Source: an uncultured Aequorivita sp. (GTDB taxonomy: Bacteria > Bacteroidota > Bacteroidia > Flavobacteriales > Flavobacteriaceae). From it: DNA of 64,000 bases. The position numbers and the translations under genes are program-made. The DNA is taken from contig CAKZLK010000016.1 of NCBI GenBank assembly GCA_937125455.1, forward strand, positions 124,001 to 188,000. Reading direction: 5' to 3'. The notes beneath the pieces were generated by a model, which did not search any database, was not told where the DNA came from, and saw nothing but the letters and a program-made list of their open reading frames with translations. Shown in pieces: positions 1 to 64,000 of the stretch (positions within the stretch are counted from its first letter, which is position 1; each line of letters begins with the position of its first letter).

Positions 1-2
1 AA

Positions 3-1139
3 CATCCTAATAAACTATTTTTTGCATACGCAAATACTGTTGCAACCATAGATTTTGCAAAGCAATATAAAGGTCACGGCTGGGTTGGTATACGCTATCA
101 AGTAGATCCAAAGGAACCTTACAACGAAATAGCTCTTCACGTTCGCTTTCACGAAAATGACGCACAATTACAGCAAATTACACTTGGAATACTTGGTGTA
201 AACCTAATTTATGGAGCTTACTATAAATACGACCAACCAAAAAAATTGCTTCGTTATTTGTACGACCATATTGATAAAGACAAGATTGAAATAGATACCA
301 TTAACTTTTCTGGTCCACGTTTTAAAGATGTGGACAATCGTTTAATGAGCCTCCAGTTAATCAAAAATGGAATGACCGATGCGGTTATGTTTGGCCCTGA
401 TGGTCATAACATTCTTCCCGCAAGAATTCTTTACAAGAAAAACATACTCGCTCTTCGCGGAAGCTTTAGGCCCGTAACTAAGGTTAACATTGATATGTTT
501 GAACGCTCCTACAAAATGTTTCTCGATGAAAATAGGGTAGAAAAAGAACGCACCGAGGTTATTTTTGAAATAACACTTTCAAACCTTCGTTCAGAAGGTG
601 AAATTGATGAGGAAGATTTTATGGACCGTGCAAGGCTGCTATGTTCGCTCGGCCACACTGTAATGATTTCGAATTTTCAGGAATATTACAAATTAGTTGA
701 ATATTTCTCCCGCTATACCAAAATGCGTATGGGACTTGCTATGGGCGTTAACAATTTAGTGGATATTTTTGACGAGAAGTATTATCGCCATTTGAGTGGA
801 GGGATTTTGGAAGCCTTTGGAAAACTATTTTTTAAAGACTTGAAAGTATATCTCTACCCAATGAAAGATCCAGAAACTGGAGGGTATACAAACAGTGAAA
901 ACTTGAAAGTACACCCGCGAATGAAAGAATTGTACAAATTCTTCAAATACAACGGAAAAGTTGTTGATATAACAGATTACAATCCAGAAATTCTTGATAT
1001 ATTCTCTAGAGAGGTACTCGCAAAAATAGAAAATGGCGAAGAAGGCTGGGAAGAAATGTTACCTGCGGGTGTTTCCGAAATAATTAAAGAAAAACACCTA
1101 TTCAATTGCAAAGGAAAAACTGAAAAAATTAGTGATTAA
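3..1139 (+). CDS. Conserved cytosolic Bacteroidota protein, 5'-truncated by window edge
   Basis: The reading frame is open from base 3 without a stop, so the gene begins upstream of the window; the first in-frame TTG at 246 is not a convincing start, because the residues before it (HPNKLFFAYANTV..., from base 3) read as ordinary protein. The visible 378 residues carry no signal peptide or membrane segment and are rich in charged residues and short hydrophobic helices. I recognise it as a conserved family of unknown function in this phylum. Related entries have, to my memory, sometimes been given the name TonB-dependent receptor, which nothing in this sequence supports. It ends convergently with bcp, the two stop codons overlapping. 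Function unknown. Confidence 0.7.
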   Translation, partial: HPNKLFFAYANTVATIDFAKQYKGHGWVGIRYQVDPKEPYNEIALHVRFHENDAQLQQITLGILGVNLIYGAYYKYDQPKKLLRYLYDHIDKDKIEIDTINFSGPRFKDVDNRLMSLQLIKNGMTDAVMFGPDGHNILPARILYKKNILALRGSFRPVTKVNIDMFERSYKMFLDENRVEKERTEVIFEITLSNLRSEGEIDEEDFMDRARLLCSLGHTVMISNFQEYYKLVEYFSRYTKMRMGLAMGVNNLVDIFDEKYYRHLSGGILEAFGKLFFKDLKVYLYPMKDPETGGYTNSENLKVHPRMKELYKFFKYNGKVVDITDYNPEILDIFSREVLAKIENGEEGWEEMLPAGVSEIIKEKHLFNCKGKTEKISD

Positions 1140-1591
1140 TTCATCAATATTTGAGCTGCGTGGTCTTTTGTTTTAACCTTATCAATCACGCGCTCAATTA
1201 TTCCATCTTTGTCAATAATAAAAGTTTTCCTGTGAATTCCATCATACTCCTTTCCCATAAACTTTTTTGGTCCCCAAACTCCAAAAGCATTGATTACTTC
1301 TCTATTTTCGTCTGCTAATAAAGGGAAAGGGAAGCTATATTTTTCTTTAAAGTTTTTTTGGCGTTTTTCATTGTCAGCACTCACACCCAACAATTCATAA
1401 CCTTCATTTTGAAGTTCTTTATAATTATCGCGAAGATTGCAGGCTTCAGCTGTACAACCTGGTGTATTGGCTTTTGGATAGAAAAAAACAATCCATTTTT
1501 TTCCTTCAAAATCTTTTGAGGAAATACTGTTTCCGTCTTGATCGTTCACTTTAAAATCTGGGGCTTTATCGCCTACCGTTAATGTTTTCAT
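1136..1591 (-). CDS. bcp: Thioredoxin-dependent thiol peroxidase (Bcp/PrxQ peroxiredoxin)
   Basis: This is a 151-residue cytosolic peroxiredoxin that reduces hydrogen peroxide and organic hydroperoxides using thioredoxin. The AhpC/TSA fold is complete: the N-terminal GDKAPDF motif, then the active-site segment NTPGCTAEACNLRD with the peroxidatic Cys46 and, five residues on, Cys51 as the probable resolving cysteine of an atypical 2-Cys (PrxQ) enzyme. The start was placed at the ATG ending at 1591, because the extra 14 residues available upstream look non-coding and the family normally begins MKTLxxGDKAPDF. It is divergent from nth (30 bases apart) and its stop overlaps that of the gene at 3-1139. 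Confidence 0.93.
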   Translation of the reverse strand: MKTLTVGDKAPDFKVNDQDGNSISSKDFEGKKWIVFFYPKANTPGCTAEACNLRDNYKELQNEGYELLGVSADNEKRQKNFKEKYSFPFPLLADENREVINAFGVWGPKKFMGKEYDGIHRKTFIIDKDGIIERVIDKVKTKDHAAQILMN

Positions 1592-1597
1592 TATCTT

Positions 1598-1605
1598 TAT
1601 TTTTG
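1598..1605 (+). promoter_or_regulatory. Putative -7 promoter box for nth
   Basis: TATTTTTG matches the Bacteroidota -7 consensus TAnnTTTG and lies 17 bases before the nth start, which would give a very short 5' leader. No clear TTG element lies 17-23 bases upstream, so the call is moderate. Confidence 0.45.
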
Positions 1606-1621
1606 TATAAAAATACTTAAA

Positions 1622-2275
1622 ATGACCAAGCAAGAAAAGGTAAACTTTGTTATTGATACGTTAAATAAGATTTATCCACAAGTCCCAATACCATTAGAAC
1701 ATAAAGACCCATATACACTATTGATTGCCGTTCTGCTTTCTGCCCAAAGTACTGATGTCCGGGTAAACCAGATCACACCACTTCTATTTGAGATAGCAGA
1801 CAACCCTTACGATATGGTAAAACTTACTGTGGAAGAAATAAGGGATATAATAAAACCAGTTGGCCTTTCGCCTATGAAATCTAAAGGAATACACGGCCTT
1901 TCAAAAATTTTAATAGAGAAGTACAACGGTAAGGTGCCCGCAGATTTTAAAGCATTGGAATCGTTTCCAGCCGTCGGTCACAAAACAGCAAGTGTTGTGA
2001 TGAGCCAGGCTTTTAACATTCCAGCATTTCCAGTTGATACACATATCCATAGATTGATGTACAGATGGGGATTTACAAATGGTAAAAATGTTGTTCAAAC
2101 CGAAAAAGATGCAAAACGTTTGTTCCCCAAAGATTTGTGGAACAAGCTTCATCTCCAAATAATATGGTATGGAAGGCAATATTCTCCAGCCCGAGGATGG
2201 GATTTGGAAAAAGATATAATCACAAACACAATTGGCAGAAAAAGTATTATCAATGCGTATTTAGCAAAAAAATAA
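1622..2275 (+). CDS. nth: Endonuclease III-type DNA glycosylase/AP lyase lacking the Fe-S cluster
   Basis: This 217-residue base-excision repair enzyme removes oxidised pyrimidines and nicks abasic sites. The helix-hairpin-helix is seen at residues 113-125 (LESFPAVGHKTA) with catalytic Lys121, and the catalytic Asp139 sits in VDTHIHRL. The fold from LLIAVLLSAQSTD to the C-terminus matches bacterial Nth. What is odd is that the protein contains no cysteine at all. The usual C-terminal C-x6-C-x2-C-x5-C loop that holds a [4Fe-4S] cluster is replaced by a segment around WYGRQYSPARGWDLEKD. The catalytic pair is intact, so an active clusterless enzyme is more likely than a pseudogene. It starts 17 bases after a TATTTTTG box. 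Confidence 0.92.
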   Translation: MTKQEKVNFVIDTLNKIYPQVPIPLEHKDPYTLLIAVLLSAQSTDVRVNQITPLLFEIADNPYDMVKLTVEEIRDIIKPVGLSPMKSKGIHGLSKILIEKYNGKVPADFKALESFPAVGHKTASVVMSQAFNIPAFPVDTHIHRLMYRWGFTNGKNVVQTEKDAKRLFPKDLWNKLHLQIIWYGRQYSPARGWDLEKDIITNTIGRKSIINAYLAKK

Positions 2276-2313
2276 AAAGCTTGTAACTTAGTTCTCTGAA
2301 GTTTTTTGGAATA

Positions 2314-2346
2314 AAAAACCCCGAAAAGCTAATTCCGGGGTTTTTC
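2314..2346. terminator. Bidirectional intrinsic terminator between nth and the small ORF
   Basis: A ten-base perfect stem (2314-2323 with 2336-2345, AAAAACCCCG / CGGGGTTTTT) has T runs on both strands and sits between two convergent genes. Confidence 0.85.
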
Positions 2347-2352
2347 CAAAGT

Positions 2353-2505
2353 TTAGTTTAGAAGTGCTTCAAACTTCATTTTATGGTAATCTATAACACT
2401 TAAAGCCATCGAATAATCCAGAAGAAATTTAATGGTTTCTTCTTTTGGAACAAGTTTTTTATTCACGTCGTCCAACCGTGATGTTTCAGTGTAAAATTTT
2501 TGCAT
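2353..2505 (-). CDS. Small conserved protein, 50 residues, downstream of the sigma factor
   Basis: The ORF runs ATG (2505) to TAA (2353) and encodes a 50-residue soluble protein beginning MQKFYTETSRLDDVNKKLVP and ending KMKFEALLN. It is predicted largely helical, with no cysteine, signal peptide or membrane segment. It follows the sigma gene on the same strand after 56 bases and is closed by the bidirectional terminator at 2314-2346. I recognise near-identical small ORFs at this place in other flavobacteria, which argues it is real. The sequence pattern (polar N-terminus, then KEETIKFLLDYSMAL) could be a small binding partner, but no function is known to me. Confidence 0.75.
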   Translation of the reverse strand: MQKFYTETSRLDDVNKKLVPKEETIKFLLDYSMALSVIDYHKMKFEALLN

Positions 2506-2561
2506 AGAGCGTTATTTTGAGGTTTATTTTCAAATAACGCAGCAAAATTTAGTTTATTGTA

Positions 2562-3146
2562 TTAATTGGTTAATATAATATTGTGTTTATCAATTACTTT
2601 ACGCAAATTAATAAGTGCATAACGCATCCGTCCCAAAGCAGTATTGATACTGACACCAGTTTGCTCACTTATTTCTTTAAAACTCATATCTTTATAAATC
2701 CGCATCATCAGTACCTCTTTTTGGTCCTCAGGCAGTTCTTGTATCAATCTTCGCACGTCTTCTTCAACCTGTCCTTTAATGATTTGTTTCTCTACATTCA
2801 GAGCATTATCACTCAATACAGAAAAAATGTTGAAATCATTATTATTTTCAAACTTCGGCATACGATTGTTCTTTCTGAAATGGTCTATAACCAAATTGTG
2901 GGCAATACGCATAACCCAAGGAAGAAATTTGCCCTCCTCGTTATATGCACCTCTTTTAAGGGTTTTAATGACCTTAATAAAGGTGTCCTGAAAAACGTCT
3001 TCAGCAACGTCTCGGTCAAAAACTTTTGAATAAATAAAACTGTAGATTCTTTGCTTGTGTCGAGTTATTAACTCGCTAAGTGCAGATTCATTACCGTTCA
3101 TATAAGCGTTTACTAAAAACGCATCAGTGCTAGTGCTTTGCTTCAT
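2562..3146 (-). CDS. RNA polymerase sigma-70 family factor (ECF-type)
   Basis: This 194-residue protein has the two-domain layout of group 4 sigma factors. Region 2 (about residues 20-95) contains DVAEDVFQDTFIKVIKTL and the -10 recognition stretch FLPWVMRIAHNLVIDHFRK; region 4 (about 125-185) contains LPEDQKEVLMMRIYKDMSFKEISEQTGVSINTALGRMRYAL with its helix-turn-helix. No anti-sigma gene is next to it, unlike the two other sigma genes of this window. Instead a 50-residue conserved ORF follows. It is divergent from uvrA across a 255-base gap. The regulon cannot be read from the sequence. Confidence 0.9.
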   Translation of the reverse strand: MKQSTSTDAFLVNAYMNGNESALSELITRHKQRIYSFIYSKVFDRDVAEDVFQDTFIKVIKTLKRGAYNEEGKFLPWVMRIAHNLVIDHFRKNNRMPKFENNNDFNIFSVLSDNALNVEKQIIKGQVEEDVRRLIQELPEDQKEVLMMRIYKDMSFKEISEQTGVSINTALGRMRYALINLRKVIDKHNIILTN

Positions 3147-3364
3147 ATCAGTACTTTTTTAAAAAATAAACAACTATGGATTTGGTTGCTTAGTTACAAT
3201 GTTTATTTGTTAAAAGTAGTGATCAGCTATAGGCAATATTTTTTTTATATGACGTTAAGAGCCGTAAATATAACAACAAAGAATTCACAAATGCAAAAAA
3301 AAGGTTAAATTTTTATATAAAAAATAATAATATCCTCAAAGGTGCATTGCTTAAACCGATATAG

Positions 3365-3372
3365 TATCTTTG
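3365..3372 (+). promoter_or_regulatory. Putative -7 promoter box for uvrA
   Basis: TATCTTTG is an exact TAnnTTTG match 29 bases before the uvrA start codon; a TTG at 3347-3349 lies 15 bases upstream, slightly closer than usual. Confidence 0.5.
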
Positions 3373-3401
3373 CAAAATGCTAAAAAAAAGGGAAAAATAA
3401 A

Positions 3402-6179
3402 TTGACTAAGAAAACATTAGACATCAAAAAAAATATCCTGATTCAGGGTGCAAAACTTCATAATCTTAAAGATATTTCGGTTGCGATTCCAAGAAATAAG
3501 TTAGTTGTAATTACGGGCCTATCGGGCAGTGGAAAATCCAGCTTGGCGTTTGACACTCTTTATGCAGAAGGACAAAGACGCTACGTAGAAAGCCTTTCCA
3601 GCTATGCACGCCAGTTTTTGGGAAGATTGGACAAACCGAAGGTTGATTCTATTAAGGGGATTTCTCCTGCTATTGCCATAGAACAAAAGGTAAATTCAAC
3701 AAATCCCCGCTCAACTATTGGTACTTCGACTGAAATTTATGATTATTTAAAATTGCTCTACACCCGAATCGGAAAAACAATTTCTCCAATTTCTGGGAAA
3801 GAAGTAAAAAAAGACACGACTACAGATGTTATAAATTTTATAAAAAACTTTTCAGAGGGCGAAAAGTTGCTCCTCCTTGCCCCTATCCATTTAGAAGAGG
3901 GCCGAACAATGGAAAACAAAGTTCAAGCATTGGCTCAGCAAGGCTATTCCAGAATAAAAATTAAAAATGAAGTTTTACGAATTGATGAACTAGAAGGAAA
4001 ATCTTTCCCAAAAAAAATAGATTTGGTCATTGACCGCGTGATTACAAAAGATGAAGAAGATTTTTACAATCGCCTTGCCGATGCCATTGAAATAGCTTTT
4101 TTTGAAGGAAAAGGTGAACTGTACATTGAGGAACTTTCTTCTAAGAAAAAAACTGAATTCAACAATCGTTTTGAAGCGGACGGAATGGTTTTCATGGAAC
4201 CAAATGTCCATCTTTTTAGTTTTAATAATCCATACGGTGCGTGCCCAACCTGTGAAGGTTATGGTGATGTGATTGGCATAGATGAAGATTTAGTTATACC
4301 GAACACGGCACTTTCTATCTTTGAAAATGCAATATTTCCTTGGCGTGGCGAAAGTATGAGTTGGTATCGCGATCAATTGGTCAATAATGCCTATAAGTTT
4401 GATTTCCCCATCCATAAACCTTGGTTTCAATTGACTGATGAACAAAAACAGCTGGTATGGGATGGCAATAAATATTTTGAAGGACTAAATTCTTTCTTTT
4501 CTTTTTTGGAATCGAAAAGCTATAAAATTCAAAACCGAGTGATGCTTTCACGCTATCGCGGAAAAACAAAATGTACAAGCTGTAAAGGAAAGCGACTTCG
4601 GCCCGAAGCTAGTTATGTTAAAATAAATGGAACAGCTATTCAAGAATTAGTAGAACTTCCGCTTGATAAAACCGCTGAATTCTTTAAAAATCTTAAACTT
4701 TCAGAATTTGAGGAAAAAGTTGCAAAACGTTTACTGATCGAAATCAATAATCGACTTCGATTTTTACGGGATGTCGGTTTGAGTTATTTAACCCTGAACC
4801 GAAAATCTAACACGCTATCTGGCGGAGAATCACAGCGTATAAATCTTGCTACTTCTTTAGGAAGTAGCCTTGTAGGCTCTATGTATATTTTGGACGAACC
4901 AAGCATTGGCCTTCACCCAAAAGATACCGAAAGACTTATCGTTGTTTTGAAATCACTTCGTGATCTGGGCAACACAGTTATTGTTGTGGAACACGATGAA
5001 GACATCATGAAAGCCGCCGACGAAATCATAGATATCGGCCCAGAAGCGGGAACTTTTGGTGGCGAAGTGGTTGCGCAAGGAACATATGCTGAAATTTTAA
5101 AATCAGATTCGCTCACTGCAAAGTATTTAAATGGCGAAATGGAGATTGAAGTTCCCAAAAAGCGTCGAACTTCAAAAAATAAAGTCACTATTTCAGGCGC
5201 GCGACAAAACAATCTTAAAAATATAGATGTTACTTTTCCCTTAAACGTTTTTACAGCAGTAACGGGAGTTTCTGGTAGTGGTAAAAGTACCTTGGTAAAA
5301 AAAATACTTTATCCTGCCCTACTTCGCGAAATAGGAGGTTATGGAGAAAAACCAGGGCAATTTTCAGAAATAAAAGGAGATTTTGGAACCATCAAAAGCA
5401 TAGAATTTATTGATCAAAACCCCATCGGTCGATCAAGCCGAAGTAACCCTGTAACGTATATTAAAGCATATGACGATATTCGGAATTTGTATGCTTCACA
5501 AAAGCTTTCGGACATACGCGGTTTTAAAGCGAAGCATTTTTCTTTTAACGTAGATGGCGGTCGTTGCGAAACCTGCAAAGGCGAAGGCGAAGTAACCATC
5601 GAAATGCAGTTTATGGCTGATGTCCATTTGCTTTGTGATACCTGCAATGGCAAACGGTTCAAAAAAGAAGTTTTGGAAGTGACTTTCCAAGGTAAGAACA
5701 TAGACGATATTCTGACGATGACGGTTGATGATGCAGTAGCCTTTTTCGGGGAACATAAACAGGATAAAATTGCCGCAAAATTACAACCCTTGCAGGATGT
5801 GGGATTGGGTTATGTCCAGCTTGGGCAAAGCTCCTCTACCCTTTCCGGCGGAGAGGCACAACGTATCAAACTTGCTTCGTTTTTAGTAAAAGGAACCTCG
5901 AAAGAAAAAACGGTTTTCATATTTGACGAACCCACAACGGGGCTTCACTTTCACGATATCAAAAAGTTGCTTGCTTCTTTTTATGCATTGCTCGAAAGAG
6001 GACACACGGTGATTGTGGTTGAGCACAATTTAGATTTAATTAAATGCGCAGATTACGTTATTGATCTTGGACCCGAAGGTGGTGAAAATGGAGGGCTAGT
6101 GGTTGCAGCGGGTACTCCAGAAGAAGTGATAAAAAATAAAGAGTCATATACCGCTGCCTATTTAAAGGAGAAAATTTAA
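3402..6179 (+). CDS. uvrA: Excinuclease ABC subunit A
   Basis: This is the damage-sensing ATPase of nucleotide excision repair: UvrA dimers find DNA lesions and load UvrB. The 925 residues contain two ABC modules. Module 1 has a Walker A around residues 39-47 (GLSGSGKSS), ABC signature near 472 (LSGGESQR) and Walker B near 496 (ILDEPS). Module 2 has a Walker A near 621 (GVSGSGKST), signature near 813 (LSGGEAQR) and Walker B near 839 (IFDEPTTG). Zinc ligands are visible as Cys281/284 with Cys391/394, and Cys722/725 with Cys745/748. The start is a TTG at 3402: the ATG at 3377 is out of frame and stops after seven codons, and the N-terminus KNILIQGAKLHNLKDISV aligns with normal UvrA starts. Confidence 0.96.
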   Translation: MTKKTLDIKKNILIQGAKLHNLKDISVAIPRNKLVVITGLSGSGKSSLAFDTLYAEGQRRYVESLSSYARQFLGRLDKPKVDSIKGISPAIAIEQKVNSTNPRSTIGTSTEIYDYLKLLYTRIGKTISPISGKEVKKDTTTDVINFIKNFSEGEKLLLLAPIHLEEGRTMENKVQALAQQGYSRIKIKNEVLRIDELEGKSFPKKIDLVIDRVITKDEEDFYNRLADAIEIAFFEGKGELYIEELSSKKKTEFNNRFEADGMVFMEPNVHLFSFNNPYGACPTCEGYGDVIGIDEDLVIPNTALSIFENAIFPWRGESMSWYRDQLVNNAYKFDFPIHKPWFQLTDEQKQLVWDGNKYFEGLNSFFSFLESKSYKIQNRVMLSRYRGKTKCTSCKGKRLRPEASYVKINGTAIQELVELPLDKTAEFFKNLKLSEFEEKVAKRLLIEINNRLRFLRDVGLSYLTLNRKSNTLSGGESQRINLATSLGSSLVGSMYILDEPSIGLHPKDTERLIVVLKSLRDLGNTVIVVEHDEDIMKAADEIIDIGPEAGTFGGEVVAQGTYAEILKSDSLTAKYLNGEMEIEVPKKRRTSKNKVTISGARQNNLKNIDVTFPLNVFTAVTGVSGSGKSTLVKKILYPALLREIGGYGEKPGQFSEIKGDFGTIKSIEFIDQNPIGRSSRSNPVTYIKAYDDIRNLYASQKLSDIRGFKAKHFSFNVDGGRCETCKGEGEVTIEMQFMADVHLLCDTCNGKRFKKEVLEVTFQGKNIDDILTMTVDDAVAFFGEHKQDKIAAKLQPLQDVGLGYVQLGQSSSTLSGGEAQRIKLASFLVKGTSKEKTVFIFDEPTTGLHFHDIKKLLASFYALLERGHTVIVVEHNLDLIKCADYVIDLGPEGGENGGLVVAAGTPEEVIKNKESYTAAYLKEKI

Positions 6180-6262
6180 GAGTTTATTTGTTTTTTTGGC
6201 ACACTAATTGAAATCAAAATAACAGAAATAAGATTTTTAGTTTTTTGGTTGGTTAGTTTTTT

Positions 6263-6303
6263 AAAATCCGTTGAAGTGGTAAAATACTTCAGCGGATTTT
6301 TTA
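6263..6303 (+). terminator. Intrinsic terminator after uvrA
   Basis: The hairpin has arms 6263-6277 and 6286-6300 (AAAATCCG..TGAAGT / ACTTCA..CGGATTTT, one G-U pair), followed by TTTATTT. Confidence 0.75.
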
Positions 6304-6461
6304 TTTGAATACGACCAAAACACCTTTTCAATTTTACCCAACCTCGAAAACACTTCTGATAATCAATTATTTAAAAACTTGGCACGGTCATTGGATATTT
6401 GTAAATGTACACAGCTAACCAAAAATCCAAAGCAAGTACAAATCTTTAAATTTTGAAACTT

Positions 6462-7685
6462 ATGAAAAACATAGCATTTATTTTCAGCATCCTTTTAATG
6501 GGATTTTCAGCAAATGCAACTTCCCACGAAAGTGAAAACAGTTACAGAAGAGGTTATGACGGGAATGCCTATATATTCGTTGAAGGCGATGTAGAATTCT
6601 CCGTTTTCCCTGATGGTCAGTTTGACTTTGTGTATGTTGGCCCACAAAAAGGCTCAAGCGTTACTATCAATACTCCAAATGTCAATATAAGTTTCAATTC
6701 CGGATATAATTATGATACTTATGTGCAATATGATGATTACGGTGCTGTAATTCAGGTAGAAAATGTTCCTATTTATTACGATTATTACGGTCGTATCATC
6801 CAGGCGGGAAATGTGGACATTCAATATAATGACAGAAGAATAGTCAGAGTTGGCGGATTGCACATAGTTTATAATAATTATGGTTATTTTTCACACTGTA
6901 CAGGCGTGATAAATATGTACAATCCATATTACGTATACCGCCCTTGGCATGTGTATTACGCGCCCCCAGTGTACACTCACTGCGTAGTTTATGATATGCC
7001 TTATAGAAGATATTACAGTCCTGTAAGATATAGCTATCACGACCACATTATGTATTACAAAAACAGAAAACATGTGGCCTACCATAATGGTCGAAGAGAC
7101 TTTTATCGTCCTGGAAGCCGTGTTTATGACAAAAAAGGAAGATCATCTATTAACAAGGAATACAATCCGAATAGAAGAAACACTATGATCGCTTCAAACA
7201 ATTCAAGAAATAATAGTTCAATTAGAAGCAATACGGTTACCCGAAACAGAAGCACCAATAGCAAAGGAGCAACAAATGTGGATCGAAATACACGAAATAA
7301 TTCAGGAAATGTTACTCGAAGCAATACTGTTACTTCACGTAGCGGCAATACCACAAGAGTAAATAGCAATACTACGAATAGAAACATTAAAAAAAGCAGT
7401 TCTCAAAATACGGTAAGAAATAACAGAAGTGAGACTAATGTTCGCTCAAATAATTCAAGAAATGTTTCTTCCGATAGGGCAGCTCAAAAACAACAAGTCC
7501 GCAGTACTTCTGCAAATAACAGAAGTAGCTCGGTTACAAGAAATACAACACAGGCTCCAAAAAGAGAAACCGCGAGCCGTAGTACAGTAAATAAATCCAG
7601 CGCTCCTTCGCGAAGCAGTTCAAAAGCGAACACAACTTCAAGAAGCAGTTCCTCAAACAGTAAAGCTAAAAGAGGGCGCGGATAA
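6462..7685 (+). CDS. Secreted protein with Tyr-rich middle and Arg/Asn/Ser-rich C-terminus
   Basis: The protein has 407 residues and no recognised domain. It begins with a signal peptide (MKNIAFIFSILLMGFSANA, cleavage likely near residue 20). Residues 25-130 look like beta strands with repeated V/I-Y-D patterns (VEGDVEFSVFPDG, VENVPIYYDYYG, VGGLHIVYNNYG). Residues 130-215 are unusually rich in Tyr and His, and the last 190 residues are low-complexity R, N, S and T with almost no acidic residues, so the tail is strongly basic. The ATG at 6462 is preferred to the TTG at 6453 because it starts the signal peptide directly. It could be a cell-surface or matrix-associated protein; function unknown. 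A terminator shared with the convergent glycosyltransferase follows. Confidence 0.7.
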   Translation: MKNIAFIFSILLMGFSANATSHESENSYRRGYDGNAYIFVEGDVEFSVFPDGQFDFVYVGPQKGSSVTINTPNVNISFNSGYNYDTYVQYDDYGAVIQVENVPIYYDYYGRIIQAGNVDIQYNDRRIVRVGGLHIVYNNYGYFSHCTGVINMYNPYYVYRPWHVYYAPPVYTHCVVYDMPYRRYYSPVRYSYHDHIMYYKNRKHVAYHNGRRDFYRPGSRVYDKKGRSSINKEYNPNRRNTMIASNNSRNNSSIRSNTVTRNRSTNSKGATNVDRNTRNNSGNVTRSNTVTSRSGNTTRVNSNTTNRNIKKSSSQNTVRNNRSETNVRSNNSRNVSSDRAAQKQQVRSTSANNRSSSVTRNTTQAPKRETASRSTVNKSSAPSRSSSKANTTSRSSSSNSKAKRGRG

Positions 7686-7708
7686 AGATAGTTTTTTGGT
7701 TGGTTGTT

Positions 7709-7747
7709 AAACCTCCGTGACTCGCCATTGGCGGAGATCGGAGGTTT
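7709..7747. terminator. Bidirectional intrinsic terminator
   Basis: The nine-base stem 7709-7717 / 7739-7747 (AAACCTCCG / CGGAGGTTT) has a second inner stem CGCC/GGCG. It lies between two convergent genes and overlaps the stop codon of the minus-strand gene. Confidence 0.75.
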
Positions 7748-9032
7748 ACTTTTTTAAACTTAGAATTAAGTAAGCCATTTGTTTTGTAAGTTCCCTCCTA
7801 CTGTATTTTTCAACTCCTTCGGAAAGAACACTCAAATTCTCTTTTTTGAAATTCTCGTATAATTGAAGTATTTCAGCTTTCAGTGCATCATCGTCCCAAT
7901 AACTGAAAAATTTCCCCGAATTGGTTTCAGTAATAATTCCCTCAATATCACTTTCCTTGGGTCCTAAAGCTATTATAGGTCTTTTGGCAGCCAAATACTC
8001 AAAAAGCTTTCCAGGAATAATGGCGCGGGTTTCTGCACTGTTTATTTCAACCAAAAGCAACACTTGGCTTTGATGCTGCATTTTCAATGCTTCGGAATGG
8101 GAAATGTAGCCTAAAAATTTGCAATTCTCCAATAGCTGAAAACTTTCAAGACTTTGTTTCACTTCTGCACTAATGGCACCGGCAAACCTCAATTGCAAAT
8201 CATTTTTAAAGGAAGTATTTTCTTTACAAATTTCAGCAAGCACTTTCCACAAAATGGCTGGATTTCGTTCACTCAAAAGCGAGCCAATATGGGAAATTGA
8301 AAAGTTAGAATCCATTTCAAAATCTATTTTTTCAGAAACATCAAAACCATTTGTAATAACCTCAATTGGAGTTTCTGTAATCATCTCGAACTCCTTTTTT
8401 GTTGTTGGGCTAGTTACGGTAATTAAATCGGCTGATTTTAAAACCAAAGCTTCCAATTGTTTATGTTTTCGTTCCGAAGATTGATTCAGTCTAAGAGATT
8501 TGTGGTAATGTATTGTTGTCCACGGATCGCGAAAATCTGCAATCCACTTTATGTTCAGCTCTTTTTGAAGTTGCATTCCAATAAGGTGAAGACTGTGCGG
8601 TGGACCGGTTGTAATTAGGACATCCACAGAGTTTTCGGAAATATATTTTGAAAGAAATTCCACAGAAGGTTTTACCCAGCCAACGCGCGCATCGGGAATA
8701 AAAAAATTTCCTCGAACGTAAAGCATCAACTTTTCAATTGCGGAAATTTCCTTTTTTGAAATGATACCGCTACTTATCTGCTTTGTCTTCTTTTTTGAAA
8801 AAAATCTTGCAAATCGATAAGGTTCATTGATTGGTTGTTTTAATATTTCAATATCTGGAGGAATTTCAGAAGAAAAATTGGCATCCACCAATGGGTAGTT
8901 TGGGTTTTCGGGAGCGTAAACTATCGGCTCAATACCAAATTCCCTAAAATACTTTACAAATTTTAACCATCGCTGTACGCCCGGACCACCTGCTGGAGGC
9001 CAATAGTATGTAATGATTAGGGCTCGTTTCAT
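7746..9032 (-). CDS. Glycosyltransferase family 4-like protein
   Basis: This 428-residue, probably cytosolic GT-B enzyme would transfer a sugar from a nucleotide donor to a surface polysaccharide or glycoprotein glycan. The N-terminal domain opens with KRALIITYYWPPAGGPGVQRWLKFVKYF, the glycine-rich acceptor-side loop of GT4 enzymes. The middle carries the SADLITVTSPTTKKEF and EVITNGFD segments typical of the hinge, and the C-terminal half has FLGYISHSEALKMQHQSQVLLL and the donor-site motif GKLFEYLAAKRPIIALGP. It starts directly after the YfhO-like gene (stop and start adjacent), so the two are co-transcribed. The acceptor and sugar are not identifiable. Confidence 0.85.
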   Translation of the reverse strand: MKRALIITYYWPPAGGPGVQRWLKFVKYFREFGIEPIVYAPENPNYPLVDANFSSEIPPDIEILKQPINEPYRFARFFSKKKTKQISSGIISKKEISAIEKLMLYVRGNFFIPDARVGWVKPSVEFLSKYISENSVDVLITTGPPHSLHLIGMQLQKELNIKWIADFRDPWTTIHYHKSLRLNQSSERKHKQLEALVLKSADLITVTSPTTKKEFEMITETPIEVITNGFDVSEKIDFEMDSNFSISHIGSLLSERNPAILWKVLAEICKENTSFKNDLQLRFAGAISAEVKQSLESFQLLENCKFLGYISHSEALKMQHQSQVLLLVEINSAETRAIIPGKLFEYLAAKRPIIALGPKESDIEGIITETNSGKFFSYWDDDALKAEILQLYENFKKENLSVLSEGVEKYSRRELTKQMAYLILSLKK

Positions 9033-11471
9033 TTATTCTTCCACTTCTTTTTTCCGAAAGGCAAAATACAATCCGCTTAATAAAATTAATAGAAAAATAA
9101 TACTGCTCGCCAAAGAAATGGTAGTTCCCGTTTGTATAACTTTCGGTTCAAATTTGAATTCTATTTTATTGTTACCAGCCGGAATTACCATCGCTCTCAA
9201 CAAATAATCCGCCCTAAAATACTCCGCAGGTTTTCCATTTATATATGCGTTCCAACCATTTGGATAATACACTTCTGAAAATATAACTAGTTGATCTGTA
9301 TTAGTTGAAGCTTCGTACACCAAGTGATTCGGTTGGTAACTGAAAAGCTCAATGGTCGCCGTGCTATCCCTTTCAATTTTTTTGCTCGGTATTTTTGAAA
9401 GGAATTCTTTATTTACAATTGCGGTTTTTTTGGTATCTAAACTATCTAAAAGCTGAATTTCTTCGTTCGCGTTTTCTGCTGGAAGTACATTTTCAACAAA
9501 CCATGCATCGCCATTTGCATAGGGATTGCGCTGCGCAACCGGTCCGCCATTTTTGGTCTGAGTAATAATGTAACGCACATTCATCATATTCAGAATACCA
9601 ATATTTCCTTTGCTGATGTAAAATTCAAATAAATCCTGCATTCTGCCAGGCTTAGCCGCATGATAACCGCCCAAAGCGTTGTGGTAATAGCTTGCGCGAC
9701 CACTATTGAAAGCGTTGGTAGTAGCATCATAAACACGGTAATGACCTTCGTCCTTCAAGATTTGTTCATCAGCTCCGTTCTTTTGAAAAGGTTCATCAAC
9801 CAATTTTGCCTGTACAAAATCATCCTCGTTTACATATCTTCTGTCAACACCTACTAAATCAATTAACACCAACAAGCAAAGTGCTGCAACTGCATATCCT
9901 TTTTTCAGTGTTCCTTTTATAAAAAACCATAAAACTGCAGCAGTTAAAAGCACAAATATCAAAGAACGGATCGAATCTGAAGTAAACAATGCCATTCTAT
10001 CTTCCCTTACAGCTTCCATAAACGGAAGTCCGAGTTCCTTTATAATCTGACTGTCATACAATTCATTTGTGAAATCAAACAATGTTGATTTGAAAAGAAT
10101 AAAAAACAACGTGACTCCTCCCACAATTCCTGTGGACCAAAGCAATGCTTTTTTCCTTTCCTCTTCCTTTTCAAACTTATTAAAAAACTGGTGCAAGCCA
10201 ACTATGGCAAGGATTGGAAGAATTAATTCAATTATTACCTGTATTGAAGAAACCGCCCGAAATTTATTATACATCGGCACATAATCGATAAAAAACTGTG
10301 TGAGTCCGCTGAAGTTTTTTCCCCAAGACAAAAGAAGTATTAAAACGAATGCGGAAACAGACCACCACTTTAATCTTCCTCTAATTAAAAATAACGCCAG
10401 AACAGCTAAGAAAATTATAATTGCACCAATATAAGCCGGAGCACCTACAAAACTTTGGTTACCCCAATACATTGGGATTTGATTTAAAATTTGGTTTGCT
10501 TCTTTTGAAGAAGCACCCATTCGCATTAAACTTTCAATAGTTTTTGAATCCTTTGGAAATGCTTCGGAAGAACTCCCGCCCATAAAACGGGGTATGAACA
10601 AGTTGAAACTTTCCAATCTTCCATAGCTATATTCGGTTATATAATCAAAATCGAGTCCTGTTTTATTATCTTTTGGAGTTCCATCTGCATTGATGGTTAA
10701 TTCCGTTTTACCTCGTGTTGATGTGTCTGCATATTCCTTGGTTGCCAAAATATTTGTAGCGTTTAAGCCTATGGCAATCAAAACACCAATAGTCATTAAT
10801 CCAACAGCTTTAAAATAATGTGGAAGTAATTTTTTCTGAAAAGCATCAATGAAATAAACAACACCAATAATTACAACCAAAAGCATCAAATAATACGTCA
10901 TTTGGAAGTGGTTTGCTACTAATTCTAATGCCATTGAAACCGTCAACAATAAAAACCCCCAGAGATACTTCCCCCGAAATGTGAGGAATATTCCACTTAA
11001 AACAAAGGGCATATAAGCAATGGCGTGGGCTTTTGCGTTATGGCCAACACCCAAGATAATTATTAAATAGGTAGAAAAGCCAAAAGCCAAAGCGCCGAGA
11101 AAAGCCAGTTTATAGTCAACTTTAAGCACTAAAAATAAAATATACATTCCTATAAAATAAAGGAACAGATAGTCCGCTGGCCTTGGTAAAAAACGAATGG
11201 CAAGATCGAGCTGTTTTATGTAATTGTTTGGATATTTCGCACCTAATTGGTAGGTGGGCATTCCACCAAAAGCAGCATCAGTCCAATAGGTTTCTTCTCC
11301 TGTCGCTTTTCGGAAATCGTTTTGTTGCTTTGCCATTCCGGTGTATTGTACAATATCACTTTGAAATATTTTTTTTCCCTGTAAAACAGGATTAAAATAG
11401 GCCAAGGATGCAACGATAAATAAAATGAAAACAACTAAATGTGGAAGAAATTTTTTATAGTTGGACTGCAT
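9033..11471 (-). CDS. YfhO-family polytopic membrane protein
   Basis: This is an 812-residue integral membrane protein. A first membrane span at residues 8-28 is followed by an extracytoplasmic loop with YWTDAAFGGMPTYQLGAKYP, then about ten further spans up to residue 530 or so, a large soluble C-terminal domain (about 530-780), and a last membrane span near 785-805. This is the layout of YfhO, a GT-C-like protein which in Firmicutes is needed for glycosylating lipoteichoic acid. In Bacteroidota the substrate is unknown. It is the first gene of a two-gene unit with the GT4 gene, which supports a role in glycan assembly at the inner membrane. Confidence 0.85.
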   Translation of the reverse strand: MQSNYKKFLPHLVVFILFIVASLAYFNPVLQGKKIFQSDIVQYTGMAKQQNDFRKATGEETYWTDAAFGGMPTYQLGAKYPNNYIKQLDLAIRFLPRPADYLFLYFIGMYILFLVLKVDYKLAFLGALAFGFSTYLIIILGVGHNAKAHAIAYMPFVLSGIFLTFRGKYLWGFLLLTVSMALELVANHFQMTYYLMLLVVIIGVVYFIDAFQKKLLPHYFKAVGLMTIGVLIAIGLNATNILATKEYADTSTRGKTELTINADGTPKDNKTGLDFDYITEYSYGRLESFNLFIPRFMGGSSSEAFPKDSKTIESLMRMGASSKEANQILNQIPMYWGNQSFVGAPAYIGAIIIFLAVLALFLIRGRLKWWSVSAFVLILLLSWGKNFSGLTQFFIDYVPMYNKFRAVSSIQVIIELILPILAIVGLHQFFNKFEKEEERKKALLWSTGIVGGVTLFFILFKSTLFDFTNELYDSQIIKELGLPFMEAVREDRMALFTSDSIRSLIFVLLTAAVLWFFIKGTLKKGYAVAALCLLVLIDLVGVDRRYVNEDDFVQAKLVDEPFQKNGADEQILKDEGHYRVYDATTNAFNSGRASYYHNALGGYHAAKPGRMQDLFEFYISKGNIGILNMMNVRYIITQTKNGGPVAQRNPYANGDAWFVENVLPAENANEEIQLLDSLDTKKTAIVNKEFLSKIPSKKIERDSTATIELFSYQPNHLVYEASTNTDQLVIFSEVYYPNGWNAYINGKPAEYFRADYLLRAMVIPAGNNKIEFKFEPKVIQTGTTISLASSIIFLLILLSGLYFAFRKKEVEE

Positions 11472-11516
11472 AATTTTACTTGTGAATATGAACTGGGGAA
11501 ATTAATCAATATTTTG

Positions 11517-11553
11517 GAAACACGAACCAAGAGTTAAACGAAACACGAACCAA
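11517..11553. repeat. 14-base direct repeat in the gap between YfhO and DUF4834 genes
   Basis: GAAACACGAACCAA occurs at 11517-11530 and again at 11540-11553 (period 23). The 210-base gap also holds an imperfect inverted repeat (11597-11603 CCCATAA with 11632-11638 TTATGGG). No function is evident; it lies just upstream of the YfhO gene and could belong to its control region. Confidence 0.5.
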
Positions 11554-11681
11554 TAAGGTTTGAAACAAGACTGAAGCGATACAGAAAACGAAACCGCCCA
11601 TAATTTCAATCAAGACAATTGATGAAAAAAGTTATGGGTAATGAAGTCGTGAATCAAAAAGTCGTGGGTTAAACTGTCATT

Positions 11682-11954
11682 TTACTCCACTTCCTCATAA
11701 TCCACATACTCCCCAACTTTTTTACTAGAATGATAGTTTTGGGATGGATTTTTATCAATAGTTATACTTCCCTCCTTTTCGCGCTGTGCATTCATATTTG
11801 TACCGTTTCCGAAAAACTGTTCAAACTGTTGCCCCGCTTTTTTTGAAATATAGCGCATTAAATAAGGAGTGGCGAGCCTAAATAAAAACTTAAGTGCGAA
11901 ATATACCAGAAGAACGATTAAAATCGTTTTTAGGAATGTCATCATAATTGTCAA
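11682..11954 (-). CDS. DUF4834 family small membrane protein
   Basis: This 90-residue protein has one N-terminal membrane span (about residues 6-27, FLKTILIVLLVYFALKFLF) and a polar tail ending in an acidic stretch (VGEYVDYEEVE). The pattern LATPYLMRYISKKAGQQFEQFF followed by a short charged tail is what is seen in the DUF4834 family of flavobacteria, whose function is unknown. Three in-frame ATGs (positions 1, 4 and 5) make the exact start uncertain; the last, at 11942, would give an 86-residue protein starting MTFLKTILIV. Confidence 0.8.
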   Translation of the reverse strand: MTIMMTFLKTILIVLLVYFALKFLFRLATPYLMRYISKKAGQQFEQFFGNGTNMNAQREKEGSITIDKNPSQNYHSSKKVGEYVDYEEVE

Positions 11955-12025
11955 ATTGTTTTCAAAAATAAGGATTGATGCATAAAAAGACGAATGTTGA
12001 CTATTAAATAAATGGTAAAATCTTA

Positions 12026-12033
12026 TATCTTTG
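12026..12033 (+). promoter_or_regulatory. Putative -7 promoter box
   Basis: TATCTTTG is an exact TAnnTTTG match 19 bases before the start codon at 12052; no well-spaced TTG is seen. Confidence 0.5.
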
Positions 12034-12051
12034 AACTAAACCCAATATTCC

Positions 12052-13032
12052 ATGAACCTCAAACATCCCTTTCTTTTTATACTTTGCTTTATAACGTTTT
12101 CAAACGTTTCGGCACAATATACCGAAATGATAAATACCAATCGTCCTGGAGGGTCACAAGGTGCATTTTCAGTGGGCACAAATGTGCTTCAATTTGAATC
12201 TGGAATAAGCTACGGAAAAGAGAAGCACAACCTCCTTGAAACCGAAATCAATGGTCTGGCTATAGACTACTCCATTCGATATGGTTTTTGGAAAGAACGA
12301 CTTGAGGTTAGCCTTATGGGCGAGTTTCAATCGAACAAGGTAACGGATAACCGCTCTTCATCAGCGAGAGAATATAGCCTTTCAAACTTCAAAAGCAATA
12401 CCCTTGGCGCAAAATACTTGATTTATGATCCTTATAGAAAACGTGATTTAGAAGGGCCAAATCTGTATAGCTGGAAAGCAAACCATAAAAATCAATGGGC
12501 AGACTTGATTCCTGCAATCTCAATCTATGCAGGCGCCAATTTTGATTTTGCAGACAATCCTTTCACTCCTGAGGCAGAGGCTAAAATAAGTCCGAAATTA
12601 GTTCTTTCAACACAAAACAATTTTTTAGGTGGATGGGTTTTTGTTACAAACATTATTGTTGATCGCGTAACTACTGATTTTCCAACTTATGGCTATATTA
12701 TTACACTCACCCACGCAACTAATCGCTATTTCTCAATTTTTCTTGAAAACCAAGGCCTTAAAAGTGATTTCTATTCAGACCAATTAGTGCGTGGAGGTGC
12801 TGCTGCACTGCTAAATGAAAATTTACAGTTAGATCTTTCGTTAACGTACAGCTTTAAAGATACACCTTCAAAATTTTACGGCCGTGTCGGTATGGCCTAC
12901 CGCTTTGATATGCACAGCAAAGACGAATATCTGGAAGATAAGGTAAACAAAGAGTTGGACGAAAAAGAAAAGAAAGACAAAAAACAGGAGCGTCAAGAAG
13001 AATTGACTCCAGAAGATAACGGCGAACAATAA
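12052..13032 (+). CDS. Outer-membrane transporter-like beta-barrel protein
   Basis: The protein has 326 residues and a signal peptide (MNLKHPFLFILCFITFSNVSA, cleavage before QYTEM). After it come the motif NTNRPGGSQGAFSVGTNVLQFE and repeated amphipathic strands (LEVSLMGEFQ, LIPAISIYAGANFDF, LQLDLSLTYSF, FYGRVGMAYRFD), as in the MetA-pathway-of-phenol-degradation-like transporter family of Bacteroidota. The last about 40 residues are an unusual, highly charged Lys/Glu tail (KELDEKEKKDKKQERQEE) beyond the barrel. The next gene (GNAT) begins 5 bases later, so they form one unit. The substrate is unknown. Confidence 0.75.
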   Translation: MNLKHPFLFILCFITFSNVSAQYTEMINTNRPGGSQGAFSVGTNVLQFESGISYGKEKHNLLETEINGLAIDYSIRYGFWKERLEVSLMGEFQSNKVTDNRSSSAREYSLSNFKSNTLGAKYLIYDPYRKRDLEGPNLYSWKANHKNQWADLIPAISIYAGANFDFADNPFTPEAEAKISPKLVLSTQNNFLGGWVFVTNIIVDRVTTDFPTYGYIITLTHATNRYFSIFLENQGLKSDFYSDQLVRGGAAALLNENLQLDLSLTYSFKDTPSKFYGRVGMAYRFDMHSKDEYLEDKVNKELDEKEKKDKKQERQEELTPEDNGEQ

Positions 13033-13037
13033 TATTT

Positions 13038-14156
13038 ATGATTACTGTAAAACAAACCACCTCAAAAAGTGATCTTAAAAAATTTATCACTTTCCCCTTT
13101 AAGCTATACAAAGATAGCAAATACTGGGTTCCATCGCTTATTAAAGACGAAATGGAAACCTTGGACACGAAAGAAAACCCTGTTTTCAAAAATGCCGATG
13201 CTTGGTATTATTTGGCTTATAAAAACGATGAAATTGTTGGCCGTATTGCGGTTATTTTGAATCACCTGGAAATTAACGAACAAGGAAAGAAAAAAATCCG
13301 TTTCGGTTGGCTGGATATGGTGGACGATATTGAAGTGACCAAAGCCTTGCTTGAAAAAGTCTACGAAAAAGGACGGGAGCACAACCTAGAATATGCCGAA
13401 GGCCCTGTGGGTTTCAGCAATATGGAAAAAGCCGGAATCCTCACCATGGGCTTTGAAGAAATGAACACGATGATTACGTGGTATCATTACCCATATTATG
13501 CCCAACATCTGGAAAAACTAGGCTATGAAAAGCAAGCCACTTGGGTTGAATACAGACTAAAAATACCAGAAGCTATTTTTGAAAAAGTTGCTAAGTTTTC
13601 CAAAATTATACGGGAACGCTATAAACTTTCTGTAATTCGTTTTAAGGACAAAAAAGAAATTCTTCCATATGTAGATGCTATGTTTGGTTTGTTAAATAAA
13701 ACGTATAATACATTACAGACCTTCGTACCAATACAACAATACCAAATTGATTATTACAAAAAGAAATATTTCAGCTTCATCCATCCAGACTACATTTGTT
13801 GTATAAAAGATGAAACAGGCAAATTAATCGCCTTTTCAATTGTAATGCCTTCCTTTTCCAAAGCATTGAAAAAGGCGAATGGAAAGCTTTTTCCTATTGG
13901 ATGGAGTTATATCCTTCAGGCGCAGAAAAAAAACGATACTGCTGCTTTCTATTTAATAGGAATTGACCCTGAATACCAAGGGAAGGGCGTTACGGCAATT
14001 ATTTTTGAAGAGATGCAACACCTTTTCAACTCAAAGGGAATTCACACCGTTGAAACCAACCCGGAATTAAAGGAAAACACGGCGGTGCAGTTGCTTTGGA
14101 AAGATTATAATCCTCAACAACATAAGGAGCGAAGTACCTTTAGGAAGGATATTTAA
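13038..14156 (+). CDS. GNAT-fold acyltransferase-like protein
   Basis: This is a 372-residue soluble protein. The C-terminal part carries a GNAT acetyl-CoA loop, FYLIGIDPEYQGKGVTAIIFEEM (about residues 315-335), with the Q/RxxGxG/A pattern as YQGKGV. The N-terminal half (FITFPFKLYKDSKYWVP, then YYLAYKNDEIVGRIAVILN) also resembles a GNAT core, so the protein may have two such lobes. The family is common in Bacteroidota. I do not know its substrate, and a GTP-cyclohydrolase name sometimes attached to such proteins is not supported by any motif here. It is co-directional with and 5 bases after the transporter-like gene. Confidence 0.7.
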   Translation: MITVKQTTSKSDLKKFITFPFKLYKDSKYWVPSLIKDEMETLDTKENPVFKNADAWYYLAYKNDEIVGRIAVILNHLEINEQGKKKIRFGWLDMVDDIEVTKALLEKVYEKGREHNLEYAEGPVGFSNMEKAGILTMGFEEMNTMITWYHYPYYAQHLEKLGYEKQATWVEYRLKIPEAIFEKVAKFSKIIRERYKLSVIRFKDKKEILPYVDAMFGLLNKTYNTLQTFVPIQQYQIDYYKKKYFSFIHPDYICCIKDETGKLIAFSIVMPSFSKALKKANGKLFPIGWSYILQAQKKNDTAAFYLIGIDPEYQGKGVTAIIFEEMQHLFNSKGIHTVETNPELKENTAVQLLWKDYNPQQHKERSTFRKDI

Positions 14157-14163
14157 TATCAAA

Positions 14164-14192
14164 AAAAATCCACCCTAAAAAGGTGGATTTTT
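14164..14192. terminator. Bidirectional intrinsic terminator
   Basis: A perfect 11-base stem (14164-14174 / 14182-14192, AAAAATCCACC / GGTGGATTTTT) lies between convergent genes. Confidence 0.88.
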
Positions 14193-14215
14193 CAATATAT
14201 AAAGAATTAATTTTC

Positions 14216-15481
14216 TTAGATTTTCTCTCCCATCGCCTCTGCAACAGCTGCAGAAAGACGTTTATAAGTTCCATTCTCCAATCGCTCGCGGATCGATGAA
14301 AAAGCTTCCAAAGTCTCTTCAATGTCTTCCAAGGTGTGTGAAGCCGTTGGTATCATTCTTAAAAGAATCAATCCTTTAGGAATTACTGGATAAACAACAA
14401 TTGAGCAGAAAATTCCGTGGTTTTCACGAAGATCTTTTACCAAGGCCATTGCTTCAGGAATACTTCCTTTTAAGTAAACTGGTGTTACACAACTTTGGGT
14501 TGTTCCAATATCAAAACCTCTCTTTTTAAGACCACCTTGAAGTGCATTTACATTTTCCCAAAGTTTCGCTTTTAATTCTGGCATTGTACGAAGCATGTCC
14601 AAACGCTTCAAAGCACCTTCCACCAAAACCATCTGTAGTGATTTCGCAAACATCTGCGAACGCAGGTTGTATTTTAGGTAATTAATTATCTCTTCATCAC
14701 CAGCAATAAATGCTCCAGTACTTGCCATAGATTTTGCGAACGTAGCAAAATAAACGTCAATTCCGTCTTGTACTCCTTGCTCCTCACCTGCTCCAGCACC
14801 TGTTTTACCAAGGGTTCCGAAACCGTGCGCATCATCTACAAAAAAGCGGAAATTGTATTTTTTCTTAAGTTCTATAATTTCTTTTAGCCTTCCTTGCTCA
14901 CCGCGCATTCCAAAAACTCCTTCTGAAATAAGAAGAATTCCTCCGCCCGTTTTCTCAGCTACTTTTGTAGCACGCTGTAAGTTTTTTTCGATACTTTCCA
15001 TATCGTTGTGCTTGTAGGTGAAGCGTTGCCCCAAGTGAAGACGAACACCATCAATAATACAGGCGTGTGCATCAACATCATAAACAATCACGTCGTCCTT
15101 TGAAACAAGGGCGTCAATAGTGGAAACCATCCCTTGGTAACCAAAATTCAGCAAATAAGATGCTTCTTTATTTACAAATGCAGCGAGCTCTCTTTGAAGC
15201 TGCTCGTGTAAATCTGTATGGCCACTCATCATACGCGCACCCATTGGATAGGCAGAGCCCCATTTTACACCCGCTTCCGCATCTACTTTTCTAACTTCAG
15301 GGTGGTTAGCAAGGCCTAAATAATCATTGATACTCCAAGTAATTACTTCCTTTCCCTTAAATTTCATTCTATTGGAAATGGGTCCTTCCAGTTTGGGGAA
15401 CACAAAATAGCCTTCCGCTTGTTCAGCCCATTTTCCCAATGGACCTTTATCTTTATAGATTTTATCGAATAAATCTTTCAT
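14216..15481 (-). CDS. Alpha-oxoamine synthase (class II aminotransferase fold), candidate cysteate-C-fatty acyltransferase CapB
   Basis: This 421-residue PLP enzyme of the serine palmitoyltransferase/KBL/AONS family condenses an amino acid with an acyl-CoA with loss of CO2. Visible motifs are NDYLGLANHP, the cofactor-stacking His139 (DVDAHAC), DDAHGFGTLG (Asp217, His219) and the Schiff-base Lys250 in TFAKSMASTGAF. By itself it could make 3-ketosphinganine, aminoketobutyrate or dehydrocapnine. The upstream gene on the same strand is a CBS-like enzyme matching the cysteate synthase of the capnine pathway, so a CapB role (cysteate plus branched acyl-CoA to dehydrocapnine) is my preferred inference. 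A terminator and a TAATTTTG box lie between the two genes, so it probably has its own promoter. Confidence 0.85.
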   Translation of the reverse strand: MKDLFDKIYKDKGPLGKWAEQAEGYFVFPKLEGPISNRMKFKGKEVITWSINDYLGLANHPEVRKVDAEAGVKWGSAYPMGARMMSGHTDLHEQLQRELAAFVNKEASYLLNFGYQGMVSTIDALVSKDDVIVYDVDAHACIIDGVRLHLGQRFTYKHNDMESIEKNLQRATKVAEKTGGGILLISEGVFGMRGEQGRLKEIIELKKKYNFRFFVDDAHGFGTLGKTGAGAGEEQGVQDGIDVYFATFAKSMASTGAFIAGDEEIINYLKYNLRSQMFAKSLQMVLVEGALKRLDMLRTMPELKAKLWENVNALQGGLKKRGFDIGTTQSCVTPVYLKGSIPEAMALVKDLRENHGIFCSIVVYPVIPKGLILLRMIPTASHTLEDIEETLEAFSSIRERLENGTYKRLSAAVAEAMGEKI

Positions 15482-15506
15482 TAAATCTTTTGTTAAAAAT
15501 GTGGGA

Positions 15507-15514
15507 CAAAATTA
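15507..15514 (-). promoter_or_regulatory. Putative -7 promoter box of the alpha-oxoamine synthase gene
   Basis: On the minus strand the sequence reads TAATTTTG, matching TAnnTTTG, 26 bases upstream of the start codon. Confidence 0.4.
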
Positions 15515-15575
15515 ATTAAATTATAATTAGATTTTGGATTTTGTGCATTAGATTTTAGAATCCAATAATCTTAAT

Positions 15576-15617
15576 ACAAAAAAATCCCGAAAGCGTTTTG
15601 CATCGGGATTTTTTTGT
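15576..15617. terminator. Strong intrinsic terminator after the CBS-like gene
   Basis: A perfect 15-base inverted repeat (15576-15590 / 15603-15617) has core ATCCCGA/TCGGGAT flanked by seven A or T on either side. It sits between the two co-directional PLP enzyme genes. Confidence 0.9.
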
Positions 15618-15633
15618 TAGTGTAATTATTACA

Positions 15634-16671
15634 TTACTTTATGTATTCAATTTGATGAATTTCTGCAGTTTCAGAGTCAAAGAAGCCTTGTTGGCTCATC
15701 CATTCATCATTGTAAATTTTACTCATATAGCGTGATCCGTGGTCAGGAAAGATAACTACAATATTGCTATTTTCGTCAAATTCGCCTTCTTCTTCAAGTT
15801 GTTTTATACCTTGCATTGCGGCACCACTAGTGTAACCCACAAAAAGACCTTCCGTTTTTGCAAGTTCACGCGCTGTGTGTGCACTACTTTCGTCGGTTAC
15901 TTTTTCAAATTTGTCTATTATATTAAAATCTGTAGCTGTTGGAATCAAATTTTTACCCAAACCTTCAATACGATAAGGATATATTTCATTTGCATCAAAC
16001 TCTTTGGTTTGATGGTATTTCTGAAGAACTGAGCCGTAAGCGTCAATTCCTATAACTTTTATATTTGGATTTTTTTCCTTTAAGAACCGTGCAGTTCCAG
16101 AGATTGTTCCTCCAGTTCCACTGCAGGCAACTAAATGCGTTATCTTTCCAGCAGTTTGCTCCCAAATTTCGGGACCGGTGGATTGGTAATGCGCATCGAT
16201 ATTCAGTTCATTAAAATATTGATTGATATATACTGAACCTTTGATTTCACTGTGAAGTTTTTTTGCCACTTCGTAATAAGAACGAGGATCATCAGCACTA
16301 ACATGGGCTGGACACACATAAACCTTGGCGCCCATGGTTTTAAGCATATCTATTTTATCCGCAGAAGATTTTGAACTTACTGCCAAAATACACTCATAGC
16401 CTTTAATGATACTCACCATTGCTATACTAAAACCTGTGTTTCCACTGGTAGTTTCAATAATAGTGTCGCCAGGTTTTAGAATACCTTTTCTTTCGGCTTC
16501 TTCAATAATATAAAGTGCAATGCGGTCTTTGGTAGAGTGTCCTGGGTTGAATGCTTCAACCTTTGCGAAATAATTACCCTTCATCTTCTGGGTAATCTTG
16601 TTAAGCTTTATTAATGGCGTGTTACCTATTAGTTCCAACACGTTATTATGGGCTTTTATTTCTTCTTTCAT
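15634..16671 (-). CDS. PLP-dependent cystathionine beta-synthase-like enzyme, candidate cysteate synthase CapA
   Basis: This 345-residue fold-type II PLP enzyme of the cysteine synthase/CBS family has the Schiff-base Lys48 in [12 protein letters not shown], the substrate loop TSGNTG (75-80) and the phosphate-binding loop SGTGGT (184-189). CBS-like landmarks ([34 protein letters not shown]) extend throughout, and it ends without a CBS-pair regulatory domain. The usual GGSVKDR is changed to GHSTKDR. In the capnine pathway of gliding Bacteroidota the cysteate synthase CapA is described as CBS-related and uses O-phosphoserine and sulfite. The neighbouring oxoamine synthase makes that role likely, although cysteine or cystathionine synthesis remains possible. 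Confidence 0.83.
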
Positions 16672-16727
16672 AAAGAGGTAGTTCGTTATAAAAAATACTC
16701 AGCTTGAAACTGAATTTTTCAACCCGA

Positions 16728-16735
16728 CAAAGGTA
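16728..16735 (-). promoter_or_regulatory. Putative -7 promoter box of the CBS-like gene
   Basis: TACCTTTG on the minus strand matches TAnnTTTG and lies 57 bases before the start codon. Confidence 0.45.
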
Positions 16736-16749
16736 AGGAAATATTTTTA

Positions 16750-18888
16750 TTACTCCTTAATTCCTTCCAAATCCAATAAAAAAGCATAATCCATAGCTAC
16801 TTCCTTCAACGCTTCAAAACGTCCGGAAGCCCCGCCGTGGCCAGCATCCATATTGGTTTGCAGTAGTAAAGTATTTTTATCAGTTTTTAAATCTCTTAGC
16901 TTAGCAACCCACTTTGCTGGCTCCCAATATTGCACTTGACTGTCGTGCAGGCCAGTTGTAACAAGCATATTAGGGTATTCTTTTGCCGTTACATTATCAT
17001 ATGGTGAATAACTTTTCATATAATTATAATAATCTGCTTCATTTGGGTTTCCCCATTCGTCATATTCACCTGTGGTTAATGGAATTGAATCATCAAGCAT
17101 TGTAGTAACAACATCAACAAAGGGAACCGAAGCAATAACGCCATGGTATAGTTCAGGCGCCATATTCACAATGGCTCCCATTAAAAGTCCGCCAGCGGAA
17201 CCTCCCGAAGCGTAAAGATGTTCTTTGGAAGTATAACCTTCTTCAATCAAAAATCTTGAGGCATCAATAAAATCGGTAAACGTATTTTTCTTTTTAAGCA
17301 ATTTCCCGTCCTCATACCATTGTCGGCCCATATATTCTCCGCCGCGAACATGCGCGATTGCAAAAATAAACCCACGGTCCAAAAGACTTAAACGTACCGA
17401 TGAAAAATAAGGATCAATTGTAGCGCCGTATGATCCATAACCATAAAGTAGCAACGGATTTTTCCCGTCTTTTTTTATTCCCTTCCTATAAATTACCGAC
17501 ATCGGAATTTTTGTTCCATCTTCGGCTGTCGCCCACAAACGTTCGGTTTCGTAATTATCTTTATCAAATTTTCCACCCAAAACTTCTGTTTCTTTCAAAA
17601 GCGTTTTTTCTTTGGTTTCCATATTGAAATCAATCACGGAAGCTGGTGTATTCAACGAATTATAGCCGTAACGCAATGTTTTTGTGTCAAATTCAGGATT
17701 TTGAGTAGTGAAAGCGGTATAAGTTTCATTATCGAAAGGAAGATAATAATCTGTATCTCCCTTCCATTTTTTTATACGAATTTTTGTAAGACCGTTATTC
17801 CGCTCGCTGATTACCAAATAATCTTTGAAAATATCTATGTCTTCAAGCAGAACATCGTTGCGATGCGAAATCATATCCACCCAGTTTTCTTTGGAAGTTT
17901 TATCCTCAGAAGTCTTCATTAGCTTAAAATTGATCGCTTTGTCTTTATTGGTCAACACATACCAATTGTTTCCATAATGCGAAATGCTATATTCCAAACC
18001 GCGTTCTCTAGGCTGAAATATTTTGAATTCGCCCATAGGTTTATCGGCATCTAAAACTCTGTATTCTGAAGTAAGTGTGCTATAGGAGCCAATTAATATG
18101 TATTTTTTCGACTTCGTTTTGTAAACATAGGTACCGAACGTGTCATCTTCTTCTGTAAAAACAAGTTCATCCGTAATTGGATCTGTGCCTAAAGTATGGC
18201 GAAAAATTCTATCTGCGCGAAGTGTTTTATCGTCTTTTCGGGTATAAAACAGTGTTTTGTTGTCACTCCCCCACGTAGCGCTACCAGTAGTTAGTGGAAT
18301 CCTTTCTGGATAAATTTCACCAGTTTTCAGGTTTTTAATGAATATATCATATTTTCTTCGACTAAGTGTGTCTACGCCAAAAGAAATAAGATTGTTATCT
18401 TCAGAAACATTCAAACCCGAAAGATTATAATAAGAATAATCTTTTGCCATCTCGTTTACGTCAAAAAGAATTTCTTCTTTTGCATCCAACGAACCTTTTT
18501 TTCGGGTGTAAATTGGATAATCCTTTCCAGTTTCGTAACGGGTTATGTAGTAATAACCGTTCAATTTATAAGGAACCGATTCATCATCTTCCTTAATACG
18601 CGACTTCATTTCCTCAAAAAGAGCCGTCTTGAACTTTTGGGTGTGTGCCGTCATCGCTTCGTAATACGTATTTTCATCATTCAAGTAATTAATTACTTTT
18701 TCATCTTCGGGATTGTTGAGCCAGTAATAATTATCAATGCGAACATCGCCATTGACTTTTAGTTCCTTGGCAATTTTTTCGGCTTTAGGGGGAGTAATTT
18801 TCATAATAGCTTCTCTAATTTCCTGCGCGTTTATTGAAGCGGCAAAAGTAAGGCTTGCAATTGAAACAAAAACAAATTTTTTCATCAT
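16750..18888 (-). CDS. ptrB: Oligopeptidase B (S9 prolyl oligopeptidase family), exported
   Basis: This 712-residue serine peptidase cleaves short peptides after basic residues in the PtrB family. A signal peptide (MMKKFVFVSIASLTFAASINA) puts it outside the cytoplasm, unlike E. coli PtrB. The N-terminal propeller follows (about residues 80-430), entered through VRIDNYYWLNNPEDEKVINYL. The C-terminal alpha/beta hydrolase has the nucleophile in GGSAGG (about Ser562), the Asp in LHDSQV (about 646) and the His in DAGHGG (about 682). The motif YGSYGATIDPYFSSVRLSLLDRG before the Ser is characteristic of oligopeptidase B. It is a single-gene unit, divergent from ybaB. Confidence 0.9.
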   Translation of the reverse strand: MMKKFVFVSIASLTFAASINAQEIREAIMKITPPKAEKIAKELKVNGDVRIDNYYWLNNPEDEKVINYLNDENTYYEAMTAHTQKFKTALFEEMKSRIKEDDESVPYKLNGYYYITRYETGKDYPIYTRKKGSLDAKEEILFDVNEMAKDYSYYNLSGLNVSEDNNLISFGVDTLSRRKYDIFIKNLKTGEIYPERIPLTTGSATWGSDNKTLFYTRKDDKTLRADRIFRHTLGTDPITDELVFTEEDDTFGTYVYKTKSKKYILIGSYSTLTSEYRVLDADKPMGEFKIFQPRERGLEYSISHYGNNWYVLTNKDKAINFKLMKTSEDKTSKENWVDMISHRNDVLLEDIDIFKDYLVISERNNGLTKIRIKKWKGDTDYYLPFDNETYTAFTTQNPEFDTKTLRYGYNSLNTPASVIDFNMETKEKTLLKETEVLGGKFDKDNYETERLWATAEDGTKIPMSVIYRKGIKKDGKNPLLLYGYGSYGATIDPYFSSVRLSLLDRGFIFAIAHVRGGEYMGRQWYEDGKLLKKKNTFTDFIDASRFLIEEGYTSKEHLYASGGSAGGLLMGAIVNMAPELYHGVIASVPFVDVVTTMLDDSIPLTTGEYDEWGNPNEADYYNYMKSYSPYDNVTAKEYPNMLVTTGLHDSQVQYWEPAKWVAKLRDLKTDKNTLLLQTNMDAGHGGASGRFEALKEVAMDYAFLLDLEGIKE

Positions 18889-18895
18889 TATAAGG

Positions 18896-18927
18896 TTGTT
18901 ATATAGCTAACCAATTTAGTAAATTTG
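18896..18927 (+). promoter_or_regulatory. Promoter of the ybaB-like gene
   Basis: A TTG element at 18896-18898 and TAAATTTG at 18920-18927 are separated by 21 bases, inside the usual range, with the start codon 23 bases further on. Confidence 0.6.
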
Positions 18928-18949
18928 CATTAAACTAAAATAAAAAAAT

Positions 18950-19273
18950 ATGTTTGGAGATTTAATGGGAATGATGGGCAAATTGAAAGAGACCCAAGAA
19001 AAAGTAGAAGTCACAAAAAAGCGCTTAGACACTGTGCTAATTGATGAAACCAGCAGTGATGGACTTTTAAAAATTACGCTTACTGCAAACAGAAAAATTA
19101 AAACCATCGAGATAGCCGATAACCTCTTGGAAGACAAAGAGCAACTGGAAGATTATTTAATCCTAACCCTAAATAAAGCAATTGAAAAAGCCACAAACGT
19201 AAATGAAACTGAAATTGCAGCTGTTGCGAAAGAAGGAATGCCAAATATTCCAGGTATGGATATGTTTAAGTAA
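18950..19273 (+). CDS. YbaB/EbfC-family nucleoid-associated DNA-binding protein
   Basis: The protein has 107 residues. It begins with the YbaB-like helix [20 protein letters not shown], followed by the central sheet ([31 protein letters not shown]) and a C-terminal helix ending in the Met/Gly/Pro tail [12 protein letters not shown] seen in this family. YbaB homologues are small dimers that bind DNA with little specificity. The usual neighbours recR or dnaX are absent. It is divergent from oligopeptidase B, with its own good promoter. Confidence 0.85.
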
Positions 19274-19381
19274 TTGAATGATAAAATTCCTATAAAAGGA
19301 GTGATTTTTTTTTCAAAATAGATTGTTTTTTCCGATATTACACGTTATAAAATTTAGAAAACTTTAAATAAGCTATTAATT

Positions 19382-19702
19382 ATGTTTGAACTAAAAAAAA
19401 GCGGTGATAAATATCACTTTACTTTAAAAGCAAGTAACGGACAGGTAATTCTTTCCAGCCAGATGTATGCTACCAAAGCATCAGCAATGAACGGTATTGA
19501 ATCTGTTCAGAAAAATTGTGGGAAAGACAGTAGTTTTGAGATGAAAACCGCTAAGAACGGTAAAATCCACTTCAACATTAAAGCTACAAACGGACAGGTT
19601 ATTGGAAGCAGCCAAATGTATGCTGCGGAAAGTGGCGCAAAAAATGGAATTGAATCTGTTCGTAAAAATGCTCCTGGAGCTTCAGTAAAAGAAATAGAGT
19701 AA
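19382..19702 (+). CDS. YegP-family protein with two DUF1508 repeats
   Basis: The protein has 106 residues made of two tandem copies of about 50 residues. Copy 1 includes FTLKASNGQVILSSQMYATKASAMNGIESVQKN and copy 2 FNIKATNGQVIGSSQMYAAESGAKNGIESVRKN. This is the compact all-beta YegP/DUF1508 unit, whose structures are known but whose function is not. It has no signal peptide. It is closed by the terminator at 19721-19750. Confidence 0.88.
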   Translation: MFELKKSGDKYHFTLKASNGQVILSSQMYATKASAMNGIESVQKNCGKDSSFEMKTAKNGKIHFNIKATNGQVIGSSQMYAAESGAKNGIESVRKNAPGASVKEIE

Positions 19703-19720
19703 CCCTTTATTCATTCAATG

Positions 19721-19750
19721 AAATCCTCGGTTTTCCGGGGATTTTTTTTT
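19721..19750 (+). terminator. Intrinsic terminator after the YegP gene
   Basis: The stem 19721-19730 / 19735-19744 (AAATCCTCGG / CCGGGGATTT, one G-U pair) has a four-T loop and is followed by further Ts. Confidence 0.85.
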
Positions 19751-19783
19751 CTCATAGAAAACTATAATTAATAAGTAATCAAA

Positions 19784-20008
19784 ATGGAACTACTAAACAA
19801 CTGGCGCATCATTCTTCTGCTCTGCCTTACATTAGGCCTGGCTCCTTTTTTTCCTGAACCACATATTTGGGGTAAACTTAAATGGATTGCTGGTGGCGCA
19901 GTTGGAATGCAAGCTGCAGATTGGTTTGATGTTTTGCTGCACGGTTTTCCTTTCATTCTGCTGCTTAGATTATTGATAATTAAGCTCATCCCTTCCAAAA
20001 AGAATTAA
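19784..20008 (+). CDS. Small inner-membrane protein of unknown function
   Basis: This 74-residue protein has two likely membrane spans: residues 8-22 (RIILLLCLTLGLAPFF) and 52-68 (FPFILLLRLLIIKLI). Between them is a conserved-looking loop EPHIWGKLKWIAGGAVGMQAADWFDVLLHG. Small proteins with the pattern LGLAPFFPEPHIWGK and DWFDVLLHG are widespread and have been loosely named RND transporter, which cannot be right at this length. It is a single-gene unit between a terminator and the E1 promoter. Confidence 0.7.
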   Translation: MELLNNWRIILLLCLTLGLAPFFPEPHIWGKLKWIAGGAVGMQAADWFDVLLHGFPFILLLRLLIIKLIPSKKN

Positions 20009-20056
20009 GCTAAGCATTCTTTTCATTTTTAAATATTGGCTGTGTATAACTAACCA

Positions 20057-20087
20057 TTGTGAAACACGCTCGATTTCGTTATTTTTG
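20057..20087 (+). promoter_or_regulatory. Promoter of the fused E1 dehydrogenase gene
   Basis: TTG at 20057-20059 and TATTTTTG at 20080-20087 are spaced 20 bases apart; the start codon is 20 bases downstream. Confidence 0.65.
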
Positions 20088-20107
20088 CAAATGTAAAACC
20101 CATTGTA

Positions 20108-22522
20108 ATGCAAACAAACCCTAAGACCAACGGAGAGATTTCTTTTGACGATTTTAAAGAAACCGTACTTAACGATTATAAAATAGCAGTAACCAGTCGT
20201 GAATGCAGTTTATTGGGCCGTCGCGAAGTACTTACCGGAAAAGCTAAGTTCGGAATTTTCGGAGACGGAAAAGAAGTACCTCAACTCGCTTGGGCAAAAG
20301 CATTCCAAAACGGCGATTGGCGCAGTGGATATTACAGAGATCAAACCTTTATGATGGCTATTGGGAAACTTACCATTGAACAGTTTTTCGCAGGTCTTTA
20401 TGCACACACCGATATTAATGCCGATCCAATGAGTGCGGGAAGACAGATGGGTGGCCACTTTGCAACCCATAGTCTAAACGAAGACGGCAGCTGGAAAAAC
20501 CTTACTGCACAAAAGAACAGCAGTGCCGATATTTCACCTACAGCTGGACAAATGCCGCGCCTTTTGGGCCTGGCACAAGCTTCAAAAATTTTCAGAAACG
20601 TAAAAGGGATTGAAAATAAAACCAACTTCTCCATAAACGGAAACGAAGTTGCTTGGGGAACTATAGGAAATGCCAGCACCAGCGAGGGGCTATTCTGGGA
20701 AACCATAAACGCCGCAGGCGTATTACAAGTACCAATGGTAATGAGTGTTTGGGATGATGAATACGGAATTTCAGTACACGCAAAATACCAGACTACTAAA
20801 GAAAATATTTCAGAAGTACTTAAAGGCTTTCAGCGTAACGAAGAGGAAGACGGTTATGAAATTATCCGTGTTAAAGGATGGGATTACCCTGAACTTATTG
20901 AAGTCTATAATCGCGCTTCAAAAATAGCAAGGGAAGAACACGTTCCCGTTTTGATACATGTGCAACAGTTGACTCAACCACAAGGACATAGCACCAGTGG
21001 ATCGCACGAAAGATACAAAAGCAAGGAGCGCTTGGAGTGGGAGGGTAAATACGACTGCAATGTAAAAATGCGTGAATGGATGATCAATAGCGATATTGCT
21101 TCCGAAGAAACACTTGTTGAAATTGAAAAAGATATAAAGAAAAAAGTGCGTGACGGAAAAAAAGCAGCTTGGGATGCTTTCGTTTCACCTCAGAAAAAAG
21201 AACAAGAAGAAGCAGTTTTATTACTTGGAAATTTATCCGAAACCAGCGCTAACAAAAATTTTATTGAAAAGATAAAGAATGAACTTGCAGCGGAAAAAGA
21301 ACCGTTGCGAAGAGACATTCTGGCTTCCACTAGAAAAGCATTACGTTATGTAGTGAGCGAAGACTCTTCTGAAAAGAAACAACTACAAGACTGGGTTAAT
21401 AATTATTTCGAAATAATTCAACCCAAATACAGCGCACACCTTTACAGCGAAGCAAAGAAAAATGCCAAAACCGTAAAAGAGGTCCTTCCCTCCTATGCCA
21501 ACAATGCGGAAGAAGTGGATGGCCGAGTAATTATCCGTGACAACTTTGACACTATCTTCAACAAATATCCAGAAGTTTTAATCTTTGGAGAAGACAGCGG
21601 TGAGATTGGTGACGTAAACCAAGGGCTGGAAGGAATGCAAGAAAAGTACGGGAAACTAAGGGTTGCTGATGTCGGAATTCGCGAGGCAACCATTCTCGGA
21701 CAAGGTATTGGGATGGCTATGCGTGGTTTGCGCCCCATTGCAGAGATTCAGTATTTAGACTATATATTGTATTGTCTTCAAATAATGAGCGATGATCTAG
21801 TGACCGTCCGTTATCGAACCAACGGCACTCAAAAAGCACCATTGATCGTTAGAACTCGTGGCCACAGACTAGAAGGTATTTGGCACAGTGGTTCGCAAAT
21901 GGGGGGATTGATTCATCTGCTTCGTGGAATGTATATTCTCGTGCCACGAAATATGACAAAAGCTGCAGGTTTTTACAATACATTATTGGAAACTGACGAA
22001 CCCGCATTGGTAATTGAATGCTTAAATGGCTATCGTTTAAAAGAAAAAATGCCGAATAATCTTGGAGACTTTAAAACCCCGATTGGCGTAGTTGAAACTG
22101 TAAAAGAAGGAACAGACATTACTCTGGTTTCTTACGGAAGTACATTACGCGTAATTGAAGAAGCTGCCAAAGAACTACAACAAGCTGGTATTGATGCCGA
22201 AATTATTGATGTTCAATCGTTACTTCCTTTAGATATTAACCACGATTTGGTAAAGAGTGTTGCTAAGACAAATCGCCTACTTGTTATTGATGAAGACGTT
22301 CCTGGCGGAGCTTCAGCTTATATACTTCAAAATATCTTGGATGTGCAAGGTGGTTACAGATATTTGGATAGCAAACCACAAACGCTCACTGCTAAAGACC
22401 ATCGACCTGCTTATGGAACAGATGGTGATTACTTTAGCAAGCCTTCAGCAGAGGATGTTTATGAAAAGGTTTACGAAATTATGCACGAGGCAAATCCAAA
22501 AGACTTTCCAAAACTGCGATAA
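20108..22522 (+). CDS. 2-oxoacid dehydrogenase E1, alpha and beta subunits fused (branched-chain type)
   Basis: This 804-residue thiamine-diphosphate enzyme would decarboxylate a 2-oxoacid and pass the acyl group to a lipoylated E2. Residues 1-380 correspond to the alpha subunit (YYRDQTFMMAIGKLT, then the cofactor region GNASTSEGLFWETINAAGV...VWDDEYGIS). Residues 460-804 are the beta subunit (FGEDSGEIGDVNQGLEGMQEKYG, EIQYLDYILYCLQIMSDD, IIDVQSLLPLD). In place of the classical GDG...NN thiamine motif it reads G-N-A...D-D. The single-chain form resembles the branched-chain type common in Bacteroidota. This would feed iso- and anteiso acyl-CoA synthesis, but pyruvate cannot be excluded. No E2 or E3 gene is adjacent. 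Confidence 0.88.
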   Translation: MQTNPKTNGEISFDDFKETVLNDYKIAVTSRECSLLGRREVLTGKAKFGIFGDGKEVPQLAWAKAFQNGDWRSGYYRDQTFMMAIGKLTIEQFFAGLYAHTDINADPMSAGRQMGGHFATHSLNEDGSWKNLTAQKNSSADISPTAGQMPRLLGLAQASKIFRNVKGIENKTNFSINGNEVAWGTIGNASTSEGLFWETINAAGVLQVPMVMSVWDDEYGISVHAKYQTTKENISEVLKGFQRNEEEDGYEIIRVKGWDYPELIEVYNRASKIAREEHVPVLIHVQQLTQPQGHSTSGSHERYKSKERLEWEGKYDCNVKMREWMINSDIASEETLVEIEKDIKKKVRDGKKAAWDAFVSPQKKEQEEAVLLLGNLSETSANKNFIEKIKNELAAEKEPLRRDILASTRKALRYVVSEDSSEKKQLQDWVNNYFEIIQPKYSAHLYSEAKKNAKTVKEVLPSYANNAEEVDGRVIIRDNFDTIFNKYPEVLIFGEDSGEIGDVNQGLEGMQEKYGKLRVADVGIREATILGQGIGMAMRGLRPIAEIQYLDYILYCLQIMSDDLVTVRYRTNGTQKAPLIVRTRGHRLEGIWHSGSQMGGLIHLLRGMYILVPRNMTKAAGFYNTLLETDEPALVIECLNGYRLKEKMPNNLGDFKTPIGVVETVKEGTDITLVSYGSTLRVIEEAAKELQQAGIDAEIIDVQSLLPLDINHDLVKSVAKTNRLLVIDEDVPGGASAYILQNILDVQGGYRYLDSKPQTLTAKDHRPAYGTDGDYFSKPSAEDVYEKVYEIMHEANPKDFPKLR

Positions 22523-22631
22523 TAATAAAACAACTCATTGGTTCCTATTGTAAAGCCGCTATGCTGAATTAATCGCATTTAATCGAATATTTAATTCCTT
22601 AAGCTATTAATTACATTTTATTCAATAAGCA

Positions 22632-22664
22632 TTTGGAAGTATTGAATTAATTACTTTAAATTAG
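22632..22664 (+). promoter_or_regulatory. Promoter of the asnB leader transcript
   Basis: TTTG at 22632-22635 and TAAATTAG at 22657-22664 (seven of eight to TAnnTTTG) are separated by 21 bases. Transcription would start near 22668, about 25 bases before the leader ORF. Confidence 0.5.
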
Positions 22665-22692
22665 CAAAACATTTATTAAAACAAACAAGTTT

Positions 22693-22740
22693 ATGTCTTT
22701 CTTCAGCTTTAACAACAATAATAATAACGTGCTGCCGTAA
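22693..22740 (+). CDS. asnB leader peptide with six consecutive Asn codons
   Basis: The ORF encodes MSFFSFNNNNNNVLP and a TAA stop at 22738. Codons 7-12 (22711-22728) are AAC AAC AAT AAT AAT AAC. It lies between a promoter and an intrinsic terminator directly upstream of asparagine synthetase. This is how ribosome-mediated attenuators (trp, his, thr, ilv type) are built, with the control codons matching the product amino acid. The stop is two bases before an RNA segment (22742-22751) that can pair either upstream or downstream. The peptide is expected to act only through its translation. Confidence 0.8.
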   Translation: MSFFSFNNNNNNVLP

Positions 22741-22741
22741 C

Positions 22742-22796
22742 AAAAACTTGTCGCGATATATGGCCTGTCAAGTTTTTCTTGACAGGCTTTTTTTTT
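22742..22796 (+). terminator. asnB attenuator: antiterminator and terminator hairpins
   Basis: The terminator is a perfect ten-base stem, 22763-22772 with 22778-22787 (GCCTGTCAAG / CTTGACAGGC), a five-T loop and nine Ts at 22788-22796. The competing antiterminator is 22742-22750 (AAAAACTTG) with 22769-22777 (CAAGTTTTT), which destroys the left arm and loop of the terminator. A third pairing, 22685-22692 (ACAAGTTT) with 22744-22751 (AAACTTGT), would sequester the antiterminator strand. A ribosome stalled on the Asn codons leaves 22742-22751 free (read-through); one reaching the stop codon covers it (termination). Confidence 0.82.
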
Positions 22797-22829
22797 GAAC
22801 TAAAACTAACTATTTAAATTATAGAAATT

Positions 22830-24500
22830 ATGTGTGGAATTGTATGTGCATTTAAACTTAAAGAGCCTGCGGAAGCGTTAAGACTTCAGGTATTATCAAT
22901 GGCAAAGTGTATTCGTCATCGCGGACCGGACTGGAGCGGAATTTTCAGTAATGATAACGCCATTATGGCGCACGAAAGGCTTGCTATTGTTGATCCCACA
23001 TCTGGTAAGCAGCCACTTTTTAGCAGTGACGGCAATTTAGTTCTTGCAGCCAATGGCGAAATTTATAACCATATGGCGCTTCGGAAACAATTTGAAGGAA
23101 AATATACCTTTCTAACTAAAAGTGACTGCGAGGTAATACTGCCTTTATATAAAGAAAAAGGCGCTGCCTTTCTTGACGAAATGAACGGCATATTCGGTTT
23201 TGCAATCTATGACATCGAAAACGACAATTACTTTATAGCCCGAGACCATATGGGCATTATACCACTATATATGGGTTGGGATCAAAACGGAACTTTTTAT
23301 GTCGCATCCGAGTTGAAAGCTTTGGAAGGCATTTGCACAAAAATTGAACTCTTCCCTCCTGGTCATTATCTGGACAGTCGTGAGGGCGAACTGAAACGTT
23401 GGTACACCCGTGATTGGATGGACTATAAAAATGTAAAGGACAACGCAACTGAAATCGCAGAACTACGCAACGCTTTAGAAGCCGCAGTACACCACCAATT
23501 GATGAGCGACGTGCCTTATGGAGTTTTATTATCAGGCGGATTGGACAGTAGTATTACTTCAGCCATTGCAAAAAAATATGCCGAAAAACGTATTGAGAGT
23601 GAAGACACCGAAAGCGCTTGGTATCCACAACTTCATAGTTTTGCGATTGGCTTAGAAGGTAGTCCAGATCTTGCTGCGGCGCAAAAAGTAGCAAATCACT
23701 TAAAGACAGTCCACCACGAAATAAAATTTACGATACAGGAAGGTATAGATGCAATTCGCGATGTAATTTATCATCTGGAAACTTATGACATTACCACCAT
23801 CCGTGCCAGTACACCTATGTACCTAATGGCACGCGCTATTAAAGCTATGGGTATCAAAATGGTGCTTAGTGGCGAGGGCTCTGATGAAATATTTGGGGGC
23901 TATCTCTATTTCCACAAAGCGCCTAATGCCGAAGAGCTCCATAAAGAAACCGTTCGGAAGTTGGACAAACTGCATATGTATGATTGTCTTCGCGCCAATA
24001 AATCGCTCGCAAGTTGGGGGATTGAAGGTCGCGTTCCCTTCTTGGACAAGGAGTTTATGGATGTAGCCATGAGTATTAACCCACAGGATAAAATGATTAA
24101 CGGCGAACGTATGGAAAAATGGGTACTACGCAAAGCCTTTGAAGACATGCTCCCAGAAAGCGTTGCATGGCGCCAAAAAGAACAGTTTAGCGATGGCGTA
24201 GGCTATAGTTGGATTGACACTTTGAAGGAAATGGTAAACGAGCAAGTATCTGACGAACAACTCGAAAATGCCAAATACAAATTTCCCATACAAACGCCTA
24301 CTACCAAGGAAGAGTTTTATTACCGAAGTATTTTTGCTGAACATTTCCCCAGTGATACCGCGGCACTCAGCGTACCCTCTGTACCCTCAGTGGCGTGTAG
24401 CAGTCCGATTGCATTGGAATGGGATGCCAGTTTTAAAAATATGAACGACCCCAGTGGACGAGCTGTTAAGAATGTACACGCTGATGCATATGGAGAGTAA
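22830..24500 (+). CDS. asnB: Asparagine synthase B, glutamine-hydrolysing
   Basis: This 556-residue cytosolic enzyme makes asparagine from aspartate, glutamine and ATP. The mature protein starts at the nucleophile Cys2 (MCGIVCAF). The glutaminase domain covers residues 2-200, with RHRGPDWSG and ANGEIYNH. The synthetase domain begins at about 210 with the ATP pyrophosphate loop LLSGGLDSS (about 235) and contains SGEGSDEIFGGYLYFHKAP and the WGIEGRVPFLDKEFMD segment. Length and order match E. coli AsnB. Expression is predicted to be governed by the attenuator immediately upstream (22693-22796), the only asnB-specific regulatory element visible. Confidence 0.96.
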   Translation: MCGIVCAFKLKEPAEALRLQVLSMAKCIRHRGPDWSGIFSNDNAIMAHERLAIVDPTSGKQPLFSSDGNLVLAANGEIYNHMALRKQFEGKYTFLTKSDCEVILPLYKEKGAAFLDEMNGIFGFAIYDIENDNYFIARDHMGIIPLYMGWDQNGTFYVASELKALEGICTKIELFPPGHYLDSREGELKRWYTRDWMDYKNVKDNATEIAELRNALEAAVHHQLMSDVPYGVLLSGGLDSSITSAIAKKYAEKRIESEDTESAWYPQLHSFAIGLEGSPDLAAAQKVANHLKTVHHEIKFTIQEGIDAIRDVIYHLETYDITTIRASTPMYLMARAIKAMGIKMVLSGEGSDEIFGGYLYFHKAPNAEELHKETVRKLDKLHMYDCLRANKSLASWGIEGRVPFLDKEFMDVAMSINPQDKMINGERMEKWVLRKAFEDMLPESVAWRQKEQFSDGVGYSWIDTLKEMVNEQVSDEQLENAKYKFPIQTPTTKEEFYYRSIFAEHFPSDTAALSVPSVPSVACSSPIALEWDASFKNMNDPSGRAVKNVHADAYGE

Positions 24501-24601
24501 TTTAATAATGAATGTGTATGGACTTTCGCAATCTTTATAAACAGTATTATTTATTAGCATTTTATACATCCACTCTTAAGTTATAACTCGGTAGCGTTTC
24601 G

Positions 24602-24609
24602 TATCTTTG
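24602..24609 (+). promoter_or_regulatory. Putative -7 promoter box for purB
   Basis: TATCTTTG is an exact TAnnTTTG match 19 bases before the purB start. Confidence 0.5.
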
Positions 24610-24628
24610 CGCTTTTAAATTTTCAACC

Positions 24629-25972
24629 ATGTATACCAACTCTTTACAAGCCATTTCGCCCATTGACGGCAGATATGCATCAAAAACCGAAAGCTTAATA
24701 CCCTACTTTTCTGAAGAAGCGCTTATCCGTTATCGGGTTCAGGTAGAGATTGAGTACTTTATTGCCTTGGTGGAGCTAGAACTTCCACAATTAGCAGATT
24801 TCGACAGAAATCTTTTTTCAACCTTAAGAGATTGGTATTATGAGTTTACTGTTCAAGATGCCATAAAAATAAAGGAAACAGAAAAAGTTACCAACCACGA
24901 CGTGAAGGCTGTTGAATATTTTATAAAAGAAAAGTTTGACGCACTAAACCTGCAACAATACAAAGAGTTTATTCACTTTGGATTGACCTCACAAGATATA
25001 AACAACACTGCAATTCCACTTTCGCTTAAAGACGCGATCAACAATGTTTATGTTCCTCTTTTAATGGAAGTGAAAAATAAACTAAAAGAACTTTCCGAAG
25101 ATTGGGCAAATATATCAATGCTTGCCAGAACACACGGCCAACCAGCATCTCCTACCCGTTTGGGAAAGGAAATTGAAGTTTTTGTGGTTCGTATTGAGGA
25201 ACAGTTTGACTTAATGAACGATATAAAAAGTGCTGCAAAATTTGGCGGCGCAACTGGAAATTTCAATGCCCATAAAGTTGCCTATCCAAACATTGATTGG
25301 AGAGCTTTTGCAAAACAATTTGTTCAAGGAACCCTCGGGCTGCACCACTCCTTCCCTACTACACAGATTGAACATTACGACCATATGGCAGCGCTTTTTG
25401 ATTGCCTAAAAAGAATCAATAATATTTTGATTGATTTAGATAGAGACATTTGGACTTATGTTTCTATGGATTATTTTAAACAAAAAATAAAAGCTGGTGA
25501 AGTGGGATCCAGTGCAATGCCGCATAAAGTGAACCCGATAGATTTTGAAAACAGTGAAGGAAATCTCGGCATCGCCAATGCGCTTTTTGAACATCTTTCA
25601 GCCAAGCTTCCCATAAGTAGATTACAGCGTGACCTTACAGACAGTACGGTTTTAAGAAATATTGGAGTTCCTATTGGACATACACTTATCGCTCTTTATT
25701 CTACTTTAAAAGGCTTAAACAAGTTGGTGCTAAATGAAGTGAAATTTGCCGAAGATCTTGAAAATAACTGGGCTGTTGTAGCTGAAGCCATTCAAACGAT
25801 ACTTCGCCGTGAAGGCTATCCAAATCCATATGAAGCGCTGAAAGGTCTTACCCGGACAAACGAACGCATAAACGAAACTTCCATCGCTAATTTTATAGAA
25901 ACGTTGGAAGTGCCTGAAAGTGTGAAGCAAGAAATGCGAGATATCACGCCCGGAAACTATACGGGCATTTAA
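24629..25972 (+). CDS. purB: Adenylosuccinate lyase
   Basis: This 447-residue homotetrameric lyase acts in purine synthesis, splitting SAICAR to AICAR and adenylosuccinate to AMP. The N-terminus SLQAISPIDGRYASKTESL, the first conserved region HFGLTSQDINNTA, the second RTHGQPASPTRLGKE and the fumarase/aspartase signature GSSAMPHKVNPIDFENSEGN (about residues 292-311) are all present. This is the longer E. coli-like subtype. It is a single-gene unit with a promoter box in front and a shared terminator behind. Confidence 0.96.
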   Translation: MYTNSLQAISPIDGRYASKTESLIPYFSEEALIRYRVQVEIEYFIALVELELPQLADFDRNLFSTLRDWYYEFTVQDAIKIKETEKVTNHDVKAVEYFIKEKFDALNLQQYKEFIHFGLTSQDINNTAIPLSLKDAINNVYVPLLMEVKNKLKELSEDWANISMLARTHGQPASPTRLGKEIEVFVVRIEEQFDLMNDIKSAAKFGGATGNFNAHKVAYPNIDWRAFAKQFVQGTLGLHHSFPTTQIEHYDHMAALFDCLKRINNILIDLDRDIWTYVSMDYFKQKIKAGEVGSSAMPHKVNPIDFENSEGNLGIANALFEHLSAKLPISRLQRDLTDSTVLRNIGVPIGHTLIALYSTLKGLNKLVLNEVKFAEDLENNWAVVAEAIQTILRREGYPNPYEALKGLTRTNERINETSIANFIETLEVPESVKQEMRDITPGNYTGI

Positions 25973-25985
25973 TTATAGGAATAAA

Positions 25986-26020
25986 AAAAGGCTTCAACCC
26001 CAAATTGAGAGAAGCCTTTT
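25986..26020. terminator. Bidirectional intrinsic terminator
   Basis: The stem 25986-25995 / 26011-26020 (AAAAGGCTTC / GAAGCCTTTT) lies between convergent purB and the DUF4252 operon. Confidence 0.82.
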
Positions 26021-26041
26021 CAAACTATTAATCAACTAAAT

Positions 26042-26581
26042 TTAATCCTTAAATATTTCTCCAAAACCTTCGAGTTTGGAAATATCCAAATCGCCACGTT
26101 CTGCAGATTTCATAAGTTTCAGCATTTGATCCGGGCGCATATTCTCACCCAATAATCTGAAAACTGCAAAGCCACGTTTGTCATCGCTGGCAAAAACAAT
26201 TACCTCATCAATGGCGTCTTCTTCACCAGTATATTTTAGAGTTGCGTTCCAGCCATTGCTTTTTATACGTGTCAATTCTTTATACTGTTCTTGGTCCAAA
26301 ATATTTTTTAACTTATTTCTTTCCGTATCGTAATCTGCCGTATCGCCTTCTTTTATTGGATAGGCAACCACATTCACTTTCTTGATTGTGTTTAGAATAT
26401 CCTTCTCTTCTTGGGTAAAATTACTGTTTCTTCCTTGAAGCAAACTAGCTGCAACGTCCACTTTCATAAACTTATCATCATCCTGTTTCTCTACTAAATA
26501 CTTCTGTAAAGATTTATCGCTACAGGATGTTAATGCTACAAAACCCAACATCAAGGCTAAAAAATATCTTGTGAGCCCCAT
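26042..26581 (-). CDS. DUF4252 family lipoprotein
   Basis: This 179-residue protein has a lipoprotein signal (hydrophobic stretch to LTSC, Cys20), so it is anchored in the cell envelope. The mature part carries the DUF4252 pattern shared with its upstream neighbour: a helical start, a YPIKEGDTADYDTERNKLKNIL region and a C-terminal IDEVIVFASDDKRGFAVFRLLGENM strand pair. It starts 2 bases after the preceding gene and is last in a four-gene unit led by an ECF sigma factor. No molecular function is known for the family. Confidence 0.82.
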   Translation of the reverse strand: MGLTRYFLALMLGFVALTSCSDKSLQKYLVEKQDDDKFMKVDVAASLLQGRNSNFTQEEKDILNTIKKVNVVAYPIKEGDTADYDTERNKLKNILDQEQYKELTRIKSNGWNATLKYTGEEDAIDEVIVFASDDKRGFAVFRLLGENMRPDQMLKLMKSAERGDLDISKLEGFGEIFKD

Positions 26582-26583
26582 AA

Positions 26584-27123
26584 TTATTGTTTTTTGGTTT
26601 TATCTATATTTTTCAATTGATCACCGCCAGGCACTTTTAGATCTTCCGTTAATTTTGAAATCTGCTTCAAATCAATATTGCCAGTTATACTCATTATTAC
26701 CGTGGTAGGTTTTCCGTCCACCACTCCATCAAGATGCATCAAGAGTTCACTTACAAAATTTTCACTTTTGCCTTCTTTGCTGTAGAATTTAATGTTTTTA
26801 CCATCTTCTTTCACACGCATCAATTCGCCCAAATTCTTTGAAGCTGAAATATATTTTGCAACAGCAGCGTCCATTTTTTGAGCAACCGCAGGATTATTTG
26901 TTGTGAAAATTTTAATGTTGTCCAAGTCATTAACCATTTTAAGATAAGACTGCGCTTCGGGATCAGTTGAGTTTAGATCCATTTTGCTCAAAAGTTTGAA
27001 CATGTTTTTTGTGACCACTACAGAAGTTACATCTTTTTCATCCTCAAAGGAATCAAAAGCGTTTTGACCCCAAGAAACTATCGGTGCTATTGCCAGTGCT
27101 AATACTATTGCTATTTTTTTCAT
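26584..27123 (-). CDS. DUF4252 family secreted protein
   Basis: The protein has 179 residues and a signal peptide (MKKIAIVLALAIAPIVSWGQ) without a lipobox cysteine, so it is probably periplasmic. The domain continues with VVVTKNMFKLLSKMDL, a middle region (NIKIFTTNNPAVAQKMDAAVAKYI) and the paired strands ENFVSELLMHLDGVVDGKPTTVIMSITGNIDLKQI. It has the same length and overall layout as the lipoprotein downstream, and the two are probable ancient duplicates differing in anchoring. It is co-transcribed with the sigma and anti-sigma-like genes upstream. Confidence 0.82.
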   Translation of the reverse strand: MKKIAIVLALAIAPIVSWGQNAFDSFEDEKDVTSVVVTKNMFKLLSKMDLNSTDPEAQSYLKMVNDLDNIKIFTTNNPAVAQKMDAAVAKYISASKNLGELMRVKEDGKNIKFYSKEGKSENFVSELLMHLDGVVDGKPTTVIMSITGNIDLKQISKLTEDLKVPGGDQLKNIDKTKKQ

Positions 27124-27147
27124 TTTGTTTAAATTATTAATTGTTTG

Positions 27148-27585
27148 TTATTTTAAAATTTTATTTTTTGTTACTGTAAATTGTTGTACAAAACTTAGTT
27201 GTTCAGCCCCTTTGTTTAAGTTTTCAGAAAGGAGCATCATAGCATTTTTACTTTTTTCAAAAGCTGCCAAAGCGTCCCTTTCCTCTTGGCTATAATGAGG
27301 CTGTGAAAAGTAAAAGCTTCCTATACCAAACGCTACCACGAGTATTGCCGCTGCAGAATACCATTGTTTTTTAATGATTTTCGGTTTACTTTTGGGCAAG
27401 GTGAATGCTTTGTTTGAGCGCTCTTCTTTTGCTGCTTTCAACCCAGCGAATATTGGCTGATATTGAACCAGATCATCCGCAACTTTTCCATTATTGAAAT
27501 AGTTCTGTAAAGCTTTTTCTTCTTCAAGGTTGGTCGTGCCTTCAAAATAAGCATCCAGTATTTTTTTTATTTTAACCGATTCCAT
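27148..27585 (-). CDS. Putative anti-sigma factor (single-pass membrane protein)
   Basis: This 145-residue protein has a cytosolic N-terminal part of about 70 residues (KIKKILDAYFEGTTNLEEEKALQNYF) that resembles the short zinc-free anti-sigma domains of Bacteroidota. One membrane span follows (about residues 75-92, YSAAAILVVAFGIGSFYF), then an external tail of about 50 residues. Its start codon overlaps the end of the ECF sigma gene by 14 bases, the standard coupling of a sigma/anti-sigma pair. The role is inferred from topology and position, not from a catalytic motif. Confidence 0.72.
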   Translation of the reverse strand: MESVKIKKILDAYFEGTTNLEEEKALQNYFNNGKVADDLVQYQPIFAGLKAAKEERSNKAFTLPKSKPKIIKKQWYSAAAILVVAFGIGSFYFSQPHYSQEERDALAAFEKSKNAMMLLSENLNKGAEQLSFVQQFTVTKNKILK

Positions 27586-28078
27586 AATTGTATTTTTTAA
27601 TCATTGCATCTCTTACTGTTTTTCTTGCGCGGGAAAGCGCCACTCTTATTGCTGTTTCGTTACTATCAAGCATTTGGGCAATTTCGGAAAATTCAAACTG
27701 TTCCACATCCCGCAGTTGAAGCACTATTTTCTGTTGCTCAGGGAGGGATTCCATTATTTTGAAAACCATTTCAACGCCATCATTCGCTTCAATGTTTTTT
27801 TCAATATTTTCTGAAGTTTGATAATTGCTGTGAACGATTTTTAAATTTGATGCTTGTTTCGATTTCAATCTGTCCAAACAATAATTTTTAGTCATCGTGA
27901 TTGCAAAGGCTTCAGGGTTTTTATAGTTTTCAATATTCTGTTTTCCGTTCCACAATTTCAAATAAACTTCTTGCACTGCATCTTCAGCTTCATCTTTGGA
28001 AACCAGAATTCTTTTGGCCAAACGGTAAAGTTTATCCTTATAAGGCATTACTAATGCTATAAATTCAGTTTTGTCCAT
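27572..28078 (-). CDS. ECF-type RNA polymerase sigma factor
   Basis: This 168-residue group 4 sigma factor has region 2 with DEAEDAVQEVYLKLWNGKQNIENYKNPEAFAITMTKNYCLDRLK and region 4 with LPEQQKIVLQLRDVEQFEFSEIAQMLDSNETAIRVALSRARKTVRD. It is first in an operon with the anti-sigma-like gene and two DUF4252 genes, so these envelope proteins are probably its targets. A GTAAC/CGTC pair with ECF promoter spacing lies 38-62 bases upstream and suggests autoregulation. Confidence 0.92.
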   Translation of the reverse strand: MDKTEFIALVMPYKDKLYRLAKRILVSKDEAEDAVQEVYLKLWNGKQNIENYKNPEAFAITMTKNYCLDRLKSKQASNLKIVHSNYQTSENIEKNIEANDGVEMVFKIMESLPEQQKIVLQLRDVEQFEFSEIAQMLDSNETAIRVALSRARKTVRDAMIKKYNYGIG

Positions 28079-28115
28079 TTGGTTTGGTTGTTGTTTTTCT
28101 GGCTTCTATTTAAAT

Positions 28116-28140
28116 GACGAATAGCATCAATTTTTGTTAC
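28116..28140 (-). promoter_or_regulatory. Candidate ECF-dependent autoregulatory promoter
   Basis: On the minus strand GTAAC (28140-28136) and CGTC (28119-28116) are separated by 16 bases, the form of many ECF sigma promoters (AAC in -35, CGTC in -10). It lies 38 bases ahead of the sigma start codon and no TAnnTTTG box is evident there. Confidence 0.5.
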
Positions 28141-28332
28141 AATCCATTTAAAAGAAATTAAGAGTTAAGTAACAGGAACGTTTTTCCACTTGACAGCTCA
28201 GTAGCATTGTTTCCATTAACAACAATTCATTTTAAATCATCTAAATTAATTTCAGCTAAAAAACATATTTTTACTATTGCAATATAATCCCTAATTTACC
28301 TGTTTAAATTCTATACATTAATAAACCTTCTT

Positions 28333-29727
28333 ATGAAAAGAAAAATTTTCATTCCCCTATTGGTCATTTCCGCACTATTGGTATCATGTTTTAAAGATGC
28401 TGACGACACCGTTCAACCGGCATCAACACTTGACATACAAAACTTTATATACCGAGGGTTAAATTATTATTACCTCTACAAATCGGATACCCCTGAACTC
28501 GCAAACGATGCATTTGCCAACCAAGGCGAACTTGATGGTTTTTTACAAAATTATGATACTCCAGAATCTTTATTTGATTATTTAATATCTCCTGAGGATC
28601 GGTTCAGCAATCTCTATAGTGATTTTACCGTAATTGAAGATGCCTTGAGTGGTATCAGCTTAAGCAACGGAATGGAATTTGGGCTAGTATACTATCCCGA
28701 CGGAAGTGGTAATGTTTTTGGATATGTTCGCTATGTTTTACCAAATACGGACGCTGAATTGCAAGGTTTAAAACGCGGCGATCTTTTTACAACTATTGAT
28801 GGGCAGCAAATAAATCAAACAAACTATAACGATTTATTATCTACAAACAGTTATACTATTGGCCTCGCTACTTATGATGGAGCCAATTTCACTTCTACAG
28901 GGCAAACAGCACTGCTCAACAAAACCCAATACAACGAAAATCCAGTTTTTTTGGCAAAAACGCTTGATGTGAATGGAGAAAAAATTGGCTATTTAATGTA
29001 TAATGGCTTCATCAAAGACTATGATACACAACTTAATAATGCCTTTGCGCAATTTAAGGCAGATGGAGCTACCAACCTTGTTCTGGATCTTCGATATAAT
29101 GGTGGTGGTGCAGTTGAAACGGCAACAGATTTAGCCAGTATGATTACAGGGCAATTTAACGGACAGGTTTTTTATAAAGAATTTTGGAATGCAGACCGCC
29201 AAGCCGCAAATGCTGAGAATGGGCTTTTTGACAGTTCTATTAGCAATGGTTCAGCTATAAACAGCCTAAACCTAAGTAATGTCTATATATTAACAACACG
29301 AAGAACGGCTTCTGCTAGTGAGCTTGTTATAAACGGTCTCAACCCATACATAAATACAGTACAAGTGGGCGATACAACTACTGGAAAATTTCAGGCCTCC
29401 TTTCTTCTTTATGATGCACCTGCGCCTAATTTTAGCAGGCAAGAAGCAAATCCTTCACATAACTATGCAATGCTTCCGTTGGTTTTCAAAACGTCCAACG
29501 CTGCTGGAAATACTGATTATGGAGATGGATTGTTTCCGCAAATTGCTTTAAAGGAAAATTATTTCAACCTTGGTCAGCTTGGCGATGAAAACGAACCACT
29601 TCTTGCAGCGGCACTTTTTGAAATTGTCGGAAGACCATTGCCCGTTAAAAAAGATTTTAAATCATTAAAAGAACTATCAGACAGTAATGCCAATTCTCCG
29701 ATTTATGGCAAAATGATTGGGAATTAA
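28333..29727 (+). CDS. S41 family (C-terminal-processing-like) peptidase, lipoprotein
   Basis: The protein has 464 residues. The signal sequence ends in a lipobox (LLVSC, Cys19), so it is membrane-anchored. A helical N-terminal region (LDIQNFIYRGLNYYYLYKS) is followed by a PDZ-like stretch (about residues 110-175, YVRYVLPNTDAELQGLKRGDLFTTIDGQ). The S41 core has LVLDLRYNGGGAVETATDLASM and the nucleophile segment TASASE (325-330) with the general-base Lys352 in TTTGK. It would cleave proteins in the periplasm or at the cell surface. It stands alone between the sigma operon and a convergent B12 operon. Confidence 0.85.
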   Translation: MKRKIFIPLLVISALLVSCFKDADDTVQPASTLDIQNFIYRGLNYYYLYKSDTPELANDAFANQGELDGFLQNYDTPESLFDYLISPEDRFSNLYSDFTVIEDALSGISLSNGMEFGLVYYPDGSGNVFGYVRYVLPNTDAELQGLKRGDLFTTIDGQQINQTNYNDLLSTNSYTIGLATYDGANFTSTGQTALLNKTQYNENPVFLAKTLDVNGEKIGYLMYNGFIKDYDTQLNNAFAQFKADGATNLVLDLRYNGGGAVETATDLASMITGQFNGQVFYKEFWNADRQAANAENGLFDSSISNGSAINSLNLSNVYILTTRRTASASELVINGLNPYINTVQVGDTTTGKFQASFLLYDAPAPNFSRQEANPSHNYAMLPLVFKTSNAAGNTDYGDGLFPQIALKENYFNLGQLGDENEPLLAAALFEIVGRPLPVKKDFKSLKELSDSNANSPIYGKMIGN

Positions 29728-29743
29728 AGAATAACTGTACATT

Positions 29744-29783
29744 AAAAAAATCCATTAAGCTTCGCTACTTAATGGATTTTTTT
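29744..29783. terminator. Bidirectional intrinsic terminator
   Basis: A perfect 16-base stem (29744-29759 / 29768-29783), with core ATCCATTAAG and seven A or T at the ends, lies between convergent genes. Confidence 0.9.
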
Positions 29784-29799
29784 AAAAAGCCTATGAGGC

Positions 29800-30849
29800 C
29801 TATTCATTAAAATAAATTCCGCCAGGAACGATACCAGTTTGGAAGTCCTGAATTTGTTGATTGGTGGATATATCATAAATCAATAAAGAACCTTTGCTAG
29901 CGTAATCCTTTGCATCAGCAGCGAATAGTTTTCCATCTTTTGCTTGGAGTGTATAAAAATTACCTGTGATAATGTCTGTTCCCGGTAATGAAATGGAAGA
30001 GCTATTCAACTTATAAACCTTTCCATCAAGATTATAAAAAAGATTGGTTCCGTCCATTGTCAAACTGTTTGGATGCTCTGTTATTCCAAAAGTAAATGTT
30101 TGTGAAACCTGTCCTGTCGAAAGATCTATTTTAACTAGCATACCGGCAGTTTCAATGCCAGCATAGCTTGGGGTTCCACCACAAAGCACATAAAGTACAT
30201 TTCCCGAAACTACCATAGAGTTGGGAACATCACCCACAGTTATAGTGCCTTCAACTGAGTTTCCAGAAATTACGGTTATTAAATTGTTTTGTCCGTATGC
30301 GCCTTGGTGTGCAACATATATTTTACTGTTGTAGGAAACCATTCTCTCAGGGCCATAAGCAACAGGAATAGTTGAAGAAATTGTATTTGTTCTTAAGTCC
30401 AAAACGGCAACATAATCATCGGTACTATTATTTGGGTCACCCCAATTGCTAACATATCCTTTGTTCCCATCTATACTAACAAAATAACGCGGATTGTTCA
30501 AGCCCGTTTTTATAGAATCTACAATTTGAAATGTATAACGGTCTGCTACCATGATTTTTTGCGAATTGCTTACCACTATATACGCATTGCTATCTTGAAA
30601 GCCCATTGACTGAACAATATTGCCCAAATTGGTTCCGTTTACGCTTTTATATATAGTTTGGGCAACTGTACTGTAATCTTCAGAAATATAAGTAATGGTA
30701 CCACTTCCATTATTGAAAGGACCTTCATTGGTAACCAAAATACCTTTTTCAAAAGCTGCTGGAACATATTCGGGTTGGTCGTCATTATCACTGCTACAAG
30801 CTGTAAAAAATAAAGTCGTAAGAGCTAAAAAAAGTATTTTGTTCATCAT
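29800..30849 (-). CDS. YncE-like beta-propeller lipoprotein, candidate BtuG-type cobalamin-binding protein
   Basis: This 349-residue surface-type lipoprotein has a signal peptide with lipobox FFTAC followed by SSDNDDQPE, an acidic stretch of the kind used for surface export in Bacteroidota. The rest is repeated propeller blades (GILVTNEGPFNNGSGTITYI, YVAVLDLRTNTISSTIPV, ISGNSVEGTITVGDVPNSMV, GSLLIYDISTN). It follows the BtuB-like receptor by 13 bases in an operon headed by a cobalamin riboswitch. In Bacteroides the propeller lipoprotein BtuG is encoded with BtuB, sits on it and captures vitamin B12 with very high affinity. Position, fold and regulation support the same role here. Confidence 0.82.
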   Translation of the reverse strand: MMNKILFLALTTLFFTACSSDNDDQPEYVPAAFEKGILVTNEGPFNNGSGTITYISEDYSTVAQTIYKSVNGTNLGNIVQSMGFQDSNAYIVVSNSQKIMVADRYTFQIVDSIKTGLNNPRYFVSIDGNKGYVSNWGDPNNSTDDYVAVLDLRTNTISSTIPVAYGPERMVSYNSKIYVAHQGAYGQNNLITVISGNSVEGTITVGDVPNSMVVSGNVLYVLCGGTPSYAGIETAGMLVKIDLSTGQVSQTFTFGITEHPNSLTMDGTNLFYNLDGKVYKLNSSSISLPGTDIITGNFYTLQAKDGKLFAADAKDYASKGSLLIYDISTNQQIQDFQTGIVPGGIYFNE

Positions 30850-30862
30850 TTTTATTATAGTT

Positions 30863-32695
30863 TTATATGTTAAATTTTAAGAAGATTTCTATATTTCGTG
30901 ACGGCATTGGCCTATACGCTACGTTTTCATAATATATATTAAAAACATTATTGAGCCTACTACCAAAAGAGAGATTTGTATTACCCGACAATCTATATTC
31001 CGCTCCAAGATTAAAAATGGTATACGCATTCACGTACTCGCTATTGTCCGTTGTAGTATATGCTTCTCCATTAAACAAACCCTGGGCATAAAAAGAAATT
31101 TGTTTAAAATAATATTGCAGCGTTCCACCTGCTTTGTGAAAAGGCACATAAATAAGTTGCTTTTCTTTTTCCAAATCTTCCGCTTTGGTATACGAATAGT
31201 TTGCATAAAAATCTAAAGTCTGCCGATTACTGAACTTTAGGGAATAATCCAAATTTATCTCAATGCCGTAATTCTTAGTCTTATTTATATTTAATGGTTG
31301 CCAAAGGCCGCCGCTATTAGGCACCCATTTAATTAAATCTTTAGAAGAAATGTAGTAAGCAGCTACATCTGCCTTCAAATTTCCGTAGTAAAATTCCTGG
31401 CCCAATTCAACTTGGTATGATGTCTCTGGCTGTATATTTAAATTGCCTCCAGCGTACCAATACAGATCATTAAATGTGGGAATACGATAATTCCTAGAAC
31501 CATTTAAACGAAGGACATAATTTTCTGATACCTTATATTTCGCATCCGCAGAAAAAAGAAAGGGATTGTCAAAATCATTCAAAAATTCTTTTCTCAGATT
31601 GATTCCGTAATTAAACTTTTCTGAAATTTTATGGTTTATTAACCCCACAGCCGCCAATGTTTTTCGAGAATTACGCCCCACATTATCGCCTTCAGCATCA
31701 ATAAAGGTATATTCAACCTTACCATTTATACGAAGTTTTTTAATAAGTAAAACTTCTGTTTGAAGTGATCCAATAAAAGTATTCGCTTTACCTCCATTAT
31801 TGAACGGTTTTTCACTGTCTGGAAAATAGCTGTACTTTTCAAAAAGATGCGCTATACCGGCTTTTGTATTAAAAACTCCTATTTTTTTTTGTAATTGCCA
31901 AAGATTTCGGGTTGCAATGTCTTTATAGGCGTCTTTCCCTAAGGTGTTCAAACTACCTGAGAAATTACGATCGTTGTAGATGTATTCAGAATTCCACGTG
32001 GCCACACCATTTTTCAGTTTTCTTGCTTCATTCACTTTTGCGGCAAAACGCAAAAAACTACCGTGATCGTTAGTTTTATTCTTTCCAACGTATTCATAAT
32101 CGTTTTCAGAACTAATAAAATCCACACCAACATTTAAATAATGATCTCCCCATATTTGCGTTGTACTGGCATTTCCGGCCAGAGTTGAAAAACTTCCGTA
32201 GCGAATCCCTACCTTAGTTATATCGTTTTTTTTAAAAGAAAAAGTATTGTTTAAATGAATACTTCCGCCAACGGCACCACTTCCGTATTGAACACCTCCT
32301 CCTCCACTTCTAATATCAATTTCATTATAATTTAACGGTGAAATTGTATTAAAATCCATTTGTCCAGTAAATACAGAATTAATGTTTATACCATTCCAGA
32401 TAACCGCAGTTTGTGCAGCATTTGTACCTCGGAACGAAGGTGAAGAAACCATTCCAAAGCCATTCTCTTTAAAATAAATTGAAGTATTATAACGAAGTGT
32501 TTCCGTTAATGAAGCTGCATTTCTTTCAACAACCGAATCTGTTAGTTTTTCAAGTTTGAAACCCTTTGAAAAATGGACGAGTTTCCCATCAGAAAGTATT
32601 ACTTCGGGCAACTGCTGAATACTATCCAATTGTGCATATGCAGAAAAAGTGCACAGGAAAAGTACCAAAATAATATGGAAAATGTTTTGCTTCAT
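30863..32695 (-). CDS. TonB-dependent receptor, BtuB-like vitamin B12 transporter
   Basis: This 610-residue outer-membrane receptor has a signal peptide (to SAYAQ) followed by a plug domain: NAASLTETLRYNTSIYFKENGFGMVSSPSFRGTNAAQTAVIWNGININS, then IDIRSGGGGVQYGSGAVGGSIHL. The 22-strand barrel ends in a C-terminal aromatic-rich strand (NIEIFLKFNI). There is no N-terminal carboxypeptidase-like extension, so this is a BtuB-sized receptor rather than a SusC type. A cobalamin riboswitch precedes it, a BtuG-like lipoprotein follows it and BtuFCD genes are divergent from it. Together these strongly indicate corrinoid uptake. Confidence 0.9.
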   Translation of the reverse strand: MKQNIFHIILVLFLCTFSAYAQLDSIQQLPEVILSDGKLVHFSKGFKLEKLTDSVVERNAASLTETLRYNTSIYFKENGFGMVSSPSFRGTNAAQTAVIWNGININSVFTGQMDFNTISPLNYNEIDIRSGGGGVQYGSGAVGGSIHLNNTFSFKKNDITKVGIRYGSFSTLAGNASTTQIWGDHYLNVGVDFISSENDYEYVGKNKTNDHGSFLRFAAKVNEARKLKNGVATWNSEYIYNDRNFSGSLNTLGKDAYKDIATRNLWQLQKKIGVFNTKAGIAHLFEKYSYFPDSEKPFNNGGKANTFIGSLQTEVLLIKKLRINGKVEYTFIDAEGDNVGRNSRKTLAAVGLINHKISEKFNYGINLRKEFLNDFDNPFLFSADAKYKVSENYVLRLNGSRNYRIPTFNDLYWYAGGNLNIQPETSYQVELGQEFYYGNLKADVAAYYISSKDLIKWVPNSGGLWQPLNINKTKNYGIEINLDYSLKFSNRQTLDFYANYSYTKAEDLEKEKQLIYVPFHKAGGTLQYYFKQISFYAQGLFNGEAYTTTDNSEYVNAYTIFNLGAEYRLSGNTNLSFGSRLNNVFNIYYENVAYRPMPSRNIEIFLKFNI

Positions 32696-32737
32696 AATTC
32701 AACCTTTATCCCGAAAGTTTGATGATTTTATGTTACG

Positions 32738-32892
32738 AATTCGGCAGGTCTCCTGGCTTGTCTTTTGTGCCACCTTCCCATCCCGATAGCTATCAAGACA
32801 GTGGTTTTTGAAGCATGCACGTCCGAAAATGACTTCGAAACGACTTACAGTTGCGGGAACAGCTTCGGTTTTTAACCGAATTCCCTTTTAAG
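32738..32892 (-). promoter_or_regulatory. Cobalamin riboswitch
   Basis: Read on the minus strand, the leader contains AGGGAATTCGGTT (from 32890), then CCCGCAACTGTAAGTCG (from 32857), CCACTG (from 32804), GGGAAGGTGGCAC and finally AAGCCAGGAGACCTGCC (ending at 32744), the B12-box core of the Cbl riboswitch. The order and spacing match this RNA class. It lies 43 bases ahead of the BtuB-like receptor gene and would shut off the receptor and lipoprotein when adenosyl- or methylcobalamin is plentiful. Confidence 0.93.
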
Positions 32893-32934
32893 AGCTTTTT
32901 TCCGTAATAGAAATCAGCTCACCAAAATTCCTTA

Positions 32935-32967
32935 CAAAAATAGACTTTAAATACTAGTTAACCCAAA
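32935..32967 (-). promoter_or_regulatory. Promoter of the riboswitch-btuB transcript
   Basis: On the minus strand TTTG (32967-32964) and TATTTTTG (32942-32935) are spaced 21 bases; transcription would start about 40 bases before the riboswitch aptamer. Confidence 0.65.
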
Positions 32968-32976
32968 CAAAACTAT

Positions 32977-32984
32977 TATTTTTG
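32977..32984 (+). promoter_or_regulatory. Putative -7 box of the btuFCD operon
   Basis: TATTTTTG on the plus strand ends four bases before the btuF ATG, which predicts a leaderless or nearly leaderless mRNA. No TTG is well spaced upstream, so this is tentative. Confidence 0.35.
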
Positions 32985-32987
32985 AGG

Positions 32988-34133
32988 ATGCAAAAAATTG
33001 TATTCCTATTAACTCTTCTCTGTGTTTTCGGTTCCTGCAAAAACAATGATACCAGTTCAAAAACTGAAAAAAACGACAGCAATAAAAAAGGCTTTTTAGA
33101 AATTAAATACGCAAAAGGTTTTGAAGTTAAAGCTTTTGAAGGATACAAAACCATCACTTTAAAAAATCCTTGGCCAGGGACTGACAAAACATATACGTAC
33201 GCATTGGTTGAAAAAGGAATTTCGCTTCCAAATCCTAAAACTTATGATGCTGTAGTTGAAATTCCTGTAAAAAGAATTGTTGCAACTTCTACAACCCACA
33301 TTCCTTCCTTAGAAATGTTAAATGAAACTGAAGCGTTGGTAGGGTTTCCTAGCCTAGATTATATTTCTTCAAAAAAAACACGTGAAAAAATTGATGCAGG
33401 AAAAATAATAGAGCTTGGCAAAAACGAAGATATAAATACCGAAATACTTATAGATCTAGCGCCCGATGTAGTAATTGGCTTTGCCGTAGATGGAAATAAT
33501 TCAACTTTTGCCACAATACAAAAAACGGGGATTCCTGTACTTTATAATTCGGACTGGACAGAAAACTCGCCTTTGGGAAAAGCGGAATGGATCAAATTTT
33601 TTGGCGTCCTCTTTAACAAAGAGAAGGAAGCTGATAGCATTTTTAAAACCATTGAAACTGAATATCTTTCTGTAAAAAAAGTTGCCTCCAAAGCTAAAAG
33701 CACGCCAACAGTTATTAGTGGAGCCATGTATAAAGATGTTTGGTATATGCCCCAGGGCGACAGTTGGGGGGCACAATTTATTGCTGATGCCAATGGCAAT
33801 TATCTTTGGAAAAATTCAAAAGGAACCGGTAGTTTGTATTTAAATTTGGAATCCGTTCTCGATAAAGGCCACAATGCTGAATTTTGGATTGGTCCCGGCC
33901 AATTTACAAGTTTGTCCGATATGGAAAACGCCAGTCATGCATATACAGAATTTATGGCTTTTAAAGCGGGAAATGTGTATTCATATAGCATGAAAAAAGG
34001 TGCCGACGGCGGAGTAATCTACTATGAATTAGCTCCCAATCGCCCAGATTTAGTTTTAAAAGACCTTATAAAAATTTTACATCCAGAACTGTTGCCAAAG
34101 CATGAGCTTTACTTTTTTGATAAATTGAAATAA
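32988..34133 (+). CDS. btuF: ABC transporter substrate-binding lipoprotein for cobalamin (BtuF-like)
   Basis: The protein has 381 residues from the ATG at 32988; a TTG two codons earlier is less likely. It has a lipobox (LLCVFGSC, Cys15), followed by a periplasmic-binding domain of the helical-backbone metal-receptor type (PF01497). The N-lobe contains PVKRIVATSTTHIPSLEMLNETEALVGFPSLDYISS and ILIDLAPDVVIGFAVDG; a long connecting helix and the C-lobe follow. This family binds corrinoids or ferric siderophores. The next two genes overlap it as permease and ATPase, and the divergent operon is B12-riboswitch controlled, so cobalamin is the probable ligand. Confidence 0.85.
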   Translation: MQKIVFLLTLLCVFGSCKNNDTSSKTEKNDSNKKGFLEIKYAKGFEVKAFEGYKTITLKNPWPGTDKTYTYALVEKGISLPNPKTYDAVVEIPVKRIVATSTTHIPSLEMLNETEALVGFPSLDYISSKKTREKIDAGKIIELGKNEDINTEILIDLAPDVVIGFAVDGNNSTFATIQKTGIPVLYNSDWTENSPLGKAEWIKFFGVLFNKEKEADSIFKTIETEYLSVKKVASKAKSTPTVISGAMYKDVWYMPQGDSWGAQFIADANGNYLWKNSKGTGSLYLNLESVLDKGHNAEFWIGPGQFTSLSDMENASHAYTEFMAFKAGNVYSYSMKKGADGGVIYYELAPNRPDLVLKDLIKILHPELLPKHELYFFDKLK

Positions 34134-35164
34134 TGCAAACCAAACAAACATATCGGGTTCATCATGCTGTACTTTTTATTGTGCTTGTTGCAGCTTTTTT
34201 GACAAACTTGAGCATGGGTTCTGTTTCCATTCCGTTAAAGGATATTTTTAGTGCTTTTATAGGAAACGGTGCATCAAAAGAAACTTGGCAATATATTTTG
34301 ATAGACTATAGATTACCCAAAGCAATAACCGCAATGCTTGCTGGTGGCGGATTAGCAGTCTCAGGGATGTTGATGCAAACCCTCTTTAGAAATCCACTAG
34401 CGGGACCTTTTGTTTTGGGCCTAAGCAGTGGTGCAAGTCTAGGTGTGGCCATTTTAATTTTGGGAGCAAGTGCTTTTGGAGGTTTTTTTGGAATAATTTT
34501 ATTGAGTCAATGGAGTTTGGTAATAGCTTCAGCATTGGGGAGTTTTTTAGTGCTATTGGCTGTTTTGGCAGTAACATATCGAATAAAGGACACGATGGCA
34601 ATCTTGATTATCGGATTAATGTTTGGTAGCGTTACGACTGCTGTGGTATCGGTTTTGTCATATTTTAGCAATGCGGAACAACTACAACAATACATTTTTT
34701 GGTCCTTCGGAAGCTTAGGAAACCAATCTTGGCAAGGCGTTTTAATTTTAAGTATGTGCATTTTGGTTGGTTTAGCTTTAAGTATTTTTAGCAGCAAATC
34801 ATTAAACGCACTACTATTAGGTGAAAATTATGCTAAAAGCATGGGGCTCCATATAAAAAGGACCACTTTTATAATAATTCTAGCCACCAGTATTCTTGCA
34901 GGAAGCATTACAGCTTTTGTGGGGCCAATCGCTTTTATAGGTTTGGCGGTGCCACATTTGGTCCGACAGTTTTATAAAACTTCCGACCATATGGTTTTGC
35001 TACCCGCTGTATTGCTTTGTGGCTGTTTGTTGATGCTAATCTGTGACACTGTCGCGCAATTACCTTTTAGTGAATTTACATTGCCCATAAATGCAATTAC
35101 TTCGTTAATTGGCGCTCCTGTTGTAATTTGGCTTTTAGTGCGTAAACGAAAACTTTTCTTTTAA
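34133..35164 (+). CDS. btuC: FecCD-family ABC transporter permease (BtuC-like)
   Basis: This 343-residue inner-membrane permease has about ten helices. Family motifs are DYRLPKAITAMLAGGGLAVSGMLMQTLFRNPLAGPFVLGLSSGASLG in the N-terminal half and GSITAFVGPIAFIGLAVPHLVRQFYKTSDH in the C-terminal half; the latter is the coupling-helix region that contacts the ATPase. Its start codon overlaps the stop of btuF (TAATG) and its stop overlaps the start of btuD in the same way. It translocates the ligand delivered by the BtuF-like protein. Confidence 0.92.
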   Translation: MQTKQTYRVHHAVLFIVLVAAFLTNLSMGSVSIPLKDIFSAFIGNGASKETWQYILIDYRLPKAITAMLAGGGLAVSGMLMQTLFRNPLAGPFVLGLSSGASLGVAILILGASAFGGFFGIILLSQWSLVIASALGSFLVLLAVLAVTYRIKDTMAILIIGLMFGSVTTAVVSVLSYFSNAEQLQQYIFWSFGSLGNQSWQGVLILSMCILVGLALSIFSSKSLNALLLGENYAKSMGLHIKRTTFIIILATSILAGSITAFVGPIAFIGLAVPHLVRQFYKTSDHMVLLPAVLLCGCLLMLICDTVAQLPFSEFTLPINAITSLIGAPVVIWLLVRKRKLFF

Positions 35165-35958
35165 TGGTTATAGAAGAAAAAAATATAATTTTGAAAGCAA
35201 GGAATCTTGCGATTGGTTATTCGGACAAGAAAATTAATTCAACCATTGCCAAAGAAATTAATTTTGCCATTTTAAAAGGAGAGCTGGTTGGGCTTGTGGG
35301 CGCAAACGGAATAGGAAAATCAACGCTTTTGCGAACGTTGACAGGGATGCAAAATGCTTTGAGTGGTGATATTTTTTTAAATGAAAAAAAGCTAAAAGAA
35401 TATTCTTCGTTTCAGCTCGCAACACATTTGAGTGTGGTTTTAACAGAAGCACCAGCATCTAAAAACCTTTCGGTTGTGGAAATGGTTTCCTTAGGAAGAC
35501 AGCCCTATACCAATTGGCTTGGCACCCTTTCCAAAACAGACAAAACAGCAATAGATTTTGCTATGGAAGCCACTGAAACAGAGATTCTTGCGAATCGTAA
35601 ATGTTTTGAACTAAGTGATGGCCAGATGCAGCGTGTTGCCATAGCAAGAGCTTTGGCTCAGGATACGCCAATTATAATTCTGGACGAACCTACAACCCAC
35701 TTGGATATTTACCACCGTGCCTATATTTTAAAATTACTGAAGAAACTAGCTTCGGAAACGCAAAAAACTATTCTTTTTTCAACACACGAAATAGATTTGG
35801 CTATTCAGCTTACCGACAAGATGTTGGTAATGGCACAAAACGAAATTTATTTTGATGATCCCTGTAAATTGATCGAAGCTGGAAGATTTGACACACTTTT
35901 TCCCAAAGAAACTATCGATTTTGACGGAAGTACTGGTCGGTTTACCATTCGGAAATAA
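35164..35958 (+). CDS. btuD: ABC transporter ATP-binding protein (BtuD-like)
   Basis: This 264-residue ATPase of the iron-chelate/cobalamin importer family has a Walker A at about residues 43-51 (GANGIGKST), an ABC signature LSDGQMQRVAIARAL, a Walker B IIILDEPTTHLD and a switch His in FSTHE. The LSDGQ form is usual for this FecE/BtuD subfamily. It is the third gene of an operon with one-base overlaps throughout and powers the importer. Confidence 0.92.
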   Translation: MVIEEKNIILKARNLAIGYSDKKINSTIAKEINFAILKGELVGLVGANGIGKSTLLRTLTGMQNALSGDIFLNEKKLKEYSSFQLATHLSVVLTEAPASKNLSVVEMVSLGRQPYTNWLGTLSKTDKTAIDFAMEATETEILANRKCFELSDGQMQRVAIARALAQDTPIIILDEPTTHLDIYHRAYILKLLKKLASETQKTILFSTHEIDLAIQLTDKMLVMAQNEIYFDDPCKLIEAGRFDTLFPKETIDFDGSTGRFTIRK

Positions 35959-35984
35959 GTATATTTACTTTAAAATTTATTGTA

Positions 35985-37313
35985 ATGAACGAAACTTTTT
36001 TATTCCTTTTACTTGCCGCTATTAGTATATTAATTGGAGCATTTATTGGCAATCTTTTTGCCCGTTTGAAAAACAAAACAGAAACAAGCAAACTGGAAGA
36101 ACGCCTCCAAAATACTTTGTTGCAGGAAGAAAAGCTTAATGAAAGATTAGACATTTTAACATCAGAAAAAGATGGTTTGCAAAAAGAAAAAGAGCAAATA
36201 AACATGCAACTTTCAAAGCAAAGCGCTGAATACAATGCGCTATATGCTGAGCTTGAGAAGGAAAAAGAACGTTTTCAAAATTTTGAAAAGGACTTCAAAG
36301 ATAAATTTGAAAACCTGGCCAATAAAATTTTGATTGACAAAACAGAAATGTTTACCGATTCCAACAAAAAGAATATTGAAAGCATATTAAAACCTTTGAA
36401 TGAAAAAATTAAGGAATTTGAAGAAAAGGTTGGAAAAAACAATGTAGATTTTATTAGAACACATGCTGAATTAGGCAAGCAGCTCCAGTTTTTGAATGAA
36501 CAAAATATTAAAATAAGTCAAGAAGCAGATAACCTAACCAAAGCACTAAAAGGCGATTCCAAAATTCAAGGAAATTGGGGCGAAATGATTCTGTCCAGGG
36601 TTTTGGAAGAATCTGGCTTGGAAAAAGGAAGAGAATATACCATACAGGACAGTCACGAAAATCCTGATGGCGGTAGGCTGCAAACAGACGTTATCATCCA
36701 TTTGCCGGATGGAAAAAAAATGATCATTGACAGTAAGGTCTCATTAACGGATTTTGAAAGATATGTTTCGGAAGAAAATGAAGATCTTAAAAGAAAATAT
36801 CTAAAAGACCATATTGATTCCATTAAACGCCACATTGTTACTTTAAGTGAAAAGAAATATTATCACGCCATAAACGAAAGTCCAGATACCATTTTTATGT
36901 TCGTTCCTATTGAACCGGCATTTGCAATAGCAGTAGCAAACCAGAAAAATCTGTATCAAGAAGCTTTTAAGAGGAAAGTTATGATTGTAACCCCATCAAC
37001 ACTTTTGGCAGCATTACGCTTGGTCGAAAATCTTTGGGAAAACGACAACCAGAAGAAAAATACACTTGAAATAGCAACTGAAGCTGGAAGACTATATGAT
37101 TCTTTTGTAGGACTTTTAGATGAACTAAACAAAATAAGAAAGCAATTGGGAACTGTTCAAGGTTCTTTTGATAATGCCTTAATAAAGTTGGAAGGAAAAG
37201 GCAACCTAGTAAGAAGAGTAGAAAAACTTCGAAAATTAGGCGCTATTACTAGCAAAACCATCGACCAAAGACTATTGAAAAATAGTGAAGAAAATAACGA
37301 ATTAAAGAATTGA
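35985..37313 (+). CDS. rmuC: RmuC-family DNA recombination protein
   Basis: This 442-residue protein has an N-terminal membrane span (about residues 4-26, LFLLLAAISILIGAFIGNLF), a long coiled coil (about 30-130, rich in E, K, L and Q) and the RmuC nuclease-like domain. Recognisable in that domain are QGNWGEMILSRVLEESGLEKGREY, DVIIHLPDGKKMIIDSKVSLTDFERY and MFVPIEPAFAIAVA. RmuC limits rearrangements at inverted repeats, and the PD-(D/E)xK-like fold suggests nuclease activity. It starts 26 bases after btuD but is functionally unrelated to it. Confidence 0.92.
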   Translation: MNETFLFLLLAAISILIGAFIGNLFARLKNKTETSKLEERLQNTLLQEEKLNERLDILTSEKDGLQKEKEQINMQLSKQSAEYNALYAELEKEKERFQNFEKDFKDKFENLANKILIDKTEMFTDSNKKNIESILKPLNEKIKEFEEKVGKNNVDFIRTHAELGKQLQFLNEQNIKISQEADNLTKALKGDSKIQGNWGEMILSRVLEESGLEKGREYTIQDSHENPDGGRLQTDVIIHLPDGKKMIIDSKVSLTDFERYVSEENEDLKRKYLKDHIDSIKRHIVTLSEKKYYHAINESPDTIFMFVPIEPAFAIAVANQKNLYQEAFKRKVMIVTPSTLLAALRLVENLWENDNQKKNTLEIATEAGRLYDSFVGLLDELNKIRKQLGTVQGSFDNALIKLEGKGNLVRRVEKLRKLGAITSKTIDQRLLKNSEENNELKN

Positions 37314-37369
37314 GAGGTTCAATCTTTTTTTCTATTTTGCATTCCTTAACTTTTAAAAACCCCAAATTC

Positions 37370-38584
37370 ATGAAATTAAAATTACTTGTCATAACCATCT
37401 TATTATCAGGATTAAATGTTTTTTCGCAAACTAATTTTGTGACTGGTTATATTATTAAAACCAATGGTACTAAAGTAGACTGCTTAATAAAAAATGAAGA
37501 CTGGAAAGGAAGTCCGGAAACATTTGACTACAAACTTGAGGAAAATGGTGAAATAAAAACAGGAACATTAAAAAATGTCATAGAATTTGGCGCACCGCAA
37601 TCCTTTAAATATGTAAAAGCTACAGTAGCAATAGATCAATCTAGCGATAATGTAAATGATCTAACAGATGTTCGCAATCCTATAATGGTAGAGGAAACGC
37701 TTTTTCTAAAAACTTTAATAGAAGGAAAAGCTTCACTTTATTATACCGAAAGAGAAAACACATCACGCTATTTTTATAAAGTTGACGATGGTAAAATAGA
37801 ACAGCTCATTTATAAAAGATATATGTCCACTGTGACAAAAATGGGCAAAAACGAACGCTATAAGCAGCAACTTAGCACAGATCTAAACTGTAGTAAATTA
37901 AACGAAAATAACTTTGAGGATCTTCAGTACAAAAAAAACAGTTTGGCTAATTTAATTACGAAATACAATAATTGTGAAAATTCTGAAGCTTTTGTTTTCA
38001 ATAAGAATACCCAAAAGGCGAAATTTAATTTAAGCATTCGTCCTGGCGTTACTTTTTCTTCACTTTCAATTAGAAAAGACAATAAGGACAAAATAGATTT
38101 TGATAATAAAACAGGTTTTAGAATTGGTCTGGAAGCAGAGTATATTTTACCTTTTAATAATGGAAAATGGTCGGTTTTTATCGAACCAACCTATCATAAC
38201 TATAAAGCTGAAAAAGAATTTACATACGTTGATTTTAATACATTTCAAAAAACAACTTTAATAACTGCTGAATACAATTCTATTGAGCTTCCCATTGGTG
38301 GCCGCCATTATATGTTCCTAAATAAAGGTGCAGCATTTTTTGTAGATGCTGCGGTATTAATAGACGTAGCCATGTTGGATTCTAAAATTGATTCAAGCAA
38401 TGAAGGTGCGTATGATCTTGAAGTTAATGCTGATGTAGGTATTGCATTTGGTGCAGGTTTTAGGTTTAAAAATAAATACAGTATAGAAGCCATATACCAT
38501 ACTTCACGTAATATTTTAAATTATGATACCGTATCTTCCGCCTACGATTCATTTGCTTTAATTGCGGGGTATAATTTTCTATAA
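37370..38584 (+). CDS. Predicted outer-membrane beta-barrel protein, tandem paralogue 1
   Basis: The protein has 404 residues from the ATG at 37370; upstream in-frame codons reach back to the rmuC stop but do not look coding. It has a signal peptide (MKLKLLVITILLSGLNVFSQ). Residues 25-210 form a soluble domain shared with the next gene (TNGTKVDCLI, DQSSD, EGKASLYYTE, QLIYKRYM, NERYKQQLS). Residues 225-404 form a barrel (SIRPGVTFSSLS, SVFIEPTYHNY, IELPIGGRHYMF) ending in the aromatic C-terminus AGYNFL. No family function is recognised. Confidence 0.75.
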   Translation: MKLKLLVITILLSGLNVFSQTNFVTGYIIKTNGTKVDCLIKNEDWKGSPETFDYKLEENGEIKTGTLKNVIEFGAPQSFKYVKATVAIDQSSDNVNDLTDVRNPIMVEETLFLKTLIEGKASLYYTERENTSRYFYKVDDGKIEQLIYKRYMSTVTKMGKNERYKQQLSTDLNCSKLNENNFEDLQYKKNSLANLITKYNNCENSEAFVFNKNTQKAKFNLSIRPGVTFSSLSIRKDNKDKIDFDNKTGFRIGLEAEYILPFNNGKWSVFIEPTYHNYKAEKEFTYVDFNTFQKTTLITAEYNSIELPIGGRHYMFLNKGAAFFVDAAVLIDVAMLDSKIDSSNEGAYDLEVNADVGIAFGAGFRFKNKYSIEAIYHTSRNILNYDTVSSAYDSFALIAGYNFL

Positions 38585-38594
38585 AAAAAATAAA

Positions 38595-39803
38595 ATGAAT
38601 CTCAGATTTCTCGTAATAACTTTTTTTTTATCTTTTTCAGCTATTTCCCAAAGCGACTTCAAAAGTGGCTATTTTGTTAAAAATGATGGAACCAAAGTAG
38701 AATGTTTGGTACAAGCATTAGATTGGGCTAAAAATCCTGTTACTTTTCGTTACAAAATGGCTGCAAATGCCGATATAGAAACGGGAACGATAGAAAATGT
38801 GAAAGAGTTCGGAATTGGTATAAGCACAAAATATATAAGAGCTACTGTAAATACTGATCAATCCAGCGATGTAGTATCAAATCTTACTTATGACAGAAAC
38901 CCGGAATTCCAAGAAGAAGTTATTTTTTTACAAGTCCTTCTAGAAGGAAAGGCATCATTATTTTTTACTTCGAGGGGAACAAGAAATAAATTTTATTTTA
39001 ATTTTAATGATGGCGAAACAAAACAACTAATCTATAAACGCTATTTAATTTCCCCTTCCAAAATAGGTACAAATGAACGTTACAAGCAACAATTAGCTAC
39101 AACATTAATTTGTGAAAAACTTAGTGAAGAAAATTTTGAAAACCTTGAATACAAAACCAAGGAACTGATCAATATTTTTGAAACTTATAATTCATGCAAA
39201 GGCTCTGATTTTATTCCTTTTGATAAAATTGAGAAACAAGAAATCGAAAAAGAAAGATCTAAGTTTAAAGGGAAATTAAACCTTAGTATCCGTCCAGGAG
39301 TAACGTTTTCAAAATATTATACCAATACAGATATTCAAAGGGAAGATTTTGAAAATAAAACTGGTTATAGAATTGGTTTGGAGATTGAATATCTCTTTCC
39401 AACAAAAAAACACAATTGGGCCATTTTTATTGAACCAAGTTACCGCAATTATGAATCACAAAAAGAAGTGCGTTATGTTGATTTTAATACCATTCAAAAA
39501 TACACCACGATTACCGTAAAAAAGAACTCTTTGGATATAATTACTGGGCCACGATATTATTTTTATTTAGACGAAAAATCCTCAATTTTTATTGACGTTT
39601 CATTGTTGATAGATACAAATATAAATTCTGAAGAGACTTCCAGTGTTGATCTTGGTTATTACAGGGATATGAGTATTGACTTAGGAAATTCCTTTGGACT
39701 GGGTTATCGATACAACGAAAAGTTGAGCCTACAATTCCGCTATAATAATTATGGATCAACTTTCAGCTCTTCGTCAATCGTTCTGGGTTATAACTTTCTA
39801 TAA
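38595..39803 (+). CDS. Predicted outer-membrane beta-barrel protein, tandem paralogue 2
   Basis: The protein has 402 residues from the ATG at 38595, 10 bases after its paralogue. It has the same architecture: a signal peptide (MNLRFLVITFFLSFSAISQ), a domain with NDGTKVECLV, TDQSSD, LLEGKASLFFTSR, QLIYKRYL and NERYKQQLA, then a barrel (SIRPGVTFSKYY, AIFIEPSYRNYESQ, DIITGPRYYFY) ending LGYNFL. Many invariant blocks but low overall similarity point to an old tandem duplication. The two genes form one unit; function unknown. Confidence 0.75.
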   Translation: MNLRFLVITFFLSFSAISQSDFKSGYFVKNDGTKVECLVQALDWAKNPVTFRYKMAANADIETGTIENVKEFGIGISTKYIRATVNTDQSSDVVSNLTYDRNPEFQEEVIFLQVLLEGKASLFFTSRGTRNKFYFNFNDGETKQLIYKRYLISPSKIGTNERYKQQLATTLICEKLSEENFENLEYKTKELINIFETYNSCKGSDFIPFDKIEKQEIEKERSKFKGKLNLSIRPGVTFSKYYTNTDIQREDFENKTGYRIGLEIEYLFPTKKHNWAIFIEPSYRNYESQKEVRYVDFNTIQKYTTITVKKNSLDIITGPRYYFYLDEKSSIFIDVSLLIDTNINSEETSSVDLGYYRDMSIDLGNSFGLGYRYNEKLSLQFRYNNYGSTFSSSSIVLGYNFL

Positions 39804-39834
39804 AAACTAAAAATAATTTACTTATTTTTAGTGA

Positions 39835-40203
39835 ATGAAAAAAGTCCTCTTCATTATTCTTGGAAGCCTTTTGGCGCTATACCTTCTCTATTTCGCTTTT
39901 GTTTACTTTGTTCCCTATAGCGAAGGAACTCGTGCTGGTGAGCTCATAAAATTTAGCCACCGCGGAGTGGTAATTAAAACTTGGGAAGGTGAGATAAGCC
40001 AAGGAATTAGTGGCGCCCAGATTTTTTCATTCTCAGTCCTGGACCAAGACAAAGAAGTGATTGAGAAACTAAAAGAATATCAAGGCAGTTATGTAAAGGT
40101 CAACTATATAGAACGCTTTGCAACGTTTGCAATTTGGGGCGACACAAAATATTTCATCACTGGAGTGGAACAAGAAAAATCTCCTCATTTTAATCGAGAT
40201 TAA
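39835..40203 (+). CDS. Small membrane-anchored conserved protein
   Basis: This 122-residue protein has one N-terminal span (residues 3-25, KVLFIILGSLLALYLLYFAFVYF) and an extracytoplasmic domain of about 95 residues that looks all-beta (GVVIKTWEGEISQG, IFSFSVLDQDKEV, GSYVKVNYIERFATFAIWGDTKYFITGV). The pattern is common in flavobacteria. The name 6-phosphogluconate dehydrogenase that such proteins sometimes carry does not fit a 122-residue membrane protein without a Rossmann fold. The end of the gene forms the left arm of the terminator that follows. Confidence 0.7.
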   Translation: MKKVLFIILGSLLALYLLYFAFVYFVPYSEGTRAGELIKFSHRGVVIKTWEGEISQGISGAQIFSFSVLDQDKEVIEKLKEYQGSYVKVNYIERFATFAIWGDTKYFITGVEQEKSPHFNRD

Positions 40204-40222
40204 AAGGGGGAGATTTTTCTTG
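40171..40222. terminator. Long bidirectional hairpin terminator overlapping a coding end
   Basis: A perfect 14-base stem (40171-40184 / 40209-40222, CAAGAAAAATCTCC / GGAGATTTTTCTTG) has an inner stem (40188-40195 / 40198-40205). Ts follow on the plus strand. Confidence 0.75.
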
Positions 40223-40223
40223 T

Positions 40224-40802
40224 TTATTTTTTCGCAATCTTTAAAGTAGTTTGCATACTACCCGAAACAACTTTCACAAAATACAGGCCGCTATTCAGCC
40301 TACTCATATCAACTTGAGTCAAATTACCTACCCCTTTTCCTTGAGAAACGAGTGTACCCAAAACATTATAAATCTGGTAACTGTCAATTTTAAATATGGA
40401 AGAGATAGTCAAGTCATTTTTTACCGGATTGGGATAGAAGTTCAAGTTTTTCACAAACTTATCTTCTGTTGAAAGTTTTCCCACTACGGTAACTTTTCCA
40501 TGCATTGAAGGATCGGAGTCATTTTGATATTCTGTTACCCCAGTTTTGGAAAAAGTAAATGTAAACTCGCTATTTGCGCCTTTAAGCATGCCACTGTCAA
40601 AATACTCACTTCCGTTTGCAAAGCTTGTAACGCTTTTTTGAGAGCTATCACTCCAAGTCCAAAGAACCGTATCCCCTACTTCTATGGTAGGACTAGCAAC
40701 AGACTCATTAATTCCTTGCCCCCAAGCAATTTCAAAAACATTCTGTGCACTAAGAATGTTCATTGTAAGAAAGCAAAAGAACAAAGTAATTTTTTTCATC
40801 AA
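40224..40802 (-). CDS. T9SS-exported protein with degenerate cupredoxin-like domain
   Basis: The protein has 192 residues. A signal peptide (to LSAQ, residue 19) is followed by a plastocyanin-like beta domain (residues 20-107: IEVGDTVLWTWSDSSQKSVTSF ... EFTFTFSKTGVTEYQNDSDPSMHGKVTVVG). A type IX secretion sorting domain of about 70 residues closes it (KNLNFYPNPVKNDLTISSI ... GLYFVKVVSGSMQTTLKIAKK). The blue-copper ligands expected at WxxxxxHxVT and YxCxxH are absent (Lys and Gln/Asn/Asp instead), so copper binding is unlikely. The protein should cross the outer membrane through the Por machinery and be attached or released. Confidence 0.85.
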   Translation of the reverse strand: MMKKITLFFCFLTMNILSAQNVFEIAWGQGINESVASPTIEVGDTVLWTWSDSSQKSVTSFANGSEYFDSGMLKGANSEFTFTFSKTGVTEYQNDSDPSMHGKVTVVGKLSTEDKFVKNLNFYPNPVKNDLTISSIFKIDSYQIYNVLGTLVSQGKGVGNLTQVDMSRLNSGLYFVKVVSGSMQTTLKIAKK

Positions 40803-40879
40803 TGAAATATTAAGTAGGTTATTAATCTAATTTACGAAAAAAAAACAACAAAGATTTCCGCAAAAATAAAAACATCTAA

Positions 40880-43732
40880 TTATTTGCTTAAATACATTTT
40901 TCGTCTTGCGTATAAATCATAAAAAGCATCGTCTTTTAAACTCTCTATAAATAAGATACTTTCACCTGTACTTTTCATTTCAGGCCCTAATTGTTTATTC
41001 ACATTTGGGAATTTATTAAAACTGAAAACTGGTTGTTTAATTGCAAACCCTTCTAACTTTGGATTGAAATCAAAATCAGTTACCTTATTGTGTCCCAACA
41101 TTACTTTAGTCGCATAATTTACATAAGGCTCACCATAGGCCTTGGCAATAAAAGGCACTGTTCTAGATGCACGCGGATTGGCTTCTATAATATAAACCAT
41201 ATCATCCTTTATTGCGAATTGAATGTTTATCAAACCAACCGTATTCAATGCTTTGGCAATCTTCACTGTATGGTCTTTAATTTGCTGCATTACAAACTCA
41301 CCAATATTGAAAGGTGGCAACGTTGCATTTGAATCACCGGAATGGATTCCGCAAGGTTCAATGTGCTCCATTATTCCAATGATGTATACATTTTCGCCAT
41401 CGCAAATGGCATCTGCTTCAGCCTCAATGGCGCCGTCAAGATAATGGTCGAGCAATAATTTGTTATTTGGGATTTTTCGAAGTAAATCTACAACGTGTTC
41501 TTCCAGTTCTTTTTTATTAATCACGATTTTCATTCCTTGCCCCCCTAAAACATAAGAAGGACGAATCAACAATGGAAAGTCAAGCTGATCTGCAAGCGCT
41601 AAGGCTTCTTCTGTTGTCTCAGCAACTCCAAATTCTGGATAAGGAATATTGTTTTCTTTCAAAAGGGTTGAAAAACTTCCGCGGTCTTCAGCCAAATCAA
41701 GTGATTGGTATGTTGTTCCAATAATGTTTATTCCGTACCTATCAAGTTTTTCTGCTAGTTTTAATGCCGTTTGTCCCCCTAGCTGAACGATAACACCTTC
41801 TGGTTTTTCATGGCGAATGATGTCGTATATATGTTCCCAAAAAACAGGCTCGAAGTAAAGTTTATCTGCTACATCAAAATCTGTAGAAACGGTTTCTGGG
41901 TTACAGTTTATCATTATGGTTTCATAACCACATTCCGCTGCTGCCAAAACACCGTGAACACAGCAGTAATCAAACTCGATGCCTTGGCCAATTCTATTGG
42001 GTCCAGAACCAAGGACGATTATTTTTTTCTTTTCGGTAACAACGCTATCATTTTCTGAATACGGTTTTTCACCCTCCAGCTGCATTTCATTTTCAAATGT
42101 GGAATAATAATATGGTGTTTCTGCCTTAAATTCTGCAGCGCAGGTATCAACCAATTTATAAACGCGCTGAATGTTCATTTCTTCACGTTTTTTGTAAACT
42201 TGGCTTTCCAGACATTTCAGCATATGCGCTATCTGCCTGTCGCCGTAACCTTTTTGTTTTGCCTCCAAAAGCAATTCCCTCGGAAGTGTTTCTAAGGTAT
42301 ATTTTGAAATTTCTTTTTCCAAAAGGAATAATTCCTCATACTGGCGAAGGAACCACATATCAATTTTAGTGATTTCGTGAATTCTACTCAATGGAATTCC
42401 AATCTGAATTGCATCATAGATTACAAAAACACGGTCCCAGCTTGCATTTTTAAGTTTATCTAGAATCTGTTCGTAGTTTGTATAGCTTTTTCCGTCGGCA
42501 CCAATTCCATTTCTTTTTATTTCAAGAGATTGTGTGGCTTTATGAAGCGCTTCCTGAAACGAACGGCCAATCCCCATAACTTCTCCAACAGATTTCATTT
42601 GAAGCCCTAAAGTTCGATCGGATCCTTCAAACTTATCAAAATTCCAACGTGGAATTTTAACAATCACATAATCCAAAGTTGGCTCAAATAAGGCCGAAGT
42701 TGACTTTGTAATTTGGTTTTTCAACTCGTCCAAATTATATCCAATAGCTAATTTTGTAGCAATTTTTGCAATGGGATACCCGGTTGCTTTTGAGGCTAAA
42801 GCTGATGATCTAGATACCCGAGGGTTTATCTCGATCGCAATAATTTCTTCATTTTCATCTGGGCTTACAGCAAACTGAACGTTACAACCACCGGCAAAAT
42901 CACCGATACTGCGCATCATAAGGATTGCCATATCACGCATTCTTTGGTACGTTCGGTCATTAAGTGTCATTGCAGGAGCAACGGTTATTGAGTCTCCCGT
43001 ATGAATTCCCATCGGGTCCATATTTTCTATGGCACATATAATAACAACATTGTCATTTTTATCGCGAAGGAGTTCTAGTTCATATTCCTTCCAGCCCATC
43101 ATAGCTTTATCTATCATCACTTCGTGAATTGGTGAAATTTCCAATCCGTATGATAAAAGTTCGTCAAAATCTTCTTCTTTATAAACAATAGAAGCTCCAG
43201 CCCCTCCCAATGTATAAGAAGCTCTAATTACTAAGGGAAAGCCGAATTGCTGTGCTATTTCTTTTCCTTGCAGATAAGAATTGGCGGTAGCTTGCGGTGC
43301 CATACCAACACCTATCTTCTCCATCAATTCCCTAAATTTTTCACGGTCTTCGGTAATATTTATGGCGTCAATATCTACACCTATTAGCTTTACTCCAAAA
43401 TCCTTCCATATACCTTTTTCGTCAGCCTCTATACACAGGTTCAATGCAGTTTGTCCACCCATAGTTGGCAAAACTGCGTCAATTTGCGGATGTTCCTTTA
43501 AAATTTTTATTAAGGACTTTGTGGTAAGTGGCAAGAGGTAAATATGATCGGCCATAGAAGGGTCGGTCATAATAGTAGCGGGATTGCTGTTTATTAAAAT
43601 GGTTTCAATTCCATCTTCACGCAAAGAGCGTAATGATTGGGATCCGGAATAATCAAACTCACACGCTTGACCAATAACAATAGGGCCAGAGCCAATAATT
43701 AGGACAGATTTAATGGAGGGATTTTTAGGCAT
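40880..43732 (-). CDS. carB: Carbamoyl-phosphate synthase large subunit, without allosteric domain
   Basis: The protein has 950 residues. With the glutaminase CarA it makes carbamoyl phosphate for pyrimidine and arginine synthesis. Two homologous ATP-grasp halves are present. The first starts SVLIIGSGPIVIGQACEFDYSGSQ and contains VIRASYTLGGAGASIV and EINPRVSRSSALASKATG; the second starts KIIVLGSGPNRIGQGIEFDYCCVH and contains LIRPSYVLGGQGM and EANPRASRTVPFIAKA. The chain stops just after the second half, while E. coli CarB continues to 1073 residues with an MGS-like domain that binds UMP, IMP and ornithine. carA is not adjacent. Confidence 0.95.
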   Translation of the reverse strand: MPKNPSIKSVLIIGSGPIVIGQACEFDYSGSQSLRSLREDGIETILINSNPATIMTDPSMADHIYLLPLTTKSLIKILKEHPQIDAVLPTMGGQTALNLCIEADEKGIWKDFGVKLIGVDIDAINITEDREKFRELMEKIGVGMAPQATANSYLQGKEIAQQFGFPLVIRASYTLGGAGASIVYKEEDFDELLSYGLEISPIHEVMIDKAMMGWKEYELELLRDKNDNVVIICAIENMDPMGIHTGDSITVAPAMTLNDRTYQRMRDMAILMMRSIGDFAGGCNVQFAVSPDENEEIIAIEINPRVSRSSALASKATGYPIAKIATKLAIGYNLDELKNQITKSTSALFEPTLDYVIVKIPRWNFDKFEGSDRTLGLQMKSVGEVMGIGRSFQEALHKATQSLEIKRNGIGADGKSYTNYEQILDKLKNASWDRVFVIYDAIQIGIPLSRIHEITKIDMWFLRQYEELFLLEKEISKYTLETLPRELLLEAKQKGYGDRQIAHMLKCLESQVYKKREEMNIQRVYKLVDTCAAEFKAETPYYYSTFENEMQLEGEKPYSENDSVVTEKKKIIVLGSGPNRIGQGIEFDYCCVHGVLAAAECGYETIMINCNPETVSTDFDVADKLYFEPVFWEHIYDIIRHEKPEGVIVQLGGQTALKLAEKLDRYGINIIGTTYQSLDLAEDRGSFSTLLKENNIPYPEFGVAETTEEALALADQLDFPLLIRPSYVLGGQGMKIVINKKELEEHVVDLLRKIPNNKLLLDHYLDGAIEAEADAICDGENVYIIGIMEHIEPCGIHSGDSNATLPPFNIGEFVMQQIKDHTVKIAKALNTVGLINIQFAIKDDMVYIIEANPRASRTVPFIAKAYGEPYVNYATKVMLGHNKVTDFDFNPKLEGFAIKQPVFSFNKFPNVNKQLGPEMKSTGESILFIESLKDDAFYDLYARRKMYLSK

Positions 43733-43754
43733 TTCTTTTACTTTTTCGATATTG

Positions 43755-43762
43755 CAAAACTA
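43755..43762 (-). promoter_or_regulatory. Putative -7 promoter box for carB
   Basis: TAGTTTTG on the minus strand matches TAnnTTTG, 22 bases before the carB start. Confidence 0.45.
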
Positions 43763-43782
43763 CGACGCGTTCAGGTATAAAA

Positions 43783-43814
43783 AAAAGGTGTTGCTTAGTT
43801 AAACAACACCTTTT
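43783..43814. terminator. Intrinsic terminator after rpmH
   Basis: A perfect 11-base stem (43783-43793 / 43804-43814, AAAAGGTGTTG / CAACACCTTTT), read on the minus strand just past the rpmH stop, is followed by a T-rich run. Confidence 0.88.
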
Positions 43815-43832
43815 ATATATAATTTATCAACA

Positions 43833-43994
43833 TTATTTTTTGTGACGGGATTCAGAAGATACAGATAATCTCTTTCTGCCTTTCGCTCTGCGGGCAGCCA
43901 AAACTTTTCTTCCGTTTACAGAAGCCATACGCTCTCTAAAACCGTGTTTGTTTCTTCTTTTTCTCTTTGATGGCTGAAATGTTCTTTTGCTCAT
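43833..43994 (-). CDS. rpmH: 50S ribosomal protein L34
   Basis: This is a 53-residue, very basic protein starting [19 protein letters not shown] and continuing [26 protein letters not shown], the conserved L34 sequence. It binds 23S rRNA in the large subunit. The start is the ATG at 43994. The common bacterial neighbours dnaA and rnpA are absent, so this is not an origin-type dnaA-rpmH cluster. It has its own strong promoter (44063-44093) and terminator. Confidence 0.97.
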
Positions 43995-44062
43995 TATAGT
44001 ATTCTTTAACTTCTGTAAAATCCTTATTAAGAACCTTTGGGTACTACCTCAAAAGTCGGGTG

Positions 44063-44093
44063 CAAAAATACAACAAGTTTTTACTTAGGCAAA
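44063..44093 (-). promoter_or_regulatory. Promoter of rpmH
   Basis: TTTG (44093-44090) and TATTTTTG (44070-44063) on the minus strand are spaced 19 bases, an exact match to both consensus elements; the leader to the start codon is about 65 bases. Confidence 0.75.
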
Positions 44094-44215
44094 CCTTTTT
44101 TAAAAAATATCCATATTTTTTTTTCGCTTCAAAACTAACTATTATATATAATATTTTTATATCAATTAATTTCCTGCACAAGTCAGAAAATATTCCATAT
44201 AGTCTTTAGTTTTTA

Positions 44216-44223
44216 TACCTTTG
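44216..44223 (+). promoter_or_regulatory. Putative -7 promoter box
   Basis: TACCTTTG is an exact TAnnTTTG match 22 bases before the start at 44246. Confidence 0.45.
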
Positions 44224-44245
44224 CAGGCTCTTATAAAGATGAAAC

Positions 44246-44812
44246 ATGTTCAATAAAAATATAAAATTAGTTTTAGCCGCATTGATAATAGGAGCGGCAG
44301 TTTGGCAATTTACCGAAACAAATATCGGTAACGGCATCATGCTTATTTTGCTTTCCTTGATTTTCGTTTTCCTATACTTTAAAAATGAAATAATCCTACT
44401 TGCTTTTCTCCGTCTTCGTAAACAGGATTTTCCAGGAGCTAAAAAGTGGCTCGATAAAATTAGTAACCCGAATGCCGCCTTGGTTCCCAAACAAGAAGGT
44501 TATTACAACTACTTAAACGGTTTAATGGTTTCCCAAACTAATATGGTCGAAGCTGAAAAATTCTTTAAAAAGGCTGAAAAACTTGGATTGAACATGTCTG
44601 CTGACATGGCAATGACAAAATTAAATCTCGCCGGAATTGCAATGACCAAAAACCGTAAGCGTGAAGCCGAGCTGCTACTTACAGAAGCAAAAAACCTTGA
44701 CAAACACAATATGCTGGATGATCAAATAAAAATGATGAAACAGCAGATGAAAAAGATGGGACAGCCACGGCAACAGTTCGGCAAAGGTGGTCGTGGAGGC
44801 AGAAGGTTCTAA
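44246..44812 (+). CDS. Membrane protein with TPR-like C-terminal region
   Basis: The protein has 188 residues. Two hydrophobic spans come first (about residues 8-24, LVLAALIIGAAVW, and 31-47, IMLILLSLIFVFLYF), then a helical domain whose repeats look like tetratricopeptides (KQEGYYNYLNGLMVSQTNMVEAEKFFKKAEKLGL and MTKLNLAGIAMTKNRKREAELLLTEAKNLD). The end is a Lys/Met-rich helix and a Gly/Arg tail (FGKGGRGGRRF). The TPR part probably binds another protein at the cytoplasmic face. Single-gene unit; function unknown. Confidence 0.72.
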   Translation: MFNKNIKLVLAALIIGAAVWQFTETNIGNGIMLILLSLIFVFLYFKNEIILLAFLRLRKQDFPGAKKWLDKISNPNAALVPKQEGYYNYLNGLMVSQTNMVEAEKFFKKAEKLGLNMSADMAMTKLNLAGIAMTKNRKREAELLLTEAKNLDKHNMLDDQIKMMKQQMKKMGQPRQQFGKGGRGGRRF

Positions 44813-44904
44813 ATATATCTTTAATAAAATTTTTGCTTTATTGCTTTTAAACGATTTTTTATTACCTTTTATCGAATAACATACTGTAAATCAGCTCAGT
44901 AACC

Positions 44905-44912
44905 TATCTTTG
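44905..44912 (+). promoter_or_regulatory. Putative -7 promoter box
   Basis: TATCTTTG is an exact TAnnTTTG match; the first candidate ATG is 10 bases further on, at 44923, and the second at 44929. Confidence 0.45.
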
Positions 44913-44922
44913 CCCAAAGCTT

Positions 44923-45630
44923 ATGCTTATGGGTAGAAAACTACTTTATCTAATCTTATTGATAACCATTTCAGCACAATCACAGATTGAGCAAAGTTCC
45001 TTATTCTCTGAAGTGATTGGAAAAAATATCAAAAAGTACACGAAAAATTCGCAAAAAGCATATGCCGAGCAGGATTTTGAACGTGCTGAATTTCTTTTTG
45101 ACTCACTCATTAATAATGTAGTAAACGGAAGTTATCTGGACAACTTCAAAGTCAGAAAACTTTCGGGGAGAAAAATTGAGCTTTATAAATTTGAAAAGCC
45201 AATGTTTTTGATGACTTACGCATCGTGGTGTACTCCTGGTGTTGGTGAAATTCCAGCATTGAATGAAATTGCCGAAAAGCATTATAAAGATATTGATTTT
45301 GTGGTTCTTTTTTGGGATTCAAAGGACAATGTTCGAAAATCCTCTCGAGATTATTCCAGCAAAATAAATATTATTTATGTAGATGAAAAGGAAAACACAA
45401 ACGACCATATTGTTGAAATAATGAAACACAGTCTTGGTTTTCCAACTTCTTTCTTTATTGATGAAAACAAACGCATTGTTGACGTAAGGCGCGGTGTGCT
45501 CCATCCATACAATGAAAAATACGAAATTTCCTTTGAGTTGAACTACAACTCATTCCTAAATGGAATATCGCTTCTCAAAAACTTGGGCGACGAAGAAAAA
45601 GGTCATTTTGCTTCAAAACAAAAACCGTAA
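44923..45630 (+). CDS. Thioredoxin-like (TlpA-type) secreted protein with CxxG active site
   Basis: The protein has 235 residues (or 233 from the second ATG, 44929). An N-terminal signal peptide (to about residue 20) is followed by a helical region and then a thioredoxin fold: PMFLMTYASWCTPGVGEIPALNEIAEKHY, FVVLFWDS and the cis-proline loop GFPTSFFIDEN. The redox motif reads WCTPG, so Cys103 has no second cysteine at the normal position (Gly106). The protein cannot cycle as a classical disulphide reductase alone. It may use one cysteine or serve a structural role. It is a single-gene unit with a terminator covering its stop. Confidence 0.75.
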   Translation: MLMGRKLLYLILLITISAQSQIEQSSLFSEVIGKNIKKYTKNSQKAYAEQDFERAEFLFDSLINNVVNGSYLDNFKVRKLSGRKIELYKFEKPMFLMTYASWCTPGVGEIPALNEIAEKHYKDIDFVVLFWDSKDNVRKSSRDYSSKINIIYVDEKENTNDHIVEIMKHSLGFPTSFFIDENKRIVDVRRGVLHPYNEKYEISFELNYNSFLNGISLLKNLGDEEKGHFASKQKP

Positions 45631-45652
45631 ATAAGATAATATTTACGGTTTT
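45621..45652. terminator. Bidirectional intrinsic terminator
   Basis: A perfect 12-base stem (45621-45632 / 45641-45652, AAAACCGTAAAT / ATTTACGGTTTT) includes the stop codon of the plus-strand gene. Confidence 0.85.
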
Positions 45653-45670
45653 CATTTTACTGTTAATCTG

Positions 45671-46591
45671 TTACTTATAATATCCCTTTTCCGGAATCTC
45701 TATAAAGTATTCCTTTCCAGAAGCATTTTTTAAATAGGTATCACGAAGCCACGGGTTGTATAGTTTTAAAATTTTGTAATTAATTCCATAGGGTTTCACC
45801 CACTCAGCCCAGTCTTCCACTGGAGTATCTACTTTTACTTTATAGGTAGGAATATTTGTATATAAATCCTTTTCCCTAAAATTAAAGCCATATTGCTTCG
45901 GATGGGTCATTATTTCTTTTAAAGCTATAATTCTGAACACATATCGGCTTGTTTCATCGTTTAACAACAAGTCGTAGTAACTCGTTTCCTTTTGCCGATT
46001 TATTTGTTTGTTCATTCCTCCCACTCCAGCGTTATAAGATGCCGCAGCCATGGTCCAGCTTCCAAATTTTTCTTTTGATTTCTTTAGATACTCAGCAGCT
46101 ACCATCGTGGCTTTTTCAAGGTTATAGCGCTCATCTACATAATCATTGATTTCAAGGCCATATTCTAACCCCGTTCCTTTCATAAAATGCCAAATACCTG
46201 AAGCTCCAGCAGGTGAGCTAGTGTATTCCAAACCACTTTCTGCCACTGCTAAATATTTAAAATCGTCAGGCAATCCATATTTTTTTAACAAAGGCTCTAG
46301 TAATGGAAAATATTTATTGGCGCGCTTTAAAAGCAAGAGTCCATTAGATTGCCAGTAGGTATTAACCAACAACTCTCTGTCCATTCGTTCACGAATATCG
46401 GGGTTATGGAGCGGCACAGCTTCACCAGCAAAATCTAAATTTTCTGGTAATGGCAAGGCATAAACATTATAATCGTTTACCAGTTTTTTTTCAAAATTTT
46501 CATCTGTTGGCGCATCTTGAACAGCGTGAATACTTAATGCGCAAACCGCTAAAACTGCTATTCCCAAACCTACTTTACCTATCGTTTTCAT
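45671..46591 (-). CDS. Lytic transglycosylase (SLT family)
   Basis: This 306-residue periplasmic peptidoglycan lyase cuts the MurNAc-GlcNAc bond with 1,6-anhydro formation. A signal peptide (to about residue 25) is followed by a lead segment and the SLT domain (about residues 95-240). The catalytic Glu is in LAVAESGLEYTSSPAGASGIWHFM, and the substrate-groove motifs ERYNLEKATMVAAEYLKK and WTMAAASYNAGVGG are clear. The GASGIWHFM form resembles MltD-type enzymes. No LysM domain is present at the C-terminus. Confidence 0.9.
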   Translation of the reverse strand: MKTIGKVGLGIAVLAVCALSIHAVQDAPTDENFEKKLVNDYNVYALPLPENLDFAGEAVPLHNPDIRERMDRELLVNTYWQSNGLLLLKRANKYFPLLEPLLKKYGLPDDFKYLAVAESGLEYTSSPAGASGIWHFMKGTGLEYGLEINDYVDERYNLEKATMVAAEYLKKSKEKFGSWTMAAASYNAGVGGMNKQINRQKETSYYDLLLNDETSRYVFRIIALKEIMTHPKQYGFNFREKDLYTNIPTYKVKVDTPVEDWAEWVKPYGINYKILKLYNPWLRDTYLKNASGKEYFIEIPEKGYYK

Positions 46592-46651
46592 AAAATCATA
46601 TTTTCAATAAAGATACTTAATAAACCCATTTCCTTAAAAAATAGGGACATG

Positions 46652-47311
46652 TTATTCTTCAATAATTTCTAATAGTTTTTGTGAAATTTCCCTGCCTTTG
46701 TTCAAAATCATAATATGTGTTCCACCTTTGATAACTTCACAGCTCTCAATATATTTTATTGGAAAGACCATATCTTTTTCACCGTGAAGATGAACAATAT
46801 CCTTAATTTTTTCTTTTCTGTCCCAAGTCACCATTTTTTCCAGTGCCCAATCTAAATACTGTTTATTACGAACGTGAAGGTATTCCTGATACATCGCCAA
46901 TCGCTTTTTTGATTTTGGCCCCACTGAAAACTTGGTCAAATCTTCAGCACTCAAAACCAAACTGGTGGGTATAAGCTTATAAGCTTTTGTCAAGCTGGCC
47001 AATTTCATTCTTCGAGGAAGTTCATTACGTGACTTTACACTGGAAATGATTATCAATTTTTTTAATTTCAAAAAATAACTCATTTCCTGCACAACAACAC
47101 CTCCAAAGGAAATCCCTACCAATATTGGGTTTTTTTCCTTTATACCAAGCAACATTCTTTTGGCATAAGCTTTCAAACTTTCATCTTTCTCAGGAATTAA
47201 CCATTCCAGTATGTGAATTTCATAGTTTTCTGGCAGTTTTATATTCCTGAATATTTCACTGCCAGCAGCCATACCCGGTACAAAATAAATGTGTGTTTTT
47301 TCAGAATTCAT
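46652..47311 (-). CDS. Alpha/beta hydrolase
   Basis: This is a 219-residue cytosolic hydrolase with the oxyanion-hole start YFVPGMAAGSEIFRN, the nucleophile elbow VGISFGGVV (Ser about 93), the Asp in HGEKDMVFP and the His in GGTHIMI, so the triad is complete. The short lid and small size fit esterase-type members. The substrate is not predictable. It has its own promoter box (47368-47375). Confidence 0.82.
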   Translation of the reverse strand: MNSEKTHIYFVPGMAAGSEIFRNIKLPENYEIHILEWLIPEKDESLKAYAKRMLLGIKEKNPILVGISFGGVVVQEMSYFLKLKKLIIISSVKSRNELPRRMKLASLTKAYKLIPTSLVLSAEDLTKFSVGPKSKKRLAMYQEYLHVRNKQYLDWALEKMVTWDRKEKIKDIVHLHGEKDMVFPIKYIESCEVIKGGTHIMILNKGREISQKLLEIIEE

Positions 47312-47367
47312 AAGTCTTTCGTGAAGAAAATGGCAAAGCCCAAAGATTATTCGTAAATTTACGGTAA

Positions 47368-47375
47368 CAAAGATA
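47368..47375 (-). promoter_or_regulatory. Putative -7 promoter box of the hydrolase gene
   Basis: TATCTTTG on the minus strand is an exact TAnnTTTG match 56 bases upstream of the start. A perfect 12-base palindrome (47352-47363) lies just downstream, inside the leader. Confidence 0.45.
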
Positions 47376-47543
47376 GAATTATAATATAGTTTCTGTTAAA
47401 CTGAAATTTTCTTACAATAATTTACTTTGAAAACAATCCAAACATTCCAGTGTAGCGTATATACAATGAACCGTATTTTACATGTTCCGCACCACTATCA
47501 CTACATTCAAAATATCGCGATTAAAAATTAAAAACAATTCCCA

Positions 47544-47843
47544 ATGATTGAAGATGTAGAAATTACCGACAATGAATTTTTAAGACAATTTGAACTTGAA
47601 ATTGGCGACAATATGGCTCGCATAGAATATGCGCTGCAAGACCGAAAAATTTTTCTTACTAAGTATCAAATGCCTGAAGACCTAGAAGAACAGGGTTTCC
47701 GCGATATCTTTATAAAAGCGGTTTTTGAAGAAGTAAAGAAGCGTGGTATCAGCTTAGTCCCAACCAGTCCTGAAGTTGCAGGATTTATGCGAAAAAACCG
47801 CCGAAAATATAAAGATTTATTGCCTGTAGGGATTAATATTTAA
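47544..47843 (+). CDS. Small GNAT-like N-acetyltransferase (YjdJ/NATD1 type)
   Basis: The protein has 99 residues, the usual size for the minimal GNAT group: RQFELEIGDNMARIEYALQDRKIFLTKYQMPEDLEEQGF, then FRDIFIKAVFEEVKKRGISLVPTSPEVAGFMRKN. The acetyl-CoA loop normally reads GxGxA/G; here the stretch EEQGFRDIFIKAV occupies that place and is degenerate. The family's substrates are unknown. Its stop overlaps the stop of the convergent mtaB gene. Confidence 0.82.
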   Translation: MIEDVEITDNEFLRQFELEIGDNMARIEYALQDRKIFLTKYQMPEDLEEQGFRDIFIKAVFEEVKKRGISLVPTSPEVAGFMRKNRRKYKDLLPVGINI

Positions 47844-49171
47844 GCCAAGGCTTTTTCAGAAATTTCAAACCGCACCAAACCATCCTCGTCAATTTCCGTG
47901 AGTGTAATTTCCTGAAGTGTATTAACCAATTCTGGATTCCACGGAGCTTTCACTTTTACGTAATTTTCGGTAAAACCGTGAATATAACCTTCCTTGTTCT
48001 CCCCTTCAAAAAGAACAGTTCTTTCAGTCCCCAACTGGCTTTCATAAAAAGCCCTTCTCTTTTTTGCTGAAAGGCTACGCAACATTTTGCTCCGTTTGTT
48101 TCTAACTTTCTTGGGCACTACTCCTTCCATCTCAGCTGCAGGTGTGTTATCTCTTTCCGAATATGTAAAAACGTGCAAATAAGAAATATCCATCTCATTT
48201 AAAAAATGATAGGTTTCCAAAAAATATTCTTCGGTCTCCCCTGGAAAACCAACAATAACATCTACCCCAATACAGGCGTGCGGCATAACTTCGCGTATTT
48301 TCTCTACCCTTTCTGTGTAAAGTTCACGCATATAACGACGGCGCATCAATTTTAAAATTTGATTGCTTCCACTTTGCAATGGAATATGAAAGTGCGGCAC
48401 GAATCTTTTCGATTTTGAAACAAAATCAATGGTTTCGTTTTTAAGAAGATTTGGCTCTATAGAAGAGATACGAAGCCTCTCAATACCTTCCACTTCATCC
48501 AAAGCTTTCACCAATTCAAGAAAGGTGTGCTCGTGCTTTTTATTTCCGAATTCTCCTTTTCCGTAATCGCCAATATTTACACCTGTTAGAACGATTTCCT
48601 TTATTCCCTGTTGTGAAATTTCAAAAGCGTTCTGCAAAACATTTTCCAAAGTATCACTTCTTGAAATGCCTCGCGCCAGAGGAATCGTGCAATATGTACA
48701 TTTATAATCGCAGCCGTCCTGCACTTTTAGAAAAGCCCGCGTTCTATCTCCAATGGAATAGGAACCTACATAAAAATCAGCTTCCTCAATTTCACAGGAA
48801 TGTACTTCGCCAAAATGATTTTTTGTTAGATCGTTTAAATAGTCTGTGATTTTGAACTTCTCAGTCGCCCCAAGAACCAAATCAACACCGTCAACATCTG
48901 CCAATTCTTGTGGTTTTAATTGAGCATAACAACCAACCGCGACAACAAAAGCTTCTGAATTTGCCTTTTGAGCTTGCTTTACAATAGTTTTAAAACGCTT
49001 GTCTGCATTTTCGGTAACACTGCAGGTGTTTATTACGTAAATATCAGCTTTTTCAGAAAAATCAACGCGCTGAAAACCCTCTCCTTCAAAATTTCTAGCT
49101 ATTGTGGAAGTTTCGCTGAAGTTGAGTTTACAACCCAAAGTGTAGAAAGCGACTTTTTTTGGTGCGTTCAT
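47840..49171 (-). CDS. mtaB: tRNA-t6A37 methylthiotransferase MtaB
   Basis: This 443-residue radical-SAM enzyme converts t6A37 of ANN-decoding tRNAs to ms2t6A. The N-terminal MTTase domain has FYTLGCKLNFSET, VINTCSVTENADKR and AVGCYAQ, three cysteines for one [4Fe-4S] cluster. The radical-SAM core has DGCDYKCTYCTIP with the C-x3-C-x2-C triad, and a TRAM domain lies at the end (GTERTVLFEGENKEGYIHGFTENYVKV). The start is the ATG ending at 49171; 38 further in-frame codons upstream are non-family sequence. A well-spaced promoter is at 49198-49227. Confidence 0.95.
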   Translation of the reverse strand: MNAPKKVAFYTLGCKLNFSETSTIARNFEGEGFQRVDFSEKADIYVINTCSVTENADKRFKTIVKQAQKANSEAFVVAVGCYAQLKPQELADVDGVDLVLGATEKFKITDYLNDLTKNHFGEVHSCEIEEADFYVGSYSIGDRTRAFLKVQDGCDYKCTYCTIPLARGISRSDTLENVLQNAFEISQQGIKEIVLTGVNIGDYGKGEFGNKKHEHTFLELVKALDEVEGIERLRISSIEPNLLKNETIDFVSKSKRFVPHFHIPLQSGSNQILKLMRRRYMRELYTERVEKIREVMPHACIGVDVIVGFPGETEEYFLETYHFLNEMDISYLHVFTYSERDNTPAAEMEGVVPKKVRNKRSKMLRSLSAKKRRAFYESQLGTERTVLFEGENKEGYIHGFTENYVKVKAPWNPELVNTLQEITLTEIDEDGLVRFEISEKALA

Positions 49172-49176
49172 TATTG

Positions 49177-49184
49177 TATTTTTG
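49177..49184 (+). promoter_or_regulatory. Putative -7 promoter box of the peptide-binding lipoprotein gene
   Basis: TATTTTTG matches TAnnTTTG; the start codon is 49 bases downstream. It faces the mtaB promoter 14 bases away. Confidence 0.45.
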
Positions 49185-49197
49185 GCAAACGAGGGCA

Positions 49198-49227
49198 CAA
49201 AAATACAAACTAAATTCGGTTCCCAAA
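49198..49227 (-). promoter_or_regulatory. Promoter of mtaB
   Basis: On the minus strand TTTG (49227-49224) and TATTTTTG (49205-49198) are spaced 18 bases; the leader to the start codon is about 25 bases. Confidence 0.65.
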
Positions 49228-49232
49228 AACGC

Positions 49233-50873
49233 ATGCAAGAGCCTTTAAAAAAACTAATCCAAGGAATTTCAATATGTTGCGCCATTCTTATTTTGTTCGC
49301 TTGTGAGAATAATGTAGAATCGGAAAAAGACCATCTCGTTTTCCGTTATAACGAGCACGGCAATATCCCAACCTTAGATCCCGCATTTGCAAGAAACCCA
49401 CAAGCCATTTGGCCCGACAATCAACTTTATAATGGTTTGGTACAATTGGACGATTCCTTAAATATAATACCCGATATTGCAAAAAATTGGGGCATAAACG
49501 ATTCAACCTATACTTACACTTTTTTTCTAAGGAACGATGTTTACTTTCATCAAAATAAAGCCTTCGCACAAAAAGGACTTCACACTCCAACACGATATAC
49601 TCGAAAGGTTGTCGCCCAAGATTTTGTTTACAGTTTTGATAGATTGACGGATGAAAAAATAGCTTCATCAGGAAGTTGGGTGATGAATTATGTGGAAAGC
49701 TATAAAGCAGAAAATGATACTACGTTGGTTATCCAATTAAAGCAACCATTTCCTGCATTTTTAGGATTGCTTTCCATGCGCTATTGCTCGGTTGTCCCGA
49801 AAGAGGCTGTGGAGTTTTATGGCAATGAATTCCGAAGAAATCCAGTGGGAACCGGTCCTTTTCAATTTAAAATGTGGGAAGAAAACGTGAAACTCATTTT
49901 TAGAAAAAACCCACTTTACTTTGAAAGAGATGAAAATGGCAATAAGCTACCGTATTTAGAAGCAGTTGCAATCACATTCTTACCGGATAAACAAAGTGAA
50001 TTTTTGCAATTTGCTCAAGGAAAGCTTGACTTTATTTCAGGTCTCGACGGAAGCTACAAAGATGAATTATTGACTACGCATGGGAAGTTACAGCCAAAAT
50101 ATCAAAACTGGGCATATATGATTACTGGGCCCTATTTAAATACGGAATATCTCGGTTTTTTTCTTGACGCCAAAACACCCGAAATAAAGAGTAAAGCATT
50201 GCGTCAGGCTGTAAACTATGGTTTTGACCGTCAAAAAATGGTTACATATCTTCGCAATGGCGTAGGTATTCCTGCTATCCATGGATTTATTCCGAAAGGA
50301 TTACCTGGCTATACTGAAATTGATGGATATACCTATCAGCCCGAAAAAGCAAAACAATTAATTGAGCAATATAAAACGGAAACGGGAGATGATAATCCTG
50401 AAATAACCATTGGCACAAATAGTCAATATTTAGATTTATGTGAATATGTGCAGCGTGAGCTTGAAAAATTAGGAATTACGGTAACAATAGATGTGATGCC
50501 GCCTTCCACACTTAGACAAATGAAAAGCAGCGGCGAGCTTGATATTTTTCGAGCCAGCTGGATTGCTGATTATCCAGATGCCGAAAACTATCTTTCGCTA
50601 TTTTACAGTCCTAATTTTGCGCCAAACGGACCAAATTATATGCATTTTAAAAGTGCTGTGTTTGATAGTATCTACGAAAAATCACTTACTATTTCAAATA
50701 TAGAAAAACGTAAGCTTCTATACAGTAAAATGGATTCATTGGTAATTGAACAAGCGCCCATAGTTCCGCTGTTTTATGATATGGCAGTCCGGTTTGTGAA
50801 TAAAAAAGTATCGGGACTCGGCATTAATCCACAGAATTTTTTGGTTTTGAAACGCGTGAAGAAAACAAAATAA
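49233..50873 (+). CDS. ABC transporter substrate-binding lipoprotein, peptide family (SBP_bac_5)
   Basis: The protein has 546 residues from the ATG at 49233. A lipobox (LILFAC, Cys24) is followed by a large periplasmic-binding domain of the DppA/OppA cluster C type: NIPTLDPAFARNPQAIWPDNQLYNGLVQLD, DFVYSFDRLTDEK, NPVGTGPFQFKMWEENVKLIFRKNPLYFE, KALRQAVNYGFDRQKMV and the late segment FRASWIADYPDAENYLSLFYSPN. This type usually delivers oligopeptides. No permease or ATPase gene is adjacent, so its partners must be elsewhere. Confidence 0.9.
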   Translation: MQEPLKKLIQGISICCAILILFACENNVESEKDHLVFRYNEHGNIPTLDPAFARNPQAIWPDNQLYNGLVQLDDSLNIIPDIAKNWGINDSTYTYTFFLRNDVYFHQNKAFAQKGLHTPTRYTRKVVAQDFVYSFDRLTDEKIASSGSWVMNYVESYKAENDTTLVIQLKQPFPAFLGLLSMRYCSVVPKEAVEFYGNEFRRNPVGTGPFQFKMWEENVKLIFRKNPLYFERDENGNKLPYLEAVAITFLPDKQSEFLQFAQGKLDFISGLDGSYKDELLTTHGKLQPKYQNWAYMITGPYLNTEYLGFFLDAKTPEIKSKALRQAVNYGFDRQKMVTYLRNGVGIPAIHGFIPKGLPGYTEIDGYTYQPEKAKQLIEQYKTETGDDNPEITIGTNSQYLDLCEYVQRELEKLGITVTIDVMPPSTLRQMKSSGELDIFRASWIADYPDAENYLSLFYSPNFAPNGPNYMHFKSAVFDSIYEKSLTISNIEKRKLLYSKMDSLVIEQAPIVPLFYDMAVRFVNKKVSGLGINPQNFLVLKRVKKTK

Positions 50874-50950
50874 TAATTTTAAGCCAATCAATTAGCTTCA
50901 TAAACCCTCTTCAAATTTTAAAAAAATGTTAAACTTAAAAAATTAATTAA

Positions 50951-50983
50951 TTAAACAAACGTTTAATTTAAACAAATGTTTAA
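50951..50983. promoter_or_regulatory. Tandem palindromic operators, probable TetR binding sites
   Basis: Two palindromes of the same design, TTAAAC-AAAC-GTTTAA (50951-50966) and TTAAAC-AAAT-GTTTAA (50968-50983), have identical arms and lie 17 bases apart. The second overlaps the -7 box TAATTTTG at 50981-50988. A TetR gene starts 28 bases after them, so autorepression is the natural reading. Confidence 0.72.
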
Positions 50984-50988
50984 TTTTG
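50981..50988 (+). promoter_or_regulatory. -7 promoter box of the tetR-efflux operon
   Basis: TAATTTTG is an exact TAnnTTTG match and overlaps the right arm of the second operator palindrome by three bases. Confidence 0.55.
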
Positions 50989-51010
50989 TGCCGAAATTAA
51001 TAATTCGGTT

Positions 51011-51631
51011 ATGGAGTTGAACGAAAAACAGATTCAAATTTTAGAGGTCGCCGAAAAGCTATTTGCAGAAAATGGTTTTGACGGGACTTCAGTCCGACAG
51101 ATTGCAAAAGAGGCAGATGTTAATGTGGCAATGATTTCATATTACTTCGGAAGCAAAGAGAAAATGCTTGAAGTACTTTTGGGTTATAGAATGGCCGATT
51201 TTAAAATCCAATTAGAGTCAATTCTTTCTAAAAAAACAAGTTATCCCGAAAAAATAGATGAAATAGTTGCTTTTGTTGTGATGCGGATTCACAAAAATCG
51301 ACGCACACATAAAATAGTAAACCTTGAATACTCAAAGGATTCGAGAAGCATCAATTTTGAAAAGTACCTTCAACAAAAAGATGAAAACTACAGAGTAATT
51401 GAAGCCTTCGTAAAACAGGGACAAGAAGAAGGCGTTTTTTCAAAAAAAGTGAATATTCCGCTTATAATCCCGACAATTATGGGCACCTACTTCCATTTTT
51501 ATTACAACAAACGATTCTACACATCATTACATAATCTAACGGATGAAATCTCACTCGATGAATTTGTCCACACAACCCTTACAAAACACATTCAACAAAC
51601 CATAAAAGCGCTACTTACTTATGCGAATTAA
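51011..51631 (+). CDS. TetR/AcrR family transcriptional regulator
   Basis: The protein has 206 residues. The N-terminal helix-turn-helix (residues 5-55) reads KQIQILEVAEKLFAENGFDGTSVRQIAKEADVNVAMISYYFGSKEKMLEVLL, a textbook TetR DNA-binding domain. The helical C-terminal domain (60-206) binds an unknown ligand and forms the dimer. The gene is first in an operon with TolC, HlyD and MFS genes, overlapping the next by 11 bases. Two palindromes in its promoter make it the likely repressor of the efflux system. Confidence 0.92.
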   Translation: MELNEKQIQILEVAEKLFAENGFDGTSVRQIAKEADVNVAMISYYFGSKEKMLEVLLGYRMADFKIQLESILSKKTSYPEKIDEIVAFVVMRIHKNRRTHKIVNLEYSKDSRSINFEKYLQQKDENYRVIEAFVKQGQEEGVFSKKVNIPLIIPTIMGTYFHFYYNKRFYTSLHNLTDEISLDEFVHTTLTKHIQQTIKALLTYAN

Positions 51632-52928
51632 ATTTTTATTACTCTCCCTTTTAATTTTGGGAAGTGCAAATATAAAAGCCCAACAAAAAAGACAACTTAC
51701 CCTGGATGATGCTGTTAATATAGCACTTCAGAATAGTGATGCTTCTAAAATTTCTGATGCAAAAGTTACTTCTGCCGAAGGTCAACTGAACGTTACCAAA
51801 AATCTTCAGTATCCAGATGTTGACATTTCTGGGCAATACCGATATTTAACGGGTGCAGATGTTAAATTGAAGACGCTAACTAGCGATAGTACTAGTGGCG
51901 GAATAGCTCAACCAAATGTAAATAGTTTGCTTTTGGGGCAAGCGAATGTTTCTATGCCGATTTTTTCAGGTTTTAAATTGAAAAATACTATTAAAGCTAC
52001 TGAAAATCAATTTAAAGCAGCACAATTCAACGCTAAAAACGAAAAGGAGCAGATTGCACTGCAAGCTATTCATGATTACTTGAATCTTTATAAAGCCAAG
52101 AAGACCATAGAGCTAGTGCAGGAAAATCTGAAAAGTGCCCAACAGCGCGTAACCGATTTTTCAAATATGGAAGAAAACGGACTGCTGGCTCGCAATGATC
52201 TTTTAAAAGCGAAACTTCAGCAATCTAATATTGAAATAAGTCTCGAGGAAGCAAAAAAGAATGAACGCATTCTAAACTACACATTAGCGGTTACTCTAAA
52301 GCTTCCCGAAAATACGGTAATAGAAACCATAGATACCAATTTTGGAAATGTTTCCGGTTTAATTTCATCTGAAATTACGCGTAATGATCTACAAGCACTT
52401 CAATTTCAGGAAAAAGCTGCTAAAAATAAGATAAAAGTAGCCAAAAGTGCATACTATCCTTCCTTAGCATTGATAGGCGGTTATATTGCTTTGGATCTAA
52501 ATAATTTGCTTACCGTTTCAAACGCTATGAATATTGGAGTTGGGGTTTCGTATAATCTTTCAAATCTTTTCAAAACAAAAAGTGATGTAAAACTTGCAAA
52601 AAGCAAAGTGCAGGAAATGGAATATACAGTAAGTATGATTTCCGATAAAATAAAAGTTCAGGTTGAAAACGCAAAACAGGAATATGAGCTTTCACAGAAA
52701 AAATTTGAAGTTTACACCCAATCAGAAGAGCAGGCAATTGAAAATTACCGCATTGTAAAAGATAAATACAACAACGGACTTTCTGACACAAATGATTTGC
52801 TCGAGGCCGATGTGCAGCAACTTCAAGCCAAAATAAATTTAGCATACGCACAGGCAAATATTACCCAAAAATATTACGAACTGCTTACCGCAAAAGGAGT
52901 TTTAACCAATCAATTCAACCAAAAATAA
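51621..52928 (+). CDS. TolC-family outer-membrane efflux protein
   Basis: The protein has 435 residues. A signal peptide (to NIKAQ, about residue 20) is followed by two outer membrane factor repeats: LTLDDAVNIALQNSDASKISDAKVTSAEGQLNVTKNLQYPDVDISGQY, and later ALQFQEKAAKNKIKVAKSAYYPSLALIGGYIAL. Long helices contain YRIVKDKYNNGLSDTNDLLEADVQ. It forms the trimeric channel of the tripartite pump encoded with the two genes downstream. Confidence 0.93.
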   Translation: MRIKFLLLSLLILGSANIKAQQKRQLTLDDAVNIALQNSDASKISDAKVTSAEGQLNVTKNLQYPDVDISGQYRYLTGADVKLKTLTSDSTSGGIAQPNVNSLLLGQANVSMPIFSGFKLKNTIKATENQFKAAQFNAKNEKEQIALQAIHDYLNLYKAKKTIELVQENLKSAQQRVTDFSNMEENGLLARNDLLKAKLQQSNIEISLEEAKKNERILNYTLAVTLKLPENTVIETIDTNFGNVSGLISSEITRNDLQALQFQEKAAKNKIKVAKSAYYPSLALIGGYIALDLNNLLTVSNAMNIGVGVSYNLSNLFKTKSDVKLAKSKVQEMEYTVSMISDKIKVQVENAKQEYELSQKKFEVYTQSEEQAIENYRIVKDKYNNGLSDTNDLLEADVQQLQAKINLAYAQANITQKYYELLTAKGVLTNQFNQK

Positions 52929-52940
52929 TTTTTAATTGCA

Positions 52941-54023
52941 ATGGAACAAAAGAAAAAAACAAATAAGAAGTTTATTATAATCATTTCAACTTTTGTGTTT
53001 ATAGGGCTTGTTTACGGAGGTTATAAATTTATTCACTCACTTTCCCACGAAAGTACGGATGATGCTCAGGTTGAAGCAAATATGAATTCAATTATTCCCC
53101 ACGTAGGCGGCTATATAAGTAAAGTATATGTAACCGATAACCAAAAAGTAAAGAAAGGTGATACACTTTTTACCATAGACCAGAATGACTATTTAATAAA
53201 GCTCGAACAAGCAAAAGCACAACTAGCCGCTGCCGAAAGTCAAGTAAATGTAGCTGAGGCGAGCATTGGTTCATACCGTGCAAACGCTGCAGCTTCAAAC
53301 GCTCAAGTTACTTCAGCAGGTGGAAATATTGAAACCGCACGCATAAAACTTGGTCGCGCAACAAGTGATTTTAAAAGATACCAAAATCTTTATTCAAATC
53401 ATTCAATAACTGCACAGCAATATGAGCAAGCTTTAGCTGCAAAAGAAGAAGCCGAAAATCAGTTAAAGATTCTTCAAAGCCAACAGAAAGCTGCTTCAAG
53501 TCAGAGCAGTGCTGCAAATTCGCAGACTACGATTTCAGAAAAGCAAGTGAACGTTGCTGAGGCAAATGTAAAAAGCGCACAGGCAATGGTTGATGCGGCA
53601 AAATTGAATTTAGATTACACAGTTGTTCTTGCTCCAATTGACGGGCAATTGAGCGAAGTGGGCATACAACCCGGACAATTTGTTCAACCGGGACAGTCAC
53701 TGTTTTATTTGGTGAATACTGAAAATAAATGGGTTGTTGCAAATTTTAAGGAAACTCAGTTAGATAAAATGCGGATTGGCCAAAAAGTAACTATAGAAAT
53801 AGATGCTTATCCTGGCGAAGACTTTGAAGGTACAATTACAAATTTCTCGCCAGCAACTGGCGCTAAATTTTCTCTATTGCCCCCAGACAATGCTACTGGA
53901 AACTTTGTAAAAACCATACAGCGGCTTCCCGTAAAAATTGAATTCACCAAAAATAATGATGTTGAAAAACTTGCGCTTTTACGTTCAGGAATGAACGTTG
54001 ACGTTGATGTTCACCTAAAATAG
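52941..54023 (+). CDS. HlyD/EmrA-family membrane fusion protein
   Basis: The protein has 360 residues. One membrane span (about residues 10-28, FIIIISTFVFIGLVYGGYK) is followed by the entry motif STDDAQVEANMNSIIPHVGGYISKVYVTDNQKVKKGDTLFTID of EmrA-type adaptors. A long coiled coil rich in A, Q, S and N (about 85-225) comes next, then the lipoyl return LDYTVVLAPIDGQLSEVGIQPGQFVQPGQSLFYLV and a beta-barrel domain. It bridges the MFS pump and the TolC channel. Confidence 0.93.
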   Translation: MEQKKKTNKKFIIIISTFVFIGLVYGGYKFIHSLSHESTDDAQVEANMNSIIPHVGGYISKVYVTDNQKVKKGDTLFTIDQNDYLIKLEQAKAQLAAAESQVNVAEASIGSYRANAAASNAQVTSAGGNIETARIKLGRATSDFKRYQNLYSNHSITAQQYEQALAAKEEAENQLKILQSQQKAASSQSSAANSQTTISEKQVNVAEANVKSAQAMVDAAKLNLDYTVVLAPIDGQLSEVGIQPGQFVQPGQSLFYLVNTENKWVVANFKETQLDKMRIGQKVTIEIDAYPGEDFEGTITNFSPATGAKFSLLPPDNATGNFVKTIQRLPVKIEFTKNNDVEKLALLRSGMNVDVDVHLK

Positions 54024-54025
54024 TT

Positions 54026-55606
54026 ATGCAGGAAAAAGAAGAAGACAGTCTGGTAGAATATGGTGCCAGACGTGTAATCATTACAATTACCGCAGTTTTA
54101 TGCGCGCTTTTGGAGATAATTGATACAACCATTGTAAATGTTGCTCTAAATGATATGCGCGGTAGTTTGGGAGCAACGTTAACCGATATTGCTTGGGTAA
54201 TTACCGCATACGCTATTGCAAACGTGATTGTAATACCCATGACTAGCTGGCTTTCAAAGCAGTTTGGAAGAAGAAATTACTTTGCAGCTTCTATCGTTAT
54301 TTTCACAGTTGCTTCTTTTCTCTGCGGAAATGCCACAAATATTTGGGAATTGGTTGCCTTTCGCTTTATTCAAGGTTTGGGAGGAGGTGCGCTTTTAGTA
54401 ACTGCACAAACAATTATTACAGAAAGTTATCCTATTGCAAAACGAGGAATGGCACAAGCTATTTATGGAATGGGCGTAATTGTTGGTCCGACTTTAGGAC
54501 CGCCGTTAGGAGGTTATTTGGTTGACAATTTTTCGTGGCCTTATATTTTTTACATTAATATTCCTATTGGAATTATCGCTACCCTTTTAACCATAGCATA
54601 CGTTCGAAGCCCGAAATATGGTGAAAAACTAAAAGTAAACCAAGTTGATTGGTGGGGGATTTTGTTTTTGGCTTCTTTCATTGGTTCGCTTCAATTTGTT
54701 TTGGAACACGGGCAACAGGACGACTGGTTCAACGACTCTTTGATTACTTCGTTAAGTGTAATTTCATTTTTCGGCTTGATTGCTTTCATTTGGCGCGAAA
54801 TGGTATATGAACATCCTATTGTTAATCTCCGGGTTTTACGGAACAACAACTTAATGATTGGAACCATAATGACTTTTATCTTAGGGTTTGGTCTTTATGG
54901 AACTACTTTTATTATTCCAATTTATACGCAATCAATTTTGGGCTGGACGGCTACCGACGCAGGTTTACTACTCATTCCAAGCTCAATAACCACCGGATTG
55001 ATGATGCCTATTATAGGAAAACTGATTGAACGCGGTGTACCACAAAAATACTTGGTGGCAGCTGGTTTTATAACGTTTTTCATTTTCAGCCTGTGGATGC
55101 ACAATTTAATGACGCCTGATACCGGAAGTGAACATTTATTTTGGCCACTAGTAGTTCGCGGAGTTGGTTTGGGGCTGTTATTTGTTCCTATTACCACTTT
55201 GGCACTTTCCACCTTAAAAGGAAAAGAAATTGGTGAAGGCGCTGCCTTTACAGGGATGATGCGCCAGTTGGGAGGTTCTTTTGGAATTGCGATTATAACT
55301 ACTATGATTTTCAGATTCAACCAACAACATCGTGTTGATTTAATACCAAGCCTCGATCCCACGAAACCAAATGTGCAAAATCGTATCCAGGGCTTGCAAC
55401 AAATGTTTATGGGAAAGGGTTTCAGCGCAAATGAAGCTTTGGCACGTGCCTATCAGGTCTTGGAAGGAACAATAACAGTTCAGGGAACAGTTTTAACGTA
55501 TATGGAAGTTTTCCTTTATATGGGGTTATTATTTCTATTTTGCGTTCCTTTTGTTCTTTTAATTAAGAAAGGTGCTGGAAAGGTTGATACTTCGGCCCTT
55601 CATTGA
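54026..55606 (+). CDS. DHA2-family MFS drug efflux transporter (EmrB/QacA type)
   Basis: This 526-residue proton-driven exporter has 14 predicted helices. DHA2 motifs are LLEIIDTTIVNVALNDMRGSLGATLTDIAWVITAYAIANVIVIP in helices 1-2, FIQGLGGGALL, and motif C as IYGMGVIVGPTLGPPLGGYLVD in helix 5. It follows the fusion-protein gene after 2 bases. With TolC and HlyD it forms an EmrAB-TolC-like tripartite pump; the substrates are unknown. Confidence 0.94.
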   Translation: MQEKEEDSLVEYGARRVIITITAVLCALLEIIDTTIVNVALNDMRGSLGATLTDIAWVITAYAIANVIVIPMTSWLSKQFGRRNYFAASIVIFTVASFLCGNATNIWELVAFRFIQGLGGGALLVTAQTIITESYPIAKRGMAQAIYGMGVIVGPTLGPPLGGYLVDNFSWPYIFYINIPIGIIATLLTIAYVRSPKYGEKLKVNQVDWWGILFLASFIGSLQFVLEHGQQDDWFNDSLITSLSVISFFGLIAFIWREMVYEHPIVNLRVLRNNNLMIGTIMTFILGFGLYGTTFIIPIYTQSILGWTATDAGLLLIPSSITTGLMMPIIGKLIERGVPQKYLVAAGFITFFIFSLWMHNLMTPDTGSEHLFWPLVVRGVGLGLLFVPITTLALSTLKGKEIGEGAAFTGMMRQLGGSFGIAIITTMIFRFNQQHRVDLIPSLDPTKPNVQNRIQGLQQMFMGKGFSANEALARAYQVLEGTITVQGTVLTYMEVFLYMGLLFLFCVPFVLLIKKGAGKVDTSALH

Positions 55607-55628
55607 ATGATTTTTTAGATAATTTATT

Positions 55629-55675
55629 TTTACATTTTTTTGTAAATTACTACTTGTAAATACAAAAAATGTAAA
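55629..55675. repeat. Imperfect 15-base inverted repeat between the efflux operon and the next gene
   Basis: TTTACA-T7-GTA at 55629-55644 is mirrored by TAC-A6-TGTAAA at 55661-55675, with a single bulged T and a 16-base loop. It may be an A/T-rich terminator of the efflux operon or an operator of the 93-residue gene that starts at 55678, three bases after the repeat. Confidence 0.6.
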
Positions 55676-55677
55676 CT

Positions 55678-55959
55678 ATGGGTTTCGGAGGTTCCGCTGC
55701 TGCAATGATACAGTCAATTCGCAATAACGCGAAACAACTGGCCAAACGAAATAATTATTTTGAAAAGGATGTTCCTTCAAAATATGGTACACCCACAAAA
55801 ATTGTTGATTACAAAAAAATGTCTCCCGCACAATTTGAGGCTTTCAAAAAAAAATTGAAGGAAAACGAATTACGCCGCCAAAAACATTTAGTAATTGTCT
55901 TCGGAAGTGTAATGCTTCTGATTATTTGCGTGTTGATTTACTTTTTATTTTACCACTAA
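55678..55959 (+). CDS. Small C-terminally membrane-anchored protein
   Basis: This 93-residue protein starts MGFGGSAAAMIQSIRNNAKQLAKR. It has a basic, helical soluble part of about 65 residues (KIVDYKKMSPAQFEAFKKKLKENELRRQKH) and a single membrane span at the C-terminus (about 69-91, LVIVFGSVMLLIICVLIYFLF), so the domain should face the cytoplasm. I recognise the pattern as widespread in flavobacteria but without a known function. Its stop overlaps that of the convergent gene. Confidence 0.68.
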   Translation: MGFGGSAAAMIQSIRNNAKQLAKRNNYFEKDVPSKYGTPTKIVDYKKMSPAQFEAFKKKLKENELRRQKHLVIVFGSVMLLIICVLIYFLFYH

Positions 55960-57131
55960 GATTTCCGCCACTTCGCAGTTTCTTCGAAAACATGTTCCAA
56001 AATCTCGGCGTCCATTGCTGAAAATTCAATATTTCTTCTGTCCATCACCACTTTTGCAACTTCAAAAGCTTTGTCGGTTTTATAGGTTGTAAAACCACCG
56101 CTTCCGCCCCAACTGAAACTTGGTACATAATTCCGGGGGAAACCGCTTCCGAAGATATTAGCGCTCACACCTACAACCGTTCCCGTATTAAACATAGTAT
56201 TGATGCCGCATTTACTGTGATCGCCCATCATTAAACCGCAAAATTGCAGTCCAGTTCTGGCAAAACCTTCAGTTTCATAATCCCAAAGCCGCACTTCGGC
56301 ATAATTATTTTTTAAGTTGGATGTATTAGTGTCAGCACCCAAATTGCACCATTCCCCCAAAACGGAATTCCCCAAAAATCCATCGTGGCCTTTGTTTGAA
56401 TATCCAAAAATAACCGAATTGTTCACTTCTCCCCCAACCTTACTGTGTGGTCCAATTGTGGTGTTTGTATAAATCTTGGCTCCCATTTTCAAAGTGGAAT
56501 GTTCACACAACGCAAAAGGTCCCCGAACCAACGAACCCTCCATGATTTCAGCATCTTTGCCTATATAAATTGGCCCTTCGGAAGCATTTAAGGTGCAAAA
56601 TTCAATTCTGGCTCCTTCTTCAATAAAAATATTCTCCGGATTTTTTGACCAAACGCCATCGGGTATAGGTTGAGATTCGCGCTCTTTAGTAAGCATTTCA
56701 AAGTCTCGTTTTATGGCTTCGCCGTTTTTTGAAAAGATATCCCAAGTGTGTTCTATTCTCAAAACATCGTTGTGTTCGTATTGAATGATATCAAAGGTTT
56801 CAAAATCTACTTCCTGACCTTCGGTTGTAAAAAAGGCTATGGGTTCGTCGTCAAAAAAAACGGCTTGATTTTCTTCTAAGCCTTTAATAATGTTCACCAA
56901 GTTTTCCGAAGGAAGAAAAGAAGCGTTTATAAGAATATTCTTTTCGAGCTCCAAAAAGGGATACTTTTCTGAAAGATAATCTTCAGTAACCGTAGTTGTG
57001 GTAAAACCCAAAAGGTGTTCCCATTTTTCACGAATAGTCAAAATTCCCACTCGAATATCTGCCACTGGCCGTGTAAATGTGAAAGGCAACAATTGGTTAC
57101 GAACGTTTCCGTCAAAGAGAATGTAGTTCAT
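55956..57131 (-). CDS. GlmU-like protein: nucleotidyltransferase-like domain plus left-handed beta-helix
   Basis: The protein has 391 residues. The N-terminal about 150 residues (NYILFDGNVRNQLLPFTFTRPVADIRVGILTIREKWEHLL) resemble a sugar nucleotidyltransferase fold but lack the glycine-rich GxGTRM signature, so transferase activity is doubtful. Residues about 165-350 are hexapeptide repeats (IFIEEGARIEFCTLNASEGPIYIGKDAEIMEGSLVRG, IYTNTTIGPHSKVGGEV, VIFGYSNKGHDGFLGNSVLGEW) of a beta-helix acyltransferase. The family is typical of Bacteroidota and its role in envelope sugar metabolism is unproven. Confidence 0.82.
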   Translation of the reverse strand: MNYILFDGNVRNQLLPFTFTRPVADIRVGILTIREKWEHLLGFTTTTVTEDYLSEKYPFLELEKNILINASFLPSENLVNIIKGLEENQAVFFDDEPIAFFTTEGQEVDFETFDIIQYEHNDVLRIEHTWDIFSKNGEAIKRDFEMLTKERESQPIPDGVWSKNPENIFIEEGARIEFCTLNASEGPIYIGKDAEIMEGSLVRGPFALCEHSTLKMGAKIYTNTTIGPHSKVGGEVNNSVIFGYSNKGHDGFLGNSVLGEWCNLGADTNTSNLKNNYAEVRLWDYETEGFARTGLQFCGLMMGDHSKCGINTMFNTGTVVGVSANIFGSGFPRNYVPSFSWGGSGGFTTYKTDKAFEVAKVVMDRRNIEFSAMDAEILEHVFEETAKWRKS

Positions 57132-57236
57132 TTTCAGTTAAAGGTTATGAGCTCAGAGTTATGAAGTATGTGTTTTGCTTATTCAATATTACAGAAAAAT
57201 CAGCAATCAACAATCGTTAATTGGCAATCTAAAATC

Positions 57237-57266
57237 AAAAAGCCCTCGATTTCTCGAAGGCTTTTG
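57237..57266 (-). terminator. Intrinsic terminator after rpmE2
   Basis: The hairpin pairs 57238-57244 with 57259-57265 (AAAAGCC / GGCTTTT), with an inner TCGA stem, downstream of the L31 gene on the minus strand. Confidence 0.75.
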
Positions 57267-57288
57267 TATGTTTTTGTAAGAAAGAAGA

Positions 57289-57573
57289 TTACTCTTCAGT
57301 TTTTGCTTCTTCTTTTTTTGCAGGTTTTTTAAACTTGTCGTATTTGTTTTTGAATTTGTCAATACGTCCCGCAGTATCGATAAGTTTTGCTTTTCCGGTA
57401 TAAAAAGGGTGTGAAGATCGCGAAATCTCCATCTTTACCAAAGGGTATTCAACACCATCAACTTCGATAGTTTCTCTAGTATCTGCAGTTGATTTTGTAA
57501 GGAATACATCTTCATTGCTCATATCCTTAAAAGCAACTATTCTATAATTTTCTGGGTGGATACCTTTTTTCAT
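57289..57573 (-). CDS. rpmE2: 50S ribosomal protein L31, type B
   Basis: The protein has 94 residues: [20 protein letters not shown], then [47 protein letters not shown], the type B L31 sequence. It has no cysteines, so it is the zinc-free form. A Lys/Glu tail ([13 protein letters not shown]) extends beyond the core. It is a single-gene unit. Confidence 0.95.
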
Positions 57574-57721
57574 CTCTGTAATTGTAATATTATTATTTAA
57601 AATGCACTCTTCCGACCTTTCGGAATTGAGTTTGCAAATTTAATTATTAATTGCAAATTAGCAACAAAATAACACACTTTTTTAATTCATTTCAAAATCA
57701 CTAGCAAATGTAACGTTTTGC

Positions 57722-57729
57722 TATCTTTG
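57722..57729 (+). promoter_or_regulatory. Putative -7 promoter box
   Basis: TATCTTTG is an exact TAnnTTTG match 34 bases before the DUF4199 gene. Confidence 0.5.
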
Positions 57730-57763
57730 TTTACTAACAACCTGAACCAAAAAATTATTAAAA

Positions 57764-58294
57764 ATGGAAACACAAACAGCTTCAATTAAAAAAATAGCAC
57801 TGAACTATGGTGTGCTATTAGCCTTACTTTCAATTGTTTTACAGGTAATATCATATGTATTAGATGCGCATATTGATCGACCATGGTGGCTTACCGTTTT
57901 ACAGTTATTAATTTCAGTAGGAGTTATTACATATGGTATAAAAGCATATAAAACTGAAAACGCTGGTTTTCTTACAATAGGGCAAGCATTAAAAGCTGGT
58001 TTAGCCATTAGTTTAGTAGCTGGTATAATTGCTGTTGTTTTCAATTATATTTTCATGAATTATATCGATCCTGATTTTGTTCAAAAAACATTAGATTTTT
58101 CTAGGGAGCAAATGATTGAAAAAAATCCAAATATGCCACAAGAACAAATTGATACAGCAATGAGCATGTCTGCTAAGTTTATGTCTCCGCTAATTATGTC
58201 TGCTTTTGCAATGATTGCTACTTTGTTTTTTGGCTTTATAATTTCCTTATTTGCAGGATTAATTATGAAGAAAAATCCACCACAACAACTATAA
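57764..58294 (+). CDS. DUF4199 family membrane protein
   Basis: The protein has 176 residues with four predicted spans: residues 13-34 (VLLALLSIVLQVISYVL), 41-60, 72-96 (AGLAISLVAGIIAVVFNYIF) and 144-168. An acidic/Met-rich loop between spans 3 and 4 reads DFSREQMIEKNPNMPQEQIDTAMSMSAKF. The layout and TIGQALKAGLAISLVAGI match DUF4199 of Bacteroidota. It precedes the GT2 gene by 8 bases, a pairing that suggests a shared envelope role. Confidence 0.85.
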   Translation: METQTASIKKIALNYGVLLALLSIVLQVISYVLDAHIDRPWWLTVLQLLISVGVITYGIKAYKTENAGFLTIGQALKAGLAISLVAGIIAVVFNYIFMNYIDPDFVQKTLDFSREQMIEKNPNMPQEQIDTAMSMSAKFMSPLIMSAFAMIATLFFGFIISLFAGLIMKKNPPQQL

Positions 58295-58302
58295 TTACTT
58301 GA

Positions 58303-59256
58303 ATGAACATATCCATTGTCATCCCACTTCTTAACGAAGAAGAGTCACTTAATGAATTGTACCGTTGGATTGCATCCGTTATGCAATCCAATGGTTTTTT
58401 ATACGAGCTCATATTTATTGATGATGGCAGCACAGATAATTCTTGGAAAATAATTGAAAAGCTTTCCGAAGAAAACTCAGCGGTTAAAGGAATTCGTTTT
58501 CAGAAAAATTATGGAAAATCACAAGCCCTGCATGCTGGCTTTGCGATGGCGAAAGGTGATGTGATTATCACTATGGATGCCGATTTGCAGGACAATCCCG
58601 AAGAAATTCCAGAACTGTACAAAATGATTATCGAGGAAGGTTTCGATCTTGTTTCGGGCTGGAAAAAGAAACGGTACGATTCTGTTATCAGCAAAAACCT
58701 ACCTTCAAAATTATTCAATTACGCAGCACGGAAAACTTCCGGCGTAAAACTACACGACTTTAATTGTGGCTTGAAGGCGTATAAACGTAATGTTGTAAAA
58801 TCCATTGAAGTTACGGGCGAAATGCATAGATATATTCCTGTGCTAGCTAAGAATGCAGGCTTCAATAAAATTTCAGAAAAACCTGTTTTGCATCAGGCCC
58901 GAAAATACGGAACCACAAAATTTGGCGCTGAGCGCTTTATCCGTGGTTTTTTAGATTTGATAACCATTTGGTTTTTATCGCGTTTCGGAAAACGTCCGAT
59001 GCATCTTTTTGGTGCATGGGGCGCAATAATGCTTATAATAGGTTTCTTTTTGGCGCTTTATCTAGGAATTGATAAACTATTTTTGAATCCTTACGGCAGG
59101 CTCATTACAGAGCGACCACAGTTTTATATTGCACTAACCGCAATGATTTTGGGATCCCAACTCTTCCTAGCAGGATTTTTGGGCGAATTGATTCTAAGAA
59201 GTAAAAAAGATTCCCGAAACTACATTATCAAAGAACAACGAAACTTCAAAGATTAA
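58303..59256 (+). CDS. Glycosyltransferase family 2, polyprenyl-phosphate type
   Basis: The protein has 317 residues. The GT-A domain is at residues 1-215: NISIVIPLLNEEESLNELYRW, IFIDDGSTDNSWKII and the metal-binding MDADLQDNPEEIPEL. Two C-terminal membrane spans follow (about 238-262 and 280-305). This architecture is that of dolichol/undecaprenyl-phosphate glucosyl- or mannosyltransferases such as GtrB or ArnC-like enzymes, which load a sugar on a lipid carrier. It is co-transcribed with DUF4199. Confidence 0.88.
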   Translation: MNISIVIPLLNEEESLNELYRWIASVMQSNGFLYELIFIDDGSTDNSWKIIEKLSEENSAVKGIRFQKNYGKSQALHAGFAMAKGDVIITMDADLQDNPEEIPELYKMIIEEGFDLVSGWKKKRYDSVISKNLPSKLFNYAARKTSGVKLHDFNCGLKAYKRNVVKSIEVTGEMHRYIPVLAKNAGFNKISEKPVLHQARKYGTTKFGAERFIRGFLDLITIWFLSRFGKRPMHLFGAWGAIMLIIGFFLALYLGIDKLFLNPYGRLITERPQFYIALTAMILGSQLFLAGFLGELILRSKKDSRNYIIKEQRNFKD

Positions 59257-59270
59257 ACTTAGAGATTCTT

Positions 59271-59278
59271 TATTTTTG
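59271..59278 (+). promoter_or_regulatory. Putative -7 promoter box of the phosphosugar mutase gene
   Basis: TATTTTTG is an exact TAnnTTTG match 17 bases before the start codon at 59296. Confidence 0.45.
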
Positions 59279-59295
59279 CACTTTAATTTAGACGA

Positions 59296-61011
59296 ATGAT
59301 TTACGTAGATCCGAAAACTTTAGCCCGCGTTAACCAATGGCTTACCCCCTTTTTCGACGAAAAAACCCAACACGACATTAAAGAAATGATTGCTTATGAT
59401 CCCGAAGGATTGGAAGACAGTTTTTATAAAAACCTTGAGTTCGGAACTGGTGGAATGCGAGGTATAATGGGTCTTGGCGACAACCGAATCAATAAATATA
59501 CTTTAGGTAAAAATACGCAAGGACTTTCAAATTATTTAAGAAAACAGTTCCCTAACCAAGAAATTAAAGTAGCGATTGCCTTCGACTGTCGTCACAATAG
59601 CAAAGAATTTGCGAAAATAGTAGCAAATGTATTTTCGGCTAACGGAATAAAAGTTTTTCTTTTTTCAGAATTGCGGCCCACACCAGAGCTTTCTTTCGCT
59701 GTAAAACAGTTGGACTGTCAAGGTGGAATCGTTTTGACCGCATCCCACAATCCGCCTGAATACAACGGCTATAAAGTGTATTGGGAAGATGGCGGACAGC
59801 TAGTTCCGCCCCAAGATGGCGAAATAATTGCTGAAATAAATTCGCTTAACTATGAAGATATAAAATTTGAAGCGAATGAAAGTTTGATTCAATTTATAGA
59901 TTCAGAAGTAGATGAAGCATTTGCAAAGGCTTCCATCAAAAATGGAACTTTCAATACTTCTCAAGAAGCTAAAGACAACTTAAAAATTGTTTTCACTTCG
60001 CTTCACGGCACTTCAATCACAATGGTTCCAAAGGTTTTGGAAAAAGCTGGTTATAAAAATATTTCCATAGTTGAAGAACAAGCAGAACCAAACGGAGATT
60101 TCCCAACCGTAAAATCACCAAATCCCGAAGAGCCCGCTGCTCTTAAAATGGCTTTGGAACTTGCTGAAAAAGAAAATGCAGATATTGTAATCGGAACCGA
60201 TCCAGATTGCGACCGCTTGGGCGTTGCAGTTAGAAATAACGAAAACAAAATGGTTTTGCTAAACGGAAACCAAACCATGGTTTTGATGACGCATTTCCTT
60301 TTAGAGCAATGGAAAAAAGCTGGAAAACTAAATGGAAAGCAGTTTGTTGCCTCTACAATCGTTTCCACTCCCATGGTTGAAAAGATTGCGGAACATTTCA
60401 AAGTAAAATATATTGAAGGACTTACGGGTTTTAAGTGGATTGCGAAAATGATCAAGGATTTTCCCGAGCTTGAGTTTATTGGTGGTGGAGAAGAAAGTTT
60501 CGGATATTTGGTGGGTGATTTTGTTCGTGATAAAGACGCTGTTACCGCTACCCTACTGGCTTGCGAAATCGCGGCACAGAAAAAAGATTCCGGCAGTAGT
60601 ATGTTTCAATATTTGAACGATGTTTACAATCATTTTGGAAACTACCGTGAACATTTGATTTCAATAACCAAAAAAGGAAAACAGGGCGCAGAAGAAATTT
60701 CAGCAATAATGAAGAAGCTCCGCGAGAATCCATTTAAGGAAATTGCAGGAAGCAAAGTGATTCGTATGGATGATGTTTCAAAAAATGAAACCACAGATTT
60801 TATAAAACAGGAAACTATGTCATTAAACCTGCCAAAATCCAATGTATTAGTCTACTATACCGAAGATGGCAGCAAAATTGCAGCGCGACCCAGCGGCACT
60901 GAACCGAAAATAAAGTTCTACATTAGCGTGAATACTTTGGAAAAAGAAAATTTTGAAGAAATACTCCAAAATAAAATTGACGCTATTGCCGCACAACTAA
61001 ACATTAGTTAA
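59296..61011 (+). CDS. Phospho-sugar mutase (phosphoglucomutase/phosphomannomutase type)
   Basis: This 571-residue cytosolic enzyme of the alpha-D-phosphohexomutase family interconverts sugar 1- and 6-phosphates. All four domain signatures are visible: the phosphoserine loop TASHNPPEYNGYKVYW with Ser150, the metal-binding loop GTDPDCDR (about 300-307), the sugar loop GGGEESFGY (about 395) and the phosphate-binding loop RPSGTEPKIKFY (about 531). Length and the FGTGGMRG N-terminal motif match the long PgcA-like group found in Firmicutes and Bacteroidota. The stop overlaps the start of the ABC exporter gene. Confidence 0.93.
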   Translation: MIYVDPKTLARVNQWLTPFFDEKTQHDIKEMIAYDPEGLEDSFYKNLEFGTGGMRGIMGLGDNRINKYTLGKNTQGLSNYLRKQFPNQEIKVAIAFDCRHNSKEFAKIVANVFSANGIKVFLFSELRPTPELSFAVKQLDCQGGIVLTASHNPPEYNGYKVYWEDGGQLVPPQDGEIIAEINSLNYEDIKFEANESLIQFIDSEVDEAFAKASIKNGTFNTSQEAKDNLKIVFTSLHGTSITMVPKVLEKAGYKNISIVEEQAEPNGDFPTVKSPNPEEPAALKMALELAEKENADIVIGTDPDCDRLGVAVRNNENKMVLLNGNQTMVLMTHFLLEQWKKAGKLNGKQFVASTIVSTPMVEKIAEHFKVKYIEGLTGFKWIAKMIKDFPELEFIGGGEESFGYLVGDFVRDKDAVTATLLACEIAAQKKDSGSSMFQYLNDVYNHFGNYREHLISITKKGKQGAEEISAIMKKLRENPFKEIAGSKVIRMDDVSKNETTDFIKQETMSLNLPKSNVLVYYTEDGSKIAARPSGTEPKIKFYISVNTLEKENFEEILQNKIDAIAAQLNIS

Positions 61012-62837
61012 TGAATTATTTCAGAAAAATATTGCGCTACGCTTATCCCTATAAAAGATTTGCGTTTTTAAACATTTTTTTTAACGTTTTGTATGCCCTG
61101 TTCGGGACACTTTCCTTTGTAGCGCTCATTCCTGTTTTGGAAATTATTTTCAGTGACAAACGAACGCTTGGCGCCAAGCCAGTTTATGAAGGAATTTCTA
61201 AAATAAAAGATTTTTCACAGGAGTATCTTAATTATTTTATCATTGAAAACATCAATAAATACGGCGAATTTACCGTGCTTATGTATATGGTTGGGATTAT
61301 AATTTCCCTCTTTTTATTAAAAAACCTAAGCAATTATTTAGCGATGTTCTATTCTACTTTTCTCCGGAACGGCGTATTAAAAGATCTTCGGAATGACCTT
61401 TACAGCAAAGTAATTCAGTTTCCATTGGCTTTTTATTCTGAAAAAAGAAAAGGAGATACCATTTCCCGATTGAGCGCCGATGTTGATGAAGTGAAAAACT
61501 CCGTGCTTTCTGTCCTGGAAATGATTGTCCGCGAACCATTGACCATAATTTTCTCATTGGCAACCATGCTTTTTATAAGTCCGAAATTGACACTTTTTGT
61601 GTTTCTATTTTTACCAATTTCAGGTTTTTTTATCTCAAAAATTGGTAAATCGCTAAAAAAAGGATCCTTAAAAGTTCAGCAAGAACAAGGTGTTTTCCTT
61701 TCTATTTTGGAGGAAACCATGGGCGGATTGCGCATTATTAAAGCCTTTCACGCCGAAAATCTTTTTCAGAAGAAATTTGAGGACAGCAACGAGCGATTTT
61801 ACAAACATTCCAACGCGGTACTCAATCGCCAAAACCTAGCCTCTCCGGTTAGTGAACTTTTGGGAATTATTACCATAGGTATACTTTTAGTGTATGGCGG
61901 TTATTTGGTTTTTGTTGACCGGACGTTAGAAGCAAGTTTCTTTATTGGGTATATCATGTTGGCCTACAACATTCTTACTCCCGCAAAAGCTATAGCAAAA
62001 GCAAGTTACTCCGTAAAACGTGCCGATGGGTCAGCACACAGAATTTTAGAATTGCTGGAAGCTAAAAACACGATTACAGACATTGAAAACCCAGTTCAAA
62101 AGGAAGGATTTGACAACGTTATTTCTATTAAAAATATTTCGTTTAAATATGAAGATCAATACGTTTTAAAGGATTTCTCGTTAGAAATTCCAAAAGGAAA
62201 GACCGTAGCGCTTGTTGGCCAATCCGGAAGTGGAAAAAGTACGATTGCAAATTTGCTTACACGTTTTTACGATGTAAACAAGGGCAGTATTGAAATTGAT
62301 GGTGTTGACATAAAAAATATTTCGAAGAGATCTTTGCGAGGTTTAATGGGTATTGTTTCGCAGGACTCCATTCTTTTTAATGATACTGTAGGCAATAATC
62401 TAAAACTTGGAAAACCCTTGGCTTCCGATTCAGAATTGATGGAAGCTGCGGAAATAAGCAATTCATACGAATTCATAAAAGACTTACCTGAAGGTTTTGA
62501 TACAAATATTGGCGACAGCGGAAACAAACTGAGCGGTGGCCAAAAGCAACGCTTAAGCATAGCCAGAGCCGTTCTTAAAAATCCGCCAATTATGATTTTG
62601 GACGAAGCAACTTCAGCATTGGACTCTGAAAGCGAACGTTTGGTTCAGGATGCTTTGGAAAAAATGATGAAAAATCGGACTTCCATAGTTATTGCTCACC
62701 GTCTTTCCACAATTCAAAACGCCGATAATATTGTTGTTCTCTCCAAAGGAAAAATTGTGGAGCAAGGCAAACACCAAGAGCTCTTGGAGAAAAAAGGGGT
62801 ATACTACAGCCTTGTGGAAATGCAATCCCTAGCGTAA
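61011..62837 (+). CDS. MsbA-like ABC exporter (fused permease and ATPase)
   Basis: The protein has 608 residues. Six spans lie within residues 1-320, with the coupling motif SRLSADVDEVKNSVLSVLEMIVREPL. The ATPase (about 345-608) has a Walker A GQSGSGKST (about 403-411), ABC signature LSGGQKQRLSIARAV, Walker B IMILDEATSALD and H-loop IVIAHRLSTI. The homodimer exports lipids or drugs; MsbA-type lipid A flipping is possible but not shown by the sequence. It begins at the last base of the mutase gene. Confidence 0.93.
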   Translation: MNYFRKILRYAYPYKRFAFLNIFFNVLYALFGTLSFVALIPVLEIIFSDKRTLGAKPVYEGISKIKDFSQEYLNYFIIENINKYGEFTVLMYMVGIIISLFLLKNLSNYLAMFYSTFLRNGVLKDLRNDLYSKVIQFPLAFYSEKRKGDTISRLSADVDEVKNSVLSVLEMIVREPLTIIFSLATMLFISPKLTLFVFLFLPISGFFISKIGKSLKKGSLKVQQEQGVFLSILEETMGGLRIIKAFHAENLFQKKFEDSNERFYKHSNAVLNRQNLASPVSELLGIITIGILLVYGGYLVFVDRTLEASFFIGYIMLAYNILTPAKAIAKASYSVKRADGSAHRILELLEAKNTITDIENPVQKEGFDNVISIKNISFKYEDQYVLKDFSLEIPKGKTVALVGQSGSGKSTIANLLTRFYDVNKGSIEIDGVDIKNISKRSLRGLMGIVSQDSILFNDTVGNNLKLGKPLASDSELMEAAEISNSYEFIKDLPEGFDTNIGDSGNKLSGGQKQRLSIARAVLKNPPIMILDEATSALDSESERLVQDALEKMMKNRTSIVIAHRLSTIQNADNIVVLSKGKIVEQGKHQELLEKKGVYYSLVEMQSLA

Positions 62838-62903
62838 TTATAGACTTTTCAATTAAACCATTCTTCTGTAACTTAGTCCTATAAATAAGTTGCGCACTTA
62901 AAT

Positions 62904-63455
62904 ATGGTTGAAGAACAAGAACTGGTTGCGGCATTGCAGACCGAAGCAGACAAAGAGTCCGCCTTTCGGGAACTTGTTTCGCAGTATAAGGAACGACTGT
63001 ATTGGCAAATTAGGAATATGGTTTTGGATCACGATGATGCTGATGATGTGCTTCAAAACACCTTTATAAAGATTTTTAGAAATATCAATTCGTTTAAAGG
63101 AGATAGCAAGTTGCACACCTGGATGTATAGAATAGCCGCCAACGAATCCATCACGTTTCTCAACAAAAAAGCGAAACGAAAAAATGTTTCAATTGAAAAC
63201 ATGAAGGATAATGCGGTGCGTAAGCTGGAAACCGATGTTTATTTTGAAGGCGATGCCATTCAACTGCAATTTCAAAAAGCAATTGCCACGCTTCCTGAAA
63301 GACAACGGTTAATTTTTACGATGAAATATTTTGAAGACCATACTTTTGAAGAGCTTTCGGAAATTTTAGAAACCTCGGTGGGTGGATTAAAAAGCAGCTA
63401 TCACATTGCTGTGAAAAAAATTACGGAATTTATAAAGACCAATGAAACCTTATAA
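62904..63455 (+). CDS. ECF-type RNA polymerase sigma factor
   Basis: The protein has 183 residues. Region 2 has DHDDADDVLQNTFIKIFRNINSFKGDSKLHTWMYRIAANESITFLNKK and region 4 has LPERQRLIFTMKYFEDHTFEELSEILETSVGGLKSSYHIAVKKI. Helix-turn-helix residues are intact. It is followed after 22 bases by a membrane-anchored anti-sigma-like gene and a third exported protein gene, the usual envelope-stress operon layout. Confidence 0.93.
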   Translation: MVEEQELVAALQTEADKESAFRELVSQYKERLYWQIRNMVLDHDDADDVLQNTFIKIFRNINSFKGDSKLHTWMYRIAANESITFLNKKAKRKNVSIENMKDNAVRKLETDVYFEGDAIQLQFQKAIATLPERQRLIFTMKYFEDHTFEELSEILETSVGGLKSSYHIAVKKITEFIKTNETL

Positions 63456-63477
63456 AATATTAACAGTCAAACTTTAA

Positions 63478-63978
63478 GTGAAAAAAGAAAAAAACATACC
63501 CGATTTTAAAGTACCAAAAGATTATTTCGAAACTTTTGAGGAACGTCTTTTTAGTAAAATTTCGGAAGAAAATTTTCCTAAATCTGCGGGCTTTAAAGCT
63601 CCCGATATGTACTTTGAAAATTTGAATACACGGATTTTAGAAGCCATCAATTCATCTGAAAAGTCTCAGAAAGCAATACCGCTTTTCCCGAAAAAATATC
63701 TCGGGTACGCAGCCGCGATTGCAGCTTCCTTGGTTATTGGTTTTTTAATTTTTAATACAAAAACCGATAATTCAAACTTAGATTCACTGCAATTTGCAGC
63801 TATTGACACCTACATTGAGGAAGGCAATTTGAACTTAGATTATTATGATCTAACTTCTTATATCGACGATGAAGATATTACCAATATAAAGCTTGAAGAC
63901 CAACAATTTTCAGAAGCCACACTGAAAAATTATATTATGGAAAATGTGGATGAAGAAACTTTAATAAACGAACAATGA
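63478..63978 (+). CDS. Putative anti-sigma factor, membrane-anchored
   Basis: The protein has 166 residues with a GTG start (63478). The cytosolic N-terminal part contains two similar short motifs, VPKDYFETFEERLFSKI and APDMYFENLNTRILEAI, a pattern seen in Bacteroidota anti-sigma-like proteins. One membrane span (about 80-97, GYAAAIAASLVIGFLIF) and a very acidic external tail follow. It lies directly after the sigma gene and overlaps the next start (ATGA). The role is inferred from context. Confidence 0.72.
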   Translation: MKKEKNIPDFKVPKDYFETFEERLFSKISEENFPKSAGFKAPDMYFENLNTRILEAINSSEKSQKAIPLFPKKYLGYAAAIAASLVIGFLIFNTKTDNSNLDSLQFAAIDTYIEEGNLNLDYYDLTSYIDDEDITNIKLEDQQFSEATLKNYIMENVDEETLINEQ

Positions 63979-64000
63979 AAAATATAGTTATTCTATTTCT
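63975..64000 (+). CDS. Start of an exported protein gene, truncated by window edge
   Basis: The ATG at 63975 overlaps the stop of the preceding gene. The eight visible codons (MKNIVILF) look like the beginning of a signal peptide. In comparable operons the third gene is often a CpxP/Spy-like periplasmic protein, but nothing here can confirm that. Confidence 0.5.

Follow-up and report, generated by a model that had tools for sequence, protein, structure and literature searches.

The closest described counterparts of the locus treated here are the class I anti-σ factors (ASDI; RseA, RskA, ChrR, and RsiW type), which are encoded next to an ECF σ and are defined by helices 1 to 3 plus helix 4. 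Passages of PMC7406223 describe helix 4 of these domains as sitting on a flexible linker and binding regions 2.1/2.2 of σ2, the same regions that the β′ clamp binds, and helix 1 as binding σ4. According to the same passages, just 6% of Bacteroidetes ECF σs are associated with a class I anti-σ domain, and the RpoE-like ECF03 σs of Bacteroidetes have no conserved anti-σ in their genomic context. As worded in those passages, these statements leave the control of such Bacteroidetes ECF σs open.

We analyzed a window (the whole 64,000-nt stretch of DNA, from an uncultured Aequorivita sp.) in which a small gene likewise lies directly behind an ECF σ gene. The conserved helix of its 50-aa product corresponds to helix 4, the σ2-binding helix, through two steps of profile comparison, and the relatives of the protein at the same locus are anti-σ-like. 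Unlike class I anti-σ factors, the 44- to 50-aa form lacks helices 1 to 3, the zinc motif, and the membrane segment, and a separate promoter-like element lies between the two genes.

Two other Bacteroidota systems were compared by description. EcfO-Reo of Bacteroides/Phocaeicola has in common with our locus an ECF σ and a cognate regulator, but Reo spans the cytoplasm to the cell surface, as stated in a section of PMC13114119, whereas the protein described here is soluble and 50 aa long. SigP (PGN_0274) of Porphyromonas gingivalis, which is linked to PorXY, is also a Bacteroidota ECF σ; it has one homolog in F. johnsoniae according to a section of PMC10951265, and the motif proposed for it in a section of PMC4800418 differs from the CAATA-N15-CGTT element found here. 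Neither "anti-sigma" nor "orphan" appears as a term in the main text of PMC8265659. In the literature that we searched, we saw no account of a 50-aa partner for the σ at our locus. Enterobacteria express σE-dependent small RNAs, namely, MicA, RybB, and MicL. The small gene resembles these in having a short predicted transcript unit, a putative ECF-type promoter, a terminator, and possibly an RNA function; it differs in that it is protein coding and in that σ dependence and RNA function are putative.

The small gene and its σ neighbor

The features of the locus, in window coordinates, are as follows.

2353..2505, minus strand: small gene, 50 aa, ATG start (from comparative conservation and coding signature)
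2562..3146, minus strand: ECF σ factor gene, 194 aa, PRK12513-like but below that model's cut-off (Pfam)
3402..6179, plus strand: uvrA, divergent neighbor (context)
1622..2275, plus strand: nth, endonuclease III, convergent neighbor (context)
1136..1591, minus strand: bcp-type peroxiredoxin gene (context)
2535..2559, minus strand: candidate promoter of ECF type for the small gene, CAATA-N15-CGTTA (−35, 2555-2559; −10, 2535-2539)
about 2312-2350, minus strand: intrinsic terminator hairpin closing the unit
2362..2401, minus strand: nucleotide-frozen segment within the small ORF, possible hairpin (arms, 2388-2401 and 2362-2375)

The σ gene product matches Pfam Sigma70_r2 (E = 1.1e−15) and r4_2 (E = 1.7e−12) and thus has the σ2 and σ4 regions within a short protein (194 aa) that mark an ECF σ; its PDB relatives at E ≤ 1e−5 are bacterial and mostly ECF-type σs. 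The small ORF follows on the same strand after a gap of 56 nt. Ahead of the σ start, a TTGCCTATAGC...TACTTTT block (about 3212-3236, minus strand) is kept over 69 aligned sequences including the window, which suggests a leader element of the σ mRNA. Elsewhere in the window, we noted a cobalamin riboswitch at 32726-32942 (minus strand; 93.4 bits).

An earlier note on this DNA had pointed to a conserved 50-residue ORF, and comparison across genomes indicates that it is a genuine protein gene. It was present in all 28 same-genus genomes searched and, by profile search, in 223 of 249 family genomes (E ≤ 0.1), 95 of 196 order genomes (E ≤ 0.01), and 40 of 296 genomes at the phylum level (E ≤ 0.01); the phylum-level matches outside the order number four and are borderline (E = 0.004 to 0.008). 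The nearest named relatives among the matches listed are from Aequorivita. Pfam and NCBIfam contain no family that matches the ORF at E ≤ 1. All 81 sequences compared have ATG as codon 1, and codons 18 to 27 vary synonymously while the protein stays nearly unchanged: in this 81-sequence set, position 20 uses all four Pro codons and position 24 uses all four Thr codons. Relatives differ in length by whole codons. These properties make it very improbable that the ORF is spurious and that the conservation belongs to an RNA or DNA element alone; part of the ORF is indeed strongly conserved at the nucleotide level, as such a reading would have it, but the protein pattern outlasts DNA divergence in other lineages.

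The protein consists of an N-terminal MQK.Y segment, a linker, one helix (PKEETIKFLLDYSMALSV...), and a conserved tail, KFEALLN. AlphaFold2 predicts a single helix at residues 22 to 49, with pLDDT values of 94 for residues 21 to 30, 87 for residues 31 to 40, and 72 for residues 41 to 50. As the earlier note had supposed, the protein appears to be soluble: no membrane-like stretch occurs in the 25 plus 27 family members examined.

The pairing with the σ gene, for which the same note had proposed a synteny survey, holds in near, named, and divergent loci alike. In near loci, the small ORF begins ∼60 nt past the last sense codon of σ (30 of 30), and σ immediately precedes it in 80 of 80 named loci, these being the best 80 of at least 488 relatives. 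Among divergent loci, for which the first in-frame ATG behind σ served as the start codon, the two genes adjoin in 61 of 66 distinct cases (71 loci minus the duplicates L164, L181, L197, L206, and L213). At L074, L079, L098, and L129, the wider neighborhood has changed and the pair is retained. Exceptions are few: homologs of the small protein at L192 and L196 have no σ gene nearby, that at L216 lies 1.9 kb away from σ, and at L198 and L199 the ORF starts >200 nt behind σ. Adjacency to an ECF σ, a feature of class I anti-σ factors, is thus a property of the small gene, and the neighboring σ is presumably the cognate σ of its product. The suggestion that the ORF encodes a small regulator or partner of the σ factor therefore stands well supported by synteny as far as partnership is concerned (30/30, 80/80 of the best listed, and 61/66); binding and inhibition are putative.

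Thirty-four genomes without a small-protein match were also inspected, 20 drawn from the 26 misses in the family and 14 from the 101 misses in the order. The σ is still carried by 22 of them, 16 of which have a short ORF of 41 to 90 aa at the same place, though not every one has the motif; behind the σ of the other six (L319, L326, L328, L330, L331, and L332), no short ORF was found. Inspection by eye of family f18 (7 genomes) revealed no ORF of the small-protein family. At four loci in different genomes (L148 in G430, L150 in G209, L157 in G081, and L178 in G028), two ORFs of the small family flank σ, one on either side.

A promoter-like element and a terminator

A CGT-type −10 is typical of ECF promoters, and the intergenic CAATA-N15-CGTT element resembles such a promoter. 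CAATA and CGTT occur in all 80 named loci (again the best 80 of at least 488 relatives), with a spacer of 15 in 79 and 16 in one; in these loci, 26 to 38 nt separate the end of CGTT from the start of the ORF, and the bases within the spacer vary. In intervals from divergent loci, CGTT is present in 61 of 61, compared to 13% of shuffles; it lies 9 to 38 nt ahead of the first ATG, with 53 of 61 at 22 to 42. CAATA-N14-16-CGTT is found in 30 of these 61 intervals versus 0.04% in shuffles. The survey that yielded the 74- to 87-aa proteins described below showed no strict motif in its 27 loci. We infer that the neighboring σ reads the element.

We considered a wider σ regulon defined by CAATA-N15-CGTTA, but the genome contains seven matches versus nine in a reversed control; therefore, the motif shows no regulon enrichment. 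Besides that at the small-gene locus, two matches in the own genome precede a gene without falling inside an ORF. The gene behind one of them, L167, occurs in 1 of 30 searched genomes, namely, its own. The second, L170 (G000:C24:7043-7067), precedes a 133-aa ORF. A similar motif facing uvrA (3234-3257, plus strand), with a spacer of 14, was rejected as not conserved by eye.

At the other end of the unit, the strong terminator claimed earlier was borne out: the hairpin has a z of −5.4 compared to shuffles, and all six of its stem pairs carry double-sided compensatory changes across an alignment of 42 loci. The hairpin folds on the plus strand too, behind nth (z = −3.5). A simple consensus terminator scan listed none in the region.

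Longer proteins at the same place and a proposed role of the 50-aa protein

The earlier note had taken the σ to lack an anti-σ neighbor. This premise is probably wrong because a longer, anti-σ-like protein occupies the same place in other lineages, and the ORF itself seems to be a remnant of one. The σ was found in 28 of a selection of 30 genomes, most of them distant, in 54 of 59 genomes of another order (that of G527), and in 60 of 60 genomes of another class of the phylum. In the other order, a soluble protein of 74 to 87 aa is encoded behind σ in 22 of 26 loci (L263, L268, L269, and L271 lack it), and its gene overlaps the σ gene by 14 to 44 nt. In the other class, an anti-σ-like protein of 181 to 238 aa lies behind σ in 28 of 30 loci (all but L280 and L301), with an overlap of 4 to 59 nt; these proteins have a probable membrane segment, judged by eye and with a hydropathy of 1.5 in the one computed.

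Three alignments were compared as profiles: A5, a hand-picked set of 27 members of the 44- to 50-aa family; A4, 23 long soluble proteins (19 of the 22 overlapping ones, without L261, L266, and L272, plus 4 others); and A6, residues 1 to 82 of 15 outgroup proteins chosen from the 28 of 181 to 238 aa. A5 matched A4 via the C-terminal helix (probability 96.6, E = 6.2e−10), and A4 matched A6 over the whole domain (probability 98.3, E = 1.2e−14). The homology is stepwise: direct comparison of the 44- to 50-aa family with A6 was not significant (E = 0.033, probability 1.5), although the register was identical. The NCBIfam model "anti-sigma factor" matched 13 of 15 A6 members at E ≤ 0.1 (best, 2.4e−8), and the matches whose scores are shown, 31 and 39 bits, fall under the curated cut-off of 100. 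Matches of the long soluble forms to anti-σ models were weak (2 of 23 members; best E = 0.00088); Pfam gave no anti-σ family match for this form, and searching PDB by sequence gave no solved anti-σ structure for it. The same PDB search with the outgroup proteins yielded nothing useful (RskA at E = 0.92). Within our own order, the 88-aa proteins of L219 and L273 combine an anti-σ-like N terminus with an ILN or VLN tail that resembles the tail of the 50-aa form.

The 50-aa protein aligns with the C-terminal part alone of the long soluble form, and it looks like the counterpart of the C-terminal helix of the anti-σ-like domain. Since it lacks helices 1 to 3, it does not have the defining feature of class I anti-σ factors, helices 1 to 3 plus helix 4; the claim made here therefore concerns where the protein comes from and how it is likely to act and does not extend to class I membership. 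The simplest history suggested by the alignments is that the middle of the domain was lost, while the start and helix 4 were retained.

With moderate confidence, we favor the view that the ORF encodes a minimal, helix-4-only anti-σ, reduced from a class I-like domain, that exerts negative feedback on its σ. The ancestor would have been a class I-like anti-σ domain encoded behind a Bacteroidota ECF σ; loss of helices 1 to 3 would have left the σ2-binding helix 4 and a short tail. In our own order, the small gene has ceased to overlap the σ gene, and an ECF-type promoter-like element lies between the σ stop and the start of the small gene. Free σ would transcribe the small gene into a short transcript ended by the terminator, and the helix of the peptide would bind σ regions 2.1/2.2, the site of the β′ clamp, so that the core-blocking contact is retained and σ is switched off. 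AlphaFold2 modeling of σ and the small protein as a read-through chain showed no docking (pTM 0.38, with a shallow alignment), and the small part of the chain had pLDDT values of 26 to 44; for this reason, binding of the peptide to σ, like the ensuing inhibition, is put forward by inference only. The absence of helix 1, the σ4-binding part of known complexes, also counts against an anti-σ reading. That absence, along with that of the rest of helices 1 to 3, could instead mean an altered role, such that the conserved σ-associated protein is an activator, a stabilizer, or a link to another regulator. A section of PMC10951265 reports an interaction between the response regulator PorX and the ECF σ SigP of P. 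gingivalis, which means that σs of this phylum can have nonclassical partners. Such a noninhibitory role, which we regard as unlikely, has against it the position of the protein and its C-terminal homology to anti-σ-like proteins.

If the minimal anti-σ is real, it would show the minimum of an anti-σ factor that suffices. A widely conserved Bacteroidota ECF σ appears to be partnered from within its own locus, in a graded series that runs from a long anti-σ-like protein to a single helix. Shortness and divergence make the partner easy to miss, and it may explain how a supposedly partnerless σ is restrained.

Frozen codons and a possible RNA layer

The small ORF is unusually poor in synonymous change. 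Over 20 near sequences, its pS is 0.194, while the lowest 50-codon windows of the neighboring genes have values of 0.54 (σ), 0.71 (nth), 0.61 (bcp), and 0.63 (uvrA); over 81 sequences, the values are 0.372 versus 0.72 to 0.77 in the lowest neighbor windows. The freeze is focal, covering codons 28 to 39 and 43 to 50 in the near set and mainly codons 34 to 39 and 43 to 48 in the wide set, and includes codons that are rare in the four neighboring genes (TCG, CTG, and CTA make up 11%, 8%, and 6%, respectively, of the codons for their amino acids). The two arms of the frozen segment are invariant, and the loop between them is variable; none of the 13 internal-stem pairs shows a double-sided change. 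By eye, the frozen sequence is missing from most of the same-family loci printed, being present in L139 and L140; it is therefore confined to part of the family. In its own genome, the frozen 18-mer has no second exact copy, and the closest other site differs by 2 mismatches. Rfam gave sub-threshold matches and nothing at the gathering score at the locus (window and 16 loci).

The frozen synonymous sites hint at an embedded RNA element, and a dual coding and RNA role for the small gene is possible. At the sequence level, the conserved promoter-like element and terminator would delimit a discrete transcript, as expected of a small RNA. One could go further and regard the ∼230-nt transcript as mainly a regulatory RNA, like the σE-dependent small RNAs, the ORF then being either a carrier or a secondary function. 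The low pS, the focal freeze that takes in rare codons while codons 18 to 27 vary, the invariant pairing arms around a variable loop, and the unit's own promoter-like element and terminator would all fit this idea. We consider it improbable: the 13 internal pairs lack double-sided changes, there is no Rfam family at the gathering score, the frozen sequence is missing in most same-family loci where the protein persists, and the protein pattern is taxonomically wider than the frozen stretch. It is likewise doubtful that the locus is a dual-function feedback gene in which a σ-made transcript from a dedicated promoter yields both a helix-4-only anti-σ microprotein and a codon-embedded RNA, as the final stage of a reduction across the phylum that led from a long anti-σ protein to one helix.

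Directly past the stop of the small ORF lies a further element, ACAGCCC...GTCGGATGTTT, for which Rfam has no match; it is conserved in the same-family loci L149, L154, L156, and L158 and likewise in L159, L160, L162, and L163.

Follow-up and report, generated by a model that had tools for sequence, protein, structure and literature searches.

Upstream of asnB in the 64,000-nucleotide stretch of DNA analyzed here (the window), which comes from an uncultured Aequorivita sp., lies a short open reading frame (ORF) with six Asn codons, followed by a hairpin and a tract of dT. This raises the question whether transcription of asnB is governed by translation of the ORF. Leaders of the E. coli type (trpL, hisL, leuL, thrL, ilvL, and pheL) combine an ORF carrying a codon run with the pairings 1:2, 2:3, and 3:4 and a T-tract terminator. 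The asnB leader is similar in its codon run, its three mutually exclusive candidate pairings and its T-tract terminator before a biosynthetic gene, while it differs in being Asn-specific, in that strand 1 of the window-type leader precedes the start codon, and in the Bacteroidota form of its candidate promoter. We computed the parts of the leader, their conservation, covariation and spacing, and the folding states under a ribosome constraint. Judged from sequence, the asnB leader is very probably a ribosome-mediated transcription attenuator responding to charged tRNA-Asn. Four features of a leader-peptide attenuator were found: an ORF with Asn codons, a terminator before the gene, an exclusive antiterminator, and conservation with covariation.

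Parts of the leader RNA at the window locus

All features described here are located on the + strand. The regulated gene, asnB (22830-24500), encodes a glutamine-hydrolyzing asparagine synthase B, with scores of 934 bits to the NCBIfam equivalog model PRK09431 (cut-off 499 bits) and 466 bits to TIGR01536. A candidate promoter of the Bacteroidota type (22632-22664) consists, by sequence, of TTTG (22632-22635), a 21-nt spacer and TAAATTAG (22657-22664), the last differing from TAnnTTTG by one nucleotide. Passages of PMC9723704 place the TAnnTTTG box at -12 to -5. Transcription is predicted to start near 22669. Among the 48 distinct leaders compared below, 32 had a TAnnTTTG box with at most one mismatch no more than 60 nt 5' of the leader, a count made without a null model.

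The leader ORF of 15 codons (22693-22740), recognized from its sequence and conservation, runs from the ATG at 22693 to the TAA at 22738-22740 and has the product MSFFSFNNNNNNVLP. The six control Asn codons occupy 22711-22728. Strand 1, the protector (ACAAGTTT, 22685-22692), abuts the leader start codon and is a perfect 8-bp complement of 22744-22751 (AAACTTGT). Strand 2, the switch strand and 5' arm of the antiterminator (AAAAACTTG, 22742-22750), is perfectly complementary to strand 3 (CAAGTTTTT, 22769-22777), which is the antiterminator 3' arm by complementarity and pairing conservation and shares bases with the terminator loop and 5' arm. The intrinsic terminator of strands 3 and 4 (22762-22796), identified from sequence, fold and covariation, includes a nine-T tract (22788-22796) and has a stem of 10 bp between 22763-22772 and 22778-22787, or 11 bp when G22762-T22788 is counted. 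The promoter-like pair, the leader, the pairings, the T tract and the asnB start given in the initial annotation were all recovered base by base.

The leader RNA (22672-22800) had a minimum free energy of -30.9 kcal/mol (z = -4.2), which was equaled by none of 200 shuffled sequences, and the minimum free energy fold held both the protector pairing 5' of the start codon and the terminator. The run (AAY)6 occurs only once across the two strands of the whole genome from which the window is taken (3.73 Mb, 63 contigs), approximately 100 nt 5' of asnB. A terminator scan of 601 bp returned one site, the terminator of the asnB leader. Since shuffled sequences are expected to give 0.5 sites, the terminator alone is unremarkable; it is the combination of parts and their conservation that is remarkable. 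The post-stop motif was also found at a second place in the same genome, with three mismatches.

An alignment of the relatives' cores revealed a conserved segment that follows strand 2 and precedes strand 3 (TCGCGATATAT, 22751-22761), and a site for RNA polymerase pausing is one guess at its role. That pairing does not account for this segment speaks for an attenuator sensing a signal other than leader translation, i.e., a riboswitch, a T-box or a protein-binding RNA. We consider this very unlikely, as 22500-22900 contained no Rfam match at the gathering score, none of the sub-threshold matches (E 0.039-6.6) was a T-box or riboswitch, and the Asn codons hold frame and amino acid with a variable third base. 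The T-box covariance model of Rfam gave no match at the leader locus. The four best sub-threshold Rfam matches on the same strand were small RNAs, and a short transcript with a strong terminator is expected, as would suit a terminated leader RNA that works mainly as a small RNA. However, these matches are far under the gathering scores and probably reflect terminator shape, and a small RNA leaves the alternative pairings and the location before asnB unexplained, so that we find this hardly credible.

Conservation of the leader among relatives

A family sample of 149 genomes contained 108 with a match, and regions upstream of asnB were collected from 102 of these (six were left out because they were at a contig edge, truncated or approximately 50% identical) and from 80 named loci, giving 182 regions of which 171 were distinct. 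A loose rule demanding an Asn ORF and a terminator flagged 30 rows; L066, L075, and L102 were rejected and L182 was assigned to a second type of leader, leaving 26, to which L037 and L038, with interrupted Asn codons, were added by eye. An Asn-rich ORF, its stop codon, the antiterminator strand and a terminator 5' of asnB were thus found in 28 of the 171 distinct regions, which answers the proposal of the initial annotation that Asn-rich ORFs should be sought in related genomes. The majority of distinct regions, 143 of 171, had no leader. Leader-bearing loci include those of Aequorivita aurantiaca, an uncultured Marixanthomonas, Luteirhabdus pelagi, Thermobacterium salinum, Planktosalinus lacus, Pukyongia, and Patiriisocius marinistellae.

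A tree built from 103 AsnB proteins grouped the window protein with that of A. aurantiaca and had the 23 leader-bearing proteins on one side of a single branch (support 89, quick method). Enlarging the tree to 109 proteins by six leader-bearing ones, two of them with deviating spacing, still placed all 29 leader-bearing proteins behind one change on one branch (support 82). With more distant AsnB proteins included, 21 leader-bearing proteins formed one nested group containing no leaderless member. Outside the family, Asn-rich ORFs were found at L262 (MKTQTHNNNRFFALASR), which has a terminator, and at L253 and L266, which have none; none of these had support from relatives. In the family of L262 two of seven genomes had a close asnB, and the other one had no leader. 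Locus L252, from the family of the window, has an Asn ORF 5' of a broken asnB frame with no terminator nearby. The class-wide search counted close asnB only (27 of 247 genomes), and the absence of the leader outside the family is therefore poorly sampled.

We also searched with a covariance model, R1, built from 27 cores that start at the leader stop codon and so exclude the peptide. In 397 family genomes it gave 39 matches of at least 55 bits, the next score being 48.7 bits. All 39 were located directly 5' of asnB, 36 according to tblastn and three (G073, G105, and G128) according to coordinates, and they cover 25 of 237 genera. For the 36 matches with a fetched locus, 17 cores were identical to a training core and 19 were not; G073, G105, and G128 are themselves training rows, so that 20 of the 39 strong genomes share a training core. 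The leaders at R1 matches were Asn-rich, a property absent from the model. Two genomes in an order sample of 395 passed an E-value of 1e-7, both already known, and seven in a phylum sample of 395 passed 1e-6, among which the asnB leaders were those of the window genome and G042 only. Searches of more than 40 genomes used stricter filters, by which weak matches were lost. The score gap is imperfect because G042, a true asnB leader, scores 45.8 bits. R1 matches below 49 bits (L221-L234, L237, L238, and L240-L242) had no asnB in the flanks that were retrieved and were taken as ordinary terminators.

The gene upstream of the leader, which encodes a 2-oxo acid dehydrogenase E1 (20108-22522), is co-directional with asnB; the hairpin could instead be its terminator, and the Asn ORF would then be accidental. 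Of 25 leader-bearing loci, 24 indeed had an E1 gene upstream (22 of 23 distinct ones when the copies L006 and L008 are removed) vs. 0 of 85 others, some of the 85 holding little upstream sequence. However, in 11 of the 22 distinct loci E1 ends 798-2407 nt 5' of asnB while the start of the leader stays 118-235 nt 5' of asnB, and therefore the hairpin is more than a terminator for E1. Termination of E1 also leaves the Asn runs, the constant spacing from Asn codons to strand 2 and the conserved antiterminator strand unexplained, and we consider it extremely unlikely.

Spacing, pairing, and the proposed switch

Geometry and codon usage were compared in 48 distinct leaders, a set that excludes L200 and L209, unparsed copies of L005 and L003, respectively. 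The leaders have 11-19 codons with 3-10 Asn. In 42 of the 48 the last Asn codon begins 21 nt 5' of a conserved CTTG, a constancy that is partly built in, since R1 contains the distance from stop codon to CTTG and the leader parser demanded CTTG soon after the stop. Three codons past the Asn run and 9 nt from stop to CTTG were found in 40 leaders; L036 and L219 have two codons past the Asn run and 12 nt from stop to CTTG, so that one codon less is balanced by 3 nt more. The exceptions in spacing are L172 and L220 (27 nt), L042 (23 nt), L212 (20 nt), and L215 (18 nt). For L038 the spacing is 33 nt when Asn runs of at least two are counted and 21 nt when the single last Asn is counted.

Codon counts are free of geometry imposed by the search. 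The 48 leaders contain 324 AAY codons (234 AAT and 90 AAC) and 11 Lys codons in total. Of the 48 leader peptides 35 end in Pro and 12 in Thr (47 together), encoded by six different codons. The use of both AAC and AAT, together with this preference for Pro and Thr through six codons, would fit stalling at AAY from another cause, such as wobble modification of tRNA-Asn (e.g., queuosine) or translation stress, or sensing of termination at the leader stop after Pro or Thr. Such readings are very improbable: that the regulated gene makes asparagine provides the simplest match, the Asn codons are common to two unrelated leaders (see below), and the C-terminal residue may set timing rather than sense. 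For the window type it is conceivable, if doubtful, that the conserved Pro or Thr slows termination and holds the ribosome on the switch strand.

The initial annotation had also suggested looking for covarying stems in relatives, and these were found. Of the 11 terminator pairs, 7 had two-sided changes, and the terminator reached a covariation score of 0.420 compared to 0.251 for shuffled alignments and at most 0.185 for slid versions. For the antiterminator 97.9% of cells were paired over 27 sequences compared to at most 69.9% for slid versions; its two-sided change concerns one pair (A-U in 16, G-C in 7, and G-U in 3 sequences), on which antiterminator covariation mainly depends. The protector duplex between the region before the start codon and the region after the stop codon had a mean energy of -5.7 kcal/mol over the 48 leaders compared to -2.7 kcal/mol for shuffled sequences. 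Individually, 23 of the 48 surpassed shuffled sequences at 0.05, and no protector pairing above that of shuffled sequences was found in L016, L026, L042, L051, and L219. The evidence for this third pairing is weaker than that for the antiterminator and terminator pairings.

For the ribosome a generic footprint, not specific to Bacteroidota, was assumed, with limits at -17 and +13 relative to the A site. With this footprint, the 5' strand of the antiterminator would be covered by a ribosome at the stop codon and free when the ribosome is at the control codons. We mimicked the ribosome by forcing the bases from -17 to +13 around the A site to be single-stranded. When nascent RNA ending at 22778 was folded with the ribosome placed on each of the six Asn codons in turn, approximately nine antiterminator pairs formed every time, compared to zero with the ribosome at the stop codon. 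Without ribosome the full RNA formed the protector pairing and the terminator, while the nascent RNA was divided, with 4.5 expected pairs in the protector and 3.7 in the antiterminator. On the claim of the initial annotation that the third pairing would make termination the default, the evidence is mixed: the pairing is present in the window and in the minimum free energy fold, but it is significant in only 23 of 48 leaders, and because nascent RNA is split, default termination in the absence of translation is likely without being clear-cut.

Free energies at equilibrium favor the terminator (-18.1 kcal/mol) over the antiterminator (-9.1 kcal/mol), and folding the complete RNA with a ribosome placed on the last Asn codon still gave the terminator. 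The switch must therefore be kinetic and decided during transcription, and switching is kinetic in the trp and his attenuators as well.

In the mechanism that we propose, RNA polymerase would start near 22669 and be followed by a ribosome translating the 15-codon leader. When charged tRNA-Asn is scarce the ribosome would stall on the Asn codons with its leading edge just 5' of strand 2; strand 2 could therefore pair with strand 3, and the polymerase would continue past the antiterminator into asnB. When charged tRNA-Asn is ample the ribosome would reach the stop codon and mask strand 2, strands 3 and 4 would form the terminator, and transcription would halt. When no ribosome is loaded strand 1 could take strand 2, and the terminator would form again. 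Expression of asnB would accordingly be predicted to rise under asparagine shortage, i.e., when charged tRNA-Asn is low. The three-strand reading of the initial annotation is supported by the Asn-rich ORFs and covarying stems of relatives and by the constrained folds, which reproduced its logic.

Known attenuators and a second Asn leader

Codon runs outside the classical set are known from mycobacteria, which have polycysteine upstream ORFs; these differ from the asnB leader in the amino acid (Cys), in belonging to Actinobacteria and in their RNA parts. In Firmicutes, asn genes carry T-box leaders, in which the RNA binds tRNA directly and no leader peptide is made. Asparagine genes are likewise under control of tRNA charging there, whereas the window locus has no T-box match. 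Bacilli have a histidine leader peptide before hisS/hisZ, for which the authors considered repeated emergence (PMC2965389). This is likewise attenuation outside Proteobacteria and Actinobacteria and differs in the amino acid (His), in the phylum (Firmicutes) and in acting on genes for aminoacyl-tRNA synthetases. The terms asparagin, Flavobacter, and Bacteroid are absent from the available text of that paper, and for Bacillus subtilis attenuation is mentioned for trp only in the available text of PMC2743287.

Closer to the window, passages of PMC9723704 give strong clues of leader-peptide attenuation at amino-acid operons of Flavobacterium psychrophilum and report structured 5' elements before hisG and pheA. 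These elements come from the same bacterial family as the window and likewise suggest attenuation before operons for amino-acid biosynthesis. The same passages describe translation initiation in Bacteroidota as unlike Shine-Dalgarno use. The terms asnB and asparagine, and any asparagine element, are absent from the available main text (PMC9723704). Among the papers returned by searches of open-access PMC main texts, none linked asparagine or asnB to leader-peptide attenuation, which agrees with the remark of the initial annotation that no asparagine attenuator of this form is known to be characterized in Bacteroidota. Leader-peptide attenuation itself had already been suggested in a flavobacterium, for amino-acid operons (PMC9723704). 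No leader with a run of at least five His codons and a terminator was found in the genome of the window (four of five loci were inspected, and the fifth overlaps one of them), which, like the absence of the leader from most distinct asnB regions, counts against the proposed mechanism. As far as we found, the mechanism is known, while the amino-acid specificity is new, there is a second, probably independent design, and the group is one where such control is barely described. The list of amino acids sensed through leader peptides would gain asparagine, and this in a phylum that has so far offered hints of such control and no description. The leaders also bear on transcription-translation coupling in Bacteroidota, because such control needs translation close behind transcription.

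The second design was found at L182 (genome G010), where an Asn leader before asnB is followed by sequence unrelated to the window type. Of the 23 genomes in the genus of G010, 22 had a close asnB, preceded in 21 by an Asn leader with a terminator; no second-type leader was found at L291. The leader is roughly MxxNNNxxxNNNxxx with the terminator next, and in 19 of 21 there are four codons between the last Asn and the stop. The antiterminator strand, AAGTAG or AGGTAG, overlaps the stop codon or is located just past it. Strand 1 falls within the leader as AATATCAGA, the partner of the post-stop TCTGRTATT; this pairing had a mean energy of -7.8 kcal/mol compared to -2.7 kcal/mol for shuffled sequences, with 16 of 21 at or below 0.05. 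Compensatory changes were found in L287 (AACGAGA with TCTCGTT) and, of another kind, in L292. The terminator had two-sided changes in 2 of 12 pairs, a slight covariation that is expected because the set represents one genus. The alignment of the second type, A2, omits L275 and L284, whose cores are the same as others, and the variant L290.

Constrained folding of six second-type examples gave an antiterminator-type pairing at the last Asn codon and the terminator at the stop codon in all six, and the full RNA formed protector and terminator in all six. In L278 nascent RNA without ribosome favors the antiterminator.

The distance from the last Asn codon to the start of the antiterminator helix had a mode of 17 nt in the second type compared to 16 nt in the window type. 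The helix started at 15-17 nt in 15 of 21 second-type leaders and in 35 of the 43 window-type leaders that could be parsed, five of the 48 being unparsed. A tree uniting the AsnB proteins of the two leader types in one clade was rejected (p-AU 2e-6, 21 + 9 rows, quick tree with long branches). The simplest reading is that the two types arose separately, and transfer of asnB into the second-type genus may contribute, since its AsnB branches very deep. It is likely that at least two unrelated families of Asn attenuators act on asnB in one bacterial family and have converged on a ruler of 16-17 nt from the last Asn codon to the antiterminator, whose strand would thereby begin directly past the leading edge of the ribosome. 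A pair of unrelated RNAs that share target gene, codons and nearly the spacing would amount to a natural convergence experiment, and from the spacing across dozens of species one could estimate how far the leading edge of the Bacteroidota ribosome reaches. A covariance model of the second type, R2, matched two genomes of the genus of G010 among 378 family genomes and gave one further match of 51 bits.

Gene neighbourhood of the leader-bearing asnB loci

The gene for the E1 component of a 2-oxo acid dehydrogenase (20108-22522 in the window) was found upstream of the asparagine synthase B gene asnB (22830-24500) in 24 of 25 leader-bearing loci, compared to none of the 85 other loci. Therefore, this neighbourhood and the leader co-occur.

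Conserved features of the leader region

The last residue of the leader peptide was found to be Pro or Thr in 47 of the 48 distinct leaders compared, with six different codons being used (22735-22740 in the window). A C-terminal Pro or Thr perhaps results in slow termination of translation, holding the ribosome on strand 2 of the antiterminator (22742-22750). The segment between this strand and strand 3 (22751-22761) forms merely the loop of the antiterminator, yet it was conserved, with two main forms, CGCGATATA and ACCCTATAC, in the alignment of window-type cores (A1). Possibly it represents an RNA polymerase pause site.

Asparagine leaders of other types

Loci L274-L295, from the genus of G010, carry a putative asparagine leader attenuator upstream of asnB that is of a second type, unrelated in sequence to that of the window and with strand 1 located within the leader. 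In one member of this genus (L291, genome G1325) the second-type leader and terminator were absent at asnB. Locus L262 (G1208), from another family of the class, has a MKTQTHNNNRFFALASR leader approximately 160 nt upstream of asnB followed by a strong terminator, a possible third asparagine attenuator found in one genome only.

Cobalamin riboswitch region

A cobalamin riboswitch (93 bits) is located on the minus strand at 32726-32942, and the minus-strand ORF downstream of it (30863-32695) resembles a TonB-dependent receptor. Genes for a substrate-binding protein, a permease and an ATPase, recognized by eye, occupy 32982-35958 on the strand opposite to the riboswitch; by the same inspection this set resembles a system for the uptake of cobalamin or of iron-siderophore.
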